64,000 nt of DNA from Hyphomonas jannaschiana VP2 (GTDB lineage Bacteria > Pseudomonadota > Alphaproteobacteria > Caulobacterales > Hyphomonadaceae): NCBI RefSeq assembly GCF_000685215.1, contig NZ_ARYJ01000001.1:1-64000 (forward strand), given 5' to 3'. The notes beneath the pieces were generated by a model. The model saw nothing but the letters and a program-made list of their open reading frames with translations, was not told the origin of the DNA and did no database searches. The first letter of the stretch is position 1, and every line of letters starts with the position of its first letter. Of the stretch, positions 1 to 64,000 are shown piece after piece. The translations under genes were made by a program, and so were the position numbers.

Positions 1-42
1 ACTTTGCCTTGCCCATCGGGCCTCTCCTTCATTCAAACTGTT

Positions 43-58
43 GGCCGGAACTCCGGCC
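43..58 (-). other. fusA-downstream intercistronic hairpin
   Basis: A six-base perfect stem (GGCCGG / CCGGCC) with a four-base loop lies just after the fusA stop codon. There is no T-run after it on the minus strand, so it looks like an intercistronic stem before the next gene of the str operon (usually tuf, outside this window) rather than a terminator. Confidence 0.4.
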
Positions 59-66
59 GGATTTCC

Positions 67-2190
<2,124 letters not shown>

Positions 2191-2280
2191 TTTGGTCAAC
2201 CTTCGTGTTTGCTTTCCGGGTAGGAAAAGGGGCGATTTGCGGGCGCGTTACCCGTTATCGCCCCAGAATGCCAGTGGTGA

Positions 2281-3134
<854 letters not shown>

Positions 3135-3311
3135 TCGGGCCTTCTGTCTCTTTTAACTCTGGCCCGATGGGCCGCTAACGTAATGATGCCCCGAATGCCC
3201 CCAAAGGGCTTCCGGGACGGGGCGAAAACTTGGGGGTCAGATTGGCCGGATCAAGTCAAATCCGGTACGGCGAAGGGACTTTCATCCCGGGGCCTCTCTG
3301 ACGATGCGTGG

Positions 3312-3340
3312 CGTGTAAGCCCAGCAGGCGCCTGCGTCAA
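3312..3340 (-). promoter_or_regulatory. candidate str operon promoter
   Basis: On the minus strand TTGACG is followed after 17 bases by TACACG, a good -35 with a weak -10. It points at rpsL and would give a leader of roughly 170 bases. It overlaps the end of the small gene upstream. Pattern match only. Confidence 0.4.
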
Positions 3341-3364
3341 GGGTCGGAAGCTGTCGCGGAACAG

Positions 3365-3571
3365 CTAGTTTTCCGTTGCGGGACGCTGGTTTTGCCGCTT
3401 CAGGCACCTGGCCTGTTCCGGGGAGACTTGCCCCGCCTCCCCTGCCGGCGTTGCGCTGAGGATTTCCTCGCACCGGCTGATGGCCCAGCTGTCCAGCGAA
3501 AGCCAGGCAATCAGGCCGAGCGCGAGCGCCGCGCAGGCACCGCCAATCAGGTCAGACCGCTGAAGCTGCAT
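3365..3571 (-). CDS. small single-pass membrane protein, unknown function
   Basis: A 68-residue protein of no family I recognise. Residues about 7-25 form one hydrophobic segment (GACAALALGLIAWL) after a short polar start, and the rest is a polar tail with two cysteines. The start is chosen at MQLQRSD because GAAGGAGG lies ten bases upstream; an ATG 39 bases further up lies inside the rpoC terminator hairpin. The gene sits between rpoC and rpsL on the same strand, immediately after that terminator, so it depends on read-through or a promoter overlapping the hairpin. The strong ribosome binding site is the main reason to think it is real. Confidence 0.55.
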   Translation of the reverse strand: MQLQRSDLIGGACAALALGLIAWLSLDSWAISRCEEILSATPAGEAGQVSPEQARCLKRQNQRPATEN

Positions 3572-3597
3572 AGGGCGAAAGCCTCCTTCAGAAGCAG

Positions 3598-3625
3598 AAA
3601 AGCCTGCCATTGCTGGCAGGCTTTT
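3598..3625. terminator. rpoC terminator hairpin
   Basis: A 12-base perfect inverted repeat (AAAAGCCTGCCA / TGGCAGGCTTTT) with a four-base loop lies 37 bases past the rpoC stop. Both flanks are T-rich in their own direction, so it could work both ways; the position fits the end of the rplJL-rpoBC transcript. Confidence 0.85.
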
Positions 3626-3662
3626 CCAATTCGTTCAAGGGCTTGCGCCCGGCTCTTCAGGC

Positions 3663-7883
<4,221 letters not shown>

Positions 7884-7957
7884 TTAGGTCTGCTCCTTGG
7901 GTGGGCTTTTTCCGGGGACTGAAGGGCCCCTGCCCTGGGTAAAATCTCGTTCGGCTT

Positions 7958-7996
7958 GGAAGGTCCCGCCAGGCCGGCAGCCCGGCGGGGTCTTCC
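7958..7996. other. rpoB-rpoC intercistronic hairpin
   Basis: Thirteen-base arms with a two-base mismatch (GGAAGGTCCCGCC / GGCGGGGTCTTCC) and a 13-base loop lie between rpoB and rpoC. No T-run follows, so a processing or stability stem is more likely than a terminator. Confidence 0.45.
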
Positions 7997-8011
7997 AGTC
8001 AGGTCTTCACA

Positions 8012-12160
<4,149 letters not shown>

Positions 12161-12225
12161 CCCAGGATCCCAATTTTGTCGCCGCGGCCACCTCGGCCAC
12201 GACCTTATCGCCAGAACGCGAGTTC

Positions 12226-12252
12226 GCGGCGGCCCCAAAAAGGAACCGCCGC
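12226..12252. other. rplL-rpoB intercistronic hairpin
   Basis: On the minus strand GCGGCGGTTCC and GGGGCCGCCGC can pair over 11 bases (two wobbles) around a five-T loop, 66 bases before the rpoB start. In E. coli the same interval holds a partial attenuator that sets the L12 to RNA polymerase ratio. No T-run follows here, so a role is inferred from position and stability. Confidence 0.5.
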
Positions 12253-12313
12253 GCTAGTCTTTAAAAGGGCAACGCCTCGCGCGAACGCCACCCGAATGTG
12301 AAGCGGCCGGAGC

Positions 12314-12697
12314 TTACTTGAGCTCGACTTTGGCGCCAGCTGCTTCGAACTTCTTCTTGATCTCTTCGGCTTCAGCCTTAGCAGCACCTTCCTTGATCGG
12401 CTTCGGTGCGCCTTCCACCAGCTCTTTGGCCTCTTTCAGGCCGAGCGACGGAACGACTTCGCGGACGAGTTTGATGACTTCGATTTTCTTGCCACCGGCT
12501 TCTGCCAGGATGACATCGAATTCGGTTTTCTCTTCAGCAGCGGCTGCGCCGCCAGCATCGCCACCGGCGACGGCTGCGACTGCGACCGGAGCAGCAGCGG
12601 ACACGCCCCACTTCTCTTCGAGAAGTTTTGCGAGTTCAGCGGCTTCGAGAACGGTGAGGGCCGAAAGGTCTTCGGCAATTTTTTCAAGGTCTGCCAT
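12314..12697 (-). CDS. rplL: 50S ribosomal protein L7/L12
   Basis: Acidic stalk protein present in several copies, which recruits translation factors to the ribosome. The 127 residues show the N-terminal dimerisation helices, an Ala/Gly-rich hinge (about residues 35-56) and a C-terminal domain beginning EKTEFDVIL and ending GAKVELK. Length and order are typical. The ATG is preceded by AGGA. It lies 57 bases after rplJ, with which it forms the L10(L12)n stalk complex. Confidence 0.98.
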
Positions 12698-12754
12698 TTT
12701 GGTAATTCCTGTTTGGTTCGGTTGTTTTGGTCTTCAGTTTCCGGAAACGATGGC

Positions 12755-13270
12755 TCAGGCTGCGTCTTTGTTGGCGTAGGCCGATACCACACGAGCGAGT
12801 TGGCCAGCCGGGGCCTGCAGGACGCCCGCAACTTTCGTTGCCGGAGCCTGGATGAGGCCGATGAGCTTGCCACGAAGCTGGTCGAGAGACGGGAGTTTCG
12901 CCAGAGCTTCGACACCTTTGGCGTCGAGGACCTGGTCGCCCATCACTGCCCCGATGATCACGAGTTTCGAATTTTCCTTCGAGAACTCGTCGGTCGCTTT
13001 CGCGGCCGAAACCGGGTCAGGTGAGAAGGCAATGGCAACCGGGCCCTGGAACATGTCCTTGGCCTCGTCGCCGCCCTTACCCTCAAGCGCGATCTGCGCC
13101 AGGGTATTCTTGACCACCTTCAGCTGCGCACCGTCCTTGCGGAGCATGCCACGCAGCTTCGTCATTTCCGCAACAGACAGACCGGTATAGTGGGTCACAA
13201 CGACCGCACCGGACTCTTCGAAAACCCCTTTCAGGGATTCAAGAGCCGCACTTTTTCCAGCTTTATCCAT
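12755..13270 (-). CDS. rplJ: 50S ribosomal protein L10
   Basis: Stalk base protein that binds 23S rRNA and carries the L7/L12 dimers. The start is taken at MDKAGKSAAL, preceded by GGAGA at seven-base spacing, giving 171 residues, the normal length; an ATG 49 codons further up has no conserved sequence behind it. The N-terminal rRNA-binding domain (VVVTHYTGLSVAEM) and the C-terminal helix that docks L12 are intact. It heads the rplJL-rpoBC unit and has an unusually long, structured leader where L10 feedback control would be expected. Confidence 0.97.
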   Translation of the reverse strand: MDKAGKSAALESLKGVFEESGAVVVTHYTGLSVAEMTKLRGMLRKDGAQLKVVKNTLAQIALEGKGGDEAKDMFQGPVAIAFSPDPVSAAKATDEFSKENSKLVIIGAVMGDQVLDAKGVEALAKLPSLDQLRGKLIGLIQAPATKVAGVLQAPAGQLARVVSAYANKDAA

Positions 13271-13646
13271 AGCGGGTCTCCATTGAGGCGCCCGGACCAT
13301 CCGGCCGCCCTGGTAATCGCCTTCCGGCCGGTTGGCCTTCCAGCGCCTGCCCAGGGATTGGCCGCTTGCCCCGGTAAGCCAAAAACAGGTCAGCCCTGTT
13401 TTTCCGAACCGAATCAACGCCTCACCCCGTCTGCATAGGTGGCTGATCAGCCGTTACCGCGTATAAATACGTGACCCATGGTCTAGGACAGGAAAACGGG
13501 AGGCCGCCGAATGCATATCGGAGAACTCCCGTCAAGAGCGGGGTGTTAACGCTTTATCCCCAAGCCTGCAACCCCCCTGAGTGAGAAAAAGTCAACCCCG
13601 GACTTTACCGGAGTCCCCGCTCCGCACCTGGCCCGGACCCGCCGCC
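13271..13646 (-). other. 376-base non-coding region: rplJ leader
   Basis: No supported gene. It contains a terminator-like hairpin (described separately), several GC-rich potential stems within 100 bases of rplJ, and a possible short stem followed by TTTTT just after the upstream regulator gene. Minus-strand TTGACT and TTGACG hexamers occur, but neither has a convincing -10 at the right distance, so the rplJ promoter is not assigned. This is where an L10-L12 autoregulatory RNA would be expected from other bacteria. Confidence 0.6.
13381..13403 (-). promoter_or_regulatory. attenuator-like hairpin in rplJ leader
   Basis: On the minus strand a perfect nine-base stem AAAAACAGG / CCTGTTTTT with a five-base loop lies about 110 bases upstream of the rplJ start. 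The U-rich 3' arm resembles an intrinsic terminator, although the tract is inside the stem. Confidence 0.45.
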
Positions 13647-15638
13647 TTAAAAACAATCAAAGCCAGACGCGCCCGCCGGCCGGCACCTGTCCGGCCAGCC
13701 GAATTCGCGCCAATATGCCGGCAGACCGATCCCGGTCATCAGATCGGCAAAGCCGGGCAGCCGCCGCATATCGGCATAGACCGGCCCCCAGACGCGCATC
13801 AGCCTGAGGCGCGTGCCCTCCAGTTCATGCCGCCAGATCCGCAGAGCCAGCTCCGGGTCTCCCAGCTGCGCGGCGAGGGCGGCGAGAATTTCAAACCGGT
13901 TCGGGTGCGCCCCTGCCCCGCTTTCAAACTGTGCCCCAACTGCGCGAAGGGCGGCGCCCGTATCCGGCAACGCCTCGATGACCGGTGCCAGCAGGGGACG
14001 CAGCGACGGATCGGCCCCGACCAGGCGCCGGCAAAGCGCCGTCAGGCTCTCAACCGTCTGGGGCGCCTGCATCTCGATCGTCCAGGCATAGGCGTCCCAG
14101 TCTCCAGGCGGCAGCTGCAACGTCCAGTAATGCTCCAGCGACGCCTGGGCCGCTTCATGCCGCCCGAGCAGTGCATAAGCCATGGCCAGTGTCGCGGCAC
14201 GATCCGGATTAAGCGGGTCGGACGACTGGCCGCGCTGGGCAATGCTGAGCGCCTCTTCGACCCGGCCGGTCCGCATCAGGAAAATAGTCTGATCGTGCAG
14301 CACCCGCAGATTGGGGGAGCGCTCCAGTGCGATACGATTGTCCCGGCCCGCTTCCAGCCAGTCTCCATCCAGTGCCTGGAAGTTGGCCAGCGCCGTATAG
14401 GCCTGCGCCAGATCCGGATTGAGGCGAACCGCTTCTTCCGCCATGGCCCTGCCCTCGGCCAGGAAGGCGCTTGCCTCCGCCGGCGTCGACGCGTTCCAGG
14501 CCTGCGCGCCGGTATTCATGGCCAGCGTCACCCGGGCCGCGCCATAGTCAGGGTCCAGCTCAAGCGCCTTGTGCAGCAAGGCGAGCATTTCACTGCGGTC
14601 GCCCATGCCGAACACATCGGCCTCCCGCGCGCTGAGATAATAATTGTAGGCTTCGAGGCTGTGCGTATCCGAGCCTAGAATGCGGTTTGGCTCCTGGACG
14701 TTCAACGATACGCTCAGTGCCCCGGCCACGTCGGTGGCAATGTCCTTCTGCAGGTCGAACAGGCTCTGCGCACTCAGAAGCCGGTCATAGCCATGCGACC
14801 AGACCTGATAGCCGCTTTCGGTATCGATCAGCTCCGCCGAGACCTTGATGCGATCCTGGTCAGACCGGATGCTGCCAGTGAGGACGTGCGAGACACGCAA
14901 CGTCTTGCCCAGCGCCTGCGCGTCCATGCCTTCAGCTGTACCAACCGAAGGCGGCGCGCGGCCGGCAACCTTCAGCTCGTCCAGCTGCGTCAGCAAGGTG
15001 CGAATCTCCTCGGACAGGCCACGTGAGAAATAGTCCTGCTCCGAATTCCCGCTCAGATTCTCGAACGGCAGCACGGCAATCGACTTTTCCGGCACTGCCA
15101 CGGCCGAGCTGGACGACCGGCCGATCAGAACGCCGGTCCAGAGCATGATGACCGCAAGGACGACCAGCGCCGAAACATAGCGGACGGGGCTGATATTCGT
15201 ATCGCGGCGCCATGGCTCTCGGACAAAGGGCGCGGCTTCTTCCACCAGGGGCGCCGCCGGTTCCGGGGCTTCGGAGGGTTCCTCAACCTCGCCGATTTCG
15301 GCCACCAGCCGGTAGCCGCGCTTCGGAATGGTCTCGATAACCGAATGCAGGTCCTTGTCGGTGTTCAGCACGCTCCGCAGAAGAGACACCGCCCGCGTCA
15401 GGCTCTCATCCGCACCATGCTCCACGCCCCAGACCTGATCGATCAGTTCCTGCCGTGAGATCACCTCGCCCGGGCGACCGGCCAGCACGCAGAGCACTTT
15501 CATGACCTTCGGCTCAAGCCTGTGGCGCTGGGCGCCATTGGAAACACAGTTCTGGTCAGGCTCGACCAACAGGGCGCCAAGGCGGAAGTCTGACCGCTCC
15601 TGCCCTGCTTCCGTGTCTGATCCGAACGTGTCTGCCAT
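13647..15638 (-). CDS. CadC-like winged-helix membrane regulator with TPR domain
   Basis: Probable one-component transcription regulator in the inner membrane. An OmpR/CadC-type winged helix occupies residues about 15-115 (EPKVMKVLCVLAGRPGEVIS; SLLRSVLNTD; ETIPKRGYRLVAEI). An acidic/proline linker and one transmembrane segment (about 152-172) follow. Next comes a TolB-like domain starting SIAVLPFENLSGNSEQDYF, then TPR-like helices from about residue 330 to the C-terminal part. The family senses envelope conditions through the periplasmic part; its ligand is unknown. It lies on the minus strand between rplA and rplJ, divergent from an exported UrcA-like protein that may be its target (inference). 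The ribosome binding site is weak. Confidence 0.85.
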   Translation of the reverse strand: MADTFGSDTEAGQERSDFRLGALLVEPDQNCVSNGAQRHRLEPKVMKVLCVLAGRPGEVISRQELIDQVWGVEHGADESLTRAVSLLRSVLNTDKDLHSVIETIPKRGYRLVAEIGEVEEPSEAPEPAAPLVEEAAPFVREPWRRDTNISPVRYVSALVVLAVIMLWTGVLIGRSSSSAVAVPEKSIAVLPFENLSGNSEQDYFSRGLSEEIRTLLTQLDELKVAGRAPPSVGTAEGMDAQALGKTLRVSHVLTGSIRSDQDRIKVSAELIDTESGYQVWSHGYDRLLSAQSLFDLQKDIATDVAGALSVSLNVQEPNRILGSDTHSLEAYNYYLSAREADVFGMGDRSEMLALLHKALELDPDYGAARVTLAMNTGAQAWNASTPAEASAFLAEGRAMAEEAVRLNPDLAQAYTALANFQALDGDWLEAGRDNRIALERSPNLRVLHDQTIFLMRTGRVEEALSIAQRGQSSDPLNPDRAATLAMAYALLGRHEAAQASLEHYWTLQLPPGDWDAYAWTIEMQAPQTVESLTALCRRLVGADPSLRPLLAPVIEALPDTGAALRAVGAQFESGAGAHPNRFEILAALAAQLGDPELALRIWRHELEGTRLRLMRVWGPVYADMRRLPGFADLMTGIGLPAYWREFGWPDRCRPAGASGFDCF

Positions 15639-15705
15639 CTGTAAATCGCTGCCTGACGAAGCCTCCGCGGTGAGTTTATCTCAATCCAACCGGATTGTCT
15701 GAAGC

Positions 15706-15757
15706 CATCAGGTCAAACTTACTCCTTTAAAAACAGGGCCTAATGTAAACATCAGGT
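15706..15757. promoter_or_regulatory. direct repeat CATCAGGT in a divergent promoter region
   Basis: CATCAGGT occurs at both ends of this interval, 44 bases apart (about four helical turns), in the space between the CadC-like gene and the UrcA-like gene. OmpR-type winged helices often bind direct repeats, so these are candidate sites; eight bases is short enough for chance. Confidence 0.3.
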
Positions 15758-15862
15758 TTTCCTCAGCCTCTCCACAGGACCCGAGCGCCAGTTCGAACCA
15801 TGGTCGGGCACAAAGACGGGATCGATTCCCTTCCCGCCTACTTCCAGATGAGAGGTCCTGAC

Positions 15863-16228
15863 ATGAATTTCCACAAAATCCGCTTCGCTCTTACCGCAAT
15901 TCCTTTCGCTGTCGCCGGATTCGGCATGACGGCCACCGCACAGACCGGTGATGAAGCCGCCATCAGCTTCAAGCGTGGCGCCACCGCAGCTGAAACCTAT
16001 GCCTCGATCGAGAAATCCGCGCGCGACTACTGCCGCGGCATCTATGACGACTCCAGCGCCATCGCAGGTGTCTGGCCGACAGCCGTTTCCAACTGCGCCG
16101 CCGAAGTCGTCGACCGCACCGTCACCCAGGTCCAGAACGCGGATCTGATGGAATACCATGTGGCCGTGACCCGTTCGGTCCAGCCGTCTGACGACGCCAT
16201 CATCATCGTGACGGCTGACAACAACTAA
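15863..16228 (+). CDS. exported UrcA-like small protein
   Basis: A 121-residue protein with an N-terminal signal peptide (about residues 1-27, ending ATAQTG) and a mature domain with one cysteine in ARDYCRGIY and another in SNCAAEVV. The pattern of a short exported domain with two cysteines and alternating strands resembles the UrcA family common in Caulobacterales and sphingomonads, whose function is not known. I start at MNFHKIRFAL because it gives a clean signal peptide and has AGAGG seven bases upstream. It stands alone on the plus strand inside the ribosomal cluster, divergent from the CadC-like regulator, and ends at a bidirectional terminator. Confidence 0.7.
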   Translation: MNFHKIRFALTAIPFAVAGFGMTATAQTGDEAAISFKRGATAAETYASIEKSARDYCRGIYDDSSAIAGVWPTAVSNCAAEVVDRTVTQVQNADLMEYHVAVTRSVQPSDDAIIIVTADNN

Positions 16229-16255
16229 AGGGCTGTCCCCACAAGCCCCGAACGG

Positions 16256-16287
16256 AAAAGCCCGGCACCTTGCGGCGCCGGGCTTTT
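16256..16287. terminator. bidirectional terminator
   Basis: AAAAGCCCGGC and GCCGGGCTTTT form an 11-base perfect stem with a ten-base loop, between the convergent UrcA-like gene (plus) and rplA (minus). Both flanks suit termination of either transcript. Confidence 0.85.
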
Positions 16288-16314
16288 CTTATTCGGTCTG
16301 TGATCGGCTCAGGC

Positions 16315-17010
16315 TTACTGAGAGATCTCGGCCGTGTCGATCGTGACGCCAGCGCCCATGGTGGACGAGAGCGAAATCTTCTTCACGAAGGTGCCTTTCG
16401 CGCCGGACGGACGTGCCTTCACGAGGGCGTCGAGGAACGCATTGACGTTCTTCTCGATGTCACCTTCAGCGAAGGAGGCCTTGCCGACGCCGGCGTGAAC
16501 GATACCGGCCTTCTCGACGCGGAACTCGACCGAGCCGGACTTCGCGTCCTTGACGGCCTGGGCCACGTTCGGGGTCACGGTGCCGACTTTCGGGTTCGGC
16601 ATCAGGCCGCGCGGGCCGAGCACCTTACCGAGACGGCCGACAACAGCCATCATGTCCGGCGATGCGATGACGCGGTCGAAGTCCATGAAGCCGCCCTGGA
16701 TTTTTTCCATCAGGTCTTCAGCCCCGACGAAATCGGCGCCGGCTGCGGTGGCTTCTTCGGCTTTCGCGTCTTTCGCGAACACGGCGACCCGGACGTCCTT
16801 GCCCGTGCCGGCCGGCAGGTTGACCACACCGCGGACCATCTGGTCAGCGTATTTCGGGTCAACGCCGAGGTTCACGGCGATCTCGACGGTTTCGTCGAAT
16901 TTGGCTTTTGCGTTCGACTTCACCAGCGCCACAGCGTCAGCGACGGTGTAGGCTTTGTTTGCGTCAACGGATTCTGCAATTGCGCGTGCGCGCTTTCCTG
17001 CTTTCGCCAT
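16315..17010 (-). CDS. rplA: 50S ribosomal protein L1
   Basis: Forms the mobile L1 stalk that handles deacylated tRNA at the E site, and represses its own operon in many bacteria. The 231 residues match the family and include the conserved [18 protein letters not shown] signature (about residues 127-144) and the VGKASF region. The ATG is preceded by GGAG, which overlaps the end of rplK five bases away, so the two genes are probably translationally coupled. Unlike the standard beta cluster, it is followed by a terminator rather than by rplJ. Confidence 0.98.
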
Positions 17011-17015
17011 GGTTC

Positions 17016-17462
17016 TTACTCCACAACTTCGATGCCCATCGCGCGGGCGGAACCGGCGATGATCTTGGCAGCTGCGTCAATGTCGTTGGCGTTGAGGTCG
17101 GCCATCTTGATTTCCGCGATTTCGCGGACCTGAGCCATGGTGACCTTGCCGACGGTATCGTAGCCCGGCTTCTTGGCGCCGGAAGCAGGCTTCTTGCCAA
17201 GCTTCAGCTTGGCAGCCTTCTTCAGCAGCACAGTCGCCGGCGGCGTCTTGGTGATGAAGGTGAACGACTTGTCCTGATAATAGTCGATGACGACCGGTAC
17301 CGGCAGGCCGGGTTCCATGGATTGGGTCTTGGCGTTGAACGCCTTGCAGAATTCCATGATGTTGATGCCGCGCTGACCGAGCGCCGGGCCGACAGGCGGC
17401 GACGGGTTGGCCTGGCCGGCAGGAATCTGGAGCTTCAGCTGCCCCAGCAGTTTCTTGGCCAT
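17016..17462 (-). CDS. rplK: 50S ribosomal protein L11
   Basis: Binds the GTPase-associated region of 23S rRNA and is needed for the RelA stringent response in other bacteria. The 148 residues contain the proline-rich N-terminus ([17 protein letters not shown]), the MEFCKAFN stretch and a C-terminal rRNA-binding domain ending IEVVE. The ATG has GAGAGG five bases upstream. It begins the rplKA unit with its own candidate promoter. secE and nusG, which usually precede it, are replaced here by an M48 protease gene. Confidence 0.98.
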
Positions 17463-17565
17463 ATTGTCCTCTCGAACGTTTCAGATGGGGCGGTGGTCTT
17501 TCGATCCGCCCGGTTACAATGGAGGCTCCGCGGTCAGGCATGGCGTGCCTCCCGCAGAAGCGGCG

Positions 17566-17594
17566 CGTATGGCGCATCTGGATAGTGGGGTCAA
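17566..17594 (-). promoter_or_regulatory. candidate rplKA promoter
   Basis: On the minus strand TTGACC and CATACG are separated by 17 bases, about 100 bases upstream of the rplK start. Pattern match only, but it supports rplKA being transcribed separately from the genes upstream. Confidence 0.45.
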
Positions 17595-17636
17595 GCGGGG
17601 CGAGTCAGGCCGCCCCTGCCCCGGACGACATCCTGA

Positions 17637-18488
17637 CTACATCAGGGCGTAGCCCCTGGCGTTGATGTATTTCACCAGTTCCTGGGCTCGGCGGGCCGGG
17701 TCCGGGTGGGTGGACATGAATTCCGGCGGCCGCTGGCCTTTGGACTGGGCGTCCATCAGTTCCCACAGGCGCACAGACTGGCGCACGTCATAACCGGCAT
17801 TGTGCATGTAATCGACGCCAAGCTTGTCGGCTTCGAGCTCATGGTTGCGGCTATAGGGCAGGATCACGCCAAACTGCATGGCCGCGCCGCCCAGTGCACC
17901 AATTTCGCTCCCGTACTTGGACAGCGTATCGGACTGGGCAATGGCGATCTGGCCGACGGCAAGCCCCGTCTGCGCCAGCGTCGTCACCGACAGGCGCTCG
18001 GCCGCATGGCGGCCAACGACGTGGCCCGTCTCATGCCCAAGGACGGAAGACAGCTGGTCGTCATTCTCGGTCAGCTCGGTAATGCCGCGATACACGCCGA
18101 CCCGGTTACCCGGCATGACAAAGGCGTTGACGTCATCGGTATCGAAGACGGCCACGTCCCAGCTTTGCCCGGCGGCGATGTCGCCCTTCTGCTCAGCGCC
18201 GCGCACGGTCTTCTCCCAGACGTGCAGCACGCGGTTCTTGAGCTGCGAGTTCGCGGTCACCGGCGTCTGCGCCTTCATGTCGGTCCAGGCCGAAGCCGCC
18301 ATCGAGGCAACTTCCTGGTCACCGAACAGCAGCAGCTGGCTGCGGCCCGTCGCCGGATTGGTCTCGCACCCGCTGATGAATGGAAACACCGTACCGGCCG
18401 CGATGCCGGAAATGATCGCGCGGCGGGACAGGTTCACACGCGGCGCGCCCTCGAAAATGGCGCTGTCAATATCGATCAGTTTCGTCAT
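17637..18488 (-). CDS. M48 family metalloprotease lipoprotein (LoiP/YcaL-like)
   Basis: Zinc endopeptidase predicted to be lipid-anchored in the cell envelope and to act in outer-membrane protein quality control, by analogy with LoiP/BepA. The HETGH zinc motif has its histidines at residues 152 and 156, and the third ligand is E217 in ELEAD. The N-terminus has two arginines (SRRAIISG), a hydrophobic run and the lipobox ISGC with C41, so export may be by the Tat route. The start at MTKLIDIDSA has GAGGG seven bases upstream. It follows an envelope gene pair on the same strand. Length (283 residues) is normal. Confidence 0.88.
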   Translation of the reverse strand: MTKLIDIDSAIFEGAPRVNLSRRAIISGIAAGTVFPFISGCETNPATGRSQLLLFGDQEVASMAASAWTDMKAQTPVTANSQLKNRVLHVWEKTVRGAEQKGDIAAGQSWDVAVFDTDDVNAFVMPGNRVGVYRGITELTENDDQLSSVLGHETGHVVGRHAAERLSVTTLAQTGLAVGQIAIAQSDTLSKYGSEIGALGGAAMQFGVILPYSRNHELEADKLGVDYMHNAGYDVRQSVRLWELMDAQSKGQRPPEFMSTHPDPARRAQELVKYINARGYALM

Positions 18489-18603
18489 GTGCTTTCCCTC
18501 ACTCCGGCAGCACAAGGTTAGCTGCCCGCCTTCAAATTGCAATCGCGTCTGCGATGAACGCAGGCAAATCTCGCCGGTTCCGGCTGAACCCTTGCTGAAT
18601 GCG

Positions 18604-20529
18604 TCAGACGCTCTCGGCGTCGCGGACCAGAACGGCCGCCTGCTCCACCCAGCCTTCGCGCGTGATCCGGCCACCGAAATTGAGGTGTTCATCCATCCAG
18701 GCGACGTTTGCCGGCGTCCATTCAGCAATCTGGTCATAGTGCCAGACACCCAGCTCGTTCAGCAGGACCTGGATCTTGGGCCCGATGCCGCCGATCAGGG
18801 TCAGATCGTCCGGATGGCCTTCGACCGGGCCGTTCATCGCCATCGGGCGTTCCGGCACGATCGTCTCGTCGGTTTCGTAGGTTACGCCCTCTTCGGACGA
18901 CTCGTCTTCATCGGCCTCGTCGGACGCATCTTCCTCGTCCACGTCGCCTTCCGCGTCGTCCCAGGCCTCATCAGACGCGTCGTCCTCTTCATGGGTGTCG
19001 TCGTCATCGTCATCTTCATCTTCGGCGTCATCGTACGCTTCGTCTTCGTCCGTATCGGCGTCTTCATCGTCTTCGAAGTCGTCTTCATCGAAGTCTTCCT
19101 CTTCGAAATCAGCGTCTTCGTCGTCTATGTCGCCGGACTCGTCTTCGTCGTCATAGTCATCCGCCTCATCCGACTCTTCGTCTTCATCTTCATCGTCTTC
19201 AGCGTCGTCTTCTTCAGCATCATCCTCGAACGCGTCCGCCTCATCGGCGTCCACTCCGTATTCGTCTTCGCCGTCATCCGCTTCGTCATACTCTTCGTCC
19301 GAGAGCACATCCTCATCGGCATGATCGGCCTCGGCGAGGGATTCCTCTTCATCGTCGGAAACGTCTTCGAAGTCTGTCTCTTCCTCAGCCCCGGCCTCCG
19401 GGGCCTCGTCTTCAGCGGCTTCAGCCGTGTCCTCAACGAACGCCGCCGGAGCTTCTTCCTCAAATGGCGCAGCGTCTTCCTCGTCCGCTACCTCGACCTC
19501 GACGGTTTCGGTCCCGGCCAGCGTTTCAAACGCGGCCTCCTCGGGCGCTTCGTCTTTCACTTCCACGAAATCCGGTTCGGCCTCGTCCGGCAGCTCGGCG
19601 ACGGTCAGGCCCTCGGCCATGGCCTCGACCGCTTCGGTCATATCAGCTGCCGTGTCGGTGACTTCCAGCTCTTCCAGCATGGCTTCGGCGCCGGTCTTCT
19701 CAGCCACCGGCTCAGCCGCCGCGTCATCCGCGCCGCCCTCGAAATAGGCGAGCCGCCCTTCCAGGAACCGGTTGCGCCAGCGCAGGCGAGCCATTTCCTC
19801 ATTGGCATCCTCATCCGCAACGACAGGAACTTCGGCGGGAGCCTTGGCCAGCTCCGCCTCCAGCGCCTCGACGCGCTGCTTGAGATAGTCGGCCTGCCAT
19901 TTCAGCTTCGCCAGCCCCTCTTCATCGACAGACAGAGCCGGTTGAGCTGCCGGGGCGTCCTCAGCGACCACAGCCGCAGGTTCTGCCTCAGCAGCCGGAC
20001 CCGCTTCGATCTCTGCAAGCTGCGCTTCGAGATGTTTCACCCGGGCTTCGAGATGCCGGTTGCGCCAGGTCAGCGTCGGCGGTTCGGCCGCTTCGTTCTC
20101 AGCTGCTGGCGTGCCAGCCTCTTCGCTGGCCTCGTCCAAGCCGCCACGGCTCGGCGGCAGCACAATGGTCGGCGCATCGCGTTCCGTGGCCGGTTCGGCC
20201 CGCGGTGCCGAGGCCGCTTTCGCCGCTTCGGATCTCAGCGTCGTCAGCTCGGTCTTGGCCTTCTGCAGCTCTGCCGTCAGGTCGGAAATCTTGCGCGCCG
20301 ATGCATCAGCCACGCCGCCGCCCTCGCCTCTCTGGGCCCGCTGCGCCGCAAACAGGCGCTCGATCTCATCGCGCGCCTGATCCAGTTCCGTCAGCGCCAC
20401 ATCCTTGTCGACAATGGCCTTGCGCATCTTGCCAGTCAGCAGCATGCCCCGCACCGACCAGCCCAGCATCAGTGCGAACACGGTCGCGCCAGCCAGCACC
20501 ATCCACATATGTGTTACAAGCCAAGCCAT
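18604..20529 (-). CDS. acidic membrane protein with C-terminal helix-hairpin-helix domain
   Basis: A 641-residue protein of unknown function. Residues about 8-27 form one transmembrane helix, 30-110 look like a coiled coil, and 120-330 hold repeated RWRNRxLExR/WRNRHLEARV-like segments. About 330-560 is an extreme Asp/Glu-rich low-complexity stretch, and 576-635 is an HhH domain beginning LTLIGGIGPKIQVLLNELGV. That HhH type (with FGGRITREGWVEQA) is also found as an extension of NuoE and L21 in alphaproteobacteria. The ATG overlaps the stop of the upstream OmpA-type gene (TAATG), so the two are coupled. A scaffold anchored at the inner membrane is plausible but is inference. Confidence 0.75.
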   Translation of the reverse strand: MAWLVTHMWMVLAGATVFALMLGWSVRGMLLTGKMRKAIVDKDVALTELDQARDEIERLFAAQRAQRGEGGGVADASARKISDLTAELQKAKTELTTLRSEAAKAASAPRAEPATERDAPTIVLPPSRGGLDEASEEAGTPAAENEAAEPPTLTWRNRHLEARVKHLEAQLAEIEAGPAAEAEPAAVVAEDAPAAQPALSVDEEGLAKLKWQADYLKQRVEALEAELAKAPAEVPVVADEDANEEMARLRWRNRFLEGRLAYFEGGADDAAAEPVAEKTGAEAMLEELEVTDTAADMTEAVEAMAEGLTVAELPDEAEPDFVEVKDEAPEEAAFETLAGTETVEVEVADEEDAAPFEEEAPAAFVEDTAEAAEDEAPEAGAEEETDFEDVSDDEEESLAEADHADEDVLSDEEYDEADDGEDEYGVDADEADAFEDDAEEDDAEDDEDEDEESDEADDYDDEDESGDIDDEDADFEEEDFDEDDFEDDEDADTDEDEAYDDAEDEDDDDDDTHEEDDASDEAWDDAEGDVDEEDASDEADEDESSEEGVTYETDETIVPERPMAMNGPVEGHPDDLTLIGGIGPKIQVLLNELGVWHYDQIAEWTPANVAWMDEHLNFGGRITREGWVEQAAVLVRDAESV

Positions 20530-21989
20530 TAGTCGCTCCGTGTGAGAACCTTGATGCCGATCCGGCGATTTTTCACCTGACCGCCATCATTGTCATTAGA
20601 CTGCCCGGACGGGTCCGGGCCATAGCCAACCGCAGACAGACGCTGCCGGTCGCCCCCGGCTGCCGCCAAATAGGACATGACCGCTTCCGCCCGTGCCGCG
20701 CCGGATGCGGGGTCCGCCGCCGGATCGGCCTGTCCGCGAATTTCGATTAGCAGCTCAGATGGGCAGAGATGTGACACGGCCAGCAGTTTATCCAGCACCG
20801 CGCCGCTGGTGCGGGAAAGCCCGGTGCCGCTTTCATTGAACAGGATGGGGTTGGCGGCGAGCACGGCGTCAAATGCAGACTGGCAGGCCGCCGCGGGATC
20901 GGCCGCAAAATCGATCGCGGCGACTTCCGGCACTTCCACGTCGATGGGATCGGCCCAGATCGTGACCGGTACGGAATCGGGCCCGCTGGCCAGCGGGCCG
21001 GAGAGGTCCTCTTTCAGGAACTGGATGGCACTGGCAGGCGCCTCCCCTTCGACCGCAAAACCGGCATCGCCGTCGGCCGGATAGAAGCCCATCTCACCCT
21101 CCCGGAAGCGCGCAAACTCCGGCAGGCCCGCTTCGGCCAGGGCGATCCAGTTATCCGGCATGTCCGGGGCGATTTCCATCCGGTCGGTCACCTCGCCGGA
21201 CGCGTGGGCCTCAGCGATGCCGATCAGGTCACGGCGCTGGGTATCGCTGGCCACCTTGCCCGACAGGACCAGGACGTCGGCGCTGTGCGTTGCTGTCCAG
21301 ACCGGCAGGCCCTTGATCAGCGGCACGCCGCGATAAGGCGCGGCCAGTGCCGACACCTGCGCCGAGAGACGCGCACGCTCGGCCGCGTCCAGCTCGGTGC
21401 CGCCAACCCGCAATGTGTTGTCGCTGAGGCGCACCTCGCCGCTGTCCAGTTCCATGAGGAGGCCCAGCCCGAAGCGGGCAACGCCCTGCCAGTTTCCGCC
21501 CGGCGCCCCGGCGGCGACTTCCATCCGGTTTTCCGGCGTCTGGCCCCGCGACAGCCGCGTGGCTTCCGCCTCGATCTGGCTGGCAATCATGCGTGAAGGT
21601 ACATGGCCTGACAGGATGATCCGGCCGTCGGCCAGCTTTTCCGCGCGCCAGACAAAGGGCGACACAGGTTTGCCGGGATCGACCGCGACTTCCACAACCG
21701 TCACACCGCCGACGACGACGCCCCCGCCCCAGGTGGAGCGCAGAACGGTCTCTGCCGCGGCCATGGCGGCATCCTCTGAAGGGGCAGCCCCCTTCAGCAC
21801 GGCGCGCTGGCCGTTCATGCGCACATGCGCCCAGTCATATCCGTTTCGGGCAAGGGCGGCGTTGGCATCCTGCTCAAGCTGCGCGGCCAGGTTTGCAGGC
21901 CGCTGCGGAGACTGATACAGCCCCCACCATCCCGTTGCCACGAGGCCTACCAGCGCGACCGGCGCCAGCAGGTAATCGAGCATTTTCAT
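20529..21989 (-). CDS. OmpA-family envelope protein with BON-like repeats
   Basis: A 486-residue protein with an N-terminal membrane anchor or uncleaved signal (LLAPVALVGLVATGWWGL). It then has repeated BON-like segments (for example GRIILSGHVPSRM and DVLVLSGKVAS) and a C-terminal OmpA domain that binds peptidoglycan (ILFNESGTGLS; ELLIEIRGQADPAAD; RAEAVMSYLAAAG; GYGPD; NRRIGIKV). The start is uncertain: ATG codons at MKMLDY or 30 bases upstream are possible, and AGGAGG lies 15 bases before the former. It is translationally coupled to the acidic HhH protein downstream, suggesting the two work together at the envelope. Confidence 0.8.
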   Translation of the reverse strand: MKMLDYLLAPVALVGLVATGWWGLYQSPQRPANLAAQLEQDANAALARNGYDWAHVRMNGQRAVLKGAAPSEDAAMAAAETVLRSTWGGGVVVGGVTVVEVAVDPGKPVSPFVWRAEKLADGRIILSGHVPSRMIASQIEAEATRLSRGQTPENRMEVAAGAPGGNWQGVARFGLGLLMELDSGEVRLSDNTLRVGGTELDAAERARLSAQVSALAAPYRGVPLIKGLPVWTATHSADVLVLSGKVASDTQRRDLIGIAEAHASGEVTDRMEIAPDMPDNWIALAEAGLPEFARFREGEMGFYPADGDAGFAVEGEAPASAIQFLKEDLSGPLASGPDSVPVTIWADPIDVEVPEVAAIDFAADPAAACQSAFDAVLAANPILFNESGTGLSRTSGAVLDKLLAVSHLCPSELLIEIRGQADPAADPASGAARAEAVMSYLAAAGGDRQRLSAVGYGPDPSGQSNDNDGGQVKNRRIGIKVLTRSD

Positions 21990-22087
21990 TCGGGACCCCG
22001 CTAACCTCCTGTTAGGCATTCCCTTTGTGATGGGATGCCCTATTCAGGGACCCGTCGCAAGAGTCCGCCGCACGCGATCCACAACGC

Positions 22088-22909
22088 ATGAAACGTCCGC
22101 CTGAAACCCTCACCTCCCCATCCAATCCGCTGATCAAGTCGCTGAAAGGCCTTGAGCGGAAAAAGGAGCGCCAATCCAGCGGTCTGTTCCTGGCCGAGGG
22201 CGCGCGCCTCGTGGAACAGGGCCTCGCCAATAACTGGCAGCCGGACACGCTGGTCGTCGCCGCCGCCGTTGCCGACCGGCCACATATTGCCGCCCTTGCC
22301 GACAAGGCAGAGGCCGCCGGCGCCCGGGTCGTGCTGGTGCCGGAACGGCTGATGTCGAAGATCACGCACAAGGACAACGCCCAGTCCGTCATCGCAACGT
22401 TCAGGCAGCGCCAGGTCACGCTTGATCAGCTGGAAGTCCGGTATAGTCCGCGCAAGTCGCTCTTCGTCGCCCTCTATGAAGTGCGCGATCCGGGCAATCT
22501 GGGCACGATTTTGCGGACCGCCGACTGCGCCGGGGCGGACGGGGTCATCCTCGTCGGAACCTGTTGTGATCCTTACAGTTTCGAGGCCGTGCGCGCCTCC
22601 ATGGGCTCGGTGTTCGACATGCCGTTTGCGGGCGCCTCCTATGAAGACTTCGAGGCCTGGCGCCGCAAATCCGGCATCGCCTCCGTCGCCGCCTCCGTGA
22701 ACGGCACCGTCCGCCACGATCTGGTGAACCTGCAACAGGATACAGTCATCCTGATGGGCAACGAACAGGCCGGCCTGCCCCCCGCCGTCGAAGCCGATTG
22801 CGACCAACTCGTCCTCATCCCCATGCGCGGCGGCGCGGATAGTCTGAACCTTGCGCAAGCCACCGCGATCATGGTCTATGAGGCCTGGCGGCAGCGGGAT
22901 TTCCAATGA
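22088..22909 (+). CDS. SpoU/TrmH-family RNA 2'-O-methyltransferase
   Basis: Predicted to methylate the 2'-OH of a ribose in rRNA or tRNA using SAM. The three SpoU motifs are clear: NLGTILRTAD (motif 1), GNEQAGLP (motif 2) and ADSLNLAQA (motif 3). The N-terminal third (SNPLIKSLKGLERKKERQSS) is the usual substrate-binding domain. The 273-residue length is typical of the RlmB/TsnR-like branch, and the exact target base cannot be told. No strong ribosome binding site precedes the ATG. It overlaps the next methyltransferase gene by four bases and diverges from the OmpA-type gene. Confidence 0.9.
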   Translation: MKRPPETLTSPSNPLIKSLKGLERKKERQSSGLFLAEGARLVEQGLANNWQPDTLVVAAAVADRPHIAALADKAEAAGARVVLVPERLMSKITHKDNAQSVIATFRQRQVTLDQLEVRYSPRKSLFVALYEVRDPGNLGTILRTADCAGADGVILVGTCCDPYSFEAVRASMGSVFDMPFAGASYEDFEAWRRKSGIASVAASVNGTVRHDLVNLQQDTVILMGNEQAGLPPAVEADCDQLVLIPMRGGADSLNLAQATAIMVYEAWRQRDFQ

Positions 22910-23799
22910 AAACAGAGACAAAGCTGCTCGTCGCGGACGACTGGGACGACTATGCCCTGCTCGATTCCGGCCATCTCCAGAAGCTGGAGCGCTTCGGCAG
23001 CCAGACCGTGATCCGCCCCGATCCGCAGGCTTTCTGGGAACCGGCCCGGCCAGTGGAAACCTGGCGCGCAGATGCACGTTTCTCCAGTAAAAACAATGAT
23101 GAAGATGGCTCCGGCAATTGGGAAATTCTCTCTCCCAAGGCACAGGACACCTGGCCGATGCACTGGAATGGCCTCACCTTCAATGCCCGCCGCACCGCCT
23201 TCCGGCATATGGGCATTTTCCAGGAACATTCGGTCCACTGGCGCTTCGCTCAGGAGCAGATCCGAACCGCCGGACGCCCCATCAAGGCCTTGAATCTTTT
23301 CGGTTATACCGGAATGATGTCGCTCGCCTGTGCGGCTGCCGGCGCGGAAGTCGTGCACCTCGATGCGAGCCCGAAATCGAACGGCTACGGCAAGGAAAAC
23401 CAGTCCCTCAGCGGCCTTGACGACAAGCCGATCCGGTGGATCGCCGACGATGCGATGAAGTTTACCGCCCGCGAAATCCGGCGTGGCAACCGCTATGACG
23501 GCATCATCCTGGATCCGCCGAAATTCGGCCGGGGGCCCAAGAACGAGACCTGGCGGTTTGAAGAAAATCTCCCGGAATTACTGGACACTGCGCGGGATCT
23601 GCTGAGCGACCAGCCCCGTTTCGTGATCCTCACGGCCTATGCCGTGCGCCTGTCTTACCTGGCCCTCGCCCAAGCGCTGGCCGACCGGCTGAAGCCCTAT
23701 GGCGGCACGATGGAAATGGGTGAAATGGCCCTCCCCCAGAAAGACTCCGACCGGCTCCTCCCGACGGCGATCTACGCCCGCTGGCGCGCGGACGCCTGA
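22906..23799 (+). CDS. class I SAM-dependent methyltransferase (RlmI-like)
   Basis: Cytosolic methyltransferase, most similar in layout to the RlmI/RlmKL group that forms m5C or related marks on 23S rRNA. Motif I is NLFGYTGMM, the acidic ribose-binding residue is in HLDASP, and motif IV is DPPKFGRGP. A short N-terminal strand-rich part (LQKLERFGSQTVIRPDPQAF) precedes the catalytic domain. RlmI usually also carries a PUA domain, which is not evident, so the target is uncertain. It overlaps the preceding SpoU gene at ATGA, a sign of coupling, so this is a two-gene RNA-modification operon. Confidence 0.85.
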   Translation: MKTETKLLVADDWDDYALLDSGHLQKLERFGSQTVIRPDPQAFWEPARPVETWRADARFSSKNNDEDGSGNWEILSPKAQDTWPMHWNGLTFNARRTAFRHMGIFQEHSVHWRFAQEQIRTAGRPIKALNLFGYTGMMSLACAAAGAEVVHLDASPKSNGYGKENQSLSGLDDKPIRWIADDAMKFTAREIRRGNRYDGIILDPPKFGRGPKNETWRFEENLPELLDTARDLLSDQPRFVILTAYAVRLSYLALAQALADRLKPYGGTMEMGEMALPQKDSDRLLPTAIYARWRADA

Positions 23800-23947
23800 C
23801 GGTCTCCCGCCCCTGACCGGTTGGATAGACCGCCCCAGTGGACCATGAAGAACACCATATAAACACCGTGAATGGACCGTGTAGCGCGGACGCCTGAGTG
23901 CGCCTTGCCGTGCCGCCCCCCTCCCCGCGACTCTCCGTCAAAAAGAA

Positions 23948-23973
23948 AACGGCGGTCCCGAAGGACCGCCGTT
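23948..23973 (-). terminator. terminator of the TonB receptor gene
   Basis: On the minus strand an 11-base perfect stem (AACGGCGGTCC) closes on a TTCG tetraloop and is followed by TTTTCTTTTT, a textbook intrinsic terminator 27 bases past the receptor stop. Confidence 0.93.
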
Positions 23974-24000
23974 CCCGATTTTGCCGTTGGGCGAGCCGAC

Positions 24001-27000
24001 TTAGAAGTCGAACGTCGCGCCGACGAAGAAGTAACGACCCATTGCGTCGTAGGTCTGCGGGTAGGTGTTACCGTTACCCGTCGTACCGGTCGAAGCGGAC
24101 AGCGGCGGATCATCATCCAGCACGTTGTTCACACCGAAGCGGAAGGAGACCCAATCCTTGGCGGCCCACTGGCCAGCCAGGTCGATGTAGTTCTGCTCTT
24201 CCAGCGTGGAGTCCACGCGGTTGGTGACACCGGTGTCGAGATCGGCAGAGCCGATGTAACGCCAGGTCGCCGACAGGTCGAGACCATCCACCGGAGTGAC
24301 CCAGCTTGCGCGGGCGCGGTGACGCCATTCCGGGGTCGGGGTGAAGCAGTCGTTGCCGTACTTGCCAACGCAGTCATAGGCGTAAGCAGCGTTACCAACC
24401 GGGTCGACATCGAAGCTGTCGAGGAGGGTACCGTTCATGCTCAGGTTCATCGAACCATACTTGCCCATGTCGAAGCCGTAGGCAGCAGAGATGTCGAAAC
24501 CGGAGGTTTCCACACCACCGATGTTGACGTTCAGGTCAACAACGTTGCCGGTACCGACCCAGAGCTGGCCGTTGGCGTTACGCTGGATGCGCTGACACGC
24601 ATCAGCATCGCCCTGCAGGTAGCAGAGCTGCATGGTGACAGAAGAACCAACCGTCGAGATCGCATCGGTGATGTCGATGTTGTAGTAGTCGACCGATGCC
24701 GAGAAGCCCGGCAGGAAGGTCGGCGTAGCAACAAAGCCGATCGTGAGGGTTTCAGCTTCTTCCGGCTGAAGGTCCGGGTTACCACCTTGCAGGTAGTTGT
24801 ACTGACCAGCCGGCGATCCCAGAGCGCCACCATCGGCTTGCGCCTGAGTGACCTGCCACGGGTTCGTACCGATACATGCTGCACCGCCGGTGCCGTCGCC
24901 GGCCGGGTCGGTGAAGTCACAGAGATCGTCGTCCAGGTCGAACAGGTTGAAGCCCTGAGCCTGGAAGAGGTCGATCACGTTCGGTGCACGAACAGCTTTC
25001 TGGAAGCTGGCACGGAAGCGAATGTCCGAAGTCGGAGCATAGTCACCGCCGATTTTGTACGAGTCGGCGCTGATGCCGGTCGAGTAATCGGAGTAACGGT
25101 AAGCGCCTTCGATGGACAGGAGCTCAACGCCCGGCTTGCCTTCAACCAGCGGCATCTGGAATTCCGCGAACATGTCGTAGGAGTCGACAGCACCGGAGAG
25201 ACCGATGGTCGGGCCACCCTGACCAGCACCGTCACCCGTTGCGAACGAGTTGTCGGTGATCGATTCCAGAGCGTCACGGCGGTATTCAGCACCGATAGCA
25301 ACCTGGAGGCCGGAGTTTGCCGACGGCAGCTGGAAGCCATACTGGCCCAGATCGCCCGTCAGGACACCGGAAACGATGTTCTGCTCGGTGGTACCGGTCT
25401 GGAGCAGCGGAACCTGCAGGTAAGCCAGAGCTTCCGGCGTCACGTTGCCGACCGTGAAGATATCCCACGGCACGCAGTTCGGGTCGGTGCCGTCGAGAAC
25501 GCTTGCACAGACTGCCGTGCCGGTGCCGTCGTCAACGACGTTCAGGGCGCGGTTCAGGCGGGTGATCGAGAACTCGTTCCGGTAAGAACGGCTCAGGGTC
25601 ACCTGAGCGAACGAAGCGGAGATGTCATACGACCAGCCCGGAGCCTTGTAGAGATCACCGCGCAGGCCAGCCACGCCGCGATAGGTCTGGTAGCCAAGGT
25701 GGTCCTGACGGCCGCCGCCTTCGACGTTACGGCGAGCGATGTACATGCCGATGGAGTCGCCAGCAGCGATGTTCGCCGACGTACAGCCGATGTCTGCCAG
25801 CTGCGAAGCCGAGATAAGCGGGTTGTCGCAGTTGATCGACGTGGTTGCGAAGAAGTTACCCGACGGCGCAATCTGAGCGTTCGACTGATAGTCCATGAAC
25901 ATGAACTGGGTGTAGGCTTCGGCGTAATCATTGATCTGATAGTGACCGTTGAAGCCAGCCGTGTAGCGCTCGTCCGGACGCTGATAGAAGTTCAGCGGAC
26001 CGTAGTTGTACTGGTCGGTTGCCGCGTCAAAGTCGCGGAACTCGCCGGTTGCCGGATCGATCGTGTAGTTGAACGCGTCGAAGTCCGTGAAGCGGCCCGG
26101 GAAGGACGTGGACGAACCACCGCAGGTGAAGCCGGTTGCCGTAGCAGAACCGATGGCACAAGCGGAGTAGTCACGGTCGCCCTGGAGCACTTCGTCGTTG
26201 TTACGATAGCCGAACCATGCGGTCAGGTTACCGCGGCCGTCGTCGGTGTTCACACCCATGATGGCGGTGATCTCTTTCGAGTAACCGTCGATCACGTTGT
26301 CGTCCGGCAGAGCGAACTGGGACGGGTTGCCAACAGCGCGCTGAGCGATCACGTCACGGAGGTCACCGTTCGTGTCGTAGTCGTTGTTGTGCTGGTAGAA
26401 GCCGTACTGGGTGTCAATTTGCACACCTTCGAAGTCGTCCTTCATGATGAAGTTGACAACGCCGGCGATGGCGTCGGAACCGTAAACAGCCGATGCGCCG
26501 CCCGTCAGGACGTCAACGCGCTCGACCATCTGGCCCGGGATCAGGTTGAGGTCGGCAGCGGCATCGTTCGGCGAACCGTAAGGCAGGCGCTTGCCGTCAA
26601 CCAGGACCAGCGTACGCGTTGCGCTGCCGCCGAGGTCGAGGTTACGCAGCGAAACCGTTGCGGTACCGGATGCACCGTTCGACACGGTGGAGTTCTGTGC
26701 GGCGAAAGCCTGCGGCAGCTGGGTGACGAGGTCTTCGACGCGCGTCACACCCTGCAGTTTCACGTCGTTCGCGGAAACCGAGGTCACCGGGCTGGTGGTG
26801 GTCATGTTCGGCTGCGCGATGCGCGAACCGGTGACGTACACCGTTTCCTGGCGTGCGGTTGCGTCTTCCGTGGTGGTGGCCACGGTATCGACAGCTTCGT
26901 CTGCTTCCTGGGCGACGGCGAGCATGCTCGCCTGCGCCATAAATGCTGCACCCGCGAAGACGGACGAAGCAAGCAGGCGGGACTTCATGGATTTCCCGTT

Positions 27001-27003
27001 CAC
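24001..27003 (-). CDS. TonB-dependent outer-membrane receptor
   Basis: Energised outer-membrane transporter; the substrate is not identifiable. The 1000-residue product has a signal peptide (MKSRLLASSVFAGAAFMAQA, then cleavage near AVAQEAD), a TonB box ETVYVTGSRI, a plug (VTRVEDLVTQLPQAF; LVLVDGKRLPYG; VLTGGASAVYGSDAIAGVVN) and a long barrel ending YFFVGATFDF. Paired cysteines in extracellular loops are typical of the large Caulobacter-type receptors. I start at a GTG five codons before the first good methionine because GGAGG lies seven bases upstream of it. No transport genes for a ligand are adjacent. A leader hairpin and a candidate promoter lie upstream and a strong terminator downstream. 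Confidence 0.95.
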   Translation of the reverse strand: MNGKSMKSRLLASSVFAGAAFMAQASMLAVAQEADEAVDTVATTTEDATARQETVYVTGSRIAQPNMTTTSPVTSVSANDVKLQGVTRVEDLVTQLPQAFAAQNSTVSNGASGTATVSLRNLDLGGSATRTLVLVDGKRLPYGSPNDAAADLNLIPGQMVERVDVLTGGASAVYGSDAIAGVVNFIMKDDFEGVQIDTQYGFYQHNNDYDTNGDLRDVIAQRAVGNPSQFALPDDNVIDGYSKEITAIMGVNTDDGRGNLTAWFGYRNNDEVLQGDRDYSACAIGSATATGFTCGGSSTSFPGRFTDFDAFNYTIDPATGEFRDFDAATDQYNYGPLNFYQRPDERYTAGFNGHYQINDYAEAYTQFMFMDYQSNAQIAPSGNFFATTSINCDNPLISASQLADIGCTSANIAAGDSIGMYIARRNVEGGGRQDHLGYQTYRGVAGLRGDLYKAPGWSYDISASFAQVTLSRSYRNEFSITRLNRALNVVDDGTGTAVCASVLDGTDPNCVPWDIFTVGNVTPEALAYLQVPLLQTGTTEQNIVSGVLTGDLGQYGFQLPSANSGLQVAIGAEYRRDALESITDNSFATGDGAGQGGPTIGLSGAVDSYDMFAEFQMPLVEGKPGVELLSIEGAYRYSDYSTGISADSYKIGGDYAPTSDIRFRASFQKAVRAPNVIDLFQAQGFNLFDLDDDLCDFTDPAGDGTGGAACIGTNPWQVTQAQADGGALGSPAGQYNYLQGGNPDLQPEEAETLTIGFVATPTFLPGFSASVDYYNIDITDAISTVGSSVTMQLCYLQGDADACQRIQRNANGQLWVGTGNVVDLNVNIGGVETSGFDISAAYGFDMGKYGSMNLSMNGTLLDSFDVDPVGNAAYAYDCVGKYGNDCFTPTPEWRHRARASWVTPVDGLDLSATWRYIGSADLDTGVTNRVDSTLEEQNYIDLAGQWAAKDWVSFRFGVNNVLDDDPPLSASTGTTGNGNTYPQTYDAMGRYFFVGATFDF

Positions 27004-27026
27004 TATATTACCTCCAAAAGTTGAAC

Positions 27027-27046
27027 TGCGCTTGAGCACAAGCGCA
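27027..27046. other. leader hairpin before the TonB receptor
   Basis: TGCGCTTG / CAAGCGCA make a perfect eight-base stem with a four-base loop about 15 bases upstream of the GGAGG of the receptor gene. It could affect translation initiation or mRNA stability; it does not match a riboswitch class I know. Confidence 0.4.
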
Positions 27047-27079
27047 TGCCCGGACCCCTGAAATCCGGACTTGGCCATA

Positions 27080-27109
27080 TCGATAAGGCCCACGTCACCT
27101 TAGCGTCAA
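27080..27109 (-). promoter_or_regulatory. candidate promoter of the TonB receptor
   Basis: On the minus strand TTGACG and TATCGA are 18 bases apart, about 75 bases upstream of the GTG start. The -35 is good and the -10 is weak. Confidence 0.4.
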
Positions 27110-27182
27110 CGCGCTGTTACCGTTCTGTCATCGAAAGAAGCGGGGTGTGGTTTATTTGCCTCAGTTGGCGAGGCAATCAGCG

Positions 27183-28271
27183 TCATGTGAGCAAAAAACT
27201 GAGGATAACCAGCCCGAGGGCCAGCACAAACAGGACGGTTATGCCCAGGATTAGCAATATCGAGGTACGAAAGGCCGCCATGAACAGGCCGGTCCCGTAG
27301 GTGACCCGGAGCTGGCGATGCAGGTACCAGATGCCCCAGAGCGTGCCGATTCCGAACAGCCACCCAGCCCCAGTGTGCAGGAATGCAGCAGCGAGCAGCA
27401 ACAGGGTCAACAGGCTGTAAATGAAGGTCTGGAAATGGAGGGCCGTGATCACGTGGTCATATACATAGATCCTGCGGTGCCATGCGTACATGACCGTCAG
27501 CATCAGGGCCAGGAGCGGCATGAACATCAGGCTGAACCGCGGTGCCCATTCGCGCAGGCGGGCTCCGAACCGGTCCTGGTTTTCCAGGACGCGGGCGAGC
27601 CGGTTCCCTGCCCCTCTGATCGTTGCGACCTCCTCCGGCGAGGCATCTTCATTCGTGGTCAGCTCGATCATCTCGTCGAGCGCGTCACGGTCGACCTGGC
27701 CCGTCGACTCGTCGAGAATCGGACTTTTCGAGCCGGATTCGAGGTTGGCGAGCGTCTTCTCCAAGACGGTCCGGGTATCGGGATCGAGGTTTTCGTCGGC
27801 CAGCTGGGCGTCAATGGTCTCAATCAGCTTCGCACTATCCTCTTCGGACAGGCTCAAGGTCGAGCCGGGGTTGAGCTGCCAGTCCTGGTACCAGCCCAAC
27901 CGGTCGCCGAGGCCGAAAACCGTAAGGAAAAACAGTACCGAAGCCAGCAGGAACAGCCGGAATGGCGGCACATAGCGGGCGCGCTGGCCGTCCAGATAAT
28001 TCCGCGTCATCCGCCCCGGCCGGAACAGCAGCATCGGCACCGAGCGCCAGAGCCGGCTGTCCAGCGCGAACGTGTCGGCCAGGCTGGAAGCGACCAGGCT
28101 GAAGAAAGGCCGGTGAAAGTTCGACGCAAGCTGGCCGCACCGCGAGCAATAACGCTCGGCGACAGGCGCCCCGCAATTCCGGCAGGGCTCACCCTTCGTG
28201 ACCGGGTGGTGTTCGCCGGAGGTCAGGCCGCCGAGCGCGGCAGCCCCGACGGCTTCCATATCGTGGCTCAT
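27183..28271 (-). CDS. DUF3667 membrane protein with N-terminal zinc ribbon
   Basis: A 362-residue membrane protein of unknown function. Four cysteines in two pairs (CRNCG and CSRCG) at residues 30-45 form a zinc-ribbon-like knuckle. Hydrophobic segments follow near residues 105-122, 250-268, 280-302, 305-322 and 335-360, with a long polar, mostly acidic stretch between the first and second that probably faces the periplasm. This arrangement is DUF3667. GGGGGAGG lies just before the ATG. It sits between the TonB receptor and a peptide-binding lipoprotein gene on the same strand, only 25 bases after the latter, so those two may be cotranscribed. Confidence 0.82.
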   Translation of the reverse strand: MSHDMEAVGAAALGGLTSGEHHPVTKGEPCRNCGAPVAERYCSRCGQLASNFHRPFFSLVASSLADTFALDSRLWRSVPMLLFRPGRMTRNYLDGQRARYVPPFRLFLLASVLFFLTVFGLGDRLGWYQDWQLNPGSTLSLSEEDSAKLIETIDAQLADENLDPDTRTVLEKTLANLESGSKSPILDESTGQVDRDALDEMIELTTNEDASPEEVATIRGAGNRLARVLENQDRFGARLREWAPRFSLMFMPLLALMLTVMYAWHRRIYVYDHVITALHFQTFIYSLLTLLLLAAAFLHTGAGWLFGIGTLWGIWYLHRQLRVTYGTGLFMAAFRTSILLILGITVLFVLALGLVILSFLLT

Positions 28272-28296
28272 GCCGCCTCCCCCTGTTCAGCGACTT

Positions 28297-29928
28297 TTAT
28301 TCCGCCGGTTTGATACCACTCTTGCACATGAAGCGCGAGCGGTGCTGGTCCTTGGCGTTGTCCTCATAGCCGGTCAGGTCCGGATCCACGAGGTTCTTGG
28401 TGACCTGGAACCACATTGGCGTGATCGGATAGTCGTTCAGCATCAGGTCTTCGGCCTCGGCAAAGGTCTCGGCCCGCTTTTTCAGGTCGAGTTCCGAATT
28501 CGACCGCTGCAGCAGGGCGTCGTATTCCGGATTGTTGTAATTGCCGTAGTTCTGCTGGCCGGTGTCGGATTTCAGCAGGTAGAGGAAGTTGATCGGGTCG
28601 TCGAAGTCGGCAACCCAGGCCGCATCCGCCACCTGGAAGTCCGACTGGCGCAGGCGCGCATACAGCACTTTGGTGTCCTGCTTGACGATGGTCGGTTTCA
28701 CCCATGGCGCAATCTCGGCCCAGTTGGCCTGCGCGACCGGGGCGACCTTCGGATTATCGTCGGTCGAGCGGTGGATGTACTCGAACGCCAGCGGATTGTC
28801 CGGCCCGTAGCCAGCCTCTTCCAGCAGGCGCTTGGCCTCTGCGAGGCGTTCCTCGCGGGGCATGTTCTCCCACTCCACATGCGGACGCGGTGCATCGTAA
28901 TTGTCGATCCCCGGAGGCACCATGGAATAGGCCGGCACATAGCCCGGCGTCAGGACGCTTTTCACCATGAACTCCCGGTCGAGCGCCATGGACAGCGCCT
29001 TGCGCACGCGCACATCGTCGAACGGGGCAATCGAGGAATTGAACGTCCAGTATGTCGTGATCAGGGCCGGCGTTGTGCGCACCCAGCCCGGCAGCTTGGC
29101 CTCGATTTCGGCCTGACGGGCGCCATCGAAAGCATTGTTGATGTCCAGCTCGCCGGCCTGGATCTTGTTCTCGACCGAGGTCAGGTCTTCCAGTTCGAAA
29201 TAGACCACGCGGTCGAAACAGGCATCCTCGGCACCGAAGCCGGTCGGGTTCTTGTCGGCCACCAGCTGGTCGCCGGTCCGCCAGTAGACAAGCTTGTACG
29301 GACCGTTCACCACGATGTTGTCAGGCTGAATCCAGGCATCGCCATAGGTTTCGATCGCATGGCTTGGCACCGGATAGGTCGTGTAGTGCGACAGGAGGCC
29401 CGGCAGGTATGGTGCCGGGTATTCCAGCGTCAGTTCCAGCGTCCTGTCGTCAATCGCACGGGCGCCCAGCTCTTCCGGCGGCAGCTTCCCTTCATTGATC
29501 GGCGCGGCATTCTTGATGAGGTAAAGCAGCGAGGAATATTGCGACGCCACTTCCGGAGACTGGATACGGCGCAGGGCGTAGACGAAGTCATCCGCCACCA
29601 CCGGATTGCCATCAGACCAGTAATAGTCGCCCAGATGGAACGTCCAGACGAGACCGTCTTCGCTGGTCTCCCAACTCGTCGCCATGCCGGGTTCCGGGCG
29701 GGCATCGACGCCATCGGTGGTCAGGCCGATGAACATGTCGCCAATGATGATGTTCTCCCACTGGGCCGAAGACTTGTGCGGATCCAGCGTGTCGACCTTG
29801 GCCGAAATACCGCGCCGCAAGGTCGGCACATCGCTGGCAGATCCGCCGCCACCGCCGCCTCCGCAAGCTGCCAGGACAAGGGCCAGTGCGCCTGTGGCCA
29901 TAAGGCCGCGCATACGGGAGAAGATCAT
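28297..29928 (-). CDS. peptide-binding ABC transporter lipoprotein (OppA-like)
   Basis: Periplasmic solute-binding component of a peptide or nickel-type ABC importer (SBP family 5). The lipobox LAAC gives a lipid-modified cysteine followed by seven glycines. Family-5 signatures include TLDPHKSSAQ, EPGMATSWETSEDGLVWTF near the N-terminus, VNGPYKL in the middle and DDVRVRKALSMALDR. The 543-residue length is normal. The usual permease and ATPase genes (oppBCDF) are absent on both sides, so it either serves a transporter encoded elsewhere or has another role such as peptide sensing or chaperoning. The ligand is not predictable. Confidence 0.93.
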   Translation of the reverse strand: MIFSRMRGLMATGALALVLAACGGGGGGGSASDVPTLRRGISAKVDTLDPHKSSAQWENIIIGDMFIGLTTDGVDARPEPGMATSWETSEDGLVWTFHLGDYYWSDGNPVVADDFVYALRRIQSPEVASQYSSLLYLIKNAAPINEGKLPPEELGARAIDDRTLELTLEYPAPYLPGLLSHYTTYPVPSHAIETYGDAWIQPDNIVVNGPYKLVYWRTGDQLVADKNPTGFGAEDACFDRVVYFELEDLTSVENKIQAGELDINNAFDGARQAEIEAKLPGWVRTTPALITTYWTFNSSIAPFDDVRVRKALSMALDREFMVKSVLTPGYVPAYSMVPPGIDNYDAPRPHVEWENMPREERLAEAKRLLEEAGYGPDNPLAFEYIHRSTDDNPKVAPVAQANWAEIAPWVKPTIVKQDTKVLYARLRQSDFQVADAAWVADFDDPINFLYLLKSDTGQQNYGNYNNPEYDALLQRSNSELDLKKRAETFAEAEDLMLNDYPITPMWFQVTKNLVDPDLTGYEDNAKDQHRSRFMCKSGIKPAE

Positions 29929-30125
29929 TCACATACTCCTAGGTGGTCTCAATCTGGATCGTTTGCTGCCAGATGGCGGCCCAAATGAAAAGACTTTGCT
30001 TATTTTGAATGAACGGAAGCTGAGTTTGCCGCAAACTGCGGCCTCCCCTTCCCGGGCCTTCCCGGATTTGCCAGAAATAGCGCCAATCAGGGGCACCAAA
30101 GCCCCCCATTTCGAGGAACGCCGCC

Positions 30126-30644
30126 ATGAAACGCCCGATCACGCTCATCGCCGCCGCCATCACCCTGGCCACCCTGCCCGCGCTGGCCGAGGATGTGTCC
30201 ACGTCCGACGTTTATGCCTGCAAGGACATCGCGACGGATGCCGAGCGGCTGGCCTGCTATGACACGGCTGTGGGCCGCCTTAAGGCCGCCGAGGAAGCCG
30301 GAGAGGTGAAGACGTTCACCCGCAAGGAAGTCGAGGAAGTGAAGCGCGACAGTTTCGGCTTCTCGATCCCCTCGCTCCCGAAACTCGCCTTTGGCAACAA
30401 GGATGAGAACGGAAAGTCCAAATCGGATGAGCTGAAGGAAGTGACCTTCCCGATCCGGTCTATCAGCGGCAAACGCCGCGCGCTGGTTATCACGCTGGAG
30501 AATGGCCAGGTGTGGGAGCAGATCGACGACAAGGGCGTCAATCCGCGCGGCCAGAAGGAGGCCCGCATCTATCAGGCCGCGCTCGGCAGCTACAAGATGA
30601 AGCTGGACGGTGGCCTGGCCTTCCGCGCCAAACGCGTGAAATAG
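30126..30644 (+). CDS. periplasmic protein with CxxxxxDxxRLxCYD motif, unknown function
   Basis: A 172-residue exported protein; signal peptide residues 1-21 (ending LPALAED). The mature N-terminus has CKDIATDAERLACYD, a two-cysteine motif widespread in small proteobacterial envelope proteins, followed by a charged helical stretch. A strand-rich C-terminal half resembles an SH3-like fold (FPIRSISGKRRALVITLENG; VWEQID; YKMKLDGGLAFRAKRVK). GAGGAA precedes the ATG. It diverges from the peptide-binding lipoprotein gene. No precise function can be given. Confidence 0.75.
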   Translation: MKRPITLIAAAITLATLPALAEDVSTSDVYACKDIATDAERLACYDTAVGRLKAAEEAGEVKTFTRKEVEEVKRDSFGFSIPSLPKLAFGNKDENGKSKSDELKEVTFPIRSISGKRRALVITLENGQVWEQIDDKGVNPRGQKEARIYQAALGSYKMKLDGGLAFRAKRVK

Positions 30645-30762
30645 CGCCCAATCCCTGCTCGCCGGCCTCGTTTCGGCACGAAAGGCGGGCCCGGCTGTTG
30701 AACCCTCGCAACGCTTTGGCTTATCCGGACGTATAAGACACGTCACCGTAAGGAGCCCTGTC

Positions 30763-31797
30763 ATCGCCGGCGAGGAAAACGCGAAAAAGAAAGACGACCG
30801 CTCAAAGCGGGAAAAGCTGAAGCTCGCGATGCGTATCCGGTGGATGAAGCGCGCCCGGCCGCCCATCCTGTTCGCCCTGATTGGCGCCGCAATCCTGACG
30901 GTACCGCATACGGGTCTGGTGCCTGACTGGGACAAGCTCGGCGAATGGCCGGACATAATCGCCTCGATCTGTTTCATCGGCGCAATCGGCTGGACAATCG
31001 GCACACTGGTCGACGGGCTGATCAAACGGCGGCTCGCCAAGCTGAACTTTCACGAGGCCGACAATCTGCAAGCCCGTAAATCGGCGACCCGGCTGGACGT
31101 TGTCCGGCGCATCTGGGTTGTTGCGGTCGGCGTGATCTCCGTCGCCGCGGCCCTGACGCTGATCCCCGGCGTGAAACAGTTCGGGGTCAGCCTGTTTGCC
31201 TCAGCCGGCATAGCCGGTATCGCGGTCGGTATTGCGGCCCGGCCCATGCTGTCCAACCTGATCGCGGGCCTGCAGATCGCTTTTACCCAGCCAATCCGGC
31301 TGGACGATGCCGTCGTGCTGGAAGACGAATGGGGATGGATCGAGGAGATCGGCCTCTTCTATGTTGTCGTGCGCATCTGGGATTGGCGCCGCCTGATCGT
31401 GCCGCTGTCCTATTTTATTGAACAGCCCTTCCAGAACTGGACACGGAAGTCCGCCAATATCATCGGCAGCGTTTTCTGGTCTCTGGACTACCGGGCGCCG
31501 GTGGCCGACATGCGGGACAAGCTGACCGAGATCTGCCGCGCCACGCCACTATGGGATGGCGACGTCGTGAATTTGCAGGTGACAGATACGGGCATGAATA
31601 CGATCCGTATACGGGCGCTGGCGAGTGCACGGAACTCTCCTGACGCCTGGGATTTGCGCTGCTTTATCCGTGAAAAGATGATTACCTGGCTGCAGGAAAA
31701 TCACCCTGAAGCCCTGCCCCGTATCCGCAACGAACTCGACACCCTGCCAGAGGGCGCGTTCGATGGCCGGGCGGTTCAGGCCGGACGGATGGAATAG
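30763..31797 (+). CDS. MscS-family mechanosensitive channel
   Basis: Small-conductance mechanosensitive or related channel of the inner membrane. From the first ATG (30829) the protein has 322 residues with transmembrane segments near 13-30, 42-64, 95-113 and 118-145. The pore-lining helix is rich in Ala and Gly (FASAGIAGIAVGIAARPMLS), followed by the beta domain (QPIRLDDAVVLEDEWGWIEEIGLFYVVVR). I extend to an ATC codon because AAGGAG sits exactly seven bases before it and the 22 added residues are a lysine-rich cytosolic tail; the ATG itself has no good binding site. The start is therefore uncertain, the family is not. The 3' end overlaps the convergent hotdog-like gene by 22 bases. Confidence 0.85.
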   Translation: MAGEENAKKKDDRSKREKLKLAMRIRWMKRARPPILFALIGAAILTVPHTGLVPDWDKLGEWPDIIASICFIGAIGWTIGTLVDGLIKRRLAKLNFHEADNLQARKSATRLDVVRRIWVVAVGVISVAAALTLIPGVKQFGVSLFASAGIAGIAVGIAARPMLSNLIAGLQIAFTQPIRLDDAVVLEDEWGWIEEIGLFYVVVRIWDWRRLIVPLSYFIEQPFQNWTRKSANIIGSVFWSLDYRAPVADMRDKLTEICRATPLWDGDVVNLQVTDTGMNTIRIRALASARNSPDAWDLRCFIREKMITWLQENHPEALPRIRNELDTLPEGAFDGRAVQAGRME

Positions 31798-32054
31798 ACG
31801 GCCGTCGCACTCATCACGATCTTCCCGCCAATGACAGCGGAGCCACCTGCGAACAGGATCGTGCGCGTGCGCCGGTCGATCCGGGTCTCGAAAGTCGCCG
31901 CTCCTGCATCCTCGATCCGGGCGGAGACATCGACCGTGACGGAAACGAGATCCACAGCCGAAGGCGCACACAATTCCTCCGCAGCGGCCCGGATGGCCCC
32001 CATCAGGTCAAGCGCCAGTTTCTCATCCGCCTGAAGCGTCGCCGTAGCCGTCAT
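31776..32054 (-). CDS. short hotdog-like (thioesterase-type) protein
   Basis: A 92-residue protein. The second half (ATFETRIDRRTRTILFAGGSAVIGGKIVMSATAVYSI) reads like the strand-rich end of a hotdog thioesterase, but the length is short and no catalytic residue can be named, so function is open. The start at MTATATLQAD has AGGGG upstream; an ATG 28 codons earlier lacks one. It converges with and overlaps the MscS gene. Its upstream region contains a strong 11-base inverted repeat. Confidence 0.6.
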   Translation of the reverse strand: MTATATLQADEKLALDLMGAIRAAAEELCAPSAVDLVSVTVDVSARIEDAGAATFETRIDRRTRTILFAGGSAVIGGKIVMSATAVYSIRPA

Positions 32055-32108
32055 GAATGCAATTCCCCTGTTCGTCCGCCCTTCTTTAAACAGGCCAGAA
32101 GCGGAGGG

Positions 32109-32148
32109 AAAGGGCCGGGCTGCCGGGAGGCGGCCCACCCGGCCCTTT
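32109..32148. repeat. 11-base inverted repeat in a 246-base intergenic region
   Basis: AAAGGGCCGGG and CCCGGCCCTTT are perfect arms 18 bases apart, in the leader of the hotdog-like gene. A second pair, ACGTCCG / CGGACGT, follows at 32153-32184. No T-run follows in the minus direction, so this may be a structured leader or operator. Nothing else is recognised in 32055-32254. Confidence 0.5.
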
Positions 32149-32254
32149 CAACACGTCCGTCTGGGGTGGGGGGACGCCGGACGTATCACACTGCTTACGA
32201 CCTGCACCGGCGGCTGGATCAATGAAGTGGAAAATATTTTAGTGCATACAGAAA

Positions 32255-32276
32255 GGCCGCCCGGTGCAGGGCGGCC
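32255..32276 (-). terminator. terminator of the small helical protein gene
   Basis: A perfect eight-base stem GGCCGCCC / GGGCGGCC with a six-base loop lies 25 bases past the stop on the minus strand and is followed by TTTCT. Confidence 0.7.
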
Positions 32277-32300
32277 GCTCGTGTCGTATTTCCGGGGGGA

Positions 32301-32735
32301 TCAGGCAGCCCTTGTATCGCTGTCGTCTGCCTTGGTGTCGCTGTCGAGATCCGAACCGATCAGGTCGCCCAGATGGCCGAAACCGGTCAGGCCGTGCACC
32401 TCTTCCATATGCGTGGAGATGGCCGGCAGGAGCGCACCGATGTTCTTATGGTCCAGCCCGATGCCATGCAGCGCCGTGATCATCTCGCGCGCGACGCGGC
32501 GTTTGCCGCCTGGCGTCTGCTCGATCATGCGGGCGATTTCGCCGACCGGAGCACCGAGTTCACTTCCCGTCCGGGCCGACAGGGCGCGTGCGCCCGGAAG
32601 TGTCTTGAACATGGCGTCTGCGAAGGGGGAAGCCTGACGCTCGGCAGCGTTGAGCACGATGCCGAGGGCCTGCTTTGCGATAGGGTCCGCAAGGCCGCTG
32701 GTTTTAGCGATGTGCGCCGTAAGATCATTCATCAT
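32301..32735 (-). CDS. small helical protein, unknown function
   Basis: A 144-residue soluble, mainly helical protein without signal peptide. It starts MMNDLTAHIAK and has regular helices (LADPIAKQALGIVLNAAE; VGEIARMIEQ; VAREMITALHGIGLDH) and a polar tail rich in Asp and Thr. It faintly resembles DUF2780/DUF2267-type proteins, but I cannot assign it. The start is chosen because AGGAG lies 11 bases upstream, while the GTG four codons earlier would abut it. It has its own terminator and diverges from the oxidoreductase gene. Confidence 0.6.
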   Translation of the reverse strand: MMNDLTAHIAKTSGLADPIAKQALGIVLNAAERQASPFADAMFKTLPGARALSARTGSELGAPVGEIARMIEQTPGGKRRVAREMITALHGIGLDHKNIGALLPAISTHMEEVHGLTGFGHLGDLIGSDLDSDTKADDSDTRAA

Positions 32736-32885
32736 TGGCGTAGGCACTCCTAAGATTAACGGCCCTGGGATGTTCCATTAACCCGCGACAGCCTTTCTGT
32801 TTGGTTACCGGATCGGTGAAATCCTGAAGATTGCAGCAAAGCGCTGTTAAGAATATCCACGCCAGAGGAACCAAGGGGCAAGGAC

Positions 32886-33881
32886 ATGATCCGCATCGGC
32901 ATCCTCGGCGCAGCCAAGATTGCGCCCAAAGCCATCATCGAACCGGCCCGGCGGCGGACCGACTGTCGCGTCGTCGCCGTCGCTGCCCGCGATGCCGGCC
33001 GCGCCGCTTCCTATGCCGAAGAGCATGGCATACAGCATGTCGCAGGCAGCTATGACGCCCTGATCGCGCGCGAGGACATTGACCTCATCTACAATGCCCT
33101 GCCCCCGAACCGGCATGCCGACCTGAGCATCGCGGCTCTCAAGGCCGGCAAGGCCGTGCTGTGCGAGAAGCCTTTCGCCATGAATGCGGATGAGGCTGCC
33201 CTGATGCAGAAAGCCGCGATCGAGGCCGACCGGCCGCTGGTCGAAGCCTTTCACTACCGCTTCCATCCTGCCTTCCTCCACGCCCTCGGCCATGTCCGCA
33301 GCGGGCACGTGGGCAAGATCCTGTCGATGGAGGCGGCGTTCTCTGTGCCCATCCCCTACCGGCCGGGAGAACTGCGCCACACGCTGGAAGCCGGCGGTGG
33401 CGCGCTGATGGATCTCGGCACGTATTGTATCCACATGGTACGGACGATGGCTGGCGCGGAACCGTCCGTGGCCTCCGCCGAATGCCATTGTGACCGGCCG
33501 GGTGTCGACATCTCCACCCATGCGCGGCTGGTGTTCCCGGGCGATGTGACCGCTTCGATCATGACCTCCATGTCGGAAACCGTCTCACGGCGGATCCAGC
33601 TCCATATCGAAGGCACCAGCGGGTCCCTGACCTTCAACAATCCGATCCACCCCTATCTGGGACACAAGGTCATTCTCCAACAGCGCGGCCAGCCGGACCG
33701 GACTGAGACGATTCCCGGCGACAGCACTTATGATTACCAGCTGGCGCACATGATTGATGTGCTGGCCGGACGCGCAGAGCCGCTGACCGGTGGCGCCGAC
33801 GCCGTCGCAAATATGCGCGTAATTGATGCAATATATCGCAGCGCCGGCCTGCAGCCGAGGGGCGCCGAACAAGCCCCTTGA
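32886..33881 (+). CDS. Gfo/Idh/MocA family oxidoreductase
   Basis: NAD(P)-dependent dehydrogenase, probably acting on a sugar or sugar-like substrate. The N-terminal Rossmann fold begins RIGILGAAKIAPKAI, and the family lysine is in CEKPFAM (about residue 98). The C-terminal domain has AFHYRFHPAF and a possible catalytic GTYCIHMVR segment. The 331-residue length is normal and AAGGA is next to the ATG. It lies upstream of the tryptophanase gene on the same strand with a 154-base gap; no functional link between them is evident. The substrate cannot be deduced. Confidence 0.88.
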   Translation: MIRIGILGAAKIAPKAIIEPARRRTDCRVVAVAARDAGRAASYAEEHGIQHVAGSYDALIAREDIDLIYNALPPNRHADLSIAALKAGKAVLCEKPFAMNADEAALMQKAAIEADRPLVEAFHYRFHPAFLHALGHVRSGHVGKILSMEAAFSVPIPYRPGELRHTLEAGGGALMDLGTYCIHMVRTMAGAEPSVASAECHCDRPGVDISTHARLVFPGDVTASIMTSMSETVSRRIQLHIEGTSGSLTFNNPIHPYLGHKVILQQRGQPDRTETIPGDSTYDYQLAHMIDVLAGRAEPLTGGADAVANMRVIDAIYRSAGLQPRGAEQAP

Positions 33882-34035
33882 ATCCCGGCGCGCCCTCGGA
33901 TACCAGTTCCCGTATTGCAACAGGCGCTGAGCGCGGTCGCGTCACCAAGGCGAGGCAACCGCGGCGCAGGATAAGTCCTGTGTGCGACGCCTTCGGGCCA
34001 CCTCCGGGACTTTTAACGAGCCCGGAGTGAGCCAC

Positions 34036-35400
34036 ATGAAAACCATTATCGAACCTTTCCGCATCAAATCGGTCGAACCGATCCGCATGACCACGCGTGA
34101 GGAGCGCGCGGACCTGCTGAAGGCGGCGAAGTACAATCTCTTCAAACTGCATTCAGACGATGTGATCATCGACCTCTTAACCGACAGCGGCACCTCGGCC
34201 ATGAGCGCGGCGCAGTGGGGTGCAGTCATGACGGGCGATGAGAGCTATGCCGGAGCGCCAAGCTTCTACCGGTTTGAAGCCGCGGTCCGTGACCTGATGG
34301 ATTTCAAGCACATCATCCCGACCCACCAGGGCCGCGCCGCCGAACACCTCTTGTTCAACCTGATCGCCAAGCCTGGCCACATCATCCCTTCCAACACGCA
34401 TTTCGACACGACCCGCGGCAATATCGAGGCGGCGGGCGCCGAAGCGGTGGACCTGCCGGTTGCGGAAGGCAAGGTCCCGTCCCTCGATCATCCGTTCAAG
34501 GGCAATATGGATCTTGAGGCCCTCGAAGCCCTGCTCCGCGAGAAGCGCGACTCCGTCCCCGCCGTGATGATGACCATCACCAACAATGCCGGCGGCGGCC
34601 AGCCAGCTAGCCTTGAGAACATCCGCGCTGCCGCGCAGATCGCCCAGCACTACCGCAAGCCCTTCTTCATCGATGGCTGCCGCTTCGCCGAGAATGCCTG
34701 GTTCATCAAGCTGCGAGAGCCCGGCCAGCAGGACCGCAGCATCAAGGCCATCATCCACGACATTTTCGAAGTCGCCGATGGCATGACGATGAGTGCCAAG
34801 AAAGATGCCTTCGCCAATATCGGTGGCTGGCTGGCACTGCGTGACGATGCGCTGGCCGAACGCGCCCGCACCCTGCTGATCCAGACCGAAGGCTTCCCCA
34901 CCTATGGCGGCCTTGCGGGCCGGGACCTCGACGCCATCGCGCAGGGCCTCTCGGAAATCATTGACGAGGATTACCTGCGCTACCGGGTGCGGACGAATGC
35001 CTACATCGCCGAAAAACTTGATGCGATGGGCGTGCCAGTGGTGAAGCCGGCGGGCGGCCATGCCGTCTTCGTCGATGCCCGCGCCTTCCTGCCTCACATC
35101 CCGCCGCTGGAATATCCAGGCCAAGCGCTGGCCTGCGCACTTTATGAAATGGGCGGTATCCGCGGCTGCGAGATCGGCACCGTCATGTTCGGCCGCAAAC
35201 CCGATGGCAGCGAGGAGCCAGCGCGGATGGACCTGGTCCGCCTTGCCATGCCCCGGCGTGTCTACACCCAGTCGCACGCGGACTATATCGTCGAGGTGTT
35301 CGAGGAACTCGCCGCCTCGAAGGACCATCTGCGCGGCCTGAAAATCGTGAAAGAGCCGCCGATGATGCGGCACTTCACGTCAGAATTTGAACCGCTCTAG
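34036..35400 (+). CDS. tnaA: tryptophanase (tryptophan indole-lyase)
   Basis: PLP enzyme that splits L-tryptophan to indole, pyruvate and ammonia. The PLP lysine is in MSAKKDAFANIGG, and THQGRAAEHLL and NNAGGGQP are family motifs. Two sites that separate tryptophanase from tyrosine phenol-lyase are of the tryptophanase type: FDTT keeps the Asp (phenol-lyase has Thr), and the C-terminal RHFT keeps the His (phenol-lyase has Phe). Start at MKTIIEPF, with GGAG upstream, gives 454 residues. No TnaC-like leader or tryptophan permease is adjacent. The stop codon shares a CTAG with the stop of the convergent phospholipase-like gene. Confidence 0.9.
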   Translation: MKTIIEPFRIKSVEPIRMTTREERADLLKAAKYNLFKLHSDDVIIDLLTDSGTSAMSAAQWGAVMTGDESYAGAPSFYRFEAAVRDLMDFKHIIPTHQGRAAEHLLFNLIAKPGHIIPSNTHFDTTRGNIEAAGAEAVDLPVAEGKVPSLDHPFKGNMDLEALEALLREKRDSVPAVMMTITNNAGGGQPASLENIRAAAQIAQHYRKPFFIDGCRFAENAWFIKLREPGQQDRSIKAIIHDIFEVADGMTMSAKKDAFANIGGWLALRDDALAERARTLLIQTEGFPTYGGLAGRDLDAIAQGLSEIIDEDYLRYRVRTNAYIAEKLDAMGVPVVKPAGGHAVFVDARAFLPHIPPLEYPGQALACALYEMGGIRGCEIGTVMFGRKPDGSEEPARMDLVRLAMPRRVYTQSHADYIVEVFEELAASKDHLRGLKIVKEPPMMRHFTSEFEPL

Positions 35401-37391
35401 GCTGCGTCGCGGGCGCGTTCGATCCACTCCTCGACTTCCTCTTCCATGAAGAGGTCGTCGCCGCGGCGGACGCGCTCGCCTTCCGGCGAATTCAGGAATT
35501 CAGTCGCCAGCAGGAACAAGGTGCGCGCGGGCGCTTCGGCCAGTTCCTTGCTGGTGCGGATGCCCGCGCCGACCATGATCTGAACGTCATGCACGCGCAG
35601 GCCCGGTACTTCCATCATCAGCTTCGTCTGATCCTGCCAGTCACGCAGGGTTTCGGAGTCGATATAGTGGACGTCCAGCAGGAAGGCCGTCTCCTCGATA
35701 TCGCAATCGAGCAGATCGCCGATCGTGAAGATGCCGACATCTTCGAGGCGCGCGGCCGTCTTCGGTCCGATGGACGGCGCATCGACGACAGGGCTTTCGC
35801 GCGTCAGGCCGGAAGAGCGGACATGCGGCGCGTCGGCGGAAGCATCGTCTTCTTCCTCTGAAGCGGCAATCTCATCCACTTCATCCCCGGACACTTCTTC
35901 GGCCGAGTCGTCATATTCCTCGGCTTCGTAATCGTCTTCGTCCTCATATTCGGACTCTTCGTAGTCCTCTTCCTCGTCATACTCCTCGGACTCGTCGTCT
36001 TCGTCGTATTCCTCATCATCCTCGTCTTCGTCGAAGTCCTCGTCGTCTTCATCTTCCTCGTCGAAGTCTTCGTCTTCTTCTTCGTCGTCCTCGTACTCAT
36101 CCTCGTCTTCGTCGGACTCGTACGCCTCATCGTCTTCGTCCTCGTCATCGCCAGCGCTGAGTTCGGCTTCTTCTTCGATCTCGGCGTCCACATCGAGTCC
36201 CGCCTCTTCGATGGCGGCGAGGTCTGCTTCGTCGAGGATCAGCTCTTCTTCCACATCGACGTCGTCTTCTACGTCGAGAGCCTCCGCTTCGACGTCATTG
36301 CTCTCGATTTCCCCGACAGCGATCTCTTCAGCATCAGCCTCGATCTCCGCTGCTTCGTCGAGGATGATGTCCTCCTCGGCGATTTCAGCTTCCGGTGCTT
36401 CGGTAACGACCGGGGCCTCCCCTTCCGGCAGCACATGGGCCGTACCGATCGGGCGGATTTCCTGCTTGTCGAGCTCCTTCAGCGGCACACGGAGCACCTG
36501 CGCCGCATGCTTCTTCCGGATGATCTTGTCGTCTTCCGGCAGGGTCTTGATCACTTTGCCGGTCTTCTGGAATTCCTTGTACATGCGCTCGACCTGCGCG
36601 CGATCATTCACATCGGCGAGCTTCGCCGTGATCCAGCGCAGCGGAATGTCCAGCGTCTCGATATAGCCCTGCAGTGTAAGGCCGACCTTCGGCGGGGCAA
36701 CGGCTGCCTCTTCCACTGCCTGGGTCACCAATACGGCAAAGCCTGCCGTGGCATAGGCGACGAGTTCGGCAATGCCTTCGCGCATCGTGTCATCCAGACC
36801 GGACGGCGGATGAGAGACGCCGCGGTCCAGATCGTAATGGTCGATGAAGGTGTTGTAGAACGTGTTCGACAGCGTCGCGCCTTCGACCACCATGTCGGCG
36901 ACGAAGCCCGGCCCGGCCGGCACGCGGATGTCCGGATAGCCATTGGCCTCGATTATCTCGTCGATCACGTCCCGGCTCTTGGCGATCGACCATTCGACGG
37001 CGCGGTGGATGACCCCCTCTTCCTCTGTCTGTCCCGTATGGAAAGGCTGGATCGGGTCCGCGTAATAATGGCTCAGTACGCCGAGCGCATAGGCCGCCTT
37101 GCTCCATTTCTTTGCGCGGAGAAGTTCGACCGAACGGGCGTACCATTCCATCGCCTTGCCGGGCGCTCCGCCCCACAGGCCTTCATTCACGTGACAGACG
37201 TGATTCTTGAAGTCCCTGAACTTCGCATCCGGTGCCTTGGCACCTTCCAGCAGATGCTCATGGTGCACCAGGAAGACCGATTTCCAGGCCTCCCCCTGCT
37301 CCCCGCCAATGAGCGACAGAGCATCCAGCGCGATATAGTGATGGGTAGAACGGCAACGATGGGCACGAACGACACGCTCGAGCAGAGACAT
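35397..37391 (-). CDS. zinc phospholipase C-like domain fused to acidic linker and DUF4332-like domain
   Basis: A 664-residue three-part protein. Residues 1-240 resemble zinc-dependent phospholipase C / S1-P1 nuclease folds, with candidate metal ligands in THHYIALDAL (H17), LVHHEH, LSHYYADPIQPFHTG (H108, D112, H118) and IHRAVEW (H129, E133). Residues about 325-520 are an Asp/Glu-rich linker with long runs of acidic residues and tyrosines. Residues 535-644 are a tandem HhH segment of the DUF4332 type (APSIGPKTAARLEDVGI; VPGLRVHDVQIMVGAGI). No signal peptide is seen, unlike secreted phospholipases C. GAGGAG precedes the ATG. Substrate and role are unknown; a cytosolic role is inferred. Confidence 0.8.
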   Translation of the reverse strand: MSLLERVVRAHRCRSTHHYIALDALSLIGGEQGEAWKSVFLVHHEHLLEGAKAPDAKFRDFKNHVCHVNEGLWGGAPGKAMEWYARSVELLRAKKWSKAAYALGVLSHYYADPIQPFHTGQTEEEGVIHRAVEWSIAKSRDVIDEIIEANGYPDIRVPAGPGFVADMVVEGATLSNTFYNTFIDHYDLDRGVSHPPSGLDDTMREGIAELVAYATAGFAVLVTQAVEEAAVAPPKVGLTLQGYIETLDIPLRWITAKLADVNDRAQVERMYKEFQKTGKVIKTLPEDDKIIRKKHAAQVLRVPLKELDKQEIRPIGTAHVLPEGEAPVVTEAPEAEIAEEDIILDEAAEIEADAEEIAVGEIESNDVEAEALDVEDDVDVEEELILDEADLAAIEEAGLDVDAEIEEEAELSAGDDEDEDDEAYESDEDEDEYEDDEEEDEDFDEEDEDDEDFDEDEDDEEYDEDDESEEYDEEEDYEESEYEDEDDYEAEEYDDSAEEVSGDEVDEIAASEEEDDASADAPHVRSSGLTRESPVVDAPSIGPKTAARLEDVGIFTIGDLLDCDIEETAFLLDVHYIDSETLRDWQDQTKLMMEVPGLRVHDVQIMVGAGIRTSKELAEAPARTLFLLATEFLNSPEGERVRRGDDLFMEEEVEEWIERARDAA

Positions 37392-37494
37392 GGGCGAGAC
37401 TCCTCAGCCTGGCAGATTGTCAGACTGAGGAGTGCGTTAACTTGGTTACCCGGTTGTTAACCCTTCGCCCCTTGCGCGAAGAATTTTCAGCAAA

Positions 37495-38805
37495 TCAGCG
37501 GACCGCGAAGTCAAACGGTTCGTTACGGTTCTTGCCCTTGTTCGGACCCATGAAGCCGAACAGGTGGCCCGCCACCTTGCGCATCTGGATCTCTTCGGAA
37601 CCTTCGGTGATGCGGTAACGGCGGTGGTGGCGGTAGATGTGCTCAAACGGCTTGTGGCGGGAATAGCCAATGCCGCCATGCACCTGCATGGCCCGGTCGG
37701 CCGCATCGCAACAGAGGCGGTTGGCCTTGTAGTTACACATCGAGACCTTGTCGGAGAGCTTGATGGCAACCTCCGGCTTGGACATCTGGTCGATTTCCCA
37801 TGCCGTCTTGAAAATGAAGAGGCGCAGCATTTCCGCCTCGGTCGCCTGCTCCACCAGCGGGAACTGGATCGCCTGGTTCACCGACAGCGGCTTGCCGAAG
37901 GGGCGGCGCTCATTGGCGTAGTTCACCGCTTCGGTGATACAGTACATCGCCGCGCCGACCGAGCTGGCCGCCTGGCGGATGCGGTTCTCGTGGACAAAGT
38001 GCTGGGCGAGCGCGAGCCCCCCTTCCGGCGGGCCGAACACGGCATCTTCCGGCACCCAGACATCCTTGATGGTCAGGCGCGGGTGGTCCGTCGGCATGTT
38101 GAAGGTCCACATATACTCTTCAATGATCACGCCGGGATCATCGGCCGGAATGATCAGGCAGGTGATGCCCTTCGCATCGCCGTCCTCGCCGCTGGTGCGG
38201 CAGAACAGCATGATATGGCTGGCGACGTGCATGCCGGTGATCCACATCTTCTCGCCATTGATCAGCCAGCCATCCTTGCCGTCTTTCTTGTGGCGGACGG
38301 CGCGGGTTTCCATGTGCGTGGCATCAGAGCCGTGATGCGGCTCGGTCAGGCCGAAGCAGGCCTTGAACTCCCCCTTCAGCGCGGCATCCGCGAGGTGGCG
38401 CTGGTCCGGACGGGCAAAGTCGCGCAGCATCAGGATCTGCGGGAAATTGCCAACGATCGAGTGCTCGTTCTGCAGGTCGTTGTGCAGGCCGAGGCCCTTG
38501 CGGGCGAAATGTTCGCGGATGATGGCCATGCCGAGATTGGTGCCATCCTGACCGCCGAACTCCTTCGGCAGCGCGTAACGCAGGTGGCCGGCGGCGTCGG
38601 CGCGGCGTTTGGCTTCGGACAGCAGTTCTTCCCATTCCGGACGCGGCAGGCCGCCATTCTCGAAATCGGTGCGGGCCCATTCGCGGCGGTGGTCAAAGAA
38701 GCGGATGTTATCGTCCTGCTCCTCAAGTGGCTTGATTTCGTCCTCGATGAACTTGTCGAGCACCACCAAATAGTCGGCGATCTCCTGGGGAATATTGAAG
38801 TCCAT
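37495..38805 (-). CDS. acyl-CoA dehydrogenase
   Basis: FAD enzyme that desaturates an acyl-CoA in beta-oxidation or a related pathway. Family signatures are ACFGLTEPHHGSDATHM (flavin and substrate contact) and the C-terminal AMQVHGGIGYSRHKP with RYRITEGSEEIQMRKVAG. The 436-residue length is a little above short-chain members because of a longer N-terminus. AGGAGG precedes the ATG. Chain-length specificity cannot be inferred. It is monocistronic or leads into the phospholipase-like gene 103 bases downstream; a thiolase gene later in the window could act in the same pathway. Confidence 0.93.
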   Translation of the reverse strand: MDFNIPQEIADYLVVLDKFIEDEIKPLEEQDDNIRFFDHRREWARTDFENGGLPRPEWEELLSEAKRRADAAGHLRYALPKEFGGQDGTNLGMAIIREHFARKGLGLHNDLQNEHSIVGNFPQILMLRDFARPDQRHLADAALKGEFKACFGLTEPHHGSDATHMETRAVRHKKDGKDGWLINGEKMWITGMHVASHIMLFCRTSGEDGDAKGITCLIIPADDPGVIIEEYMWTFNMPTDHPRLTIKDVWVPEDAVFGPPEGGLALAQHFVHENRIRQAASSVGAAMYCITEAVNYANERRPFGKPLSVNQAIQFPLVEQATEAEMLRLFIFKTAWEIDQMSKPEVAIKLSDKVSMCNYKANRLCCDAADRAMQVHGGIGYSRHKPFEHIYRHHRRYRITEGSEEIQMRKVAGHLFGFMGPNKGKNRNEPFDFAVR

Positions 38806-38948
38806 GTCGCGTCTCCTCCTGACCTTTGTCTCGTTTCTTCAAAGTCTTGACCACGAGCATATCGAGGCAGCGGCGCACGGCAATTTGTGCCGCGGGGGCA
38901 AGCGGCGAACTAAAATGAGGCATTAGAAAAATTATAATCATTGAACGA

Positions 38949-38976
38949 TTGACATTTTATTCAGTGATCATATTCT
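38949..38976 (+). promoter_or_regulatory. strong candidate promoter of the UrcA-like gene
   Basis: A perfect -35 TTGACA and a -10 TATTCT are 16 bases apart in a locally AT-rich stretch, about 55 bases upstream of the start codon. Confidence 0.6.
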
Positions 38977-39030
38977 TACTCATGTGACTTCACCGGGTCA
39001 CAGCCATCCAACGCAAAAAGGTTTCCTCCC

Positions 39031-39381
39031 ATGACCTCCCGCATCCTCTCTCTGACTGCCTCTGCAACCCTTGCCGCCGCCACCCTGTTCGCAGCCCCGG
39101 CTTCGGCGGAAATCCAGCGCGTTGTGCAGCTGGACCTACAGTATGACACTGCCGTCCTCGGCACAGCGTCCGGCGCTGAAACCGTTCTGGAATCCTTGCA
39201 GGATCAGGCCACCGCTGCCTGCCGCTACACCCGCCCGGTCGCCGGTGCGCCGCGCGTGGACGATGTTTGCGTATCGGAAATTCTCGCCAAGGCCGTCATC
39301 GAGATCGACGATGCTGAGCTGACGCGCCTGTACACTGCCAGCACCGGCCAGCCGGCCCGCATCCTGGCTTCTCTGAAGTAA
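39031..39381 (+). CDS. UrcA family exported protein
   Basis: A 116-residue exported protein: signal peptide residues 1-26 (ending APASAEI), then a small domain with LDLQYDTAVLGTASGAETVLESL and two cysteines (ATAACRYT; DDVCVSEI). The pattern of a Y/L-D-L strand, a helix with Ala-Ala-x-x-Cys and a second Cys further on is that of the UrcA family, function unknown. The leader AAAAAGG-N2-TCCTCCC-ATG is almost identical to that of the next gene. It has one of the best promoters in the window and is probably expressed on its own. Confidence 0.78.
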   Translation: MTSRILSLTASATLAAATLFAAPASAEIQRVVQLDLQYDTAVLGTASGAETVLESLQDQATAACRYTRPVAGAPRVDDVCVSEILAKAVIEIDDAELTRLYTASTGQPARILASLK

Positions 39382-39402
39382 GTGCGATACTTAATAAAAA
39401 CC

Positions 39403-39478
39403 GCTGAACACTTGACGAAATTTTCAGCGCTATCTAATGGTTCAGCGCCGGGAACGTCCACCGCGCCCCGGCGCTGAA
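39403..39478. repeat. four copies of CGCTGAA/TTCAGCG around a promoter
   Basis: The heptamer CGCTGAA or its complement TTCAGCG begins at 39402, 39423, 39441 and 39472. The first two form an inverted repeat around the -35 box. The last two are the ends of a 12-base perfect inverted repeat (TTCAGCGCCGGG / CCCGGCGCTGAA). Starts 1 and 2 are 21 bases apart, and starts 3 and 4 are 31. A regulator binding array is likely (inference). Confidence 0.6.
39412..39440 (+). promoter_or_regulatory. candidate promoter of the CC_3452-like gene
   Basis: TTGACG and TAATGG are 17 bases apart; the -35 lies between the two arms of an inverted heptamer repeat, which suggests repression or activation at this promoter. 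Confidence 0.45.
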
Positions 39479-39508
39479 TATAATCATAAGCGATAAAGGC
39501 ATCCTCCC

Positions 39509-39805
39509 ATGCTCCGTTCCGCAATTCTTGGCGCCGCCTTCCTCGGCCTCGCCGCCCCGGCACTCGCCACCACCTTCACCTTCGAGACAGCCAAACCGGT
39601 CGACGACTCGCGCGTCACCGTGATCGGCACAGTCTGGACCTGCGAAGGCACCGTCTGCACAGGCGACATGGACCGTAAGAAAGTCACCCTCCGCGACTGC
39701 AAGAAAATCGCGAAGAAGACCGGCGAAATCACCTCTTTCAAGAACGACAAATACGAGCTCTCGGCTGAAGACATCGAAACCTGCAAGGCTTCGGCCCGCG
39801 ACTAA
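39509..39805 (+). CDS. CC_3452-like small exported protein
   Basis: A 98-residue exported protein: signal peptide residues 1-20 (ending APALATT), then a short strand-rich domain with VWTCEGTVCTGDM, LRDCKKIAKKTGEIT and a C-terminal ETCKASARD, four cysteines in all. The order of Trp-x-Cys, Cys, Cys-Lys and a final Cys matches a family of short periplasmic proteins of Caulobacterales (CC_3452 type), whose role is unknown. The leader resembles that of the preceding UrcA gene. It has its own promoter, within an unusual repeat array, and its own terminator. Confidence 0.72.
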   Translation: MLRSAILGAAFLGLAAPALATTFTFETAKPVDDSRVTVIGTVWTCEGTVCTGDMDRKKVTLRDCKKIAKKTGEITSFKNDKYELSAEDIETCKASARD

Positions 39806-39848
39806 AACAGGCGCGGTTTTCCCGCGAACTCTCCAGAGCCTCTCCTCG

Positions 39849-39885
39849 GGCCGCCTCGGATTCAAAGCCGGGCGGCCATTTTTTT
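39849..39885 (+). terminator. terminator of the CC_3452-like gene
   Basis: GGCCGCC(T)CGG and CCGGGCGGCC pair with a single bulge and are followed by seven Ts. Confidence 0.88.
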
Positions 39886-39945
39886 GCGGTTTGTTCGCAA
39901 CGCTCCGCCCGCTGGCACGTTTAAGCCTGTAATCGGAGAAGAGAG

Positions 39946-40557
39946 ATGGCCCCAAGCAGGAATAAACCCCTGGAAAGCGTGCTCGACACCGCGATCGAGG
40001 ATTGCGGCGACGATAAAGTCACTATCGGCGCGCTACTCGACATGTTCGGTGACCGGTCTTTCGGCCCGGTAATCGTCCTGCTCGGCCTGCTCGTCACCGT
40101 CCCGCCACTGGGCGGCATTCCCGGCCTGCCCGTCCTGGTGGGCGGTATCATCCTGCTGTTCAGCCTGCAGATCGTCTTCGGGGCGCGGCACATCTGGATG
40201 CCGCAATTTGTCCAGAACCGGGGGATCGATTGCTCAAAACTGGAAGAAGCCCGCAGCCGGGTGCGGCCCTGGTTGCAACGAGTCGACCGGATGATCACGG
40301 AACGGCTGACCTGGGCCACAGGCAGGATCGCGACCTATGGCGCGGCCCTGTCCGTTTCACTGCTTTCATTGCTGATGATACCGCTGGAACTGGTACCGTT
40401 CGCCGTTGCGGCGCCGGGCACGGCAATCGTTCTTTTCGGACTGGCCCTGGTCGCGCGGGACGGTGCATTGATGCTGGCCGGATTCGCCGGCACCGCAACC
40501 GCCTGCAGTATCGCCGTCTTCCTCGTACCCTGGAACACGGTTGCCGGCTGGTTCTGA
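39946..40557 (+). CDS. exoD: ExoD family exopolysaccharide synthesis protein
   Basis: Inner-membrane protein of the ExoD family, linked to exopolysaccharide production and alkali tolerance in rhizobia. The 203 residues start with a short helical cytosolic part (VLDTAIEDCGDDKVTIGALLDMFGDRSFGP). Hydrophobic segments follow at about 40-58, 62-78, 120-150 and 155-195; the VPPLGGIPGLPVLVGG turn is a family hallmark. GGAGAAG lies upstream of the ATG. No other polysaccharide gene is close, and its 3' end converges on the VOC gene. Confidence 0.85.
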   Translation: MAPSRNKPLESVLDTAIEDCGDDKVTIGALLDMFGDRSFGPVIVLLGLLVTVPPLGGIPGLPVLVGGIILLFSLQIVFGARHIWMPQFVQNRGIDCSKLEEARSRVRPWLQRVDRMITERLTWATGRIATYGAALSVSLLSLLMIPLELVPFAVAAPGTAIVLFGLALVARDGALMLAGFAGTATACSIAVFLVPWNTVAGWF

Positions 40558-40576
40558 GCCACCCGCCCCTTCCGTC

Positions 40577-40975
40577 CTACTCTTCCGCCGCAGGTTCGAC
40601 CGGTTGCCAGAGTTCGAGTTTGCGGCCGTCCGGATCCATCACCCAGGCAAATTTGCCGTAGGATTCAATCATCGGCTCACCCTCCATCGCCACCCCTTCC
40701 GCCTTCAGACGGTCCAGCATGCCATCGAAATCATCGACCATCAGGTTGAGCATGAAATCGGCGCCTGAAGGTTTGAAATAGTCGCTGCCTGCCTTGAACG
40801 GCGCCCAGATCGTGCGGGCGCCCTGCGGGTAGAGGGCCGCCGAGTCGGCATGGGCAAAACTGCTGCCGCCATAATCGTCGATCTCCAGCCCCAGCACGCG
40901 TTTGTACCAGTCGCGCGTCGCATCGACGTCTGCGCAGTGGAAGAACACGCCTCCCAATCCGATCACTTTTGCCAT
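40577..40975 (-). CDS. VOC/glyoxalase family protein
   Basis: A 132-residue single VOC domain: FFHCADVDATRDWYKRVLGLEI at the N-terminus and WVMDPDGRKLELWQP at the C-terminus are the two paired beta-alpha-beta units. Candidate metal residues are H13 and the Glu of KLELWQ. Members act as glyoxalases, dioxygenases or resistance proteins, and the reaction is not predictable here. AAAGGGG precedes the ATG. It diverges from the haloalkane dehalogenase gene. Confidence 0.88.
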   Translation of the reverse strand: MAKVIGLGGVFFHCADVDATRDWYKRVLGLEIDDYGGSSFAHADSAALYPQGARTIWAPFKAGSDYFKPSGADFMLNLMVDDFDGMLDRLKAEGVAMEGEPMIESYGKFAWVMDPDGRKLELWQPVEPAAEE

Positions 40976-41098
40976 GTCTGCCGCCCCTTTCAGAAATCCT
41001 GTCGGGACATTCGGCCAAATCCGCGCAATGATCCGTCCCGATGCGCTTCCACCACGCTAGCGGCAGGAAGAAGAAAATCAAAGATGGGAGGAGGCTCC

Positions 41099-42001
41099 AT
41101 GACGATTGAAGCATTGCGCACGCCGGACGACCGGTTTGCCAGCCTGCCCGGCTGGCCCTACGCACCGCACTATATTGACGACCTGCCCGGCTATGAGGGC
41201 CTGCGCGTCCACTATGTCGACGAGGGGCCGGAAAAGGCTGTGCGGACCTATCTGTGCCTGCATGGTCAGCCGACCTGGTCTTATCTCTACCGCAAGATGA
41301 TCCCGGTCTTTCTGGACTCGGGCGCCCGGGTCATCGCACCGGACTGGCTGGGCTTCGGCCGCTCCGACAAGCCGGTCGCGGACGAGACCTATACATTCCA
41401 TTTCCACCGCAACATGATGATTGAGCTGGTCAAACGGCTGGATCTCCAGAACATCACCCTCGTCTGCCAGGACTGGGGCGGCCTTCTGGGCCTGACCCTG
41501 CCGCCAGACATGCCGGAGCGGTTTGAAAGACTGATCGTCATGAACACGGCGATCGCGACCGGCGCCTCTCCCAGCGAAGGCTTCGATGCCTGGAAAGCCT
41601 ACAGCGCCTCGCAGCCGGACCTCGACGTCGCCGCCCTGATGAAGCGCGGCACGCCCATCCTCTCCGATGCCGAGGCCGCGGCCTATGGCGCCCCTTTCCC
41701 AGACATCTCCTACAAGGCCGGTGTACGCCGTTTCCCCGAACTCGTCATGGTCGCGCCCGACATGGAGGGCGTGAAGACCTCCAAGCGTGCGGTGGAATGG
41801 TGGGGGCGTGAATGGCATGGCGACACGTTCATGGCCGTTGGCGCTGCCGATCCGGTGCTCGGCCCGCCAGTCATGGACGAATTGCGCGGCCAGATCCGGA
41901 ACTGCCCGGAGCCGATGATCATCGAAGAGGCCGGCCACTTCGTTCAGGAATGGGGCGAACCCGTCGCGCGAGCAGCGCTGAAAGCCTTCGGGGAGCTTTA
42001 G
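41099..42001 (+). CDS. dhmA: haloalkane dehalogenase
   Basis: Alpha/beta-hydrolase that replaces a halogen on a carbon chain with hydroxyl. Starting at the ATG after GGGAGGAGG gives 300 residues. The nucleophile is D125 in VCQDWGG, with halide-binding W126 next to it, the catalytic acid is probably D251 (GAADPVLG) and the base H280 (EEAGHFVQEW). W165 (FDAW) is placed for the second halide contact of subfamily I (DhlA/DhmA type), and HGQPTWSYLYRKM is the typical oxyanion region. No dehalogenation partners are adjacent. The next gene begins four bases after its stop. Confidence 0.88.
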   Translation: MTIEALRTPDDRFASLPGWPYAPHYIDDLPGYEGLRVHYVDEGPEKAVRTYLCLHGQPTWSYLYRKMIPVFLDSGARVIAPDWLGFGRSDKPVADETYTFHFHRNMMIELVKRLDLQNITLVCQDWGGLLGLTLPPDMPERFERLIVMNTAIATGASPSEGFDAWKAYSASQPDLDVAALMKRGTPILSDAEAAAYGAPFPDISYKAGVRRFPELVMVAPDMEGVKTSKRAVEWWGREWHGDTFMAVGAADPVLGPPVMDELRGQIRNCPEPMIIEEAGHFVQEWGEPVARAALKAFGEL

Positions 42002-42004
42002 CAC

Positions 42005-42661
42005 GTGCCCAGCCCTATTGACGTTCTCTTCGACCACACAGAAGGGGAAGATTGGTATTGGGGCGAGGCGGCGAAAAAGATCGAAGAAACGTTTCCACAC
42101 AATGATCCGCGCTCATTCGATGTGATCACATCTTCGCTGGACCAGTTGCCGGAGCTAATGAGACGTCATTCAGCGTGGCAGATCGCAACAAGCTTCGAAT
42201 TCCTGTTCAACAATGTTCTCTCCTCCTACCCGTTCCTGTTTGCGGACGAACGCATCGCTGAACCGTACCGGGTACAGACAGTCAGAAAACTTTTCAAATT
42301 GTTCGACTTGTTTTTCCGCAATGCCGTGACATGCAACGATGGGCCGGTGCACTTGCAAAGAGAGTTCGTAGGCGACCCTGTGCAGGGCTACGTCAACACC
42401 GTCTGTTATATGTTTTGGGACAATTGCCCCCTGACGGACCTTGGCCTCCCAAGCATCAGAGACGCGTGCAGAGATGTCATGGAGCAATGCCTTACAATCC
42501 CTAATCATGCCATTATCGAAAGCGCACTACACGGGCTCGGGCATTTAGCACCTGGCGACACACGAGCTGCGGAGATTGCATTGAGCTATTCCCGGAGAGG
42601 TACCGGACCTCAGGAGCTTCTCGCTTATGCAAAGGCTGCATCAGAAGGGCATGTGCAGTAG
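42005..42661 (+). CDS. lower-GC orphan protein, unknown function
   Basis: A 218-residue soluble, helical protein with no family I recognise. It is rich in Phe and other aromatics (SFEFLFNNVLSSYPFLF; KLFKLFDLFFRN), has four cysteines and no signal peptide. It must start at GTG: GGGGAG lies nine bases upstream and the next methionine is 50 codons in. Codon use differs visibly from its neighbours (more AGA, ACA, TTG and A/T third positions), suggesting transfer. It follows the dehalogenase by four bases and is probably coupled to it. An immunity-like or HEAT-like helical protein is possible but unproven. Confidence 0.7.
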   Translation: MPSPIDVLFDHTEGEDWYWGEAAKKIEETFPHNDPRSFDVITSSLDQLPELMRRHSAWQIATSFEFLFNNVLSSYPFLFADERIAEPYRVQTVRKLFKLFDLFFRNAVTCNDGPVHLQREFVGDPVQGYVNTVCYMFWDNCPLTDLGLPSIRDACRDVMEQCLTIPNHAIIESALHGLGHLAPGDTRAAEIALSYSRRGTGPQELLAYAKAASEGHVQ

Positions 42662-42670
42662 GCTCAGCAC

Positions 42671-43114
42671 ATGACCGATTCTCCTCTACGCCCCGGTGCT
42701 GGATGCGGCGCGGCAATCCTCGATGATCAGGGCCGTCTGCTTCTGATCCAGCGCCTGAAAGAACCCGAAGCCGGGGCCTGGGGCCTGCCCGGTGGCAAGA
42801 TCGATTTCGGCGAGCGCTCCGAAGACACGGCCCGTCGGGAAATCGAGGAAGAACTGGGCATCGTCATCGAACTGACGCGCCTTGCCTGTATCTCGGAAAT
42901 CATCGACGGCGGTGACGGCCAGCATTGGGTCTCGCCGATCTACGAAGCCCGCATCGTTTCTGGAGCGCCGCGTATCATGGAACCCGAGAAGCATGGCGGC
43001 TGGGGATGGTTCAGCCGGGACGAGCTGCCCGAGCGCCTGACCACGCCGGCGATCACTTTCCTTGAAACAACTGCGAATGGGGCATGGCGGCCTGCCCTGA
43101 AGCAGTCTTTATAG
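42671..43114 (+). CDS. Nudix hydrolase
   Basis: Hydrolyses a nucleoside diphosphate linked to another moiety, with Mg. The Nudix box GGKIDFGERSEDTARREIEEEL followed by GI covers residues 42-65 and is complete. The N-terminal AILDDQGRLLLIQR and the later WVSPIYEAR strands are typical. The 147-residue size fits MutT/ADP-ribose-type enzymes; the substrate is unknown. Between the lower-GC orphan and the DUF218-like gene, whose ATG lies one base after its stop, so those two are likely coupled. Confidence 0.9.
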   Translation: MTDSPLRPGAGCGAAILDDQGRLLLIQRLKEPEAGAWGLPGGKIDFGERSEDTARREIEEELGIVIELTRLACISEIIDGGDGQHWVSPIYEARIVSGAPRIMEPEKHGGWGWFSRDELPERLTTPAITFLETTANGAWRPALKQSL

Positions 43115-43115
43115 G

Positions 43116-43742
43116 ATGCGCATGCGCTGGCTTCGCCGAATCGTATTCTGGCTGATCTTCCTTGATCTGGTCGCAACCGCCCTCTTCTGGGGCGCGAGCC
43201 GGTTTATGGACCAATCACGCACCCTGTCCGGTGGTACCGGCGTCGTCTTCTACACAGACAATAACAAGGATGCGGCAGCGCGGATCGCCAAGGCAGTCAA
43301 TCTGCTCAAGGCGGGCAAACTGGATCGTCTCTATATGGTTGGCGGCCACCGTCCGCAGGAGGGCTGGCTCGGCAGTCAGGAAATGGCGCTGATCGCGGCG
43401 CGCGGCTCCGGCCTTGGCGGGCGGATTTCTGCGGATGTGGAGAGCCGCGATACGATCTCGGGCCTGAAGAACCTCGCCCGCGATGCAAAGACCAAGGCGC
43501 CCGGTGAAATCGTCTTTGTTTCCAACTGCATGCAGGTGATCCGGGCAAAGGTCATTTACAATGCCCAGCCGGACCACCAGTCGCAGGTCAAAGGCGCCTG
43601 TCCGCCGGGCGATCTCAATCCACTCGATATATGGCGGCGCGCCCATTATGAGGCTGGCGCCTGGATCCTGTATGCGATGCCGGCAGGCTGGCGCGATGCG
43701 GTGCTGGACAGGCTGCGAGGCGCCGACGACCCTGCCGAATAA
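43116..43742 (+). CDS. DUF218/YdcF-like membrane-anchored protein
   Basis: A 208-residue protein with an N-terminal membrane anchor (residues 8-27). The domain keeps the order of YdcF/SanA proteins: a first strand (GTGVVFYTD), ARIAKAVNLLKAGKLDRLYMVGG, an acid-Ser-Thr segment (ADVESRDTISGLKNL) and VFVSNCMQVIRAKVI. SanA is linked to envelope barrier function and YdcF binds SAM in E. coli; the function here is not known. The start lies one base after the Nudix stop codon and shows no separate ribosome binding site, which fits coupling. Confidence 0.72.
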   Translation: MRMRWLRRIVFWLIFLDLVATALFWGASRFMDQSRTLSGGTGVVFYTDNNKDAAARIAKAVNLLKAGKLDRLYMVGGHRPQEGWLGSQEMALIAARGSGLGGRISADVESRDTISGLKNLARDAKTKAPGEIVFVSNCMQVIRAKVIYNAQPDHQSQVKGACPPGDLNPLDIWRRAHYEAGAWILYAMPAGWRDAVLDRLRGADDPAE

Positions 43743-43923
43743 AAATTGTTCGAATCCGGGATATCAGCGCTTTCAGGAGCCCCGGGTGCGCCGCACCATG
43801 AAAATAAATCAAACAAGCGGTTCCGTAACAGGCACAAATGTTGCAAATTTTGGACGGGTGAGCCAAACGAGCGCACGAATTGCGCTGGGGAATTAGCACT
43901 AAAAGGCAGGAACAGAGGCTAAA

Positions 43924-45516
43924 ATGAGCGATACTGTAGCGATCCTTGGAGAACTGGGGATTGAGCCCAAATCCGTCCGCAAAAACTGGAATGAGGCACG
44001 TCTGTACGAGACCTCTGTCGCGACGGGCGAAGCACGTGTCGCTGATGGCGGCCCTCTCGTTGTGGAAACCGGACAACACACCGGCCGTTCCGCCAAGGAC
44101 AAGTTCACGGTCCGCGACGATACGACTGAAAACACGGTCTGGTGGGACAACAACGCCGCCATGACGCCGGCTCAGTTCGATGCCCTGCTCGAAGACTTCA
44201 AAACCCACCTGGCCAGCAAGGACGTGTTTGCCCAGGAACTTTTCGGCGGCGCTGACCTGTCTCACCGCCTGCCGGTAACCGTGATCACCGAATATGCCTG
44301 GCACTCCCTCTTCATCCGGCACCTGCTGCGCGTGCCTGAAGCCGGTGAGTACGAAAACTTCGAATCGCAATTCACTATCATCAACTGCCCGAGCTTCCGG
44401 GCCGATCCGGCACGCCATGGTTGCCGCTCCGAGACCGTGATCGCGGTCAACTTTGCCAAGCGCATGGTTCTGATCGGGGGCACGTCCTACGCCGGCGAGA
44501 CCAAGAAATCGGTCTTCACGGCGCTCAACTATTACCTGCCGGCCAAGAAGGTCATGCCGATGCATTGCTCGGTGAACACTTCGCCGGACGATGACGCAGC
44601 CATCTTCTTCGGCCTGTCGGGCACCGGCAAGACGACCCTGTCGGCCGACGCCAGCCGCATCCTGATCGGCGACGACGAGCATGGCTGGTCCGAGAACGGC
44701 CTCTTCAACTTCGAAGGCGGCTGCTACGCCAAAATGATCAAACTGTCCGAAGAGGCAGAACCGGAAATCTTTGCAACGACAAAGCAGTGGGGCACCGTCC
44801 TCGAAAACGTCGTGATGAATCCGGAAACCCGCGAACTGGACCTCGACGATGCGACGCTCGCCGAGAACTCCCGCGGCGCCTATCCGATCTCGGCCATTCC
44901 GAACGCGTCCCTGTCGGGCCGCTGCGGCCAGCCGAAAAACCTCATCATGCTGACGGCAGATGCCTTCGGCGTCCTGCCGCCAATCGCCAAGCTGACCCCG
45001 GCCCAGGCGATGTACCACTTCCTGTCCGGCTACACCGCCAAGGTCGCCGGCACCGAGAAAGGCGTCACAGAACCGACGGCGACCTTCTCCACCTGCTTTG
45101 GCGGCCCGTTCATGCCGCGCCATCCGTCTGAATACGGAAACCTGCTGCGCGAACTGATCGGCAAGTATGACGTCAGCTGCTGGCTGGTCTCCACCGGCTG
45201 GACCGGCGGCCCCTACGGCACGGGGCACCGTATGCCGATCAAGGCGACGCGCGCCCTGCTGAACGCTGCCCTCGACGGGTCGCTGAACGATGTCGAGTTC
45301 CGTACGGACGAGACCTTCGGCTTCCAGGTTCCGGTCGCCGTGCCGGGCGTCGATGCAAAGATCCTCGATCCGCGCTCGACCTGGACCGACAGCGCTGCCT
45401 TTGACAAGCAGGCCGCCAAACTGGCCGACATGTTCGTGGAGAACTTCGCGAAGTTCGAAGCCTATGTGGACGATGCCGTGAAGGCCGCTGCGCCGAAGGC
45501 CAAAGTCTCGGTCTGA
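43924..45516 (+). CDS. pckA: phosphoenolpyruvate carboxykinase (ATP)
   Basis: Converts oxaloacetate and ATP to phosphoenolpyruvate, ADP and CO2: the first step of gluconeogenesis from TCA intermediates. The 530 residues contain the ATP-type P-loop [11 protein letters not shown] (230-240), the metal motif [10 protein letters not shown] (about 246-255) and [19 protein letters not shown] precedes the ATG. The gene is followed by a strong terminator, so it is transcribed alone. No catalytic residue is missing. Confidence 0.97.
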
Positions 45517-45541
45517 GCCTGATCAACTTCATCAGATATTG

Positions 45542-45572
45542 AGCGCCGCCTGCCCCCAGGCGGCGCTTTTTT
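45542..45572 (+). terminator. pckA terminator
   Basis: AGCGCCGCCTG and CAGGCGGCGCT form an 11-base perfect stem with a four-C loop, running into six Ts. Confidence 0.95.
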
Positions 45573-45727
45573 GCATTCCTGTCCCCCATTTACACCTCTC
45601 GCCAGCGTTATCGGGGCAAAAATTGCCGTGATTTCCTGCCGTTTACGCGAACGTCAGGGCTGGTGTTCCACCCGCTGGACCAGTAGGGTGCACCGCAACA
45701 ATCACTGCAGTCCTTGGAGGGAAATCC

Positions 45728-46936
45728 ATGCGTGAAGCCGTTATCGTATCTTACGCCCGTACGGGCATGGCAAAAGCCAACCGCGGGAGTCTGAACGACA
45801 CCCACGGCATCACCATGGCGGGTCACGCCATCAAGGGCGCCATCGAGCGCGCCGGCATTGAGCCGGGTGCGGTCGAAGACGTGTTCCTCGGCTCCGCTCA
45901 GCCGGAAGGCGCCACCGGACACAACGTTGCCCGGAACGCAGCCCTCTGGGCCGGCTGCCCGTCCACCACCTCCGGCGCGACCATCAACCGTTTCTGCTCG
46001 TCCGGCCTGCAGGCCATCGCGAATGCGGCCCACACCGTGATCAACGAAGGCGCTCCGGTCGCCATCGGTGGCGGCGTTGAGTCGCTGTCGCTGGTCTCCC
46101 GTTCGGGCCACATGAACACCTTCCGCTACACGGAAGAGGAACTCATGAAGAAGTGGCCGGCGATCTGGATGACCATGATCGAAACCGCCGAAATCGTTGC
46201 TGACCGTTACGGCGTGAGCCGCGAAGCGCAGGACGAGTACTCCGCTGAATCCCAGAAGCGCACCGCCGCCTTCCAGGAAAAGGGTTACATGGCCGAGGAA
46301 ATCGTGCCGCTGAAAACCCGCATGAAAATGGTCAACAAGGAAACCGGCGAAGAGACCTATCAGGACGTCGTCTGTGACCGTGACGAATGTAACCGCCCGG
46401 GCACGACCTATGAGTCGCTGGCTGGCCTGAAGCCGGTCTTCTCCGGCGGCATGGTCGTCAAGGAAGGCAAGTATGTCACCGCCGGTAACGCATCCCAGCT
46501 GTCCGACGGCGCCGCTGCCGTGGTCGTCATGGAAGCCAAGGAAGCTGCCAAGCGCGGCCTGACCCCGATGGGCCGTTTCGTCGGCTTCAACGTCGCCGGT
46601 TGCGATCCGGACGAGATGGGCATCGGCCCGGTCTTCGCCGTGCCGCGCCTGCTGGAACGTCATGGGCTGACCGTTGACGACATCGACCTGTGGGAACTGA
46701 ACGAAGCGTTTGCGTCGCAGTGCCTCTACAGCCGTGACCGCCTTGGCATCGACCCGGAGAAGTACAACGTCAATGGCGGCTCGATCTCCATCGGTCACCC
46801 GTTCGGCATGACCGGTGCACGCTGCACCGGCTCCATCCTGATGGAAGGCAAGCGCCGCGGCGCCAAGTGGGGCGTTGTCACCATGTGTATCGGTGGCGGC
46901 ATGGGCGGCGCCGGCCTGTTCGAAATCTACAGCTAG
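45728..46936 (+). CDS. acetyl-CoA C-acyltransferase (thiolase)
   Basis: Thiolase that cleaves 3-ketoacyl-CoA in beta-oxidation or condenses acetyl-CoA. The nucleophilic cysteine is C90 (NRFCSSGLQA), the catalytic histidine H357 (GHPFGMTGAR) and the second cysteine C387 (TMCIGGGMGGAG). The 402-residue length is normal for FadA-type enzymes. GGAGGG precedes the ATG. No multifunctional FadB gene is adjacent. A clear terminator follows. Chain length and direction cannot be told. Confidence 0.95.
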   Translation: MREAVIVSYARTGMAKANRGSLNDTHGITMAGHAIKGAIERAGIEPGAVEDVFLGSAQPEGATGHNVARNAALWAGCPSTTSGATINRFCSSGLQAIANAAHTVINEGAPVAIGGGVESLSLVSRSGHMNTFRYTEEELMKKWPAIWMTMIETAEIVADRYGVSREAQDEYSAESQKRTAAFQEKGYMAEEIVPLKTRMKMVNKETGEETYQDVVCDRDECNRPGTTYESLAGLKPVFSGGMVVKEGKYVTAGNASQLSDGAAAVVVMEAKEAAKRGLTPMGRFVGFNVAGCDPDEMGIGPVFAVPRLLERHGLTVDDIDLWELNEAFASQCLYSRDRLGIDPEKYNVNGGSISIGHPFGMTGARCTGSILMEGKRRGAKWGVVTMCIGGGMGGAGLFEIYS

Positions 46937-46958
46937 GATTTTAAAGACTTTTTCGAAG

Positions 46959-46985
46959 GGCCCCGGTAACCACCGGGGCCTTTTT
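46959..46985 (+). terminator. thiolase terminator
   Basis: GGCCCCGGT and ACCGGGGCC form a nine-base stem with a four-base loop, followed by TTTTT. Confidence 0.95.
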
Positions 46986-46986
46986 C

Positions 46987-47026
46987 TTGTCACAGTTCTG
47001 TCATTTAAAGTGAGATGAACTGTCGC
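46987..47026 (+). promoter_or_regulatory. PHO box upstream of a phosphate-type porin
   Basis: TTGTCAC, four bases, CTGTCAT (units starting 11 bases apart) is the classic PhoB direct repeat. A third unit, CTGTCGC, begins 22 bases after the second, so in phase. A -10-like TATATA lies at 47033-47038 with no -35, as expected for a PhoB-activated promoter. It ends up directly in front of a porin gene. Confidence 0.75.
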
Positions 47027-47076
47027 AAAACATATATATCTCCCCCGAAAGAATGTATTTCGCGGAGAGATTTCCC

Positions 47077-48255
47077 TTGGCGTTTCCGTCCCTTGCCCGG
47101 TCGTTTCCAACGGCCTGCCTGTGCCTTGCCGCGCTGGGCTCCCTGCCGCTGCCAGCCCTGGCGGAGGACTGGGAAACCCGGATCTTCGGACGTGCACAGT
47201 ATGACTATACCGGATCAGAGGGGGATCAGTCCGGCTTTGCCCATGACCATGGCGAGATCCGGACGGCCCGTCTCGGACTTGACCTGAAACGGGGCGGCAC
47301 GAAGGCCCGGCTCGAAGTTGCGCGCAACAATTCGGGCGATGTGGAACTCACCGACGTCTATGTGAAGCAGGCCCTCGGGCAATCGGGCTGGTCTGTCCGC
47401 GCCGGGCAGTTCAAGACGCAGAACTCACTCGACGAGCAGACCTCGGGCCGGTTCACATCCTTCTTCGAACGGCCGGCGTTCACCGATGCGTTCGCCTTCG
47501 ACCGGCGCGCCGGTGTGCAGCTGGAACGCAATGGCGAGCGCCATTCGGTCTATGCCGGGCTGTTTGCGGACAACATCAATGATACCGCGTTTTCCGGCAG
47601 CCATGCCGCCGCCGCCCGCTATGTCTTCACGCCCGTTCTTACTGAAACAGAGCTGCTGCACCTGGGCGTGTCGCTGCGGTGGCGCGAGGCGGATGATCGC
47701 GGGTTTGAATACAGCCAGCGCCCCTTCTCGCACGATGCCGCCCCGATCCTGTCCACGCCGCGCTTTGCCAGCGAAGACCTGTTCGCCGGGGTCGAGGCCG
47801 CGACGATCCACGGCCCCGCCTGGCTGGCGGCAGAAGCCAGTGTGATGGAGGCGGGCCACGGCCCGGCTGGCGAAGCCACCTTCACCGGCGGCTATCTGGA
47901 AGCCGGCTATGTGCTGGGCGGCCACCGCACCTATGAACACAGCAAGTTCGGCCGGCCGCAGGTCGACCGCCCGGTAACGGAGGGCGGCCGCGGCGCGCTG
48001 CTCCTCGCCGTCCGGGCAGACTGGCTGGACATGACCGGCAGCCCGGCCAATGGCGGTCGGATGGACACGTTCGCCCTCGCCGCGGACTGGTACGCGACCT
48101 CCCACATCCATGCCGGGGTCAACCTCTACCGGATCGAGGCCGATCTCGGCTCCACCACGGCAGGACTGGCGCCGGACTTTGCCGCTTACATCCTTGAGGG
48201 CGGCCAGTCTGAAGACGTCACCGGGATCGGGGTGCGCGTCCAGATCGACTTCTGA
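47077..48255 (+). CDS. phosphate-selective porin (OprO/OprP type)
   Basis: Outer-membrane porin for phosphate or polyphosphate. From a TTG start the 392 residues begin with a clean signal peptide (about 1-29, ending LPLPALAED). The barrel shows WETRIFGRAQYDYTG, the GEIRTARLGLDLKRG strand pair and VYVKQALGQSGWSVRAGQFK, as in OprO/OprP, ending VTGIGVRVQIDF. I prefer TTG because GGAGAG lies seven bases upstream and the ATG eight codons earlier would sit only some eight bases past the expected transcription start. A PHO box upstream fits induction by phosphate shortage. Confidence 0.87.
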   Translation: MAFPSLARSFPTACLCLAALGSLPLPALAEDWETRIFGRAQYDYTGSEGDQSGFAHDHGEIRTARLGLDLKRGGTKARLEVARNNSGDVELTDVYVKQALGQSGWSVRAGQFKTQNSLDEQTSGRFTSFFERPAFTDAFAFDRRAGVQLERNGERHSVYAGLFADNINDTAFSGSHAAAARYVFTPVLTETELLHLGVSLRWREADDRGFEYSQRPFSHDAAPILSTPRFASEDLFAGVEAATIHGPAWLAAEASVMEAGHGPAGEATFTGGYLEAGYVLGGHRTYEHSKFGRPQVDRPVTEGGRGALLLAVRADWLDMTGSPANGGRMDTFALAADWYATSHIHAGVNLYRIEADLGSTTAGLAPDFAAYILEGGQSEDVTGIGVRVQIDF

Positions 48256-48364
48256 TCCACCAGCCTGAATCCGTTGTATTTGATAGAGTTTCTTATCGCT
48301 CACCTTAGTTCCGGCGCCGGGCATTCGACACTAGTTAGGTGGAGATGCTCAAAGGAATTGCCCA

Positions 48365-49060
48365 ATGATCCGTACCTTCCTCGCCGCCACTGCCCTGGCC
48401 ACGCTCATTGGCGCCTGCAGCCCAGCCGGTGAAACCGATGTTGAACCGGTGGACACGGCAGAGGCCGCAAGCCCTGAGGCAGGTCTGCCGGAAGATGCGA
48501 CCGGCTTCATCACCGCCAATCCGCTGCCGCTGGCAGACGATGGCAGCATCCGCCGCGATGATTATGGCCGCCCTTATGAATATGCCCTGCTGGGGAAACC
48601 GCTGCCGCATTTCACCGGCACAATGCTGGACGGCACGGCATTCGATTCCAGCAGCCTGACCAACTGGACCGTCATCGATGTCTGGGGCCTGTGGTGCGGA
48701 GACTGCCTCGCCGATGGCCCCTATGCTGCCGCGCTCGCGACCGCGATCAACCAGGATCCGGACCTCGACTTCCTGTCGATCCATGTCCCGGCCAGCGCCG
48801 CGCGGACATCGCCGGAAGAGATGTACAAGAAATGGGGCTCCGTCGACGCCTATTTCGAGGAGAAAGGCTATTCCTATCCGGTCGTCATCGACCCGGATAC
48901 GAGCCTGCGCACCGCGCTGCAAATCGGCTGGACCCCCTCCTACATTCTCGTGTCGCCGGATGGCGTGGTGAAAGGCTACCGCAGTGAATTTTCCGCTGCC
49001 GAAGGCGAGCCGGTGAAGGACTTCCTGAAAGACGTCGCCCGCGTGAAGGCTGGACAATAG
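48365..49060 (+). CDS. TlpA-like thioredoxin-fold lipoprotein
   Basis: Periplasmic thiol-disulfide protein. The lipobox LIGAC gives C18 as lipid attachment; an acidic/Ala linker follows to about residue 55. The thioredoxin fold has the redox motif WCGDC (C111 and C114) and a cis-proline region in GWTPSYILVSPDG. In TlpA/ResA relatives such proteins reduce apocytochromes or copper sites; no cytochrome maturation gene is near, so the partner is unknown. AAAGGA precedes the ATG. Confidence 0.88.
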   Translation: MIRTFLAATALATLIGACSPAGETDVEPVDTAEAASPEAGLPEDATGFITANPLPLADDGSIRRDDYGRPYEYALLGKPLPHFTGTMLDGTAFDSSSLTNWTVIDVWGLWCGDCLADGPYAAALATAINQDPDLDFLSIHVPASAARTSPEEMYKKWGSVDAYFEEKGYSYPVVIDPDTSLRTALQIGWTPSYILVSPDGVVKGYRSEFSAAEGEPVKDFLKDVARVKAGQ

Positions 49061-49258
49061 GAAATCCCGTTCCGGGGCGGCGCGCGTTGGCCTGGAAAGA
49101 CACAACCCGGCGTCGCGCCTGGCCCAATCCGGTACCACTTGCCGATGCAGGCATCAGGAATGGCGTTTCCTGGGCTGAATCTACATGCAGCATTTGAACA
49201 ATCTGCCTGCACGGGCTAACTGATAGGCTCCGGACAGGGAAACGGGAGACGCCCCGGA

Positions 49259-50905
49259 ATGCTTCATCCTTCGACCAAACGCCTGATCGACAAGCTCGGC
49301 GAGATGACCCGCAAGCAGCGGGTCAGCTGGGAAGAGAGCGACAATGACTCGGTGAAACACGACACCGAAGGCTATCGCGTCACCATCACGGCGGCGCCGC
49401 ATGCCCTGCTGCTGACGGACACGCAGGGGCGCGAAATAGAGACCTGCACGCCGGAAGATTTCACGGGTGAAACCGATGTGGACGGGCGGCCCTATGCGGA
49501 CTTCATCGAAGACCTGTACCGCGAAGCCCACCGCCACGCCCGGGGCGCCGAGAAGGCCATCTCCGCCCTGCTGAGCAGCCTGGACGAGGCGGATGCAGAC
49601 AATAGCGATGAGGCGGCTGCGCCAGAACCGGAGACGCCTCTGGCAACCGCGGAAAGCTTCGACCATCCGGAAGATGAAGGCGACGAGTCCTACCCGCTGG
49701 AAGACCATGAACTGCCTGAGCCTGAATATGAGGGCCAGGCCGAGATGCAGGCAGCGATCGCCAGCATGGCCGACCAGATGCGTGGCACTGTGGAAGCGGA
49801 TGCCCATCCGGAAGCGGTCGAGGCGCCAGAGCCGGAACCGGTTGTCGAGCCGCCTGTCATGCCGGTCGCCTCAGCCGAACCTGCCGCCGCGCCGGAGCCT
49901 GAACCGGAAGCGGACCCCTATGCCCCCTTTGCCGGATCCGAGGACACAGCGCGTGCCTACGCCGTGGCTGCTGAGTTCGCCACCCCGGCCGAACCGGAAC
50001 CGCCAGCATTTGTGGCAGAGACCGACCCGGTATCAGACGCCCTCACCAGCCCCGCCGCACCGGAAGAAGAACCGCCTGCCCCGGAACCTTTCAGCGATGA
50101 GGCGCATGTCTGGGAGTCCATTCGCAATGCCGGCGCGCAGACCGAAGCAGCCCCCGCCGAACCGCAGGCAGAGTTTGAGCCAGCCCCCCAGCCTGAACCC
50201 GGGTCTGAGCCTCAGCCAGAGCCTGAACCGGTGAGCGCCACAGAGCCGGAACCGCCAGCGCAGGACGCCGCCCCGGCGACCGCCCGCCCCGGCCCGGTCT
50301 TCGGCTCCGGCATGTTCAGCGATCTCAGCCGCTACCGCACCCAGACGCCAGACCCGGCCCCCGAACCGGCCCCGGAACCCGAGCCGGAAGCAGCAGCCTC
50401 TGCCCCGGAGTTTGCAGAAGAGTTTGCAGAAGAGTCCGCCGCGGAGCCGCCGCAGGACCCTGTCGCTGAAGCCGCGCCAGAACCAGCTCCAGAACCCGCC
50501 CCGGAAGAACCGGCGCCGCAGCGCAGCTTCAGCCTGTCAGGCATCACGTCCGGCTTCGGCCTTGGCTCGACCCATTCCCCGGCGCGTCCGCAACCGGACA
50601 CGCAGGCCGCCCCCGCCGCACCGGGCGAGCGCAGGATCATCGACGGAACGGTCGACCTGCCGGACACCGAGCCGGAACCCGAGGCCGAAACCGCCCCGGA
50701 AGCGGAATGGCGGATGGAGCAGGATGAAGACTTCGGCTTCACGCCGGAAGATCTGAAGCCCGGCATCCCGGCATCGCCCCTGCCGGCGGCAAGCGAGGCC
50801 GCGCCGGAACCGCCTGCGCAGGAGGCCGCGCCAGAGGCATCCGAGGCCGGACAGGAACCGGTTCAGCCGCACCGCCCTTCCCGGCGCTTCAATCCCTGGA
50901 ACTGA
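49259..50905 (+). CDS. Pro/Glu/Ala-rich protein with short N-terminal domain, unknown function
   Basis: A 548-residue protein. Residues 1-105 form a folded-looking domain (STKRLIDKLGEMTRKQRVSW; YRVTITAAPHALLLTDTQGR; YADFIEDLYREAHRHARGAE). The remainder is low complexity, dominated by repeats of Pro-Glu-Pro and Ala-Pro-Glu with occasional aromatic patches, ending SRRFNPWN. There is no signal peptide or membrane segment. Such tails are usually extended and may hold partners apart. I recognise no family. The Pro-Glu codons give a strong GC-rich repeat signal on the DNA. Start from the ATG after GGAG. It is convergent with trkH. Confidence 0.65.
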   Translation: MLHPSTKRLIDKLGEMTRKQRVSWEESDNDSVKHDTEGYRVTITAAPHALLLTDTQGREIETCTPEDFTGETDVDGRPYADFIEDLYREAHRHARGAEKAISALLSSLDEADADNSDEAAAPEPETPLATAESFDHPEDEGDESYPLEDHELPEPEYEGQAEMQAAIASMADQMRGTVEADAHPEAVEAPEPEPVVEPPVMPVASAEPAAAPEPEPEADPYAPFAGSEDTARAYAVAAEFATPAEPEPPAFVAETDPVSDALTSPAAPEEEPPAPEPFSDEAHVWESIRNAGAQTEAAPAEPQAEFEPAPQPEPGSEPQPEPEPVSATEPEPPAQDAAPATARPGPVFGSGMFSDLSRYRTQTPDPAPEPAPEPEPEAAASAPEFAEEFAEESAAEPPQDPVAEAAPEPAPEPAPEEPAPQRSFSLSGITSGFGLGSTHSPARPQPDTQAAPAAPGERRIIDGTVDLPDTEPEPEAETAPEAEWRMEQDEDFGFTPEDLKPGIPASPLPAASEAAPEPPAQEAAPEASEAGQEPVQPHRPSRRFNPWN

Positions 50906-50940
50906 GGCCCTGGAACTGACGGAACCCGTCCGTCTTCGGA

Positions 50941-52395
50941 TCAACCGCGCCAGAAGCGGCGGGTCAGCACAACGAAGACCACGACGAATTCCAGCCGCCC
51001 GAGCAGCATGTTGATCGTGCACACCCAGGTGGCGAAGTCTGAAAAGTCCTGGAACGTACCCGACGGGCCGTTGATCGGCCCGAGACCGGGGCCGACATTC
51101 GACAGGGTCGTCGCCGCACCGGAAATGGCGGTCATCGCGTCCAGCCCGTCGAGGCCGAGCAGCGCCGCCGAGATCAGGAAGGTCGCGAAGTACAGGAACA
51201 TGAAGACCATGACCGACTGGAGCGTGTCTTCATCGACGGTCTTGCCGCCGTATTTGATCGGCGAGCGGCGGTGCGGCTGCACCATGCGCTGCGAATAGGC
51301 GAGCATCGCCTTGGACGCGATCTCCAGCCGGAACATTTTCAGTCCGCAGGCCGCAGACCCGGCGCACCCGCCGACAAAGGTCGCGCCCAGCACGATGGCC
51401 ATGACCGGCGTGCCCCAGGTATCATAGGGCGCCGAGGCATAGCCTGTGCCGGTCATCACGGAGATGATGTTGAACAGGGCTTCCTTGAAGCCATGGAAGA
51501 CGTGATTGAAGATCGGCGGGTCCACCACCGCCTCGTGATAGATCACGATGACGCTGGCCAGGCCAAGTGCGATCAAGGCATAGAGGCGCGGCTGGGGATC
51601 GCTGAGCATCGGCCGGATCCGGCCCTGCAGCAGCAGCATCGCCAGCAGGCTGAACGGCAGGCCGGCCACGAACATGAAGAAGGTCGCTGCATAGGCCGCC
51701 GGCGTGTCGTTGAAATAGCCGAAAGACGCATCATGGGTGGAGTAGCCGCCGGCCGACATGGTGGTCATGGCGTGGCAGATGGCGTCGAACCAGGTCATGC
51801 CGCAGAGATAATAGACCAGCGCGCAGGTCAGCGAGATGATCAGATAGGTCAGGCCGAGATAGGTCGCGATGTCGGTCACGCGCGGCAGGAACTTGCCGGA
51901 CCGGTCGGAGTTCTCCAGCTGGAAGAGCTGCATCCCGCCGACGCGCAGCTGCGGCAGGATGGCGATGGCCGTCACGATAATGCCGATGCCGCCGAACCAC
52001 TGGATGATGGACCGCCACAGCAGCAGGCCGCGCGGCAGGGAGTCGAGCCCCGTCATCACCGTGGCGCCGGTCGTCGTCAGGCCGGACACGCTTTCGAACA
52101 TGGCGTCGGTGAAGCTCATCCCCGAGGCGATGAAGGGAATGGCGGCCACTGCCGGCAAGGCCGTCCAGACCAGCACGGTCAGCAGGAAGCCTTCGCGCTG
52201 GCCGGTGCGTTGCACCTCGCCCCGTGAGAGCACCCAGAGACAGGTGCCAATAAACACGGCGCCGAAGGAGGATACCGAAAAAACATAGGCTTCCGGCCGC
52301 TTGTCCGCCCAGTCGATCAGGGCGCACGGCAGCATGGCCACGCCCAGGAGCACGGTCATAATGCCGATGGCAAGAAGGAGCGGGCGCAGCTGCAT
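50941..52395 (-). CDS. trkH: TrkH-family potassium uptake protein
   Basis: K+ translocating subunit of the Trk system, eight or more inner-membrane helices in four pore repeats. Selectivity loops are recognisable: TTTGAT (repeat 1), MSAGGYST (repeat 2), TGTGYAS (repeat 3) and LSNVGPG (repeat 4). The 484-residue length is normal. The regulatory subunit gene trkA is not adjacent. It converges with the Pro/Glu/Ala-rich gene. The upstream neighbour is transcribed divergently. Confidence 0.95.
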   Translation of the reverse strand: MQLRPLLLAIGIMTVLLGVAMLPCALIDWADKRPEAYVFSVSSFGAVFIGTCLWVLSRGEVQRTGQREGFLLTVLVWTALPAVAAIPFIASGMSFTDAMFESVSGLTTTGATVMTGLDSLPRGLLLWRSIIQWFGGIGIIVTAIAILPQLRVGGMQLFQLENSDRSGKFLPRVTDIATYLGLTYLIISLTCALVYYLCGMTWFDAICHAMTTMSAGGYSTHDASFGYFNDTPAAYAATFFMFVAGLPFSLLAMLLLQGRIRPMLSDPQPRLYALIALGLASVIVIYHEAVVDPPIFNHVFHGFKEALFNIISVMTGTGYASAPYDTWGTPVMAIVLGATFVGGCAGSAACGLKMFRLEIASKAMLAYSQRMVQPHRRSPIKYGGKTVDEDTLQSVMVFMFLYFATFLISAALLGLDGLDAMTAISGAATTLSNVGPGLGPINGPSGTFQDFSDFATWVCTINMLLGRLEFVVVFVVLTRRFWRG

Positions 52396-52523
52396 CTCAG
52401 TCGGTAACCATAGCGGGGAAAAGCTGCGAAGACGTCAACGCGGCCTGCCGGCACGAGCCATCGCCAGAGCCGGGGCCGCCCTAAGGCGCAGAATCGTCAG
52501 GAATAATCGGGTCATCAGCCAAG

Positions 52524-52598
52524 TGTCCGGACAGGCAGCAGACCCTACGTCGCCTGCATAAACTGCGCCAGTGAAGACTGCATCTGCCGTCCGGACGG
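52524..52598. promoter_or_regulatory. paired GTCCGGAC palindromes
   Basis: TGTCCGGACA and CCGTCCGGACGG, both centred on the palindrome GTCCGGAC, have centres 64 bases apart (about six helical turns). The second lies 11 bases before the -35 of the leucine-type dehydrogenase promoter. Nothing else is recognised in 52396-52608 apart from these sites. Confidence 0.4.
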
Positions 52599-52608
52599 GC
52601 AGCTGAGA

Positions 52609-52637
52609 TTGACCGAAGGGAAAGCGGTCTCTAAAGC
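52609..52637 (+). promoter_or_regulatory. candidate promoter of the amino-acid dehydrogenase
   Basis: TTGACC and TAAAGC are 17 bases apart, about 45 bases before the start codon. Confidence 0.5.
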
Positions 52638-52683
52638 CGGGCCCATTCGTTACATTTGTACCTATCTGCAGCCCGGAAGCCCC

Positions 52684-53724
52684 ATGTTCGACCACCCCTC
52701 CTTCGACGCCCATGAAGGCGTCCACATGTTTCATGATGCCGCCAGCGGCCTGCGGGCGATCATCGCCGTCCATTCCACGGCCCGCGGCCCGGCGGCCGGC
52801 GGCTGCCGGATGTGGGATTATGACAGCGGCGAAGCCATGCTGAAGGACGCCCTGCGCCTCAGCCAGGGCATGAGCTACAAGAACGCCATGGCCGACATTC
52901 CGCTGGGTGGCGGGAAATCCGTGATCTGGGGCAATGCCCGGACGGACAAGTCGCCGGACCTGTTCCGCGCCTTCGGCCGCGCCGTGAACAGCCTGCAGGG
53001 CCAGTACACCACGGCCGAAGATGTCGGCGTCAGCGTCGCCGATATGGAAATCGTGCGGGAGGAAACCCCCTATGTCGCCGGGCTCGACAAGGGGGAAGCC
53101 GCCTCGGGTGACCCCTCCCCGGTCACCGCCAAAGGCATTTTCCTCGGCCTCCGCGAGACCGCGAAACGGGCGCTTGGCACAGACGACCTCCGCGGCAAGA
53201 CCGTCGCCGTCCAGGGTGTCGGCCATGTCGGCTCCTATCTTTGCGACCACCTGGCCGGTGCCGGAGCTGACCTCATCATCACCGATATTGACCAGGCAGC
53301 GCTGGAGGCGGTGTCAAAGCGGACGGGCGCTCGGATCGTCGCCCCGGATGCGATCTACGATGTCGAGGCCGATATTTTCGCTCCCTGCGCCCTCGGCGCG
53401 GTGGTGAATGAGCAGACACTGGACCGGTTCAAGTTCAAGGCGATCGCCGGGGGCGCCAACAACCAGCTGATCGTGCCGGAAATGGGCGAGCTGCTGCGGC
53501 GCAAGGGCATCCTCTACGCCCCGGACTATGTCATCAATGGTGGCGGCATCATCAATGTCGCGGCCGAGATTTCCGGCAATTATTCGCGTGACTGGGTCGA
53601 GGCCAAGCTGGCCCGGCTGGTCGAGACGCTGGGCGAAGTCCTCGACGAGGCGCTGTCTGAAGGAACGCCGACCAATGTCGTGGCCGACCGTATCGCGCGC
53701 GAACGGATCGCTGCGGCTAAGTAG
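52684..53724 (+). CDS. leucine/valine/phenylalanine-type dehydrogenase
   Basis: NAD-dependent oxidative deaminase of a branched or aromatic amino acid. From MFDHPSFDAH (with GGAAG upstream) the protein has 346 residues. The substrate lysine and the catalytic lysine are K66 and K78 in GMSYKNAMADIPLGGGKSV, and the cofactor motif is VQGVGHVGSYL. Leucine dehydrogenase is the closest guess, but family members differ in substrate at a few pocket positions I cannot read with certainty. Monocistronic, with a candidate promoter and two palindromes upstream. Confidence 0.9.
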   Translation: MFDHPSFDAHEGVHMFHDAASGLRAIIAVHSTARGPAAGGCRMWDYDSGEAMLKDALRLSQGMSYKNAMADIPLGGGKSVIWGNARTDKSPDLFRAFGRAVNSLQGQYTTAEDVGVSVADMEIVREETPYVAGLDKGEAASGDPSPVTAKGIFLGLRETAKRALGTDDLRGKTVAVQGVGHVGSYLCDHLAGAGADLIITDIDQAALEAVSKRTGARIVAPDAIYDVEADIFAPCALGAVVNEQTLDRFKFKAIAGGANNQLIVPEMGELLRRKGILYAPDYVINGGGIINVAAEISGNYSRDWVEAKLARLVETLGEVLDEALSEGTPTNVVADRIARERIAAAK

Positions 53725-53813
53725 AATCCCTTGCACACTTACACGTACGGCGTGTTAGACGTGGTGTCCTGACAGCCTCCTTCCCGGGGGCAGATTGATG
53801 CAGGAGGGCGCCC

Positions 53814-54641
53814 ATGTCCGTCGTCGCTATGCTGGAAGGTTCGGACTCGGCCGACCGCGCTTCAACACAGACCGCGCTCGGGATCGCCCGGCGCCTGAAC
53901 GTGCCGGTCAGCGGCGTTTGCGCCCTGCCCGACCCGGCCGCCGCCCTGATTGTGATGTCTACTCCGGAAGCGACCGGCCTTGCCGCCAACGCGACCCGCG
54001 ACATCTCGGCCATGCAGGACGAAGTCATTGCCCGTGCCAAGGCGGCGTTCGAGGATATGACAAAGGGTGAGAGCCTGCCCTGCGACTTCTCCCATATCGT
54101 CGATGTCGCCGAGCGCGCAGGCGCCAATGCCGCAACGCTGGCCGATGCCGTCGTCTTCCCGCACAGCGTCCAGAAAGCGGCAGACCCGCTCAGCCTGTCG
54201 TTTGAGTTTGTCCTGATGGAAGCCCGCCTGCCGGTCGTCATGGCCGGGTCAGAGCCGCTGACCGATGGCCCGGTTATTGTCGCCTGGGACGGATCGAACG
54301 GCGCCGCCCGGGCCGTGCGCTTCCACCTGCCCATCGTCAAGGCGTTCGGGGAAGTGATCATCGCGCAGAATGAGTCCGACCTCGGCAAGGACCAGCCGCG
54401 CGATGCCTCCAGCCCCGCCGCGCTGGAGCGCTGGCTCGACTCCCATAATGTGAAACACAAGCGCATGCCAATCGAAGGCCAGGTGGCCAGTGGTCTTCTG
54501 TCCCTTGCCAAGGGCAGCGGCGCTTCGATCATCGTCGCGGGGGCCTATGGCCACTCCCGCATCGGCGAGCGCCTGTTCGGCGGCACCACCCAGCGCCTGC
54601 TGGAAGCCGAAGAAGCCCCGGCCCTCGCGCTTGCCCGCTGA
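53814..54641 (+). CDS. tandem universal stress protein
   Basis: Two UspA-like domains in 275 residues. The first (about 1-150) lacks a clear nucleotide motif, while the second has VIVAWDGSNGAARAVRF and GAYGHSRIGERLFGGTTQ, the Gly-x2-Gly-x9-Gly-(S/T) pattern that binds ATP in many members. AGGAGG lies six bases before the ATG. It probably contributes to stress tolerance, though no more can be said. A small acidic protein gene follows 41 bases downstream on the same strand and may be cotranscribed. Confidence 0.88.
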   Translation: MSVVAMLEGSDSADRASTQTALGIARRLNVPVSGVCALPDPAAALIVMSTPEATGLAANATRDISAMQDEVIARAKAAFEDMTKGESLPCDFSHIVDVAERAGANAATLADAVVFPHSVQKAADPLSLSFEFVLMEARLPVVMAGSEPLTDGPVIVAWDGSNGAARAVRFHLPIVKAFGEVIIAQNESDLGKDQPRDASSPAALERWLDSHNVKHKRMPIEGQVASGLLSLAKGSGASIIVAGAYGHSRIGERLFGGTTQRLLEAEEAPALALAR

Positions 54642-54682
54642 TTTTGGTCCGCTAATTCTGACCCGCTAAACCGGAGAACAAG

Positions 54683-55051
54683 ATGACTCTGAAACGCATC
54701 ACCCTGCAGCTCGCCCGCAATCCGGGCATCACCGAAGGCGACGCCCGCATCGGCTATTTTATCGTCGCGCCGCTGACCGGTGACGGCCACCTCGATGTGG
54801 ACACCTGGCGGGAGCACAAGAAAGAATGCCGCGTGACACGCTTCCACCCCGATCCGGACGAGCATGCCACGGGCCTGCTGACCCATCGCGGCAATCAGTG
54901 GAAATTCCACTATGATGACGAGGATGAAGGCGATGACGAAGCCGGCTACCGGCTGGGAGACCACGTCTTCAAGGAAGGTGAGTACATCACCGTGGCAAGC
55001 CATGGCGAAACCCCGCTGACCTACAGGATCACGGACATTTCTGACGTCTGA
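54683..55051 (+). CDS. small acidic soluble protein, unknown function
   Basis: A 122-residue protein, rich in Asp, Glu and His, without signal peptide. It reads as strands (RITLQLARNPG; RIGYFIVAPLTGDGHLD; CRVTRFHPDPDEHATGLL; QWKFHYDDED; YITVASHGETPLTYRI), a compact beta fold. I recognise the shape from alphaproteobacterial hypothetical proteins but know no function. GGAG precedes the ATG. It follows the Usp gene. Confidence 0.65.
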   Translation: MTLKRITLQLARNPGITEGDARIGYFIVAPLTGDGHLDVDTWREHKKECRVTRFHPDPDEHATGLLTHRGNQWKFHYDDEDEGDDEAGYRLGDHVFKEGEYITVASHGETPLTYRITDISDV

Positions 55052-55143
55052 CGCAATGAACGTTGCGTCAGGGTGGACAGACCTCCCAATCGGGCTAAAA
55101 CTGCACTCACCGTGCCAATACTTGGCGCGTGAGGGAGGAATTC

Positions 55144-57072
55144 ATGTTGAAGCAAGCCACGGCGCTGGCCGTAATCATGACGTTGGCCGCCTGCAGCGGC
55201 ACGGGCACACCGGCTGAAGAGACCACCTCGGCGGCGCCGGAGCAGGCCTCTGAAACGGCTGGCCGCACGGCCGGGTACAATCCGGACCGGAACGCCTATT
55301 TCGGTGACCTTCACATCCACACGCGCTCCAGCTTCGACGCCTATATCTTCAACGTGCGCCGCACCGCCGATGACGCCTATCGCTTTGCCCTCGGCGAAAC
55401 GATCCAGCACCCGTCCGGCTTTGACATGACCATCGCCGGCGGTCCGCTCGATTTCTACACCGTCACCGACCATGCCGAATATCTCGGCATCCTGCCAGCC
55501 ATGGACACGCCCGGAACGAAACTGTCCGAACTGCCGCGCGCCAAGGATATGTTCTCCACCGATCCGGACAAGATCGTGGCGGCCTTCCAGGGCGTCGGCC
55601 AATCGGTCCGCACCGGCAAGCCGATCGAGGACATGTATGATCTCGACACGATCAATTCGGTCTGGCTGCAGAATGTTGCGGCAGCGGACAAGTACAACCA
55701 GCCCGGCAAGTTCACGACCTTTGCCGCCTATGAATTCACCTCGGTGACCACACCGGACGAGAATGGCGGTTTTGGCGGCGGCAACCTGCACCGTAACGTC
55801 TTCTTCAAGGGCAAGGCGCCCGTGCGCGCTTTCTCCACGCTCGATTCCACCAATCCGGAAGACCTGTGGGACTGGATGGATGCCCAGCGTGAAGCCGGCA
55901 TGGAAGTCATCTCCATCCCGCACAACTCCAATGTGTCGGATGGCCAGATGTTCCGCCTGGAAACATATAAGGGCGAGCCGATGGACACGGCTTATGCCGA
56001 GCAGCGCATGCGTAACGAACCTCTGGTCGAGGTGACGCAGGTGAAAGGCACCAGCGAGACCCACCCGGATCTTTCGCCAAACGACGAGTGGGCCAATTTC
56101 GAAATCTACGACCAGCTGCTGGGCGCCTATGTCGTCGGCGCGACGAACGGCTCCTATGTGCGTGAAGCCTATCGCAACGGGCTGAAGCTGCAGGAAGAAA
56201 AAGGGTTCGACCCGTTCCACTTCGGCCTTGTCGCCGCGTCTGACAGTCATGTCGCAGGTGGCGCCTATTCCGAGGAAGACTACTGGTCGAAGATCGGCAT
56301 CGTCGATGGCACGCCGGTGGCGCGCGGTTCGGTCCCCTTCCCCGGCACGACCGGATGGGACGACCAGCCGGAGGACAATCAGGTCGTCAAGAATGCAACC
56401 AACTGGTTCTCCCGCTGGAGCGCCAGCGGCCTGACCGGCGTCTGGGCGGAAGAGAACACCCGCGAAGCCATCTTTGACGCCTTCCGGCGCAAGGAGACGT
56501 TCGCAACGACGGGTCCGCGCATGAAGGTCCGTTTCTTCGGCGGCTTCGGCTATGACGAGGCCATGCTGTCCTCGGCGAACCTGTCGCACGAAGCCTATGA
56601 AGGCGGTGTGCCGATGGGCGGCGACCTGGTCGGCACCGGTGAGGCCCCGGCCTTCATTGCCTGGGCCCAGCGCGACCCGAATGGTGGCACGCTGCAACGC
56701 CTGCAGGTGGTGAAAGTCACCAGCGACGGCGAGGAAGTCATTGATGTCGCCTGCGACAATGGCGCGCCGGACCCGTCCACCCGCCGCTGCACCGACAATG
56801 GCGCGACCGTGGACATGGCCAGCTGCACGCCGGAGAATGAAGGCGCCAGCGAGCTGAAAGTCCTCTGGACGGATCCGGATTTCGATCCGGCCCGCCGCGC
56901 GACCTATTATGTCCGTGTGCTGGAAAACCCGTCCTGCCGCTGGTCGACCTGGGAAGCCATGCGCAATGGCACCCCGCCCCGGCCGGATGTGCCTGAGACG
57001 ATTCAGGAGCGAGCCTACACCTCGCCGATCTGGTACATTCCGGGCGGCTTACGCGACAGGAAGACGATTTGA
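55144..57072 (+). CDS. DUF3604 lipoprotein
   Basis: A 642-residue exported protein. The lipobox LAAC gives C17; a Thr/Ala/Glu-rich linker follows. The domain starts at NAYFGDLHIHTRSSFDAY with metal-type His residues H57 and H59, and has further conserved blocks DFYTVTDHAEYLG, SIPHNSNVSDG and AASDSHVAGGAYSEEDY, resembling PHP-type metal-dependent hydrolases. DUF3604 has no settled function. The ATG is chosen since GGGAGGA lies upstream. Its stop overlaps the TTG start of the PPIase gene, so the two are coupled. Confidence 0.87.
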   Translation: MLKQATALAVIMTLAACSGTGTPAEETTSAAPEQASETAGRTAGYNPDRNAYFGDLHIHTRSSFDAYIFNVRRTADDAYRFALGETIQHPSGFDMTIAGGPLDFYTVTDHAEYLGILPAMDTPGTKLSELPRAKDMFSTDPDKIVAAFQGVGQSVRTGKPIEDMYDLDTINSVWLQNVAAADKYNQPGKFTTFAAYEFTSVTTPDENGGFGGGNLHRNVFFKGKAPVRAFSTLDSTNPEDLWDWMDAQREAGMEVISIPHNSNVSDGQMFRLETYKGEPMDTAYAEQRMRNEPLVEVTQVKGTSETHPDLSPNDEWANFEIYDQLLGAYVVGATNGSYVREAYRNGLKLQEEKGFDPFHFGLVAASDSHVAGGAYSEEDYWSKIGIVDGTPVARGSVPFPGTTGWDDQPEDNQVVKNATNWFSRWSASGLTGVWAEENTREAIFDAFRRKETFATTGPRMKVRFFGGFGYDEAMLSSANLSHEAYEGGVPMGGDLVGTGEAPAFIAWAQRDPNGGTLQRLQVVKVTSDGEEVIDVACDNGAPDPSTRRCTDNGATVDMASCTPENEGASELKVLWTDPDFDPARRATYYVRVLENPSCRWSTWEAMRNGTPPRPDVPETIQERAYTSPIWYIPGGLRDRKTI

Positions 57073-57935
57073 CCGACAATACCGAACAGGTGCGCCGCTG
57101 GCCCGTGCTGCTGCGTGAGCCCTTGGTGCACTTCATCCTTGCCGCGCTGGCCGTGTTCATCGGCTGGCAGGTCGTCTCTTCCGGACGCGCGGATGAAGAA
57201 CGGACGATCCGGGTCTCCAGCGCAGACCTCGAACGCCTGGCCTCCATCTATACGGCGGAGTCGGGCAGCCTGCCTGCGGGCGAGGACATGGTGGCCATGG
57301 TCAATGACTATGTCCGCGACGAAGCCCTTGCCCGGGAAGCCAGACGCCTTGGCCTCGATGAAGGCGACACAATCGTCACAAGACGGCTTGCCCAGAAGAT
57401 GACCTTCATGGTCGCCGACCTCGCCCGGACGGAGACGCCGGACGATACTGTGCTGCGCGACTGGTACGAGACTCATGCGGACCGGTTTACGGAACCGCAG
57501 ATGATCACCTTCCGGCATGTCTTCTTCAGCGAGGATGTCCGCGGCGCCTCGGCAACAGCCGATGCCGAGGCCATGCTGGCGCGCCTGAATTCCGGCGCTG
57601 ACTGGCGCGAAGCGGGTGACCCGTTCATGCTGCAGCGCGCCTATGGAGACCTGCCGCTTCGCGAAGTCGTGCGCCTCTTTGGCGGCGAATTTGCCCAGTC
57701 CCTTGCGGCCTCACCGGCATCCGACCAATGGACCGGGCCTGTGCGCTCCGCACTGGGTGTCCATCTGGTTCAGGTCAGCGCCAATGCGCCGCCCCGGCTT
57801 CCGCCTTTCGAAGACGTGAAGGCAAAGGTGCTGGCGGACTGGCAGGACCAGACACGGCGCGAGGCAAACGAGAAAGCGATCCAGGACATCATCGCCCGTT
57901 ACAAGGTCGAGGTCGAAGGCATCAATGCCGAATAG
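57069..57935 (+). CDS. membrane-anchored parvulin-type peptidyl-prolyl isomerase
   Basis: A 288-residue protein: membrane anchor at about residues 17-37 (LVHFILAALAVFIGWQVV), a SurA-like N-terminal helix region, and a parvulin-type domain (ITFRHVFFSEDVRGASATAD ... GVHLVQVSANAPPRLPPFED). It starts at TTG, with AGGAAG upstream, overlapping the DUF3604 stop, and overlaps the HupE gene by 11 bases at its end. It may help fold the neighbouring exported proteins. In genomes I know, this gene commonly sits between DUF3604 and HupE-like genes (recollection, not checked). Confidence 0.82.
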   Translation: MTDNTEQVRRWPVLLREPLVHFILAALAVFIGWQVVSSGRADEERTIRVSSADLERLASIYTAESGSLPAGEDMVAMVNDYVRDEALAREARRLGLDEGDTIVTRRLAQKMTFMVADLARTETPDDTVLRDWYETHADRFTEPQMITFRHVFFSEDVRGASATADAEAMLARLNSGADWREAGDPFMLQRAYGDLPLREVVRLFGGEFAQSLAASPASDQWTGPVRSALGVHLVQVSANAPPRLPPFEDVKAKVLADWQDQTRREANEKAIQDIIARYKVEVEGINAE

Positions 57936-58932
57936 GCCTGCCATACTGCGCTGGCTGGCGGCCTGCCTGACAGGGCTTGCCGCGTGGCTGATGATGGCTG
58001 CCCCCGCAGCGGCGCACGAAGTCCGTCCGGCCTATCTGGAAGTCATTGAAACGGCCCCCGGCACATATGACGTAACCTGGAAACAGCCGGTGCTGGATGG
58101 CCGGCGCCTGAAGATCGACCCGGTTTTCCCGGAGGCCTGCGCACGCGAGGGCGAATATGTTGCCTCGCCCGGCGGCACGCTGGTGCAACGCTGGACCACG
58201 CATTGCGATCTCAGCCAGGGCGAAATCCGGATCGACGGACTGGAACGCACACTGACAGATGCCTTCGTGCGGATCGACCGGCTTGAAGGGGACGACATCG
58301 GCGCGGTGCTGCGCCCGGCAGCACCTGTCCTTGACCTGACCGTGCCGACCGGTGCGCCGGTGGCCACCTATTTCCGGATCGGGGTGGAACACATCATTTT
58401 CGGGTGGGACCACCTTCTCTTCGTGCTGGGCATGGTGCTGCTGGTACGGCCGCGCCAGCTCCTGCTCACGCTGACGGCCTTTACGGTGGCGCACTCCATC
58501 ACGCTGGCCGCGGCGACGCTCGGCGGCATTACCCTGCCCGGGCCACCGGTAGAGATCACGATCGCGATGAGCATCGCCCTTCTGGGGGCTGAAGCCATGC
58601 ACCGGATCAAAGGCTGGAACACGCTCAGCCAGCGCATTCCCTGGGCCATCGCTTTCGGGTTCGGCCTGATCCACGGCTTTGGTTTTGCCGGGGCGCTGGC
58701 GGAAATCGGCTTGCCCAAGGGCGCCGAAGCCATGGCGCTTCTGCTGTTCAATGTGGGCGTGGAGGCCGGTCAGATCCTGTTTGTGAGCGTGCTGCTGGCA
58801 CTGGCCTTCGTAGTGCACCGGCTGGCCCAGAAAGCGATGCTGCCTGCGCGCGCCGTTCTTGCCTACTTCATCGGTTTCATGGGCAGCTACTGGGCCATCG
58901 AGCGGATCGCCGGCGCCTTCTTCGGCATCTGA
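57925..58932 (+). CDS. HupE/UreJ family membrane protein
   Basis: A 335-residue protein: signal peptide 1-30 (ending AAPAAAHEV), a periplasmic strand-rich domain to about 150, then six or so membrane helices. The hallmark GVEHIIFGWDHLLFVLG, with its His and Asp-His pair, is kept; in HupE/UreJ these residues are thought to bind Ni or Co. No hydrogenase or urease gene is near, so the metal and role are uncertain. Last gene of the DUF3604-PPIase-HupE unit; the following gene is convergent, four bases away. Confidence 0.87.
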   Translation: MPNRPAILRWLAACLTGLAAWLMMAAPAAAHEVRPAYLEVIETAPGTYDVTWKQPVLDGRRLKIDPVFPEACAREGEYVASPGGTLVQRWTTHCDLSQGEIRIDGLERTLTDAFVRIDRLEGDDIGAVLRPAAPVLDLTVPTGAPVATYFRIGVEHIIFGWDHLLFVLGMVLLVRPRQLLLTLTAFTVAHSITLAAATLGGITLPGPPVEITIAMSIALLGAEAMHRIKGWNTLSQRIPWAIAFGFGLIHGFGFAGALAEIGLPKGAEAMALLLFNVGVEAGQILFVSVLLALAFVVHRLAQKAMLPARAVLAYFIGFMGSYWAIERIAGAFFGI

Positions 58933-58936
58933 TCCG

Positions 58937-59761
58937 CTACAGGCCCAGCGCCTTCCACAGCATACGCGCGGCCACGACGGCCAGCAGGATCGCGAACATC
59001 CGGCGCAGGCGCGCCGCGTCCAGCTTGTGCGCCAGCGACGCGCCAACCGGAGCCATGGTGACGGTAAACAGCGAGATCAGCGCGAAGGCCGCAAGGTTCA
59101 CATGGCCGAGCGAAAAAGGCGGCAGCCCTTCCCGTCCCCAACCGATATAGATCGCCGCGAGGGCAGACGGCAGTCCGATGGCCACACCCCAGCCGGCTGC
59201 CGTCGCCACAGCCTGGTGGATCGGGCGGCCATACAGCGTCATGAGGCTGACACCGAACGTCCCCCCGCCGATCCCCATCAGGGCCGAGAGTGCCCCGACG
59301 GCCATGCCCAGGCCCCCTCTCAGCGGGCCCTTCGGCATGTCTTCGGCAAGGCGCCATGTGGGACGTCCGAAGAAGAGCTGCGCCGACAGCACAAAGGCCA
59401 GCGCACCGAAAATGCCGAGCAGCGCCCGCTTGGACAGGAAGCCGGTCAGCGACATGCCCGCCAGCGCGCCCAGCATGATCCACGGAGCCCAGCCCCGGAT
59501 GATCGACCAGTCGACGGCGCCATGGCTGTTATGGGCACTGACACTCCGCGCCGAGGTGAGGATGATCGTGGCAAGCGAAGTCGACACGGCCACATGCATC
59601 GCCGTCTCGCCATAGCCCATGGCATCGAACAGGAAGTACAGGACCGGAACGATGATCGCTCCGCCGCCAATACCAAACAGGCCGGCCGCCAGACCCGCGG
59701 CAGCGCCTGCCAGCGCCAGCGCGACCAGCAAGGGCCCATACTGAACGGCCAGTTCCATCAT
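58937..59761 (-). CDS. TSUP-family permease (sulfite exporter TauE/SafE-like)
   Basis: A 274-residue inner-membrane protein with about eight helices in two repeats; each repeat has a GxGGG motif (GLFGIGGGAIIVPVL; ALMGIGGGTFGVSLM). The family moves sulfite, sulfoacetate or related sulfur compounds; the substrate is not evident. GGGAGGG precedes the first ATG. It converges with the HupE gene only four bases away. Confidence 0.9.
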   Translation of the reverse strand: MMELAVQYGPLLVALALAGAAAGLAAGLFGIGGGAIIVPVLYFLFDAMGYGETAMHVAVSTSLATIILTSARSVSAHNSHGAVDWSIIRGWAPWIMLGALAGMSLTGFLSKRALLGIFGALAFVLSAQLFFGRPTWRLAEDMPKGPLRGGLGMAVGALSALMGIGGGTFGVSLMTLYGRPIHQAVATAAGWGVAIGLPSALAAIYIGWGREGLPPFSLGHVNLAAFALISLFTVTMAPVGASLAHKLDAARLRRMFAILLAVVAARMLWKALGL

Positions 59762-60038
59762 GTTTTCCCTCCCGCAAAGCCTGTCAGAGGCTTCCCGGCC
59801 CCATTCAACTGCGATTTGACTATGCAGGCTGTTTGCACGAGCCGACAGGCCAAGGCCAGCCTGAAACGCTGCGTTCTGTTGCAGGCGCTACGCAGCTCCC
59901 TTGCAAAACAGTCCGTTCCGCCTCGCAAAACCTTACCCGATACTTGCACCGCATAAGGAAATTCGGCCGCTTTCTTAGCCCTGCAGAAACGTTAATCGGC
60001 CATAACCTATCCCGGGTGTGTACAAGCGGGACAAGCTC

Positions 60039-61394
60039 ATGTTGAAAAAGCTGACCTCATGGAAAGAAAATCGCGACGGCAATGTCGCGATCATTCTGGC
60101 GATCGCCATCGTGCCGATTCTCGTTCTGGTCGGCATCGCAATCGACCTGCAGAATACCAATACGAGCCGCCAGTTCATCCAGTACACAATGGACAATGCC
60201 GTGATTGCCGGTTCGCGGGAAATGCAGGCGGGCAAGTCCAAAGCCGAAATCAACGCCTACATCAACAAGTTCGTTGACGGTGTGGTGAAGGCAAAGAATT
60301 ACGCCATTTCCTGCAAGCCGGTCGAAGTGGCCTACTCGGAAGACAGCCAGGACATCAACGCAACGATCAAGTGCCAGCAGGAAACCACGCTGACAGAACT
60401 GATCGGGTATCACTATCTGGATTTCACCGTCACGTCCGGCTCTACCTACGGGATCGGCAAGGTCGACGTATCCTTCGTTTTCGACATTTCCGGTTCAATG
60501 GGCTGGGACGGCAAGATGGACGCCCTGAAGGATGCGGCGGAAGATGCCGTCGACGTGCTCCTGCCGACCGGCGCGACCGCCGATATGGGCGACGTGCGAA
60601 TTTCCATGGTATCCTATTCGGACTATCTGGACGCTGGTGACTATTTCCAGAAGGTCACCAACAAAAGCCCGACGAGGACCTATTCAGACACCTATACGAC
60701 AACCGAACGCGTTTGCGTTGAGTGGAGACGCAACGGCCGTTGCCGACGCTACGAATACCAGTATGTCGAGCACACGACGACCAAGAAGATCACCAATACC
60801 TGCGTGAAGGAACGCCTCGGATCCGAAGCCTATACAGACGAGGACCCCGGTCCGTTCGCATGGATTGAAGCAGTTGACGCCGAGTATGATTCCTATCGCG
60901 ATCGCTGGAATGTTGACAGCTGCAACCCGATCGGACCTCTTCCGCTGACGGACAACCGTAGCAAACTGAAAACCTACATCAATGGCCTGAATGCCAATGG
61001 CGGCACCGCCGGCCACATCGGTATCGCCTGGGGCTGGTATGCGATCTCTCCCAAATGGCACAGCGTCTGGCCGTCGGGCTCCGATCCGCTCGACTATGAC
61101 GAGCCGGATTCGGCCAAGGCCATGATCATCATGACCGATGGTGACTTCCTCAACTGGCATAATACCGGCGAAGGCAGCTCCTTCGATCAGGCCAAGAAGC
61201 TGTGCGACAGTATCAAGGAAGAAGGCGTGCGGGTTTACACCGTGGCCTTCCAGGCACCGAACCAGGGTAAGGAAATTCTGGAATACTGCGCATCGGGTAC
61301 GGAGTTCGCGTTCAAGGCGGAAAGCGCCGACGAACTGACCGACGCCTACACCAAGATCGCCCAGTCCATTTCGGACCTGCGCATTACCTACTGA
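60039..61394 (+). CDS. TadG-like von Willebrand A protein
   Basis: A 451-residue protein of the TadE/TadG-like pilus-associated family: an N-terminal membrane helix (VAIILAIAIVPILVLVGIAI, residues 16-35), then NTSRQFIQYTMDNAVIAGSR and a von Willebrand A domain with metal motif DISGS (D149, S151, S153) and a later TDGD. A loop between about 220 and 270 holds paired cysteines and basic residues. No tad locus genes are adjacent, so it may be a solitary surface or envelope protein. The start is uncertain: a GTG 21 bases upstream is possible. Confidence 0.85.
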   Translation: MLKKLTSWKENRDGNVAIILAIAIVPILVLVGIAIDLQNTNTSRQFIQYTMDNAVIAGSREMQAGKSKAEINAYINKFVDGVVKAKNYAISCKPVEVAYSEDSQDINATIKCQQETTLTELIGYHYLDFTVTSGSTYGIGKVDVSFVFDISGSMGWDGKMDALKDAAEDAVDVLLPTGATADMGDVRISMVSYSDYLDAGDYFQKVTNKSPTRTYSDTYTTTERVCVEWRRNGRCRRYEYQYVEHTTTKKITNTCVKERLGSEAYTDEDPGPFAWIEAVDAEYDSYRDRWNVDSCNPIGPLPLTDNRSKLKTYINGLNANGGTAGHIGIAWGWYAISPKWHSVWPSGSDPLDYDEPDSAKAMIIMTDGDFLNWHNTGEGSSFDQAKKLCDSIKEEGVRVYTVAFQAPNQGKEILEYCASGTEFAFKAESADELTDAYTKIAQSISDLRITY

Positions 61395-61404
61395 TCCGGC
61401 AATT

Positions 61405-61437
61405 GGCGGGGCCGCTCAGCTGAGCGACAGCCCCGCC
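61405..61437. terminator. large hairpin between convergent genes
   Basis: GGCGGGGC and GCCCCGCC enclose the perfect palindrome CGCTCAGCTGAGCG, forming one long stem at the end of the TadG-like and BVMO genes. The right part lies within the BVMO coding end. No T-run on either side, so it may act by stalling or may be rho-dependent. Confidence 0.5.
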
Positions 61438-63212
61438 AGTTCCCCCGCTTCCCGCCAGCCCTTCAGAATGGCGAAATACGGGTCCGGCCCGGCCCCGTAG
61501 GATGCATCCTGACGGCTCCGGTCTCCCGGCTTGCCTTCATTATTGTAGTAACCAGGCGTGCATTCTTCCAGGAACTTCTGGCGCAGCATGGCCTTCTCGA
61601 TGATCGTGTCGACCCAAGCTTGCTCGGCCTCTTCGGTGAGTTCGAACCGTCCGGCTTGCCGCGCCTTTGTTTCCACCAGCGTGTAGCCGATCTGCACGGC
61701 CTGTTCGGCCAGAAGGTGCGGATAATTCGCGGTGAAGCCGGCCTGTGCTGGCCCCATGACGAACATGTTCGGGAATCCGTGCACGAACATGCCATGCAGG
61801 CTGCGCATGCCCTCCCCCCAGACCTCGGCCAGTGACACGCCCTGCTTGCCGACGGGATTGTATCCGGCCCGGCGGGTATAGTCGGTGCCGACCTCGAACC
61901 CGGTCGCATAGATCAGGCAGTCGACCTTGTACTCCCTACCCTTCACGACCACGCCGTGCTCGGTAATGGCGTCGACACCTTTGCCTTCGGTGTCCACCAG
62001 TGTGACATTTTCCCGGTTGAACGCCGCAAGATAGTCGTCGTGGAAACAGGGCCGTTTGCAGAATTGCCGGTACCAGGGCTTCAGGGCTTCGGCCGTCGCA
62101 GGGTCTTTCACGATCTCGTCGACCCGGCCGCGCACCTGCTCCATCTTCTTGAAATCGGCGAGCTCTGCGAGCTCTGCCAGTTTTTCCGGCGACAGGTCCT
62201 TGTTGCCTTCCTGCGTCGCGATGTGCAGCAGGTTTCGGATAATGTCCGTCCACCCATCCTTCACCATGTCGACCGGCGCAAACCCGCCGGAGACGAGCGT
62301 ATTGAAATTCTCCATCCGCGCCTTCTGCCAGCCGGGCTGAAGGCTTTTCACCCATTCATCATCCGTTGGCCGGTCGCCGCGATAATCCACCGAGGACGGC
62401 GTGCGCTGGAAGACGTAGAGGTGCTTTGCCCCGCGCGCGAGATGCGGCACGCACTGCACCGCCGTCGCGCCGGTACCGATAATGCCGACCACCTTGTCGG
62501 ACAACTTGTCCAGCCCGCCCGCGCAATCGCCACCGGTATAGTCATAGTCCCAGCGGCTGGTGTGGAAGGAATGGCCCTTGAAGGTCTCCACGCCTGGAAT
62601 ACCGGGCAGCTTCGGCCGGTTCAGCGGGCCATTCGACATGACCACATACTGCGCCGTGAAATCATCGCCGCGATTGGTCAGAACCTGCCAGGCCTTTCTG
62701 TCTTCATCCCAGTTGAGACCTGTAATCTCCGTTCCCAGAAGGGCGTTGCGATAGAGATCGTAATGCCGGGCGATCCGCCGGGAATGTTCGAGGATTTCCG
62801 GCGCGCGGGAATATTTCTCCACCGGCATATAGCCGGTCTCTTCCAGCAGCGGCAGGTAGATATAGCTCTCAATGTCGCAGGCCGCACCGGGATAGCGGTT
62901 CCAGTACCAGGTGCCGCCGAAATCGCCGCCCTTCTCCACCATGCGAATGTCATCGAAGCCGGCTTCGCGCAGTTTCCCCGCGGCGAGCAGACCGCCAAAC
63001 CCGCCACCGATGACGCAGACTTCCACATGGTCCGTGACCGGATCGCGGGGTTCGAAGTCGCTATAGGGATCGTCGATATAGTGGGCGAAGTCGCCCGCCA
63101 TGTTGACATACTGGTCGTTGCCCTCGGCGCGCAGGCGCTTGTCCCGTTCGGCGCGATACTTGTCGCGCAGGGCGTCCGGATCAAACGCCTCAGGCCGTGC
63201 ATCATCTGCCAT
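61416..63212 (-). CDS. Baeyer-Villiger-type flavin monooxygenase
   Basis: FAD/NADPH monooxygenase that inserts oxygen into ketones or oxidises sulfur or nitrogen. The FAD motif is IGGGFGG (about 68-74), the family fingerprint FKGHSFHTSRW is at 211-221 (pattern FxGxxxHxxxW) and the NADPH motif IIGTGATAV is near 239. From MADDARPEAF, with AGGAGG upstream, the protein has 598 residues, normal for the long-N-terminus group like CPDMO. Substrate unknown. No partner genes adjacent. Confidence 0.92.
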   Translation of the reverse strand: MADDARPEAFDPDALRDKYRAERDKRLRAEGNDQYVNMAGDFAHYIDDPYSDFEPRDPVTDHVEVCVIGGGFGGLLAAGKLREAGFDDIRMVEKGGDFGGTWYWNRYPGAACDIESYIYLPLLEETGYMPVEKYSRAPEILEHSRRIARHYDLYRNALLGTEITGLNWDEDRKAWQVLTNRGDDFTAQYVVMSNGPLNRPKLPGIPGVETFKGHSFHTSRWDYDYTGGDCAGGLDKLSDKVVGIIGTGATAVQCVPHLARGAKHLYVFQRTPSSVDYRGDRPTDDEWVKSLQPGWQKARMENFNTLVSGGFAPVDMVKDGWTDIIRNLLHIATQEGNKDLSPEKLAELAELADFKKMEQVRGRVDEIVKDPATAEALKPWYRQFCKRPCFHDDYLAAFNRENVTLVDTEGKGVDAITEHGVVVKGREYKVDCLIYATGFEVGTDYTRRAGYNPVGKQGVSLAEVWGEGMRSLHGMFVHGFPNMFVMGPAQAGFTANYPHLLAEQAVQIGYTLVETKARQAGRFELTEEAEQAWVDTIIEKAMLRQKFLEECTPGYYNNEGKPGDRSRQDASYGAGPDPYFAILKGWREAGELAGLSLS

Positions 63213-63407
63213 GGCCGCTTCCTCCTGATGTTTCCTCGTCCGGATCTTTTTGCCCGGCTGGGGCCAGTTTACCGGAACCCGGCCGCCTGAAACAGGCTGA
63301 CCCAACGCCAACCCGGGGCAGAAAACGGCAACGCGCTGCCAACGACCTTAAATGCCGGTTACTTCTCCGCTTGACGGAATGCGGCGCGGCGGCGAAGGGT
63401 CCGGCGC

Positions 63408-64000
63408 ATGCGCCTGCCCCATCCGATCATCCTTGTCTGCCTTGCCGTCCTGTGCGGCTGCACGCTCGACGCGACCATGAAGGGCGTCACGCTGGGCGGT
63501 ACGGGCGTGATCACGGCCACGGCCTGGCGCTATATCCTGGCGTCCGTGATCATGGTCAGCCTGTTCGTTGCGGCGCGCCGTCCGATGCCGGGGCGAAAGG
63601 CCATCCGTTTCCACACATTGCGCTCCATCGCGCAGGTCCTGTCTTCGGTTACCTTCTTCTACGCGCTGACCCAGATCACGCTCGCTGAGGCGGTGGTAAT
63701 GGGCTTTACCGCCGCGCTGATGATCGCGCCGATTGCCCGCGTCCTGCTGGGCGAGCGCATGAGTCCGGTCACGGTCGGCGCCTCGCTCGTCGGCTTTGTC
63801 GGCGCCGCCATCGCCATTTCCGGAGAGCCCGCCAGCGCGCCGGTCGGCGGCACCCGCATCTATGGCATTGCGGCCATGCTGGTCTCCGCTGTCGGCTATG
63901 CACTCAATATCGTCCTGTTGCGGATGCGCACAAAGGAGGAGGACGCGCTGACGCTGGTCACCTTCATGAACGTGCTGCCGGCCCTGTTCCTGATCCCCTT
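63408..64000 (+). CDS. EamA/DMT-family transporter, partial
   Basis: The gene runs off the right edge of the window; 197 codons are present and no stop is seen. The N-terminal half reads as the first EamA repeat with helices (LPHPIILVCLAVLCGCTL; YILASVIMVSLFVAARR; AEAVVMGFTAALMIAPIARV), followed by LLGERMSPVTVGASLVGFVG, the usual G-E-x turn and start of the next helix. Function may be export of amino acids, nucleosides or drugs and cannot be told. AAGG lies about ten bases upstream of the ATG. Confidence 0.85.
   Translation, partial: MRLPHPIILVCLAVLCGCTLDATMKGVTLGGTGVITATAWRYILASVIMVSLFVAARRPMPGRKAIRFHTLRSIAQVLSSVTFFYALTQITLAEAVVMGFTAALMIAPIARVLLGERMSPVTVGASLVGFVGAAIAISGEPASAPVGGTRIYGIAAMLVSAVGYALNIVLLRMRTKEEDALTLVTFMNVLPALFLIP

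Follow-up and report, generated by a model that had tools for sequence, protein, structure and literature searches.

Two overlapping genes on the minus strand make up the locus described here (Table 1). The window, that is, the whole stretch of DNA analysed, covers 64,000 nucleotides of the genome of Hyphomonas jannaschiana VP2. The upstream gene encodes a predicted inner-membrane protein with tandem BON-like repeats and an OmpA-like domain, and the downstream gene encodes a membrane protein that ends in an HhH domain. The upstream ORF is open up to position 22019 (496 aa); the ATG at 21989 is its residue 11 and matches a nearly invariant methionine (M11) in 25 aligned relatives. The TAA stop of this gene (20531-20529) and the ATG start of the next (20529-20527) share one base, which confirms the TAATG overlap proposed by the sequence-only reading. 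Overlaps of 1 or 4 bases were found in all 16 genus loci with a readable downstream gene; the other 14 of the 30 genus loci are on the other strand or broken off. Genus orthologues also carry a GGAG similar to that of the window. Scans revealed one weak promoter-like site within the OmpA gene (1 found, 0.4 in shuffles) and terminator-like sites at no more than the shuffle level. An opposite-strand ORF of 884 aa (17878-20532) was dismissed as an acidic-codon shadow, because the domains and the orthologues sit on the minus strand.

Table 1. Positions of the gene pair, its parts and its neighbours in the window.
Feature	Position	Strand	Basis
BON/OmpA-like and membrane-HhH gene pair	18604-21989	minus	ORFs
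Gene for tandem-BON/OmpA-like inner-membrane protein, 486 aa from ATG 21989	20529..21989	minus	profile matches, alignment, model
Predicted membrane helix of OmpA/BON protein, residues 12-35 of 496	21915..21986	minus	AlphaFold2 helix; hydrophobic stretch, K/R ahead
About five BON-like beta-alpha-beta-beta repeats, predicted periplasmic, residues 64-358	20946..21830	minus	secondary structure of model, Pfam BON
OmpA-like domain, peptidoglycan-binding loop degraded	20541..20897	minus	profile, loop comparison, Foldseek to OmpA/Pal domains
GGAG, possible ribosome-binding site of HhH gene, within OmpA gene	20536..20539	minus	putative role
TAATG, stop/start overlap of one base	20527..20531	minus	sequence
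Gene for membrane-HhH protein, 641 aa	18604..20529	minus	ORF, profile matches
N-terminal membrane helix of HhH protein, about residues 4-22; K/R before 0, after four	20464..20520	minus	sequence
Three coil motifs WxxxxLxxR, residues 153, 209, 249	19738..20073	minus	sequence pattern
Acidic tract, 230 residues, D/E 137, K/R 0	18865..19554	minus	composition
HhH domain at the C-terminus, with intact GIGP hairpin and a net charge of -6 across 62 residues	18607..18828	minus	profiles, model
M48 family metalloprotease gene, co-directional neighbour	17637..18488	minus	profile
TrmH-type RNA methyltransferase gene, divergent neighbour	22088..22909	plus	neighbourhood survey

The OmpA/BON protein

The model of the OmpA/BON protein (mean pLDDT 87) consists of a single membrane helix, about five BON-like repeats, a count read off the secondary-structure string of the model, and an OmpA-like domain. 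The BON profile (PF04972) matches above its cut-off (41 bits versus 27, E 2.4e-10), and PF00691 falls below its curated cut-off (26.3 bits versus 27.2, E 9.6e-6). Foldseek matched OmpA, Pal and MotB domains, and the predicted fold is thus OmpA-like. We take GHTD...LSxxRA to be the peptidoglycan ligand-loop signature of such domains. The loop of the window protein reads GQAD, with a four-residue deletion between the retained D432 and R443. The pattern, as defined in this analysis, is present in six of the 30 genus orthologues, the window protein not among them, with near-matches in four others (L013, L015, L018 and L025). Elsewhere in the order, seven of 34 partners matched the BON-like profile alone and two the OmpA profile alone (profiles made here). 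Because the ligand loop is degraded and some partners elsewhere have no OmpA match, a peptidoglycan tether was rejected as a constant function for the window. Peptidoglycan anchoring of the window protein is doubtful, and the peptidoglycan-binding partner of the sequence-only reading is not supported as stated; in most of the genus, too, the loop is degraded.

Rv0899 (ArfA/OmpATb) from Mycobacterium tuberculosis has an N-terminal membrane anchor, and we know of no HhH partner for it. Like the window protein, it carries BON followed by an OmpA-like domain, and it gave the best PDB match (2l26, E 1.9e-8). The window protein differs in having about five BON-like repeats, and it does not reach the cut-off of the ArfA N-terminal model NF051434 (28.9 bits versus 81).

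The larger number of BON-only than OmpA-only partners would suit another role, in which the pair serves outer-membrane or cell-wall upkeep, the tandem BON repeats act by lipid binding or by ring formation, and the HhH domain is no more than regulatory or vestigial. A BON domain of DolP is described as binding anionic phospholipid (PMC7806268), and BonA as forming a divisome-localised decamer (PMC8406262). The M48 protease encoded about 115 bases downstream, in the same direction, resembles BepA and LoiP, both far under cut-off. This neighbour was seen only in the window's family (11/11 genus loci, 11/21 other family loci and none farther out, in the fetched stretches), which argues against upkeep. 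So do the HhH domains found in 34 of 38 membrane partners beside OmpA/BON genes, although these partners were found with a profile that includes HhH, and the lack of a Pfam BON match in L191, the sole BON-only partner checked. The remaining four OmpA/BON genes have a membrane partner with no HhH domain. We consider the upkeep role rather unlikely.

The membrane-HhH protein

The sequence-only reading of the 641-residue protein as a membrane helix, a coil, some 230 acidic residues and an HhH domain was correct. The three coil motifs, of the form W-x3-[YFH/L]L-x2-R, all fall within residues 153-264. A related motif is present at least once in 52 of 52 rows (genus orthologues and other genera); a narrower pattern finds no motif in 10 of 35 rows, including the second pair described below and the short proteins of f4/f5. 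The K/R distribution places the HhH half in the cytoplasm in 33 of 35 sequences. ZipA-type division proteins are built similarly, with an N-out single membrane helix, a long flexible charged linker and a cytoplasmic globular domain, but to our knowledge that domain is unrelated to HhH.

The strength of the acidic tract varies by degrees. Most of the genus has a strong tract, about a quarter lacks it (12-19 D/E per 50 residues in seven of the 30 genus orthologues), and other genera have almost none (25 D/E or fewer per 50 residues in 22 rows, which represent 21 genomes). Because it is absent in many orthologues, the tract was rejected as a defining part. Of the two features on which the sequence-only reading had rested its case, conservation of the gene pair therefore survives and constancy of the acidic region fails. 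Two proteins of family f4 (L050, L052) have a Lys/Ala/Pro-rich linker with KPGPKPG-like repeats after the HhH domain, as is known for histone-H1-like DNA binders.

The HhH domain matches the tails of NuoE (E-value 8.2e-27), PhaH (1.6e-18), L21 (4.3e-17) and S2 (6.7e-16). All of these matches fall far short of the whole-protein thresholds, which is normal for a tail, and together with the GIGP hairpin they bear out the assignment to the kind seen as NuoE and L21 extensions. The extensions of NuoE, L21 and S2 (PRK12373, PRK12278, PRK12311) contain the same module, but on soluble carriers. Further HhH tails in the window genome are found on NuoE, L21, S1 and a phasin. The predicted fold of the domain has a mean pLDDT of 93. 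Foldseek returned no PDB match with E < 0.001 for this model (best 0.61); a second look gave HhH domains of RadA/RAD51 (N-terminal), Hel308 and polymerase IV as neighbours, with middling Z scores of about 5-7. The protein-binding domain AR2 of NusA is comparably close (Z 6.7), and SAM domains are weaker (Z about 4).

Several of these properties fit docking to protein, in which the same membrane link would bind a shared receptor or the HhH tails of other proteins, and contacts between proteins would gather or space ribosomes, complex I, storage granules and the envelope pair. The invariant residues (D7, G27, Q33, A35, W37, G53, W60 and Q63 in 86 sequences) are spread over the whole domain and not just the hairpin. 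The net charge is negative, with a mean of -2.9 over 121 membrane-group sequences. Of 34 pairs, at least 12, all from family f3, have lost the GxG hairpin but kept the partner, and these 12 largely retain HFDQIAAW...W. The resemblance to NusA AR2 and SAM domains points the same way, as does the presence of the tail on proteins of very different complexes (NuoE, L21, S1, S2, phasins and protein-O of RC-LH1). However, the hairpin is mostly intact (33/33 NuoE, 14/14 L21, 99/121 membrane forms), as expected of a nucleic-acid HhH; the 22 membrane forms scored as lost include one parsing slip (L221) and one with GIG (L080). PhaH, in addition, is reported as a DNA binder (PMC13052382). Docking to protein is a serious possibility, with perhaps one chance in three.

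PhaH, the HhH phasin of Caulobacter crescentus (NF045508), carries a homologous HhH domain at its C-terminus (67.7 bits over residues 519-634 of the window protein). Its anchor is likewise at the end opposite the HhH domain; according to a review, the N-terminus binds granules and the HhH domain binds DNA nonspecifically (PMC13052382). PhaH is anchored to PHB granules, in contrast to the membrane anchor of the window protein. Identity with PhaH was rejected, with 67.7 bits against an equivalog cut-off of 250 and a match to the C-terminal half alone. Protein-O from the Dinoroseobacter shibae RC-LH1 complex (PDB 8yy9, chain O) also has an N-terminal membrane part, a flexible stretch and a homologous HhH domain (E 5.7e-17). 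It differs in having two N-terminal helices, within a photosynthetic complex, and a gene between nuoE and nuoF; the parts of its source cited here describe its function as unknown and mention no OmpA partner, unlike the window HhH gene with its OmpA/BON partner (PMC12079452). Identity with protein-O was also rejected, given one N-terminal helix versus two and a host without a phototrophy marker (no Photo_RC match in the window genome).

Distribution of the gene pair

The two genes, whose co-occurrence the sequence-only reading had put at issue, recur as a unit across the genus, families and orders. Beyond the window's family, the 54 places listed for the order include 36 membrane-HhH genes, and 34 of these adjoin an OmpA/BON-like gene. 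Adjacency was found by script in 36 of 79 named-genome loci, plus L247 by eye, and most of the non-paired loci are NuoE, L21 or protein-O-like. No OmpA partner was seen beside the 12 NuoE and L21 places in the sample of the order beyond the window's family. The window genome contains a second, non-acidic pair, whose OmpA protein passes PF00691 with 82 bits; each of its genes is present in 41 of 42 genus genomes. Of 150 genomes from the order, the HhH protein profile found nothing in 25, and most of those listed belong to families f2 and f5.

We take the product of the divergent neighbour, from its sequence, to be a TrmH-type RNA methyltransferase. Among the fetched stretches it accompanies the pair in 11/11 genus loci, 19/21 other family loci, 13/18 of family f3 and 0/27 of f4, f5 and other orders. 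The adjacency of the OmpA/BON and HhH genes persists where the surrounding genes differ. One might suppose two unrelated envelope genes that merely share an operon: the HhH gene occurs with no OmpA gene at the locus (L242/L277, L255, L258, L261, L267 and L280), and OmpA/BON genes occur with an HhH-less partner. These exceptions also count against the single-link reading set out below, as do a partner of just 159 aa in one relative (L172/L248) and the genomes of the order with no profile match. Yet the pairing persists over families and orders despite changed neighbours, and the window genome has it twice. Since the pair recurs across families, it is not a chance arrangement, and we hold unrelated genes to be very improbable.

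A possible membrane-nucleoid link

Our preferred reading, held tentatively at somewhat under even chances, is that the pair forms one inner-membrane link whose cytoplasmic HhH domain docks to nucleoid DNA. An inner-membrane link is sensible because the genes recur as a unit and the K/R distribution places the HhH half in the cytoplasm. Of the trans-envelope scaffold suggested by the sequence-only reading, the link across the inner membrane is thus supported and the anchoring to peptidoglycan is not. The OmpA/BON protein is predicted to cross the inner membrane once, N-terminus inside, with its repeats and OmpA-like domain in the periplasm. The HhH protein would also cross once, N-terminus outside, with the coil, a long flexible linker and the HhH domain in the cytoplasm. 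We infer that the two proteins probably meet via their membrane helices or coils, and coupled translation would favour their pairing.

The HhH domain would be the docking end, with nucleoid DNA as its likeliest ligand, recognised with no sequence preference as reported for PhaH. Homology to PhaH, the HhH fold neighbours and the basic linkers of L050 and L052 speak for DNA; the charge of the window domain, the hairpin loss in family f3 and the similarity to NusA AR2 speak against it. The linker may act as a spacer, which in most of the genus turned strongly acidic. Such a tract would be expected to repel DNA; it should keep the docking domain off the membrane and may loosen the grip on DNA.

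The HhH docking domain has so far been noted piecemeal (PhaH, protein-O). The literature searched gave no account of a common function of HhH tails and, by title or abstract start, no description of the OmpA/BON and membrane-HhH pair. A broader proposal, which we think improbable, is that the tail is a general alphaproteobacterial docking tag, with the pair as its envelope end and linker charge tuning the nucleoid-membrane grip. If so, ribosomes (through L21, S1 and S2), complex I (NuoE), photosynthetic complexes (protein-O), storage granules (through phasins and wax ester synthase) and, with this pair, the inner membrane would attach to or be spaced along the nucleoid, the linker charge being acidic in Hyphomonas and basic in part of another family. 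Hyphomonas bud from stalks, and a DNA ligand would make the pair a dedicated envelope-nucleoid link in such bacteria. The two-gene membrane version is recurrent, present in two copies in the window genome and outside the large known complexes, and it offers a clean handle on the HhH ligand.

The gene pair and its recurrence

The two genes were confirmed to lie on the minus strand, overlapping by a single base as the sequence-only reading had proposed: the stop codon of the first and the start codon of the second meet in TAATG. The overlap is one or four bases in 16 loci of the genus with a readable downstream gene (30 loci were taken), and GGAG is located within the first gene at all of these. 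The same genome carries a second pair, in which a gene for a 402-residue BON/OmpA protein is followed after 46 bases by a gene for a 598-residue membrane protein. The latter has repeated helical segments and the same helix-hairpin-helix (HhH) domain, with no acidic tract. A gene for a caspase/FGE-sulfatase protein (L038 4378–6111) comes after this second pair. The component parts of the pair are already known. We found no description of a conserved membrane/periplasm pair with an HhH tail in the literature searched, in which few subscription journals were covered.

Coordinates of the paired genes in H. jannaschiana VP2
Feature	Position	Strand	Remarks
First gene, BON/OmpA protein	20529–21989	minus	486 residues; ORF open to 496
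Second gene, membrane-HhH protein	18604–20529	minus	641 residues
Second BON/OmpA + membrane-HhH pair	L038 1210–4261		located on contig C2 of the same genome, not within the window

A near-full-length match to the first gene was present in 35 of 37 genus genomes. No such match was found in G024 in this search; that genome lacks the first pair and keeps the second. The fragmented genome G015 has the HhH gene at a contig end, so the assembly may not include its first gene. Each gene of the second pair was found in 41 of the 42 genomes of the genus; only G030 (520 contigs) gave no match.

An order-wide profile search with the HhH protein gave matches in 125 of 150 genomes and none in 25. Among the matches listed, 54 places lie outside Hyphomonadaceae; all were fetched as a sample of the order. 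At 34 of them a membrane-HhH gene adjoins a same-strand OmpA/BON-like gene, and two membrane-HhH genes stand alone (L182, L225). Four are membrane proteins without HhH beside OmpA/BON, and the rest are six NuoE, six L21, L215 (broken by a contig end) and L186 (a wax ester synthase). Using OmpA and BON profiles built in this analysis, 25 of the 34 partners matched both, seven BON only and two OmpA only; a Pfam search of one BON-only partner (L191) found no family. By this co-occurrence check and the genus counts, the pair is recurrent.

In a class-wide sample, 13 of 142 genomes (own included) match the HhH protein at 1e-6: three have pairs (G129, G139, G176), two a membrane-HhH gene without a detected partner (G171, G190), and seven NuoE, L21 or unresolved genes. 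Among named genomes, the pair was found by script at 36 of 79 loci, plus L247 by eye, including Hyphomicrobiales (L289, L296, L306, L314) and Pseudooctadecabacter (L304); loci without it hold mostly NuoE, L21 or protein-O-like genes. An M48 gene neighbours the pair at 11/11 genus loci and 11/21 other loci of the family, where a TrmH neighbour also occurs. Neither was found in 27 fetched stretches from families f4 and f5 of the order and from other orders (one of these, L048, without an HhH partner). Thus, the two genes stay paired even where their neighbours differ.

Exceptions exist. In L242/L277, L255, L258, L261, L267 and L280 the corresponding locus holds the HhH gene but no OmpA gene, and in L172/L248 the partner ORF has just 159 residues. 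The hairpin is also lost in L255, L258 and L261 and intact in L267 and L280, so loss of the OmpA gene does not always go with loss of the hairpin.

Architecture of the two proteins

Pfam placed BON above the cut-off in the first protein and OmpA slightly below it. The AlphaFold2 model (mean pLDDT 87) has one membrane helix and an OmpA-like domain, and its secondary structure can be read as about five BON-like repeats. The top PDB match to this model is Rv0899, a BON plus OmpA protein. The partner had been taken as peptidoglycan-binding, a view that the window protein does not bear out: its peptidoglycan loop is degraded, with D432 and R443 kept and four residues gone from between them. By a simple pattern, the loop is canonical in just 6 of 30 genus orthologues, with near-matches in four further. 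It is kept in the second pair and in partners from Henriciella and family f3, and not in those from Ponticaulis (L263, L265) or L262.

In the second protein, a single membrane helix is preceded by no K/R and followed by at least one. This pattern holds in 33 of 35 sequences (not in L178 or in L200, whose start is wrong), so the protein beyond the helix is predicted to be cytoplasmic. At least one coil motif of the form WxxxxLxxR is present in 52/52 rows (51 genomes); by a narrower pattern it is absent in 10/35 rows, among them those of the short proteins in families f4 and f5 and of the second pair. A 230-residue acidic tract (137 D/E, no K/R) then leads to the HhH domain. The architecture described earlier stands for the window protein, and the acidic tract is not a constant of its orthologues. 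Its content is graded within the genus: 7 of 30 orthologues reach no more than 19 D/E per 50 residues, and others up to 44; in other genera (22 rows, 21 genomes) the maximum is 25. The linker is net positive in the f4 proteins L050, L052 and L187; in L052 a DUF2853 domain follows. Lengths range from 160 (L212) to 889 residues (L170), with an ORF of 1241 residues in L314, so the constant parts are the membrane helix and the HhH domain.

Possible ligands of the HhH domain

The HhH domain is homologous to the tail of the phasin PhaH, which according to a review (PMC13052382) uses this domain to bind DNA nonspecifically. The same domain forms the C-terminal end of protein-O of an RC-LH1 complex; there the map did not show it, and the authors call its function unknown (PMC12079452). 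Foldseek gave no PDB match to the predicted fold below E 0.001 (best 0.61). A second-look ranking placed RadA/RAD51 N-terminal domains at the top (Z up to 7.2) and NusA AR2 at 6.7, values that may reflect just a common arrangement. The predicted fold thus favours neither DNA nor protein. Charge and loss of the hairpin count against a DNA ligand for the window protein and for the proteins of family f3. Weighing these points with the PhaH homology, we tentatively favor a membrane link whose HhH domain binds DNA, at somewhat below an even chance; a link that binds protein instead is a possibility we rate only a little lower.

HhH tails on other proteins

In the H. jannaschiana genome, HhH tails also occur on NuoE, ribosomal L21, a phasin and ribosomal S1 (L039, L040, L041, L042), and another genome has an S2-like protein, named from sequence, with such a tail (L079). 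Within the window, a zinc-dependent phospholipase C-like protein (~35397–37391, minus strand) has a long acidic tract followed by DUF4332/HHH_5, and is the second acidic-tract-plus-HhH protein there. A protein-O-like membrane-HhH gene directly follows HhH-tailed NuoE in L281, L292, L301, L302, L307, L317–L320 and L323, mostly in Rhodobacteraceae. HhH genes of alphaproteobacterial type appear in MAGs labelled Campylobacterota/Campylobacterales (L298, L285) and Acidobacteria (L246); these contigs are probably mis-binned. The wax ester synthase/diacylglycerol acyltransferase of L186 (2881–4662) bears the same tail, a storage-granule parallel to the HhH phasins.
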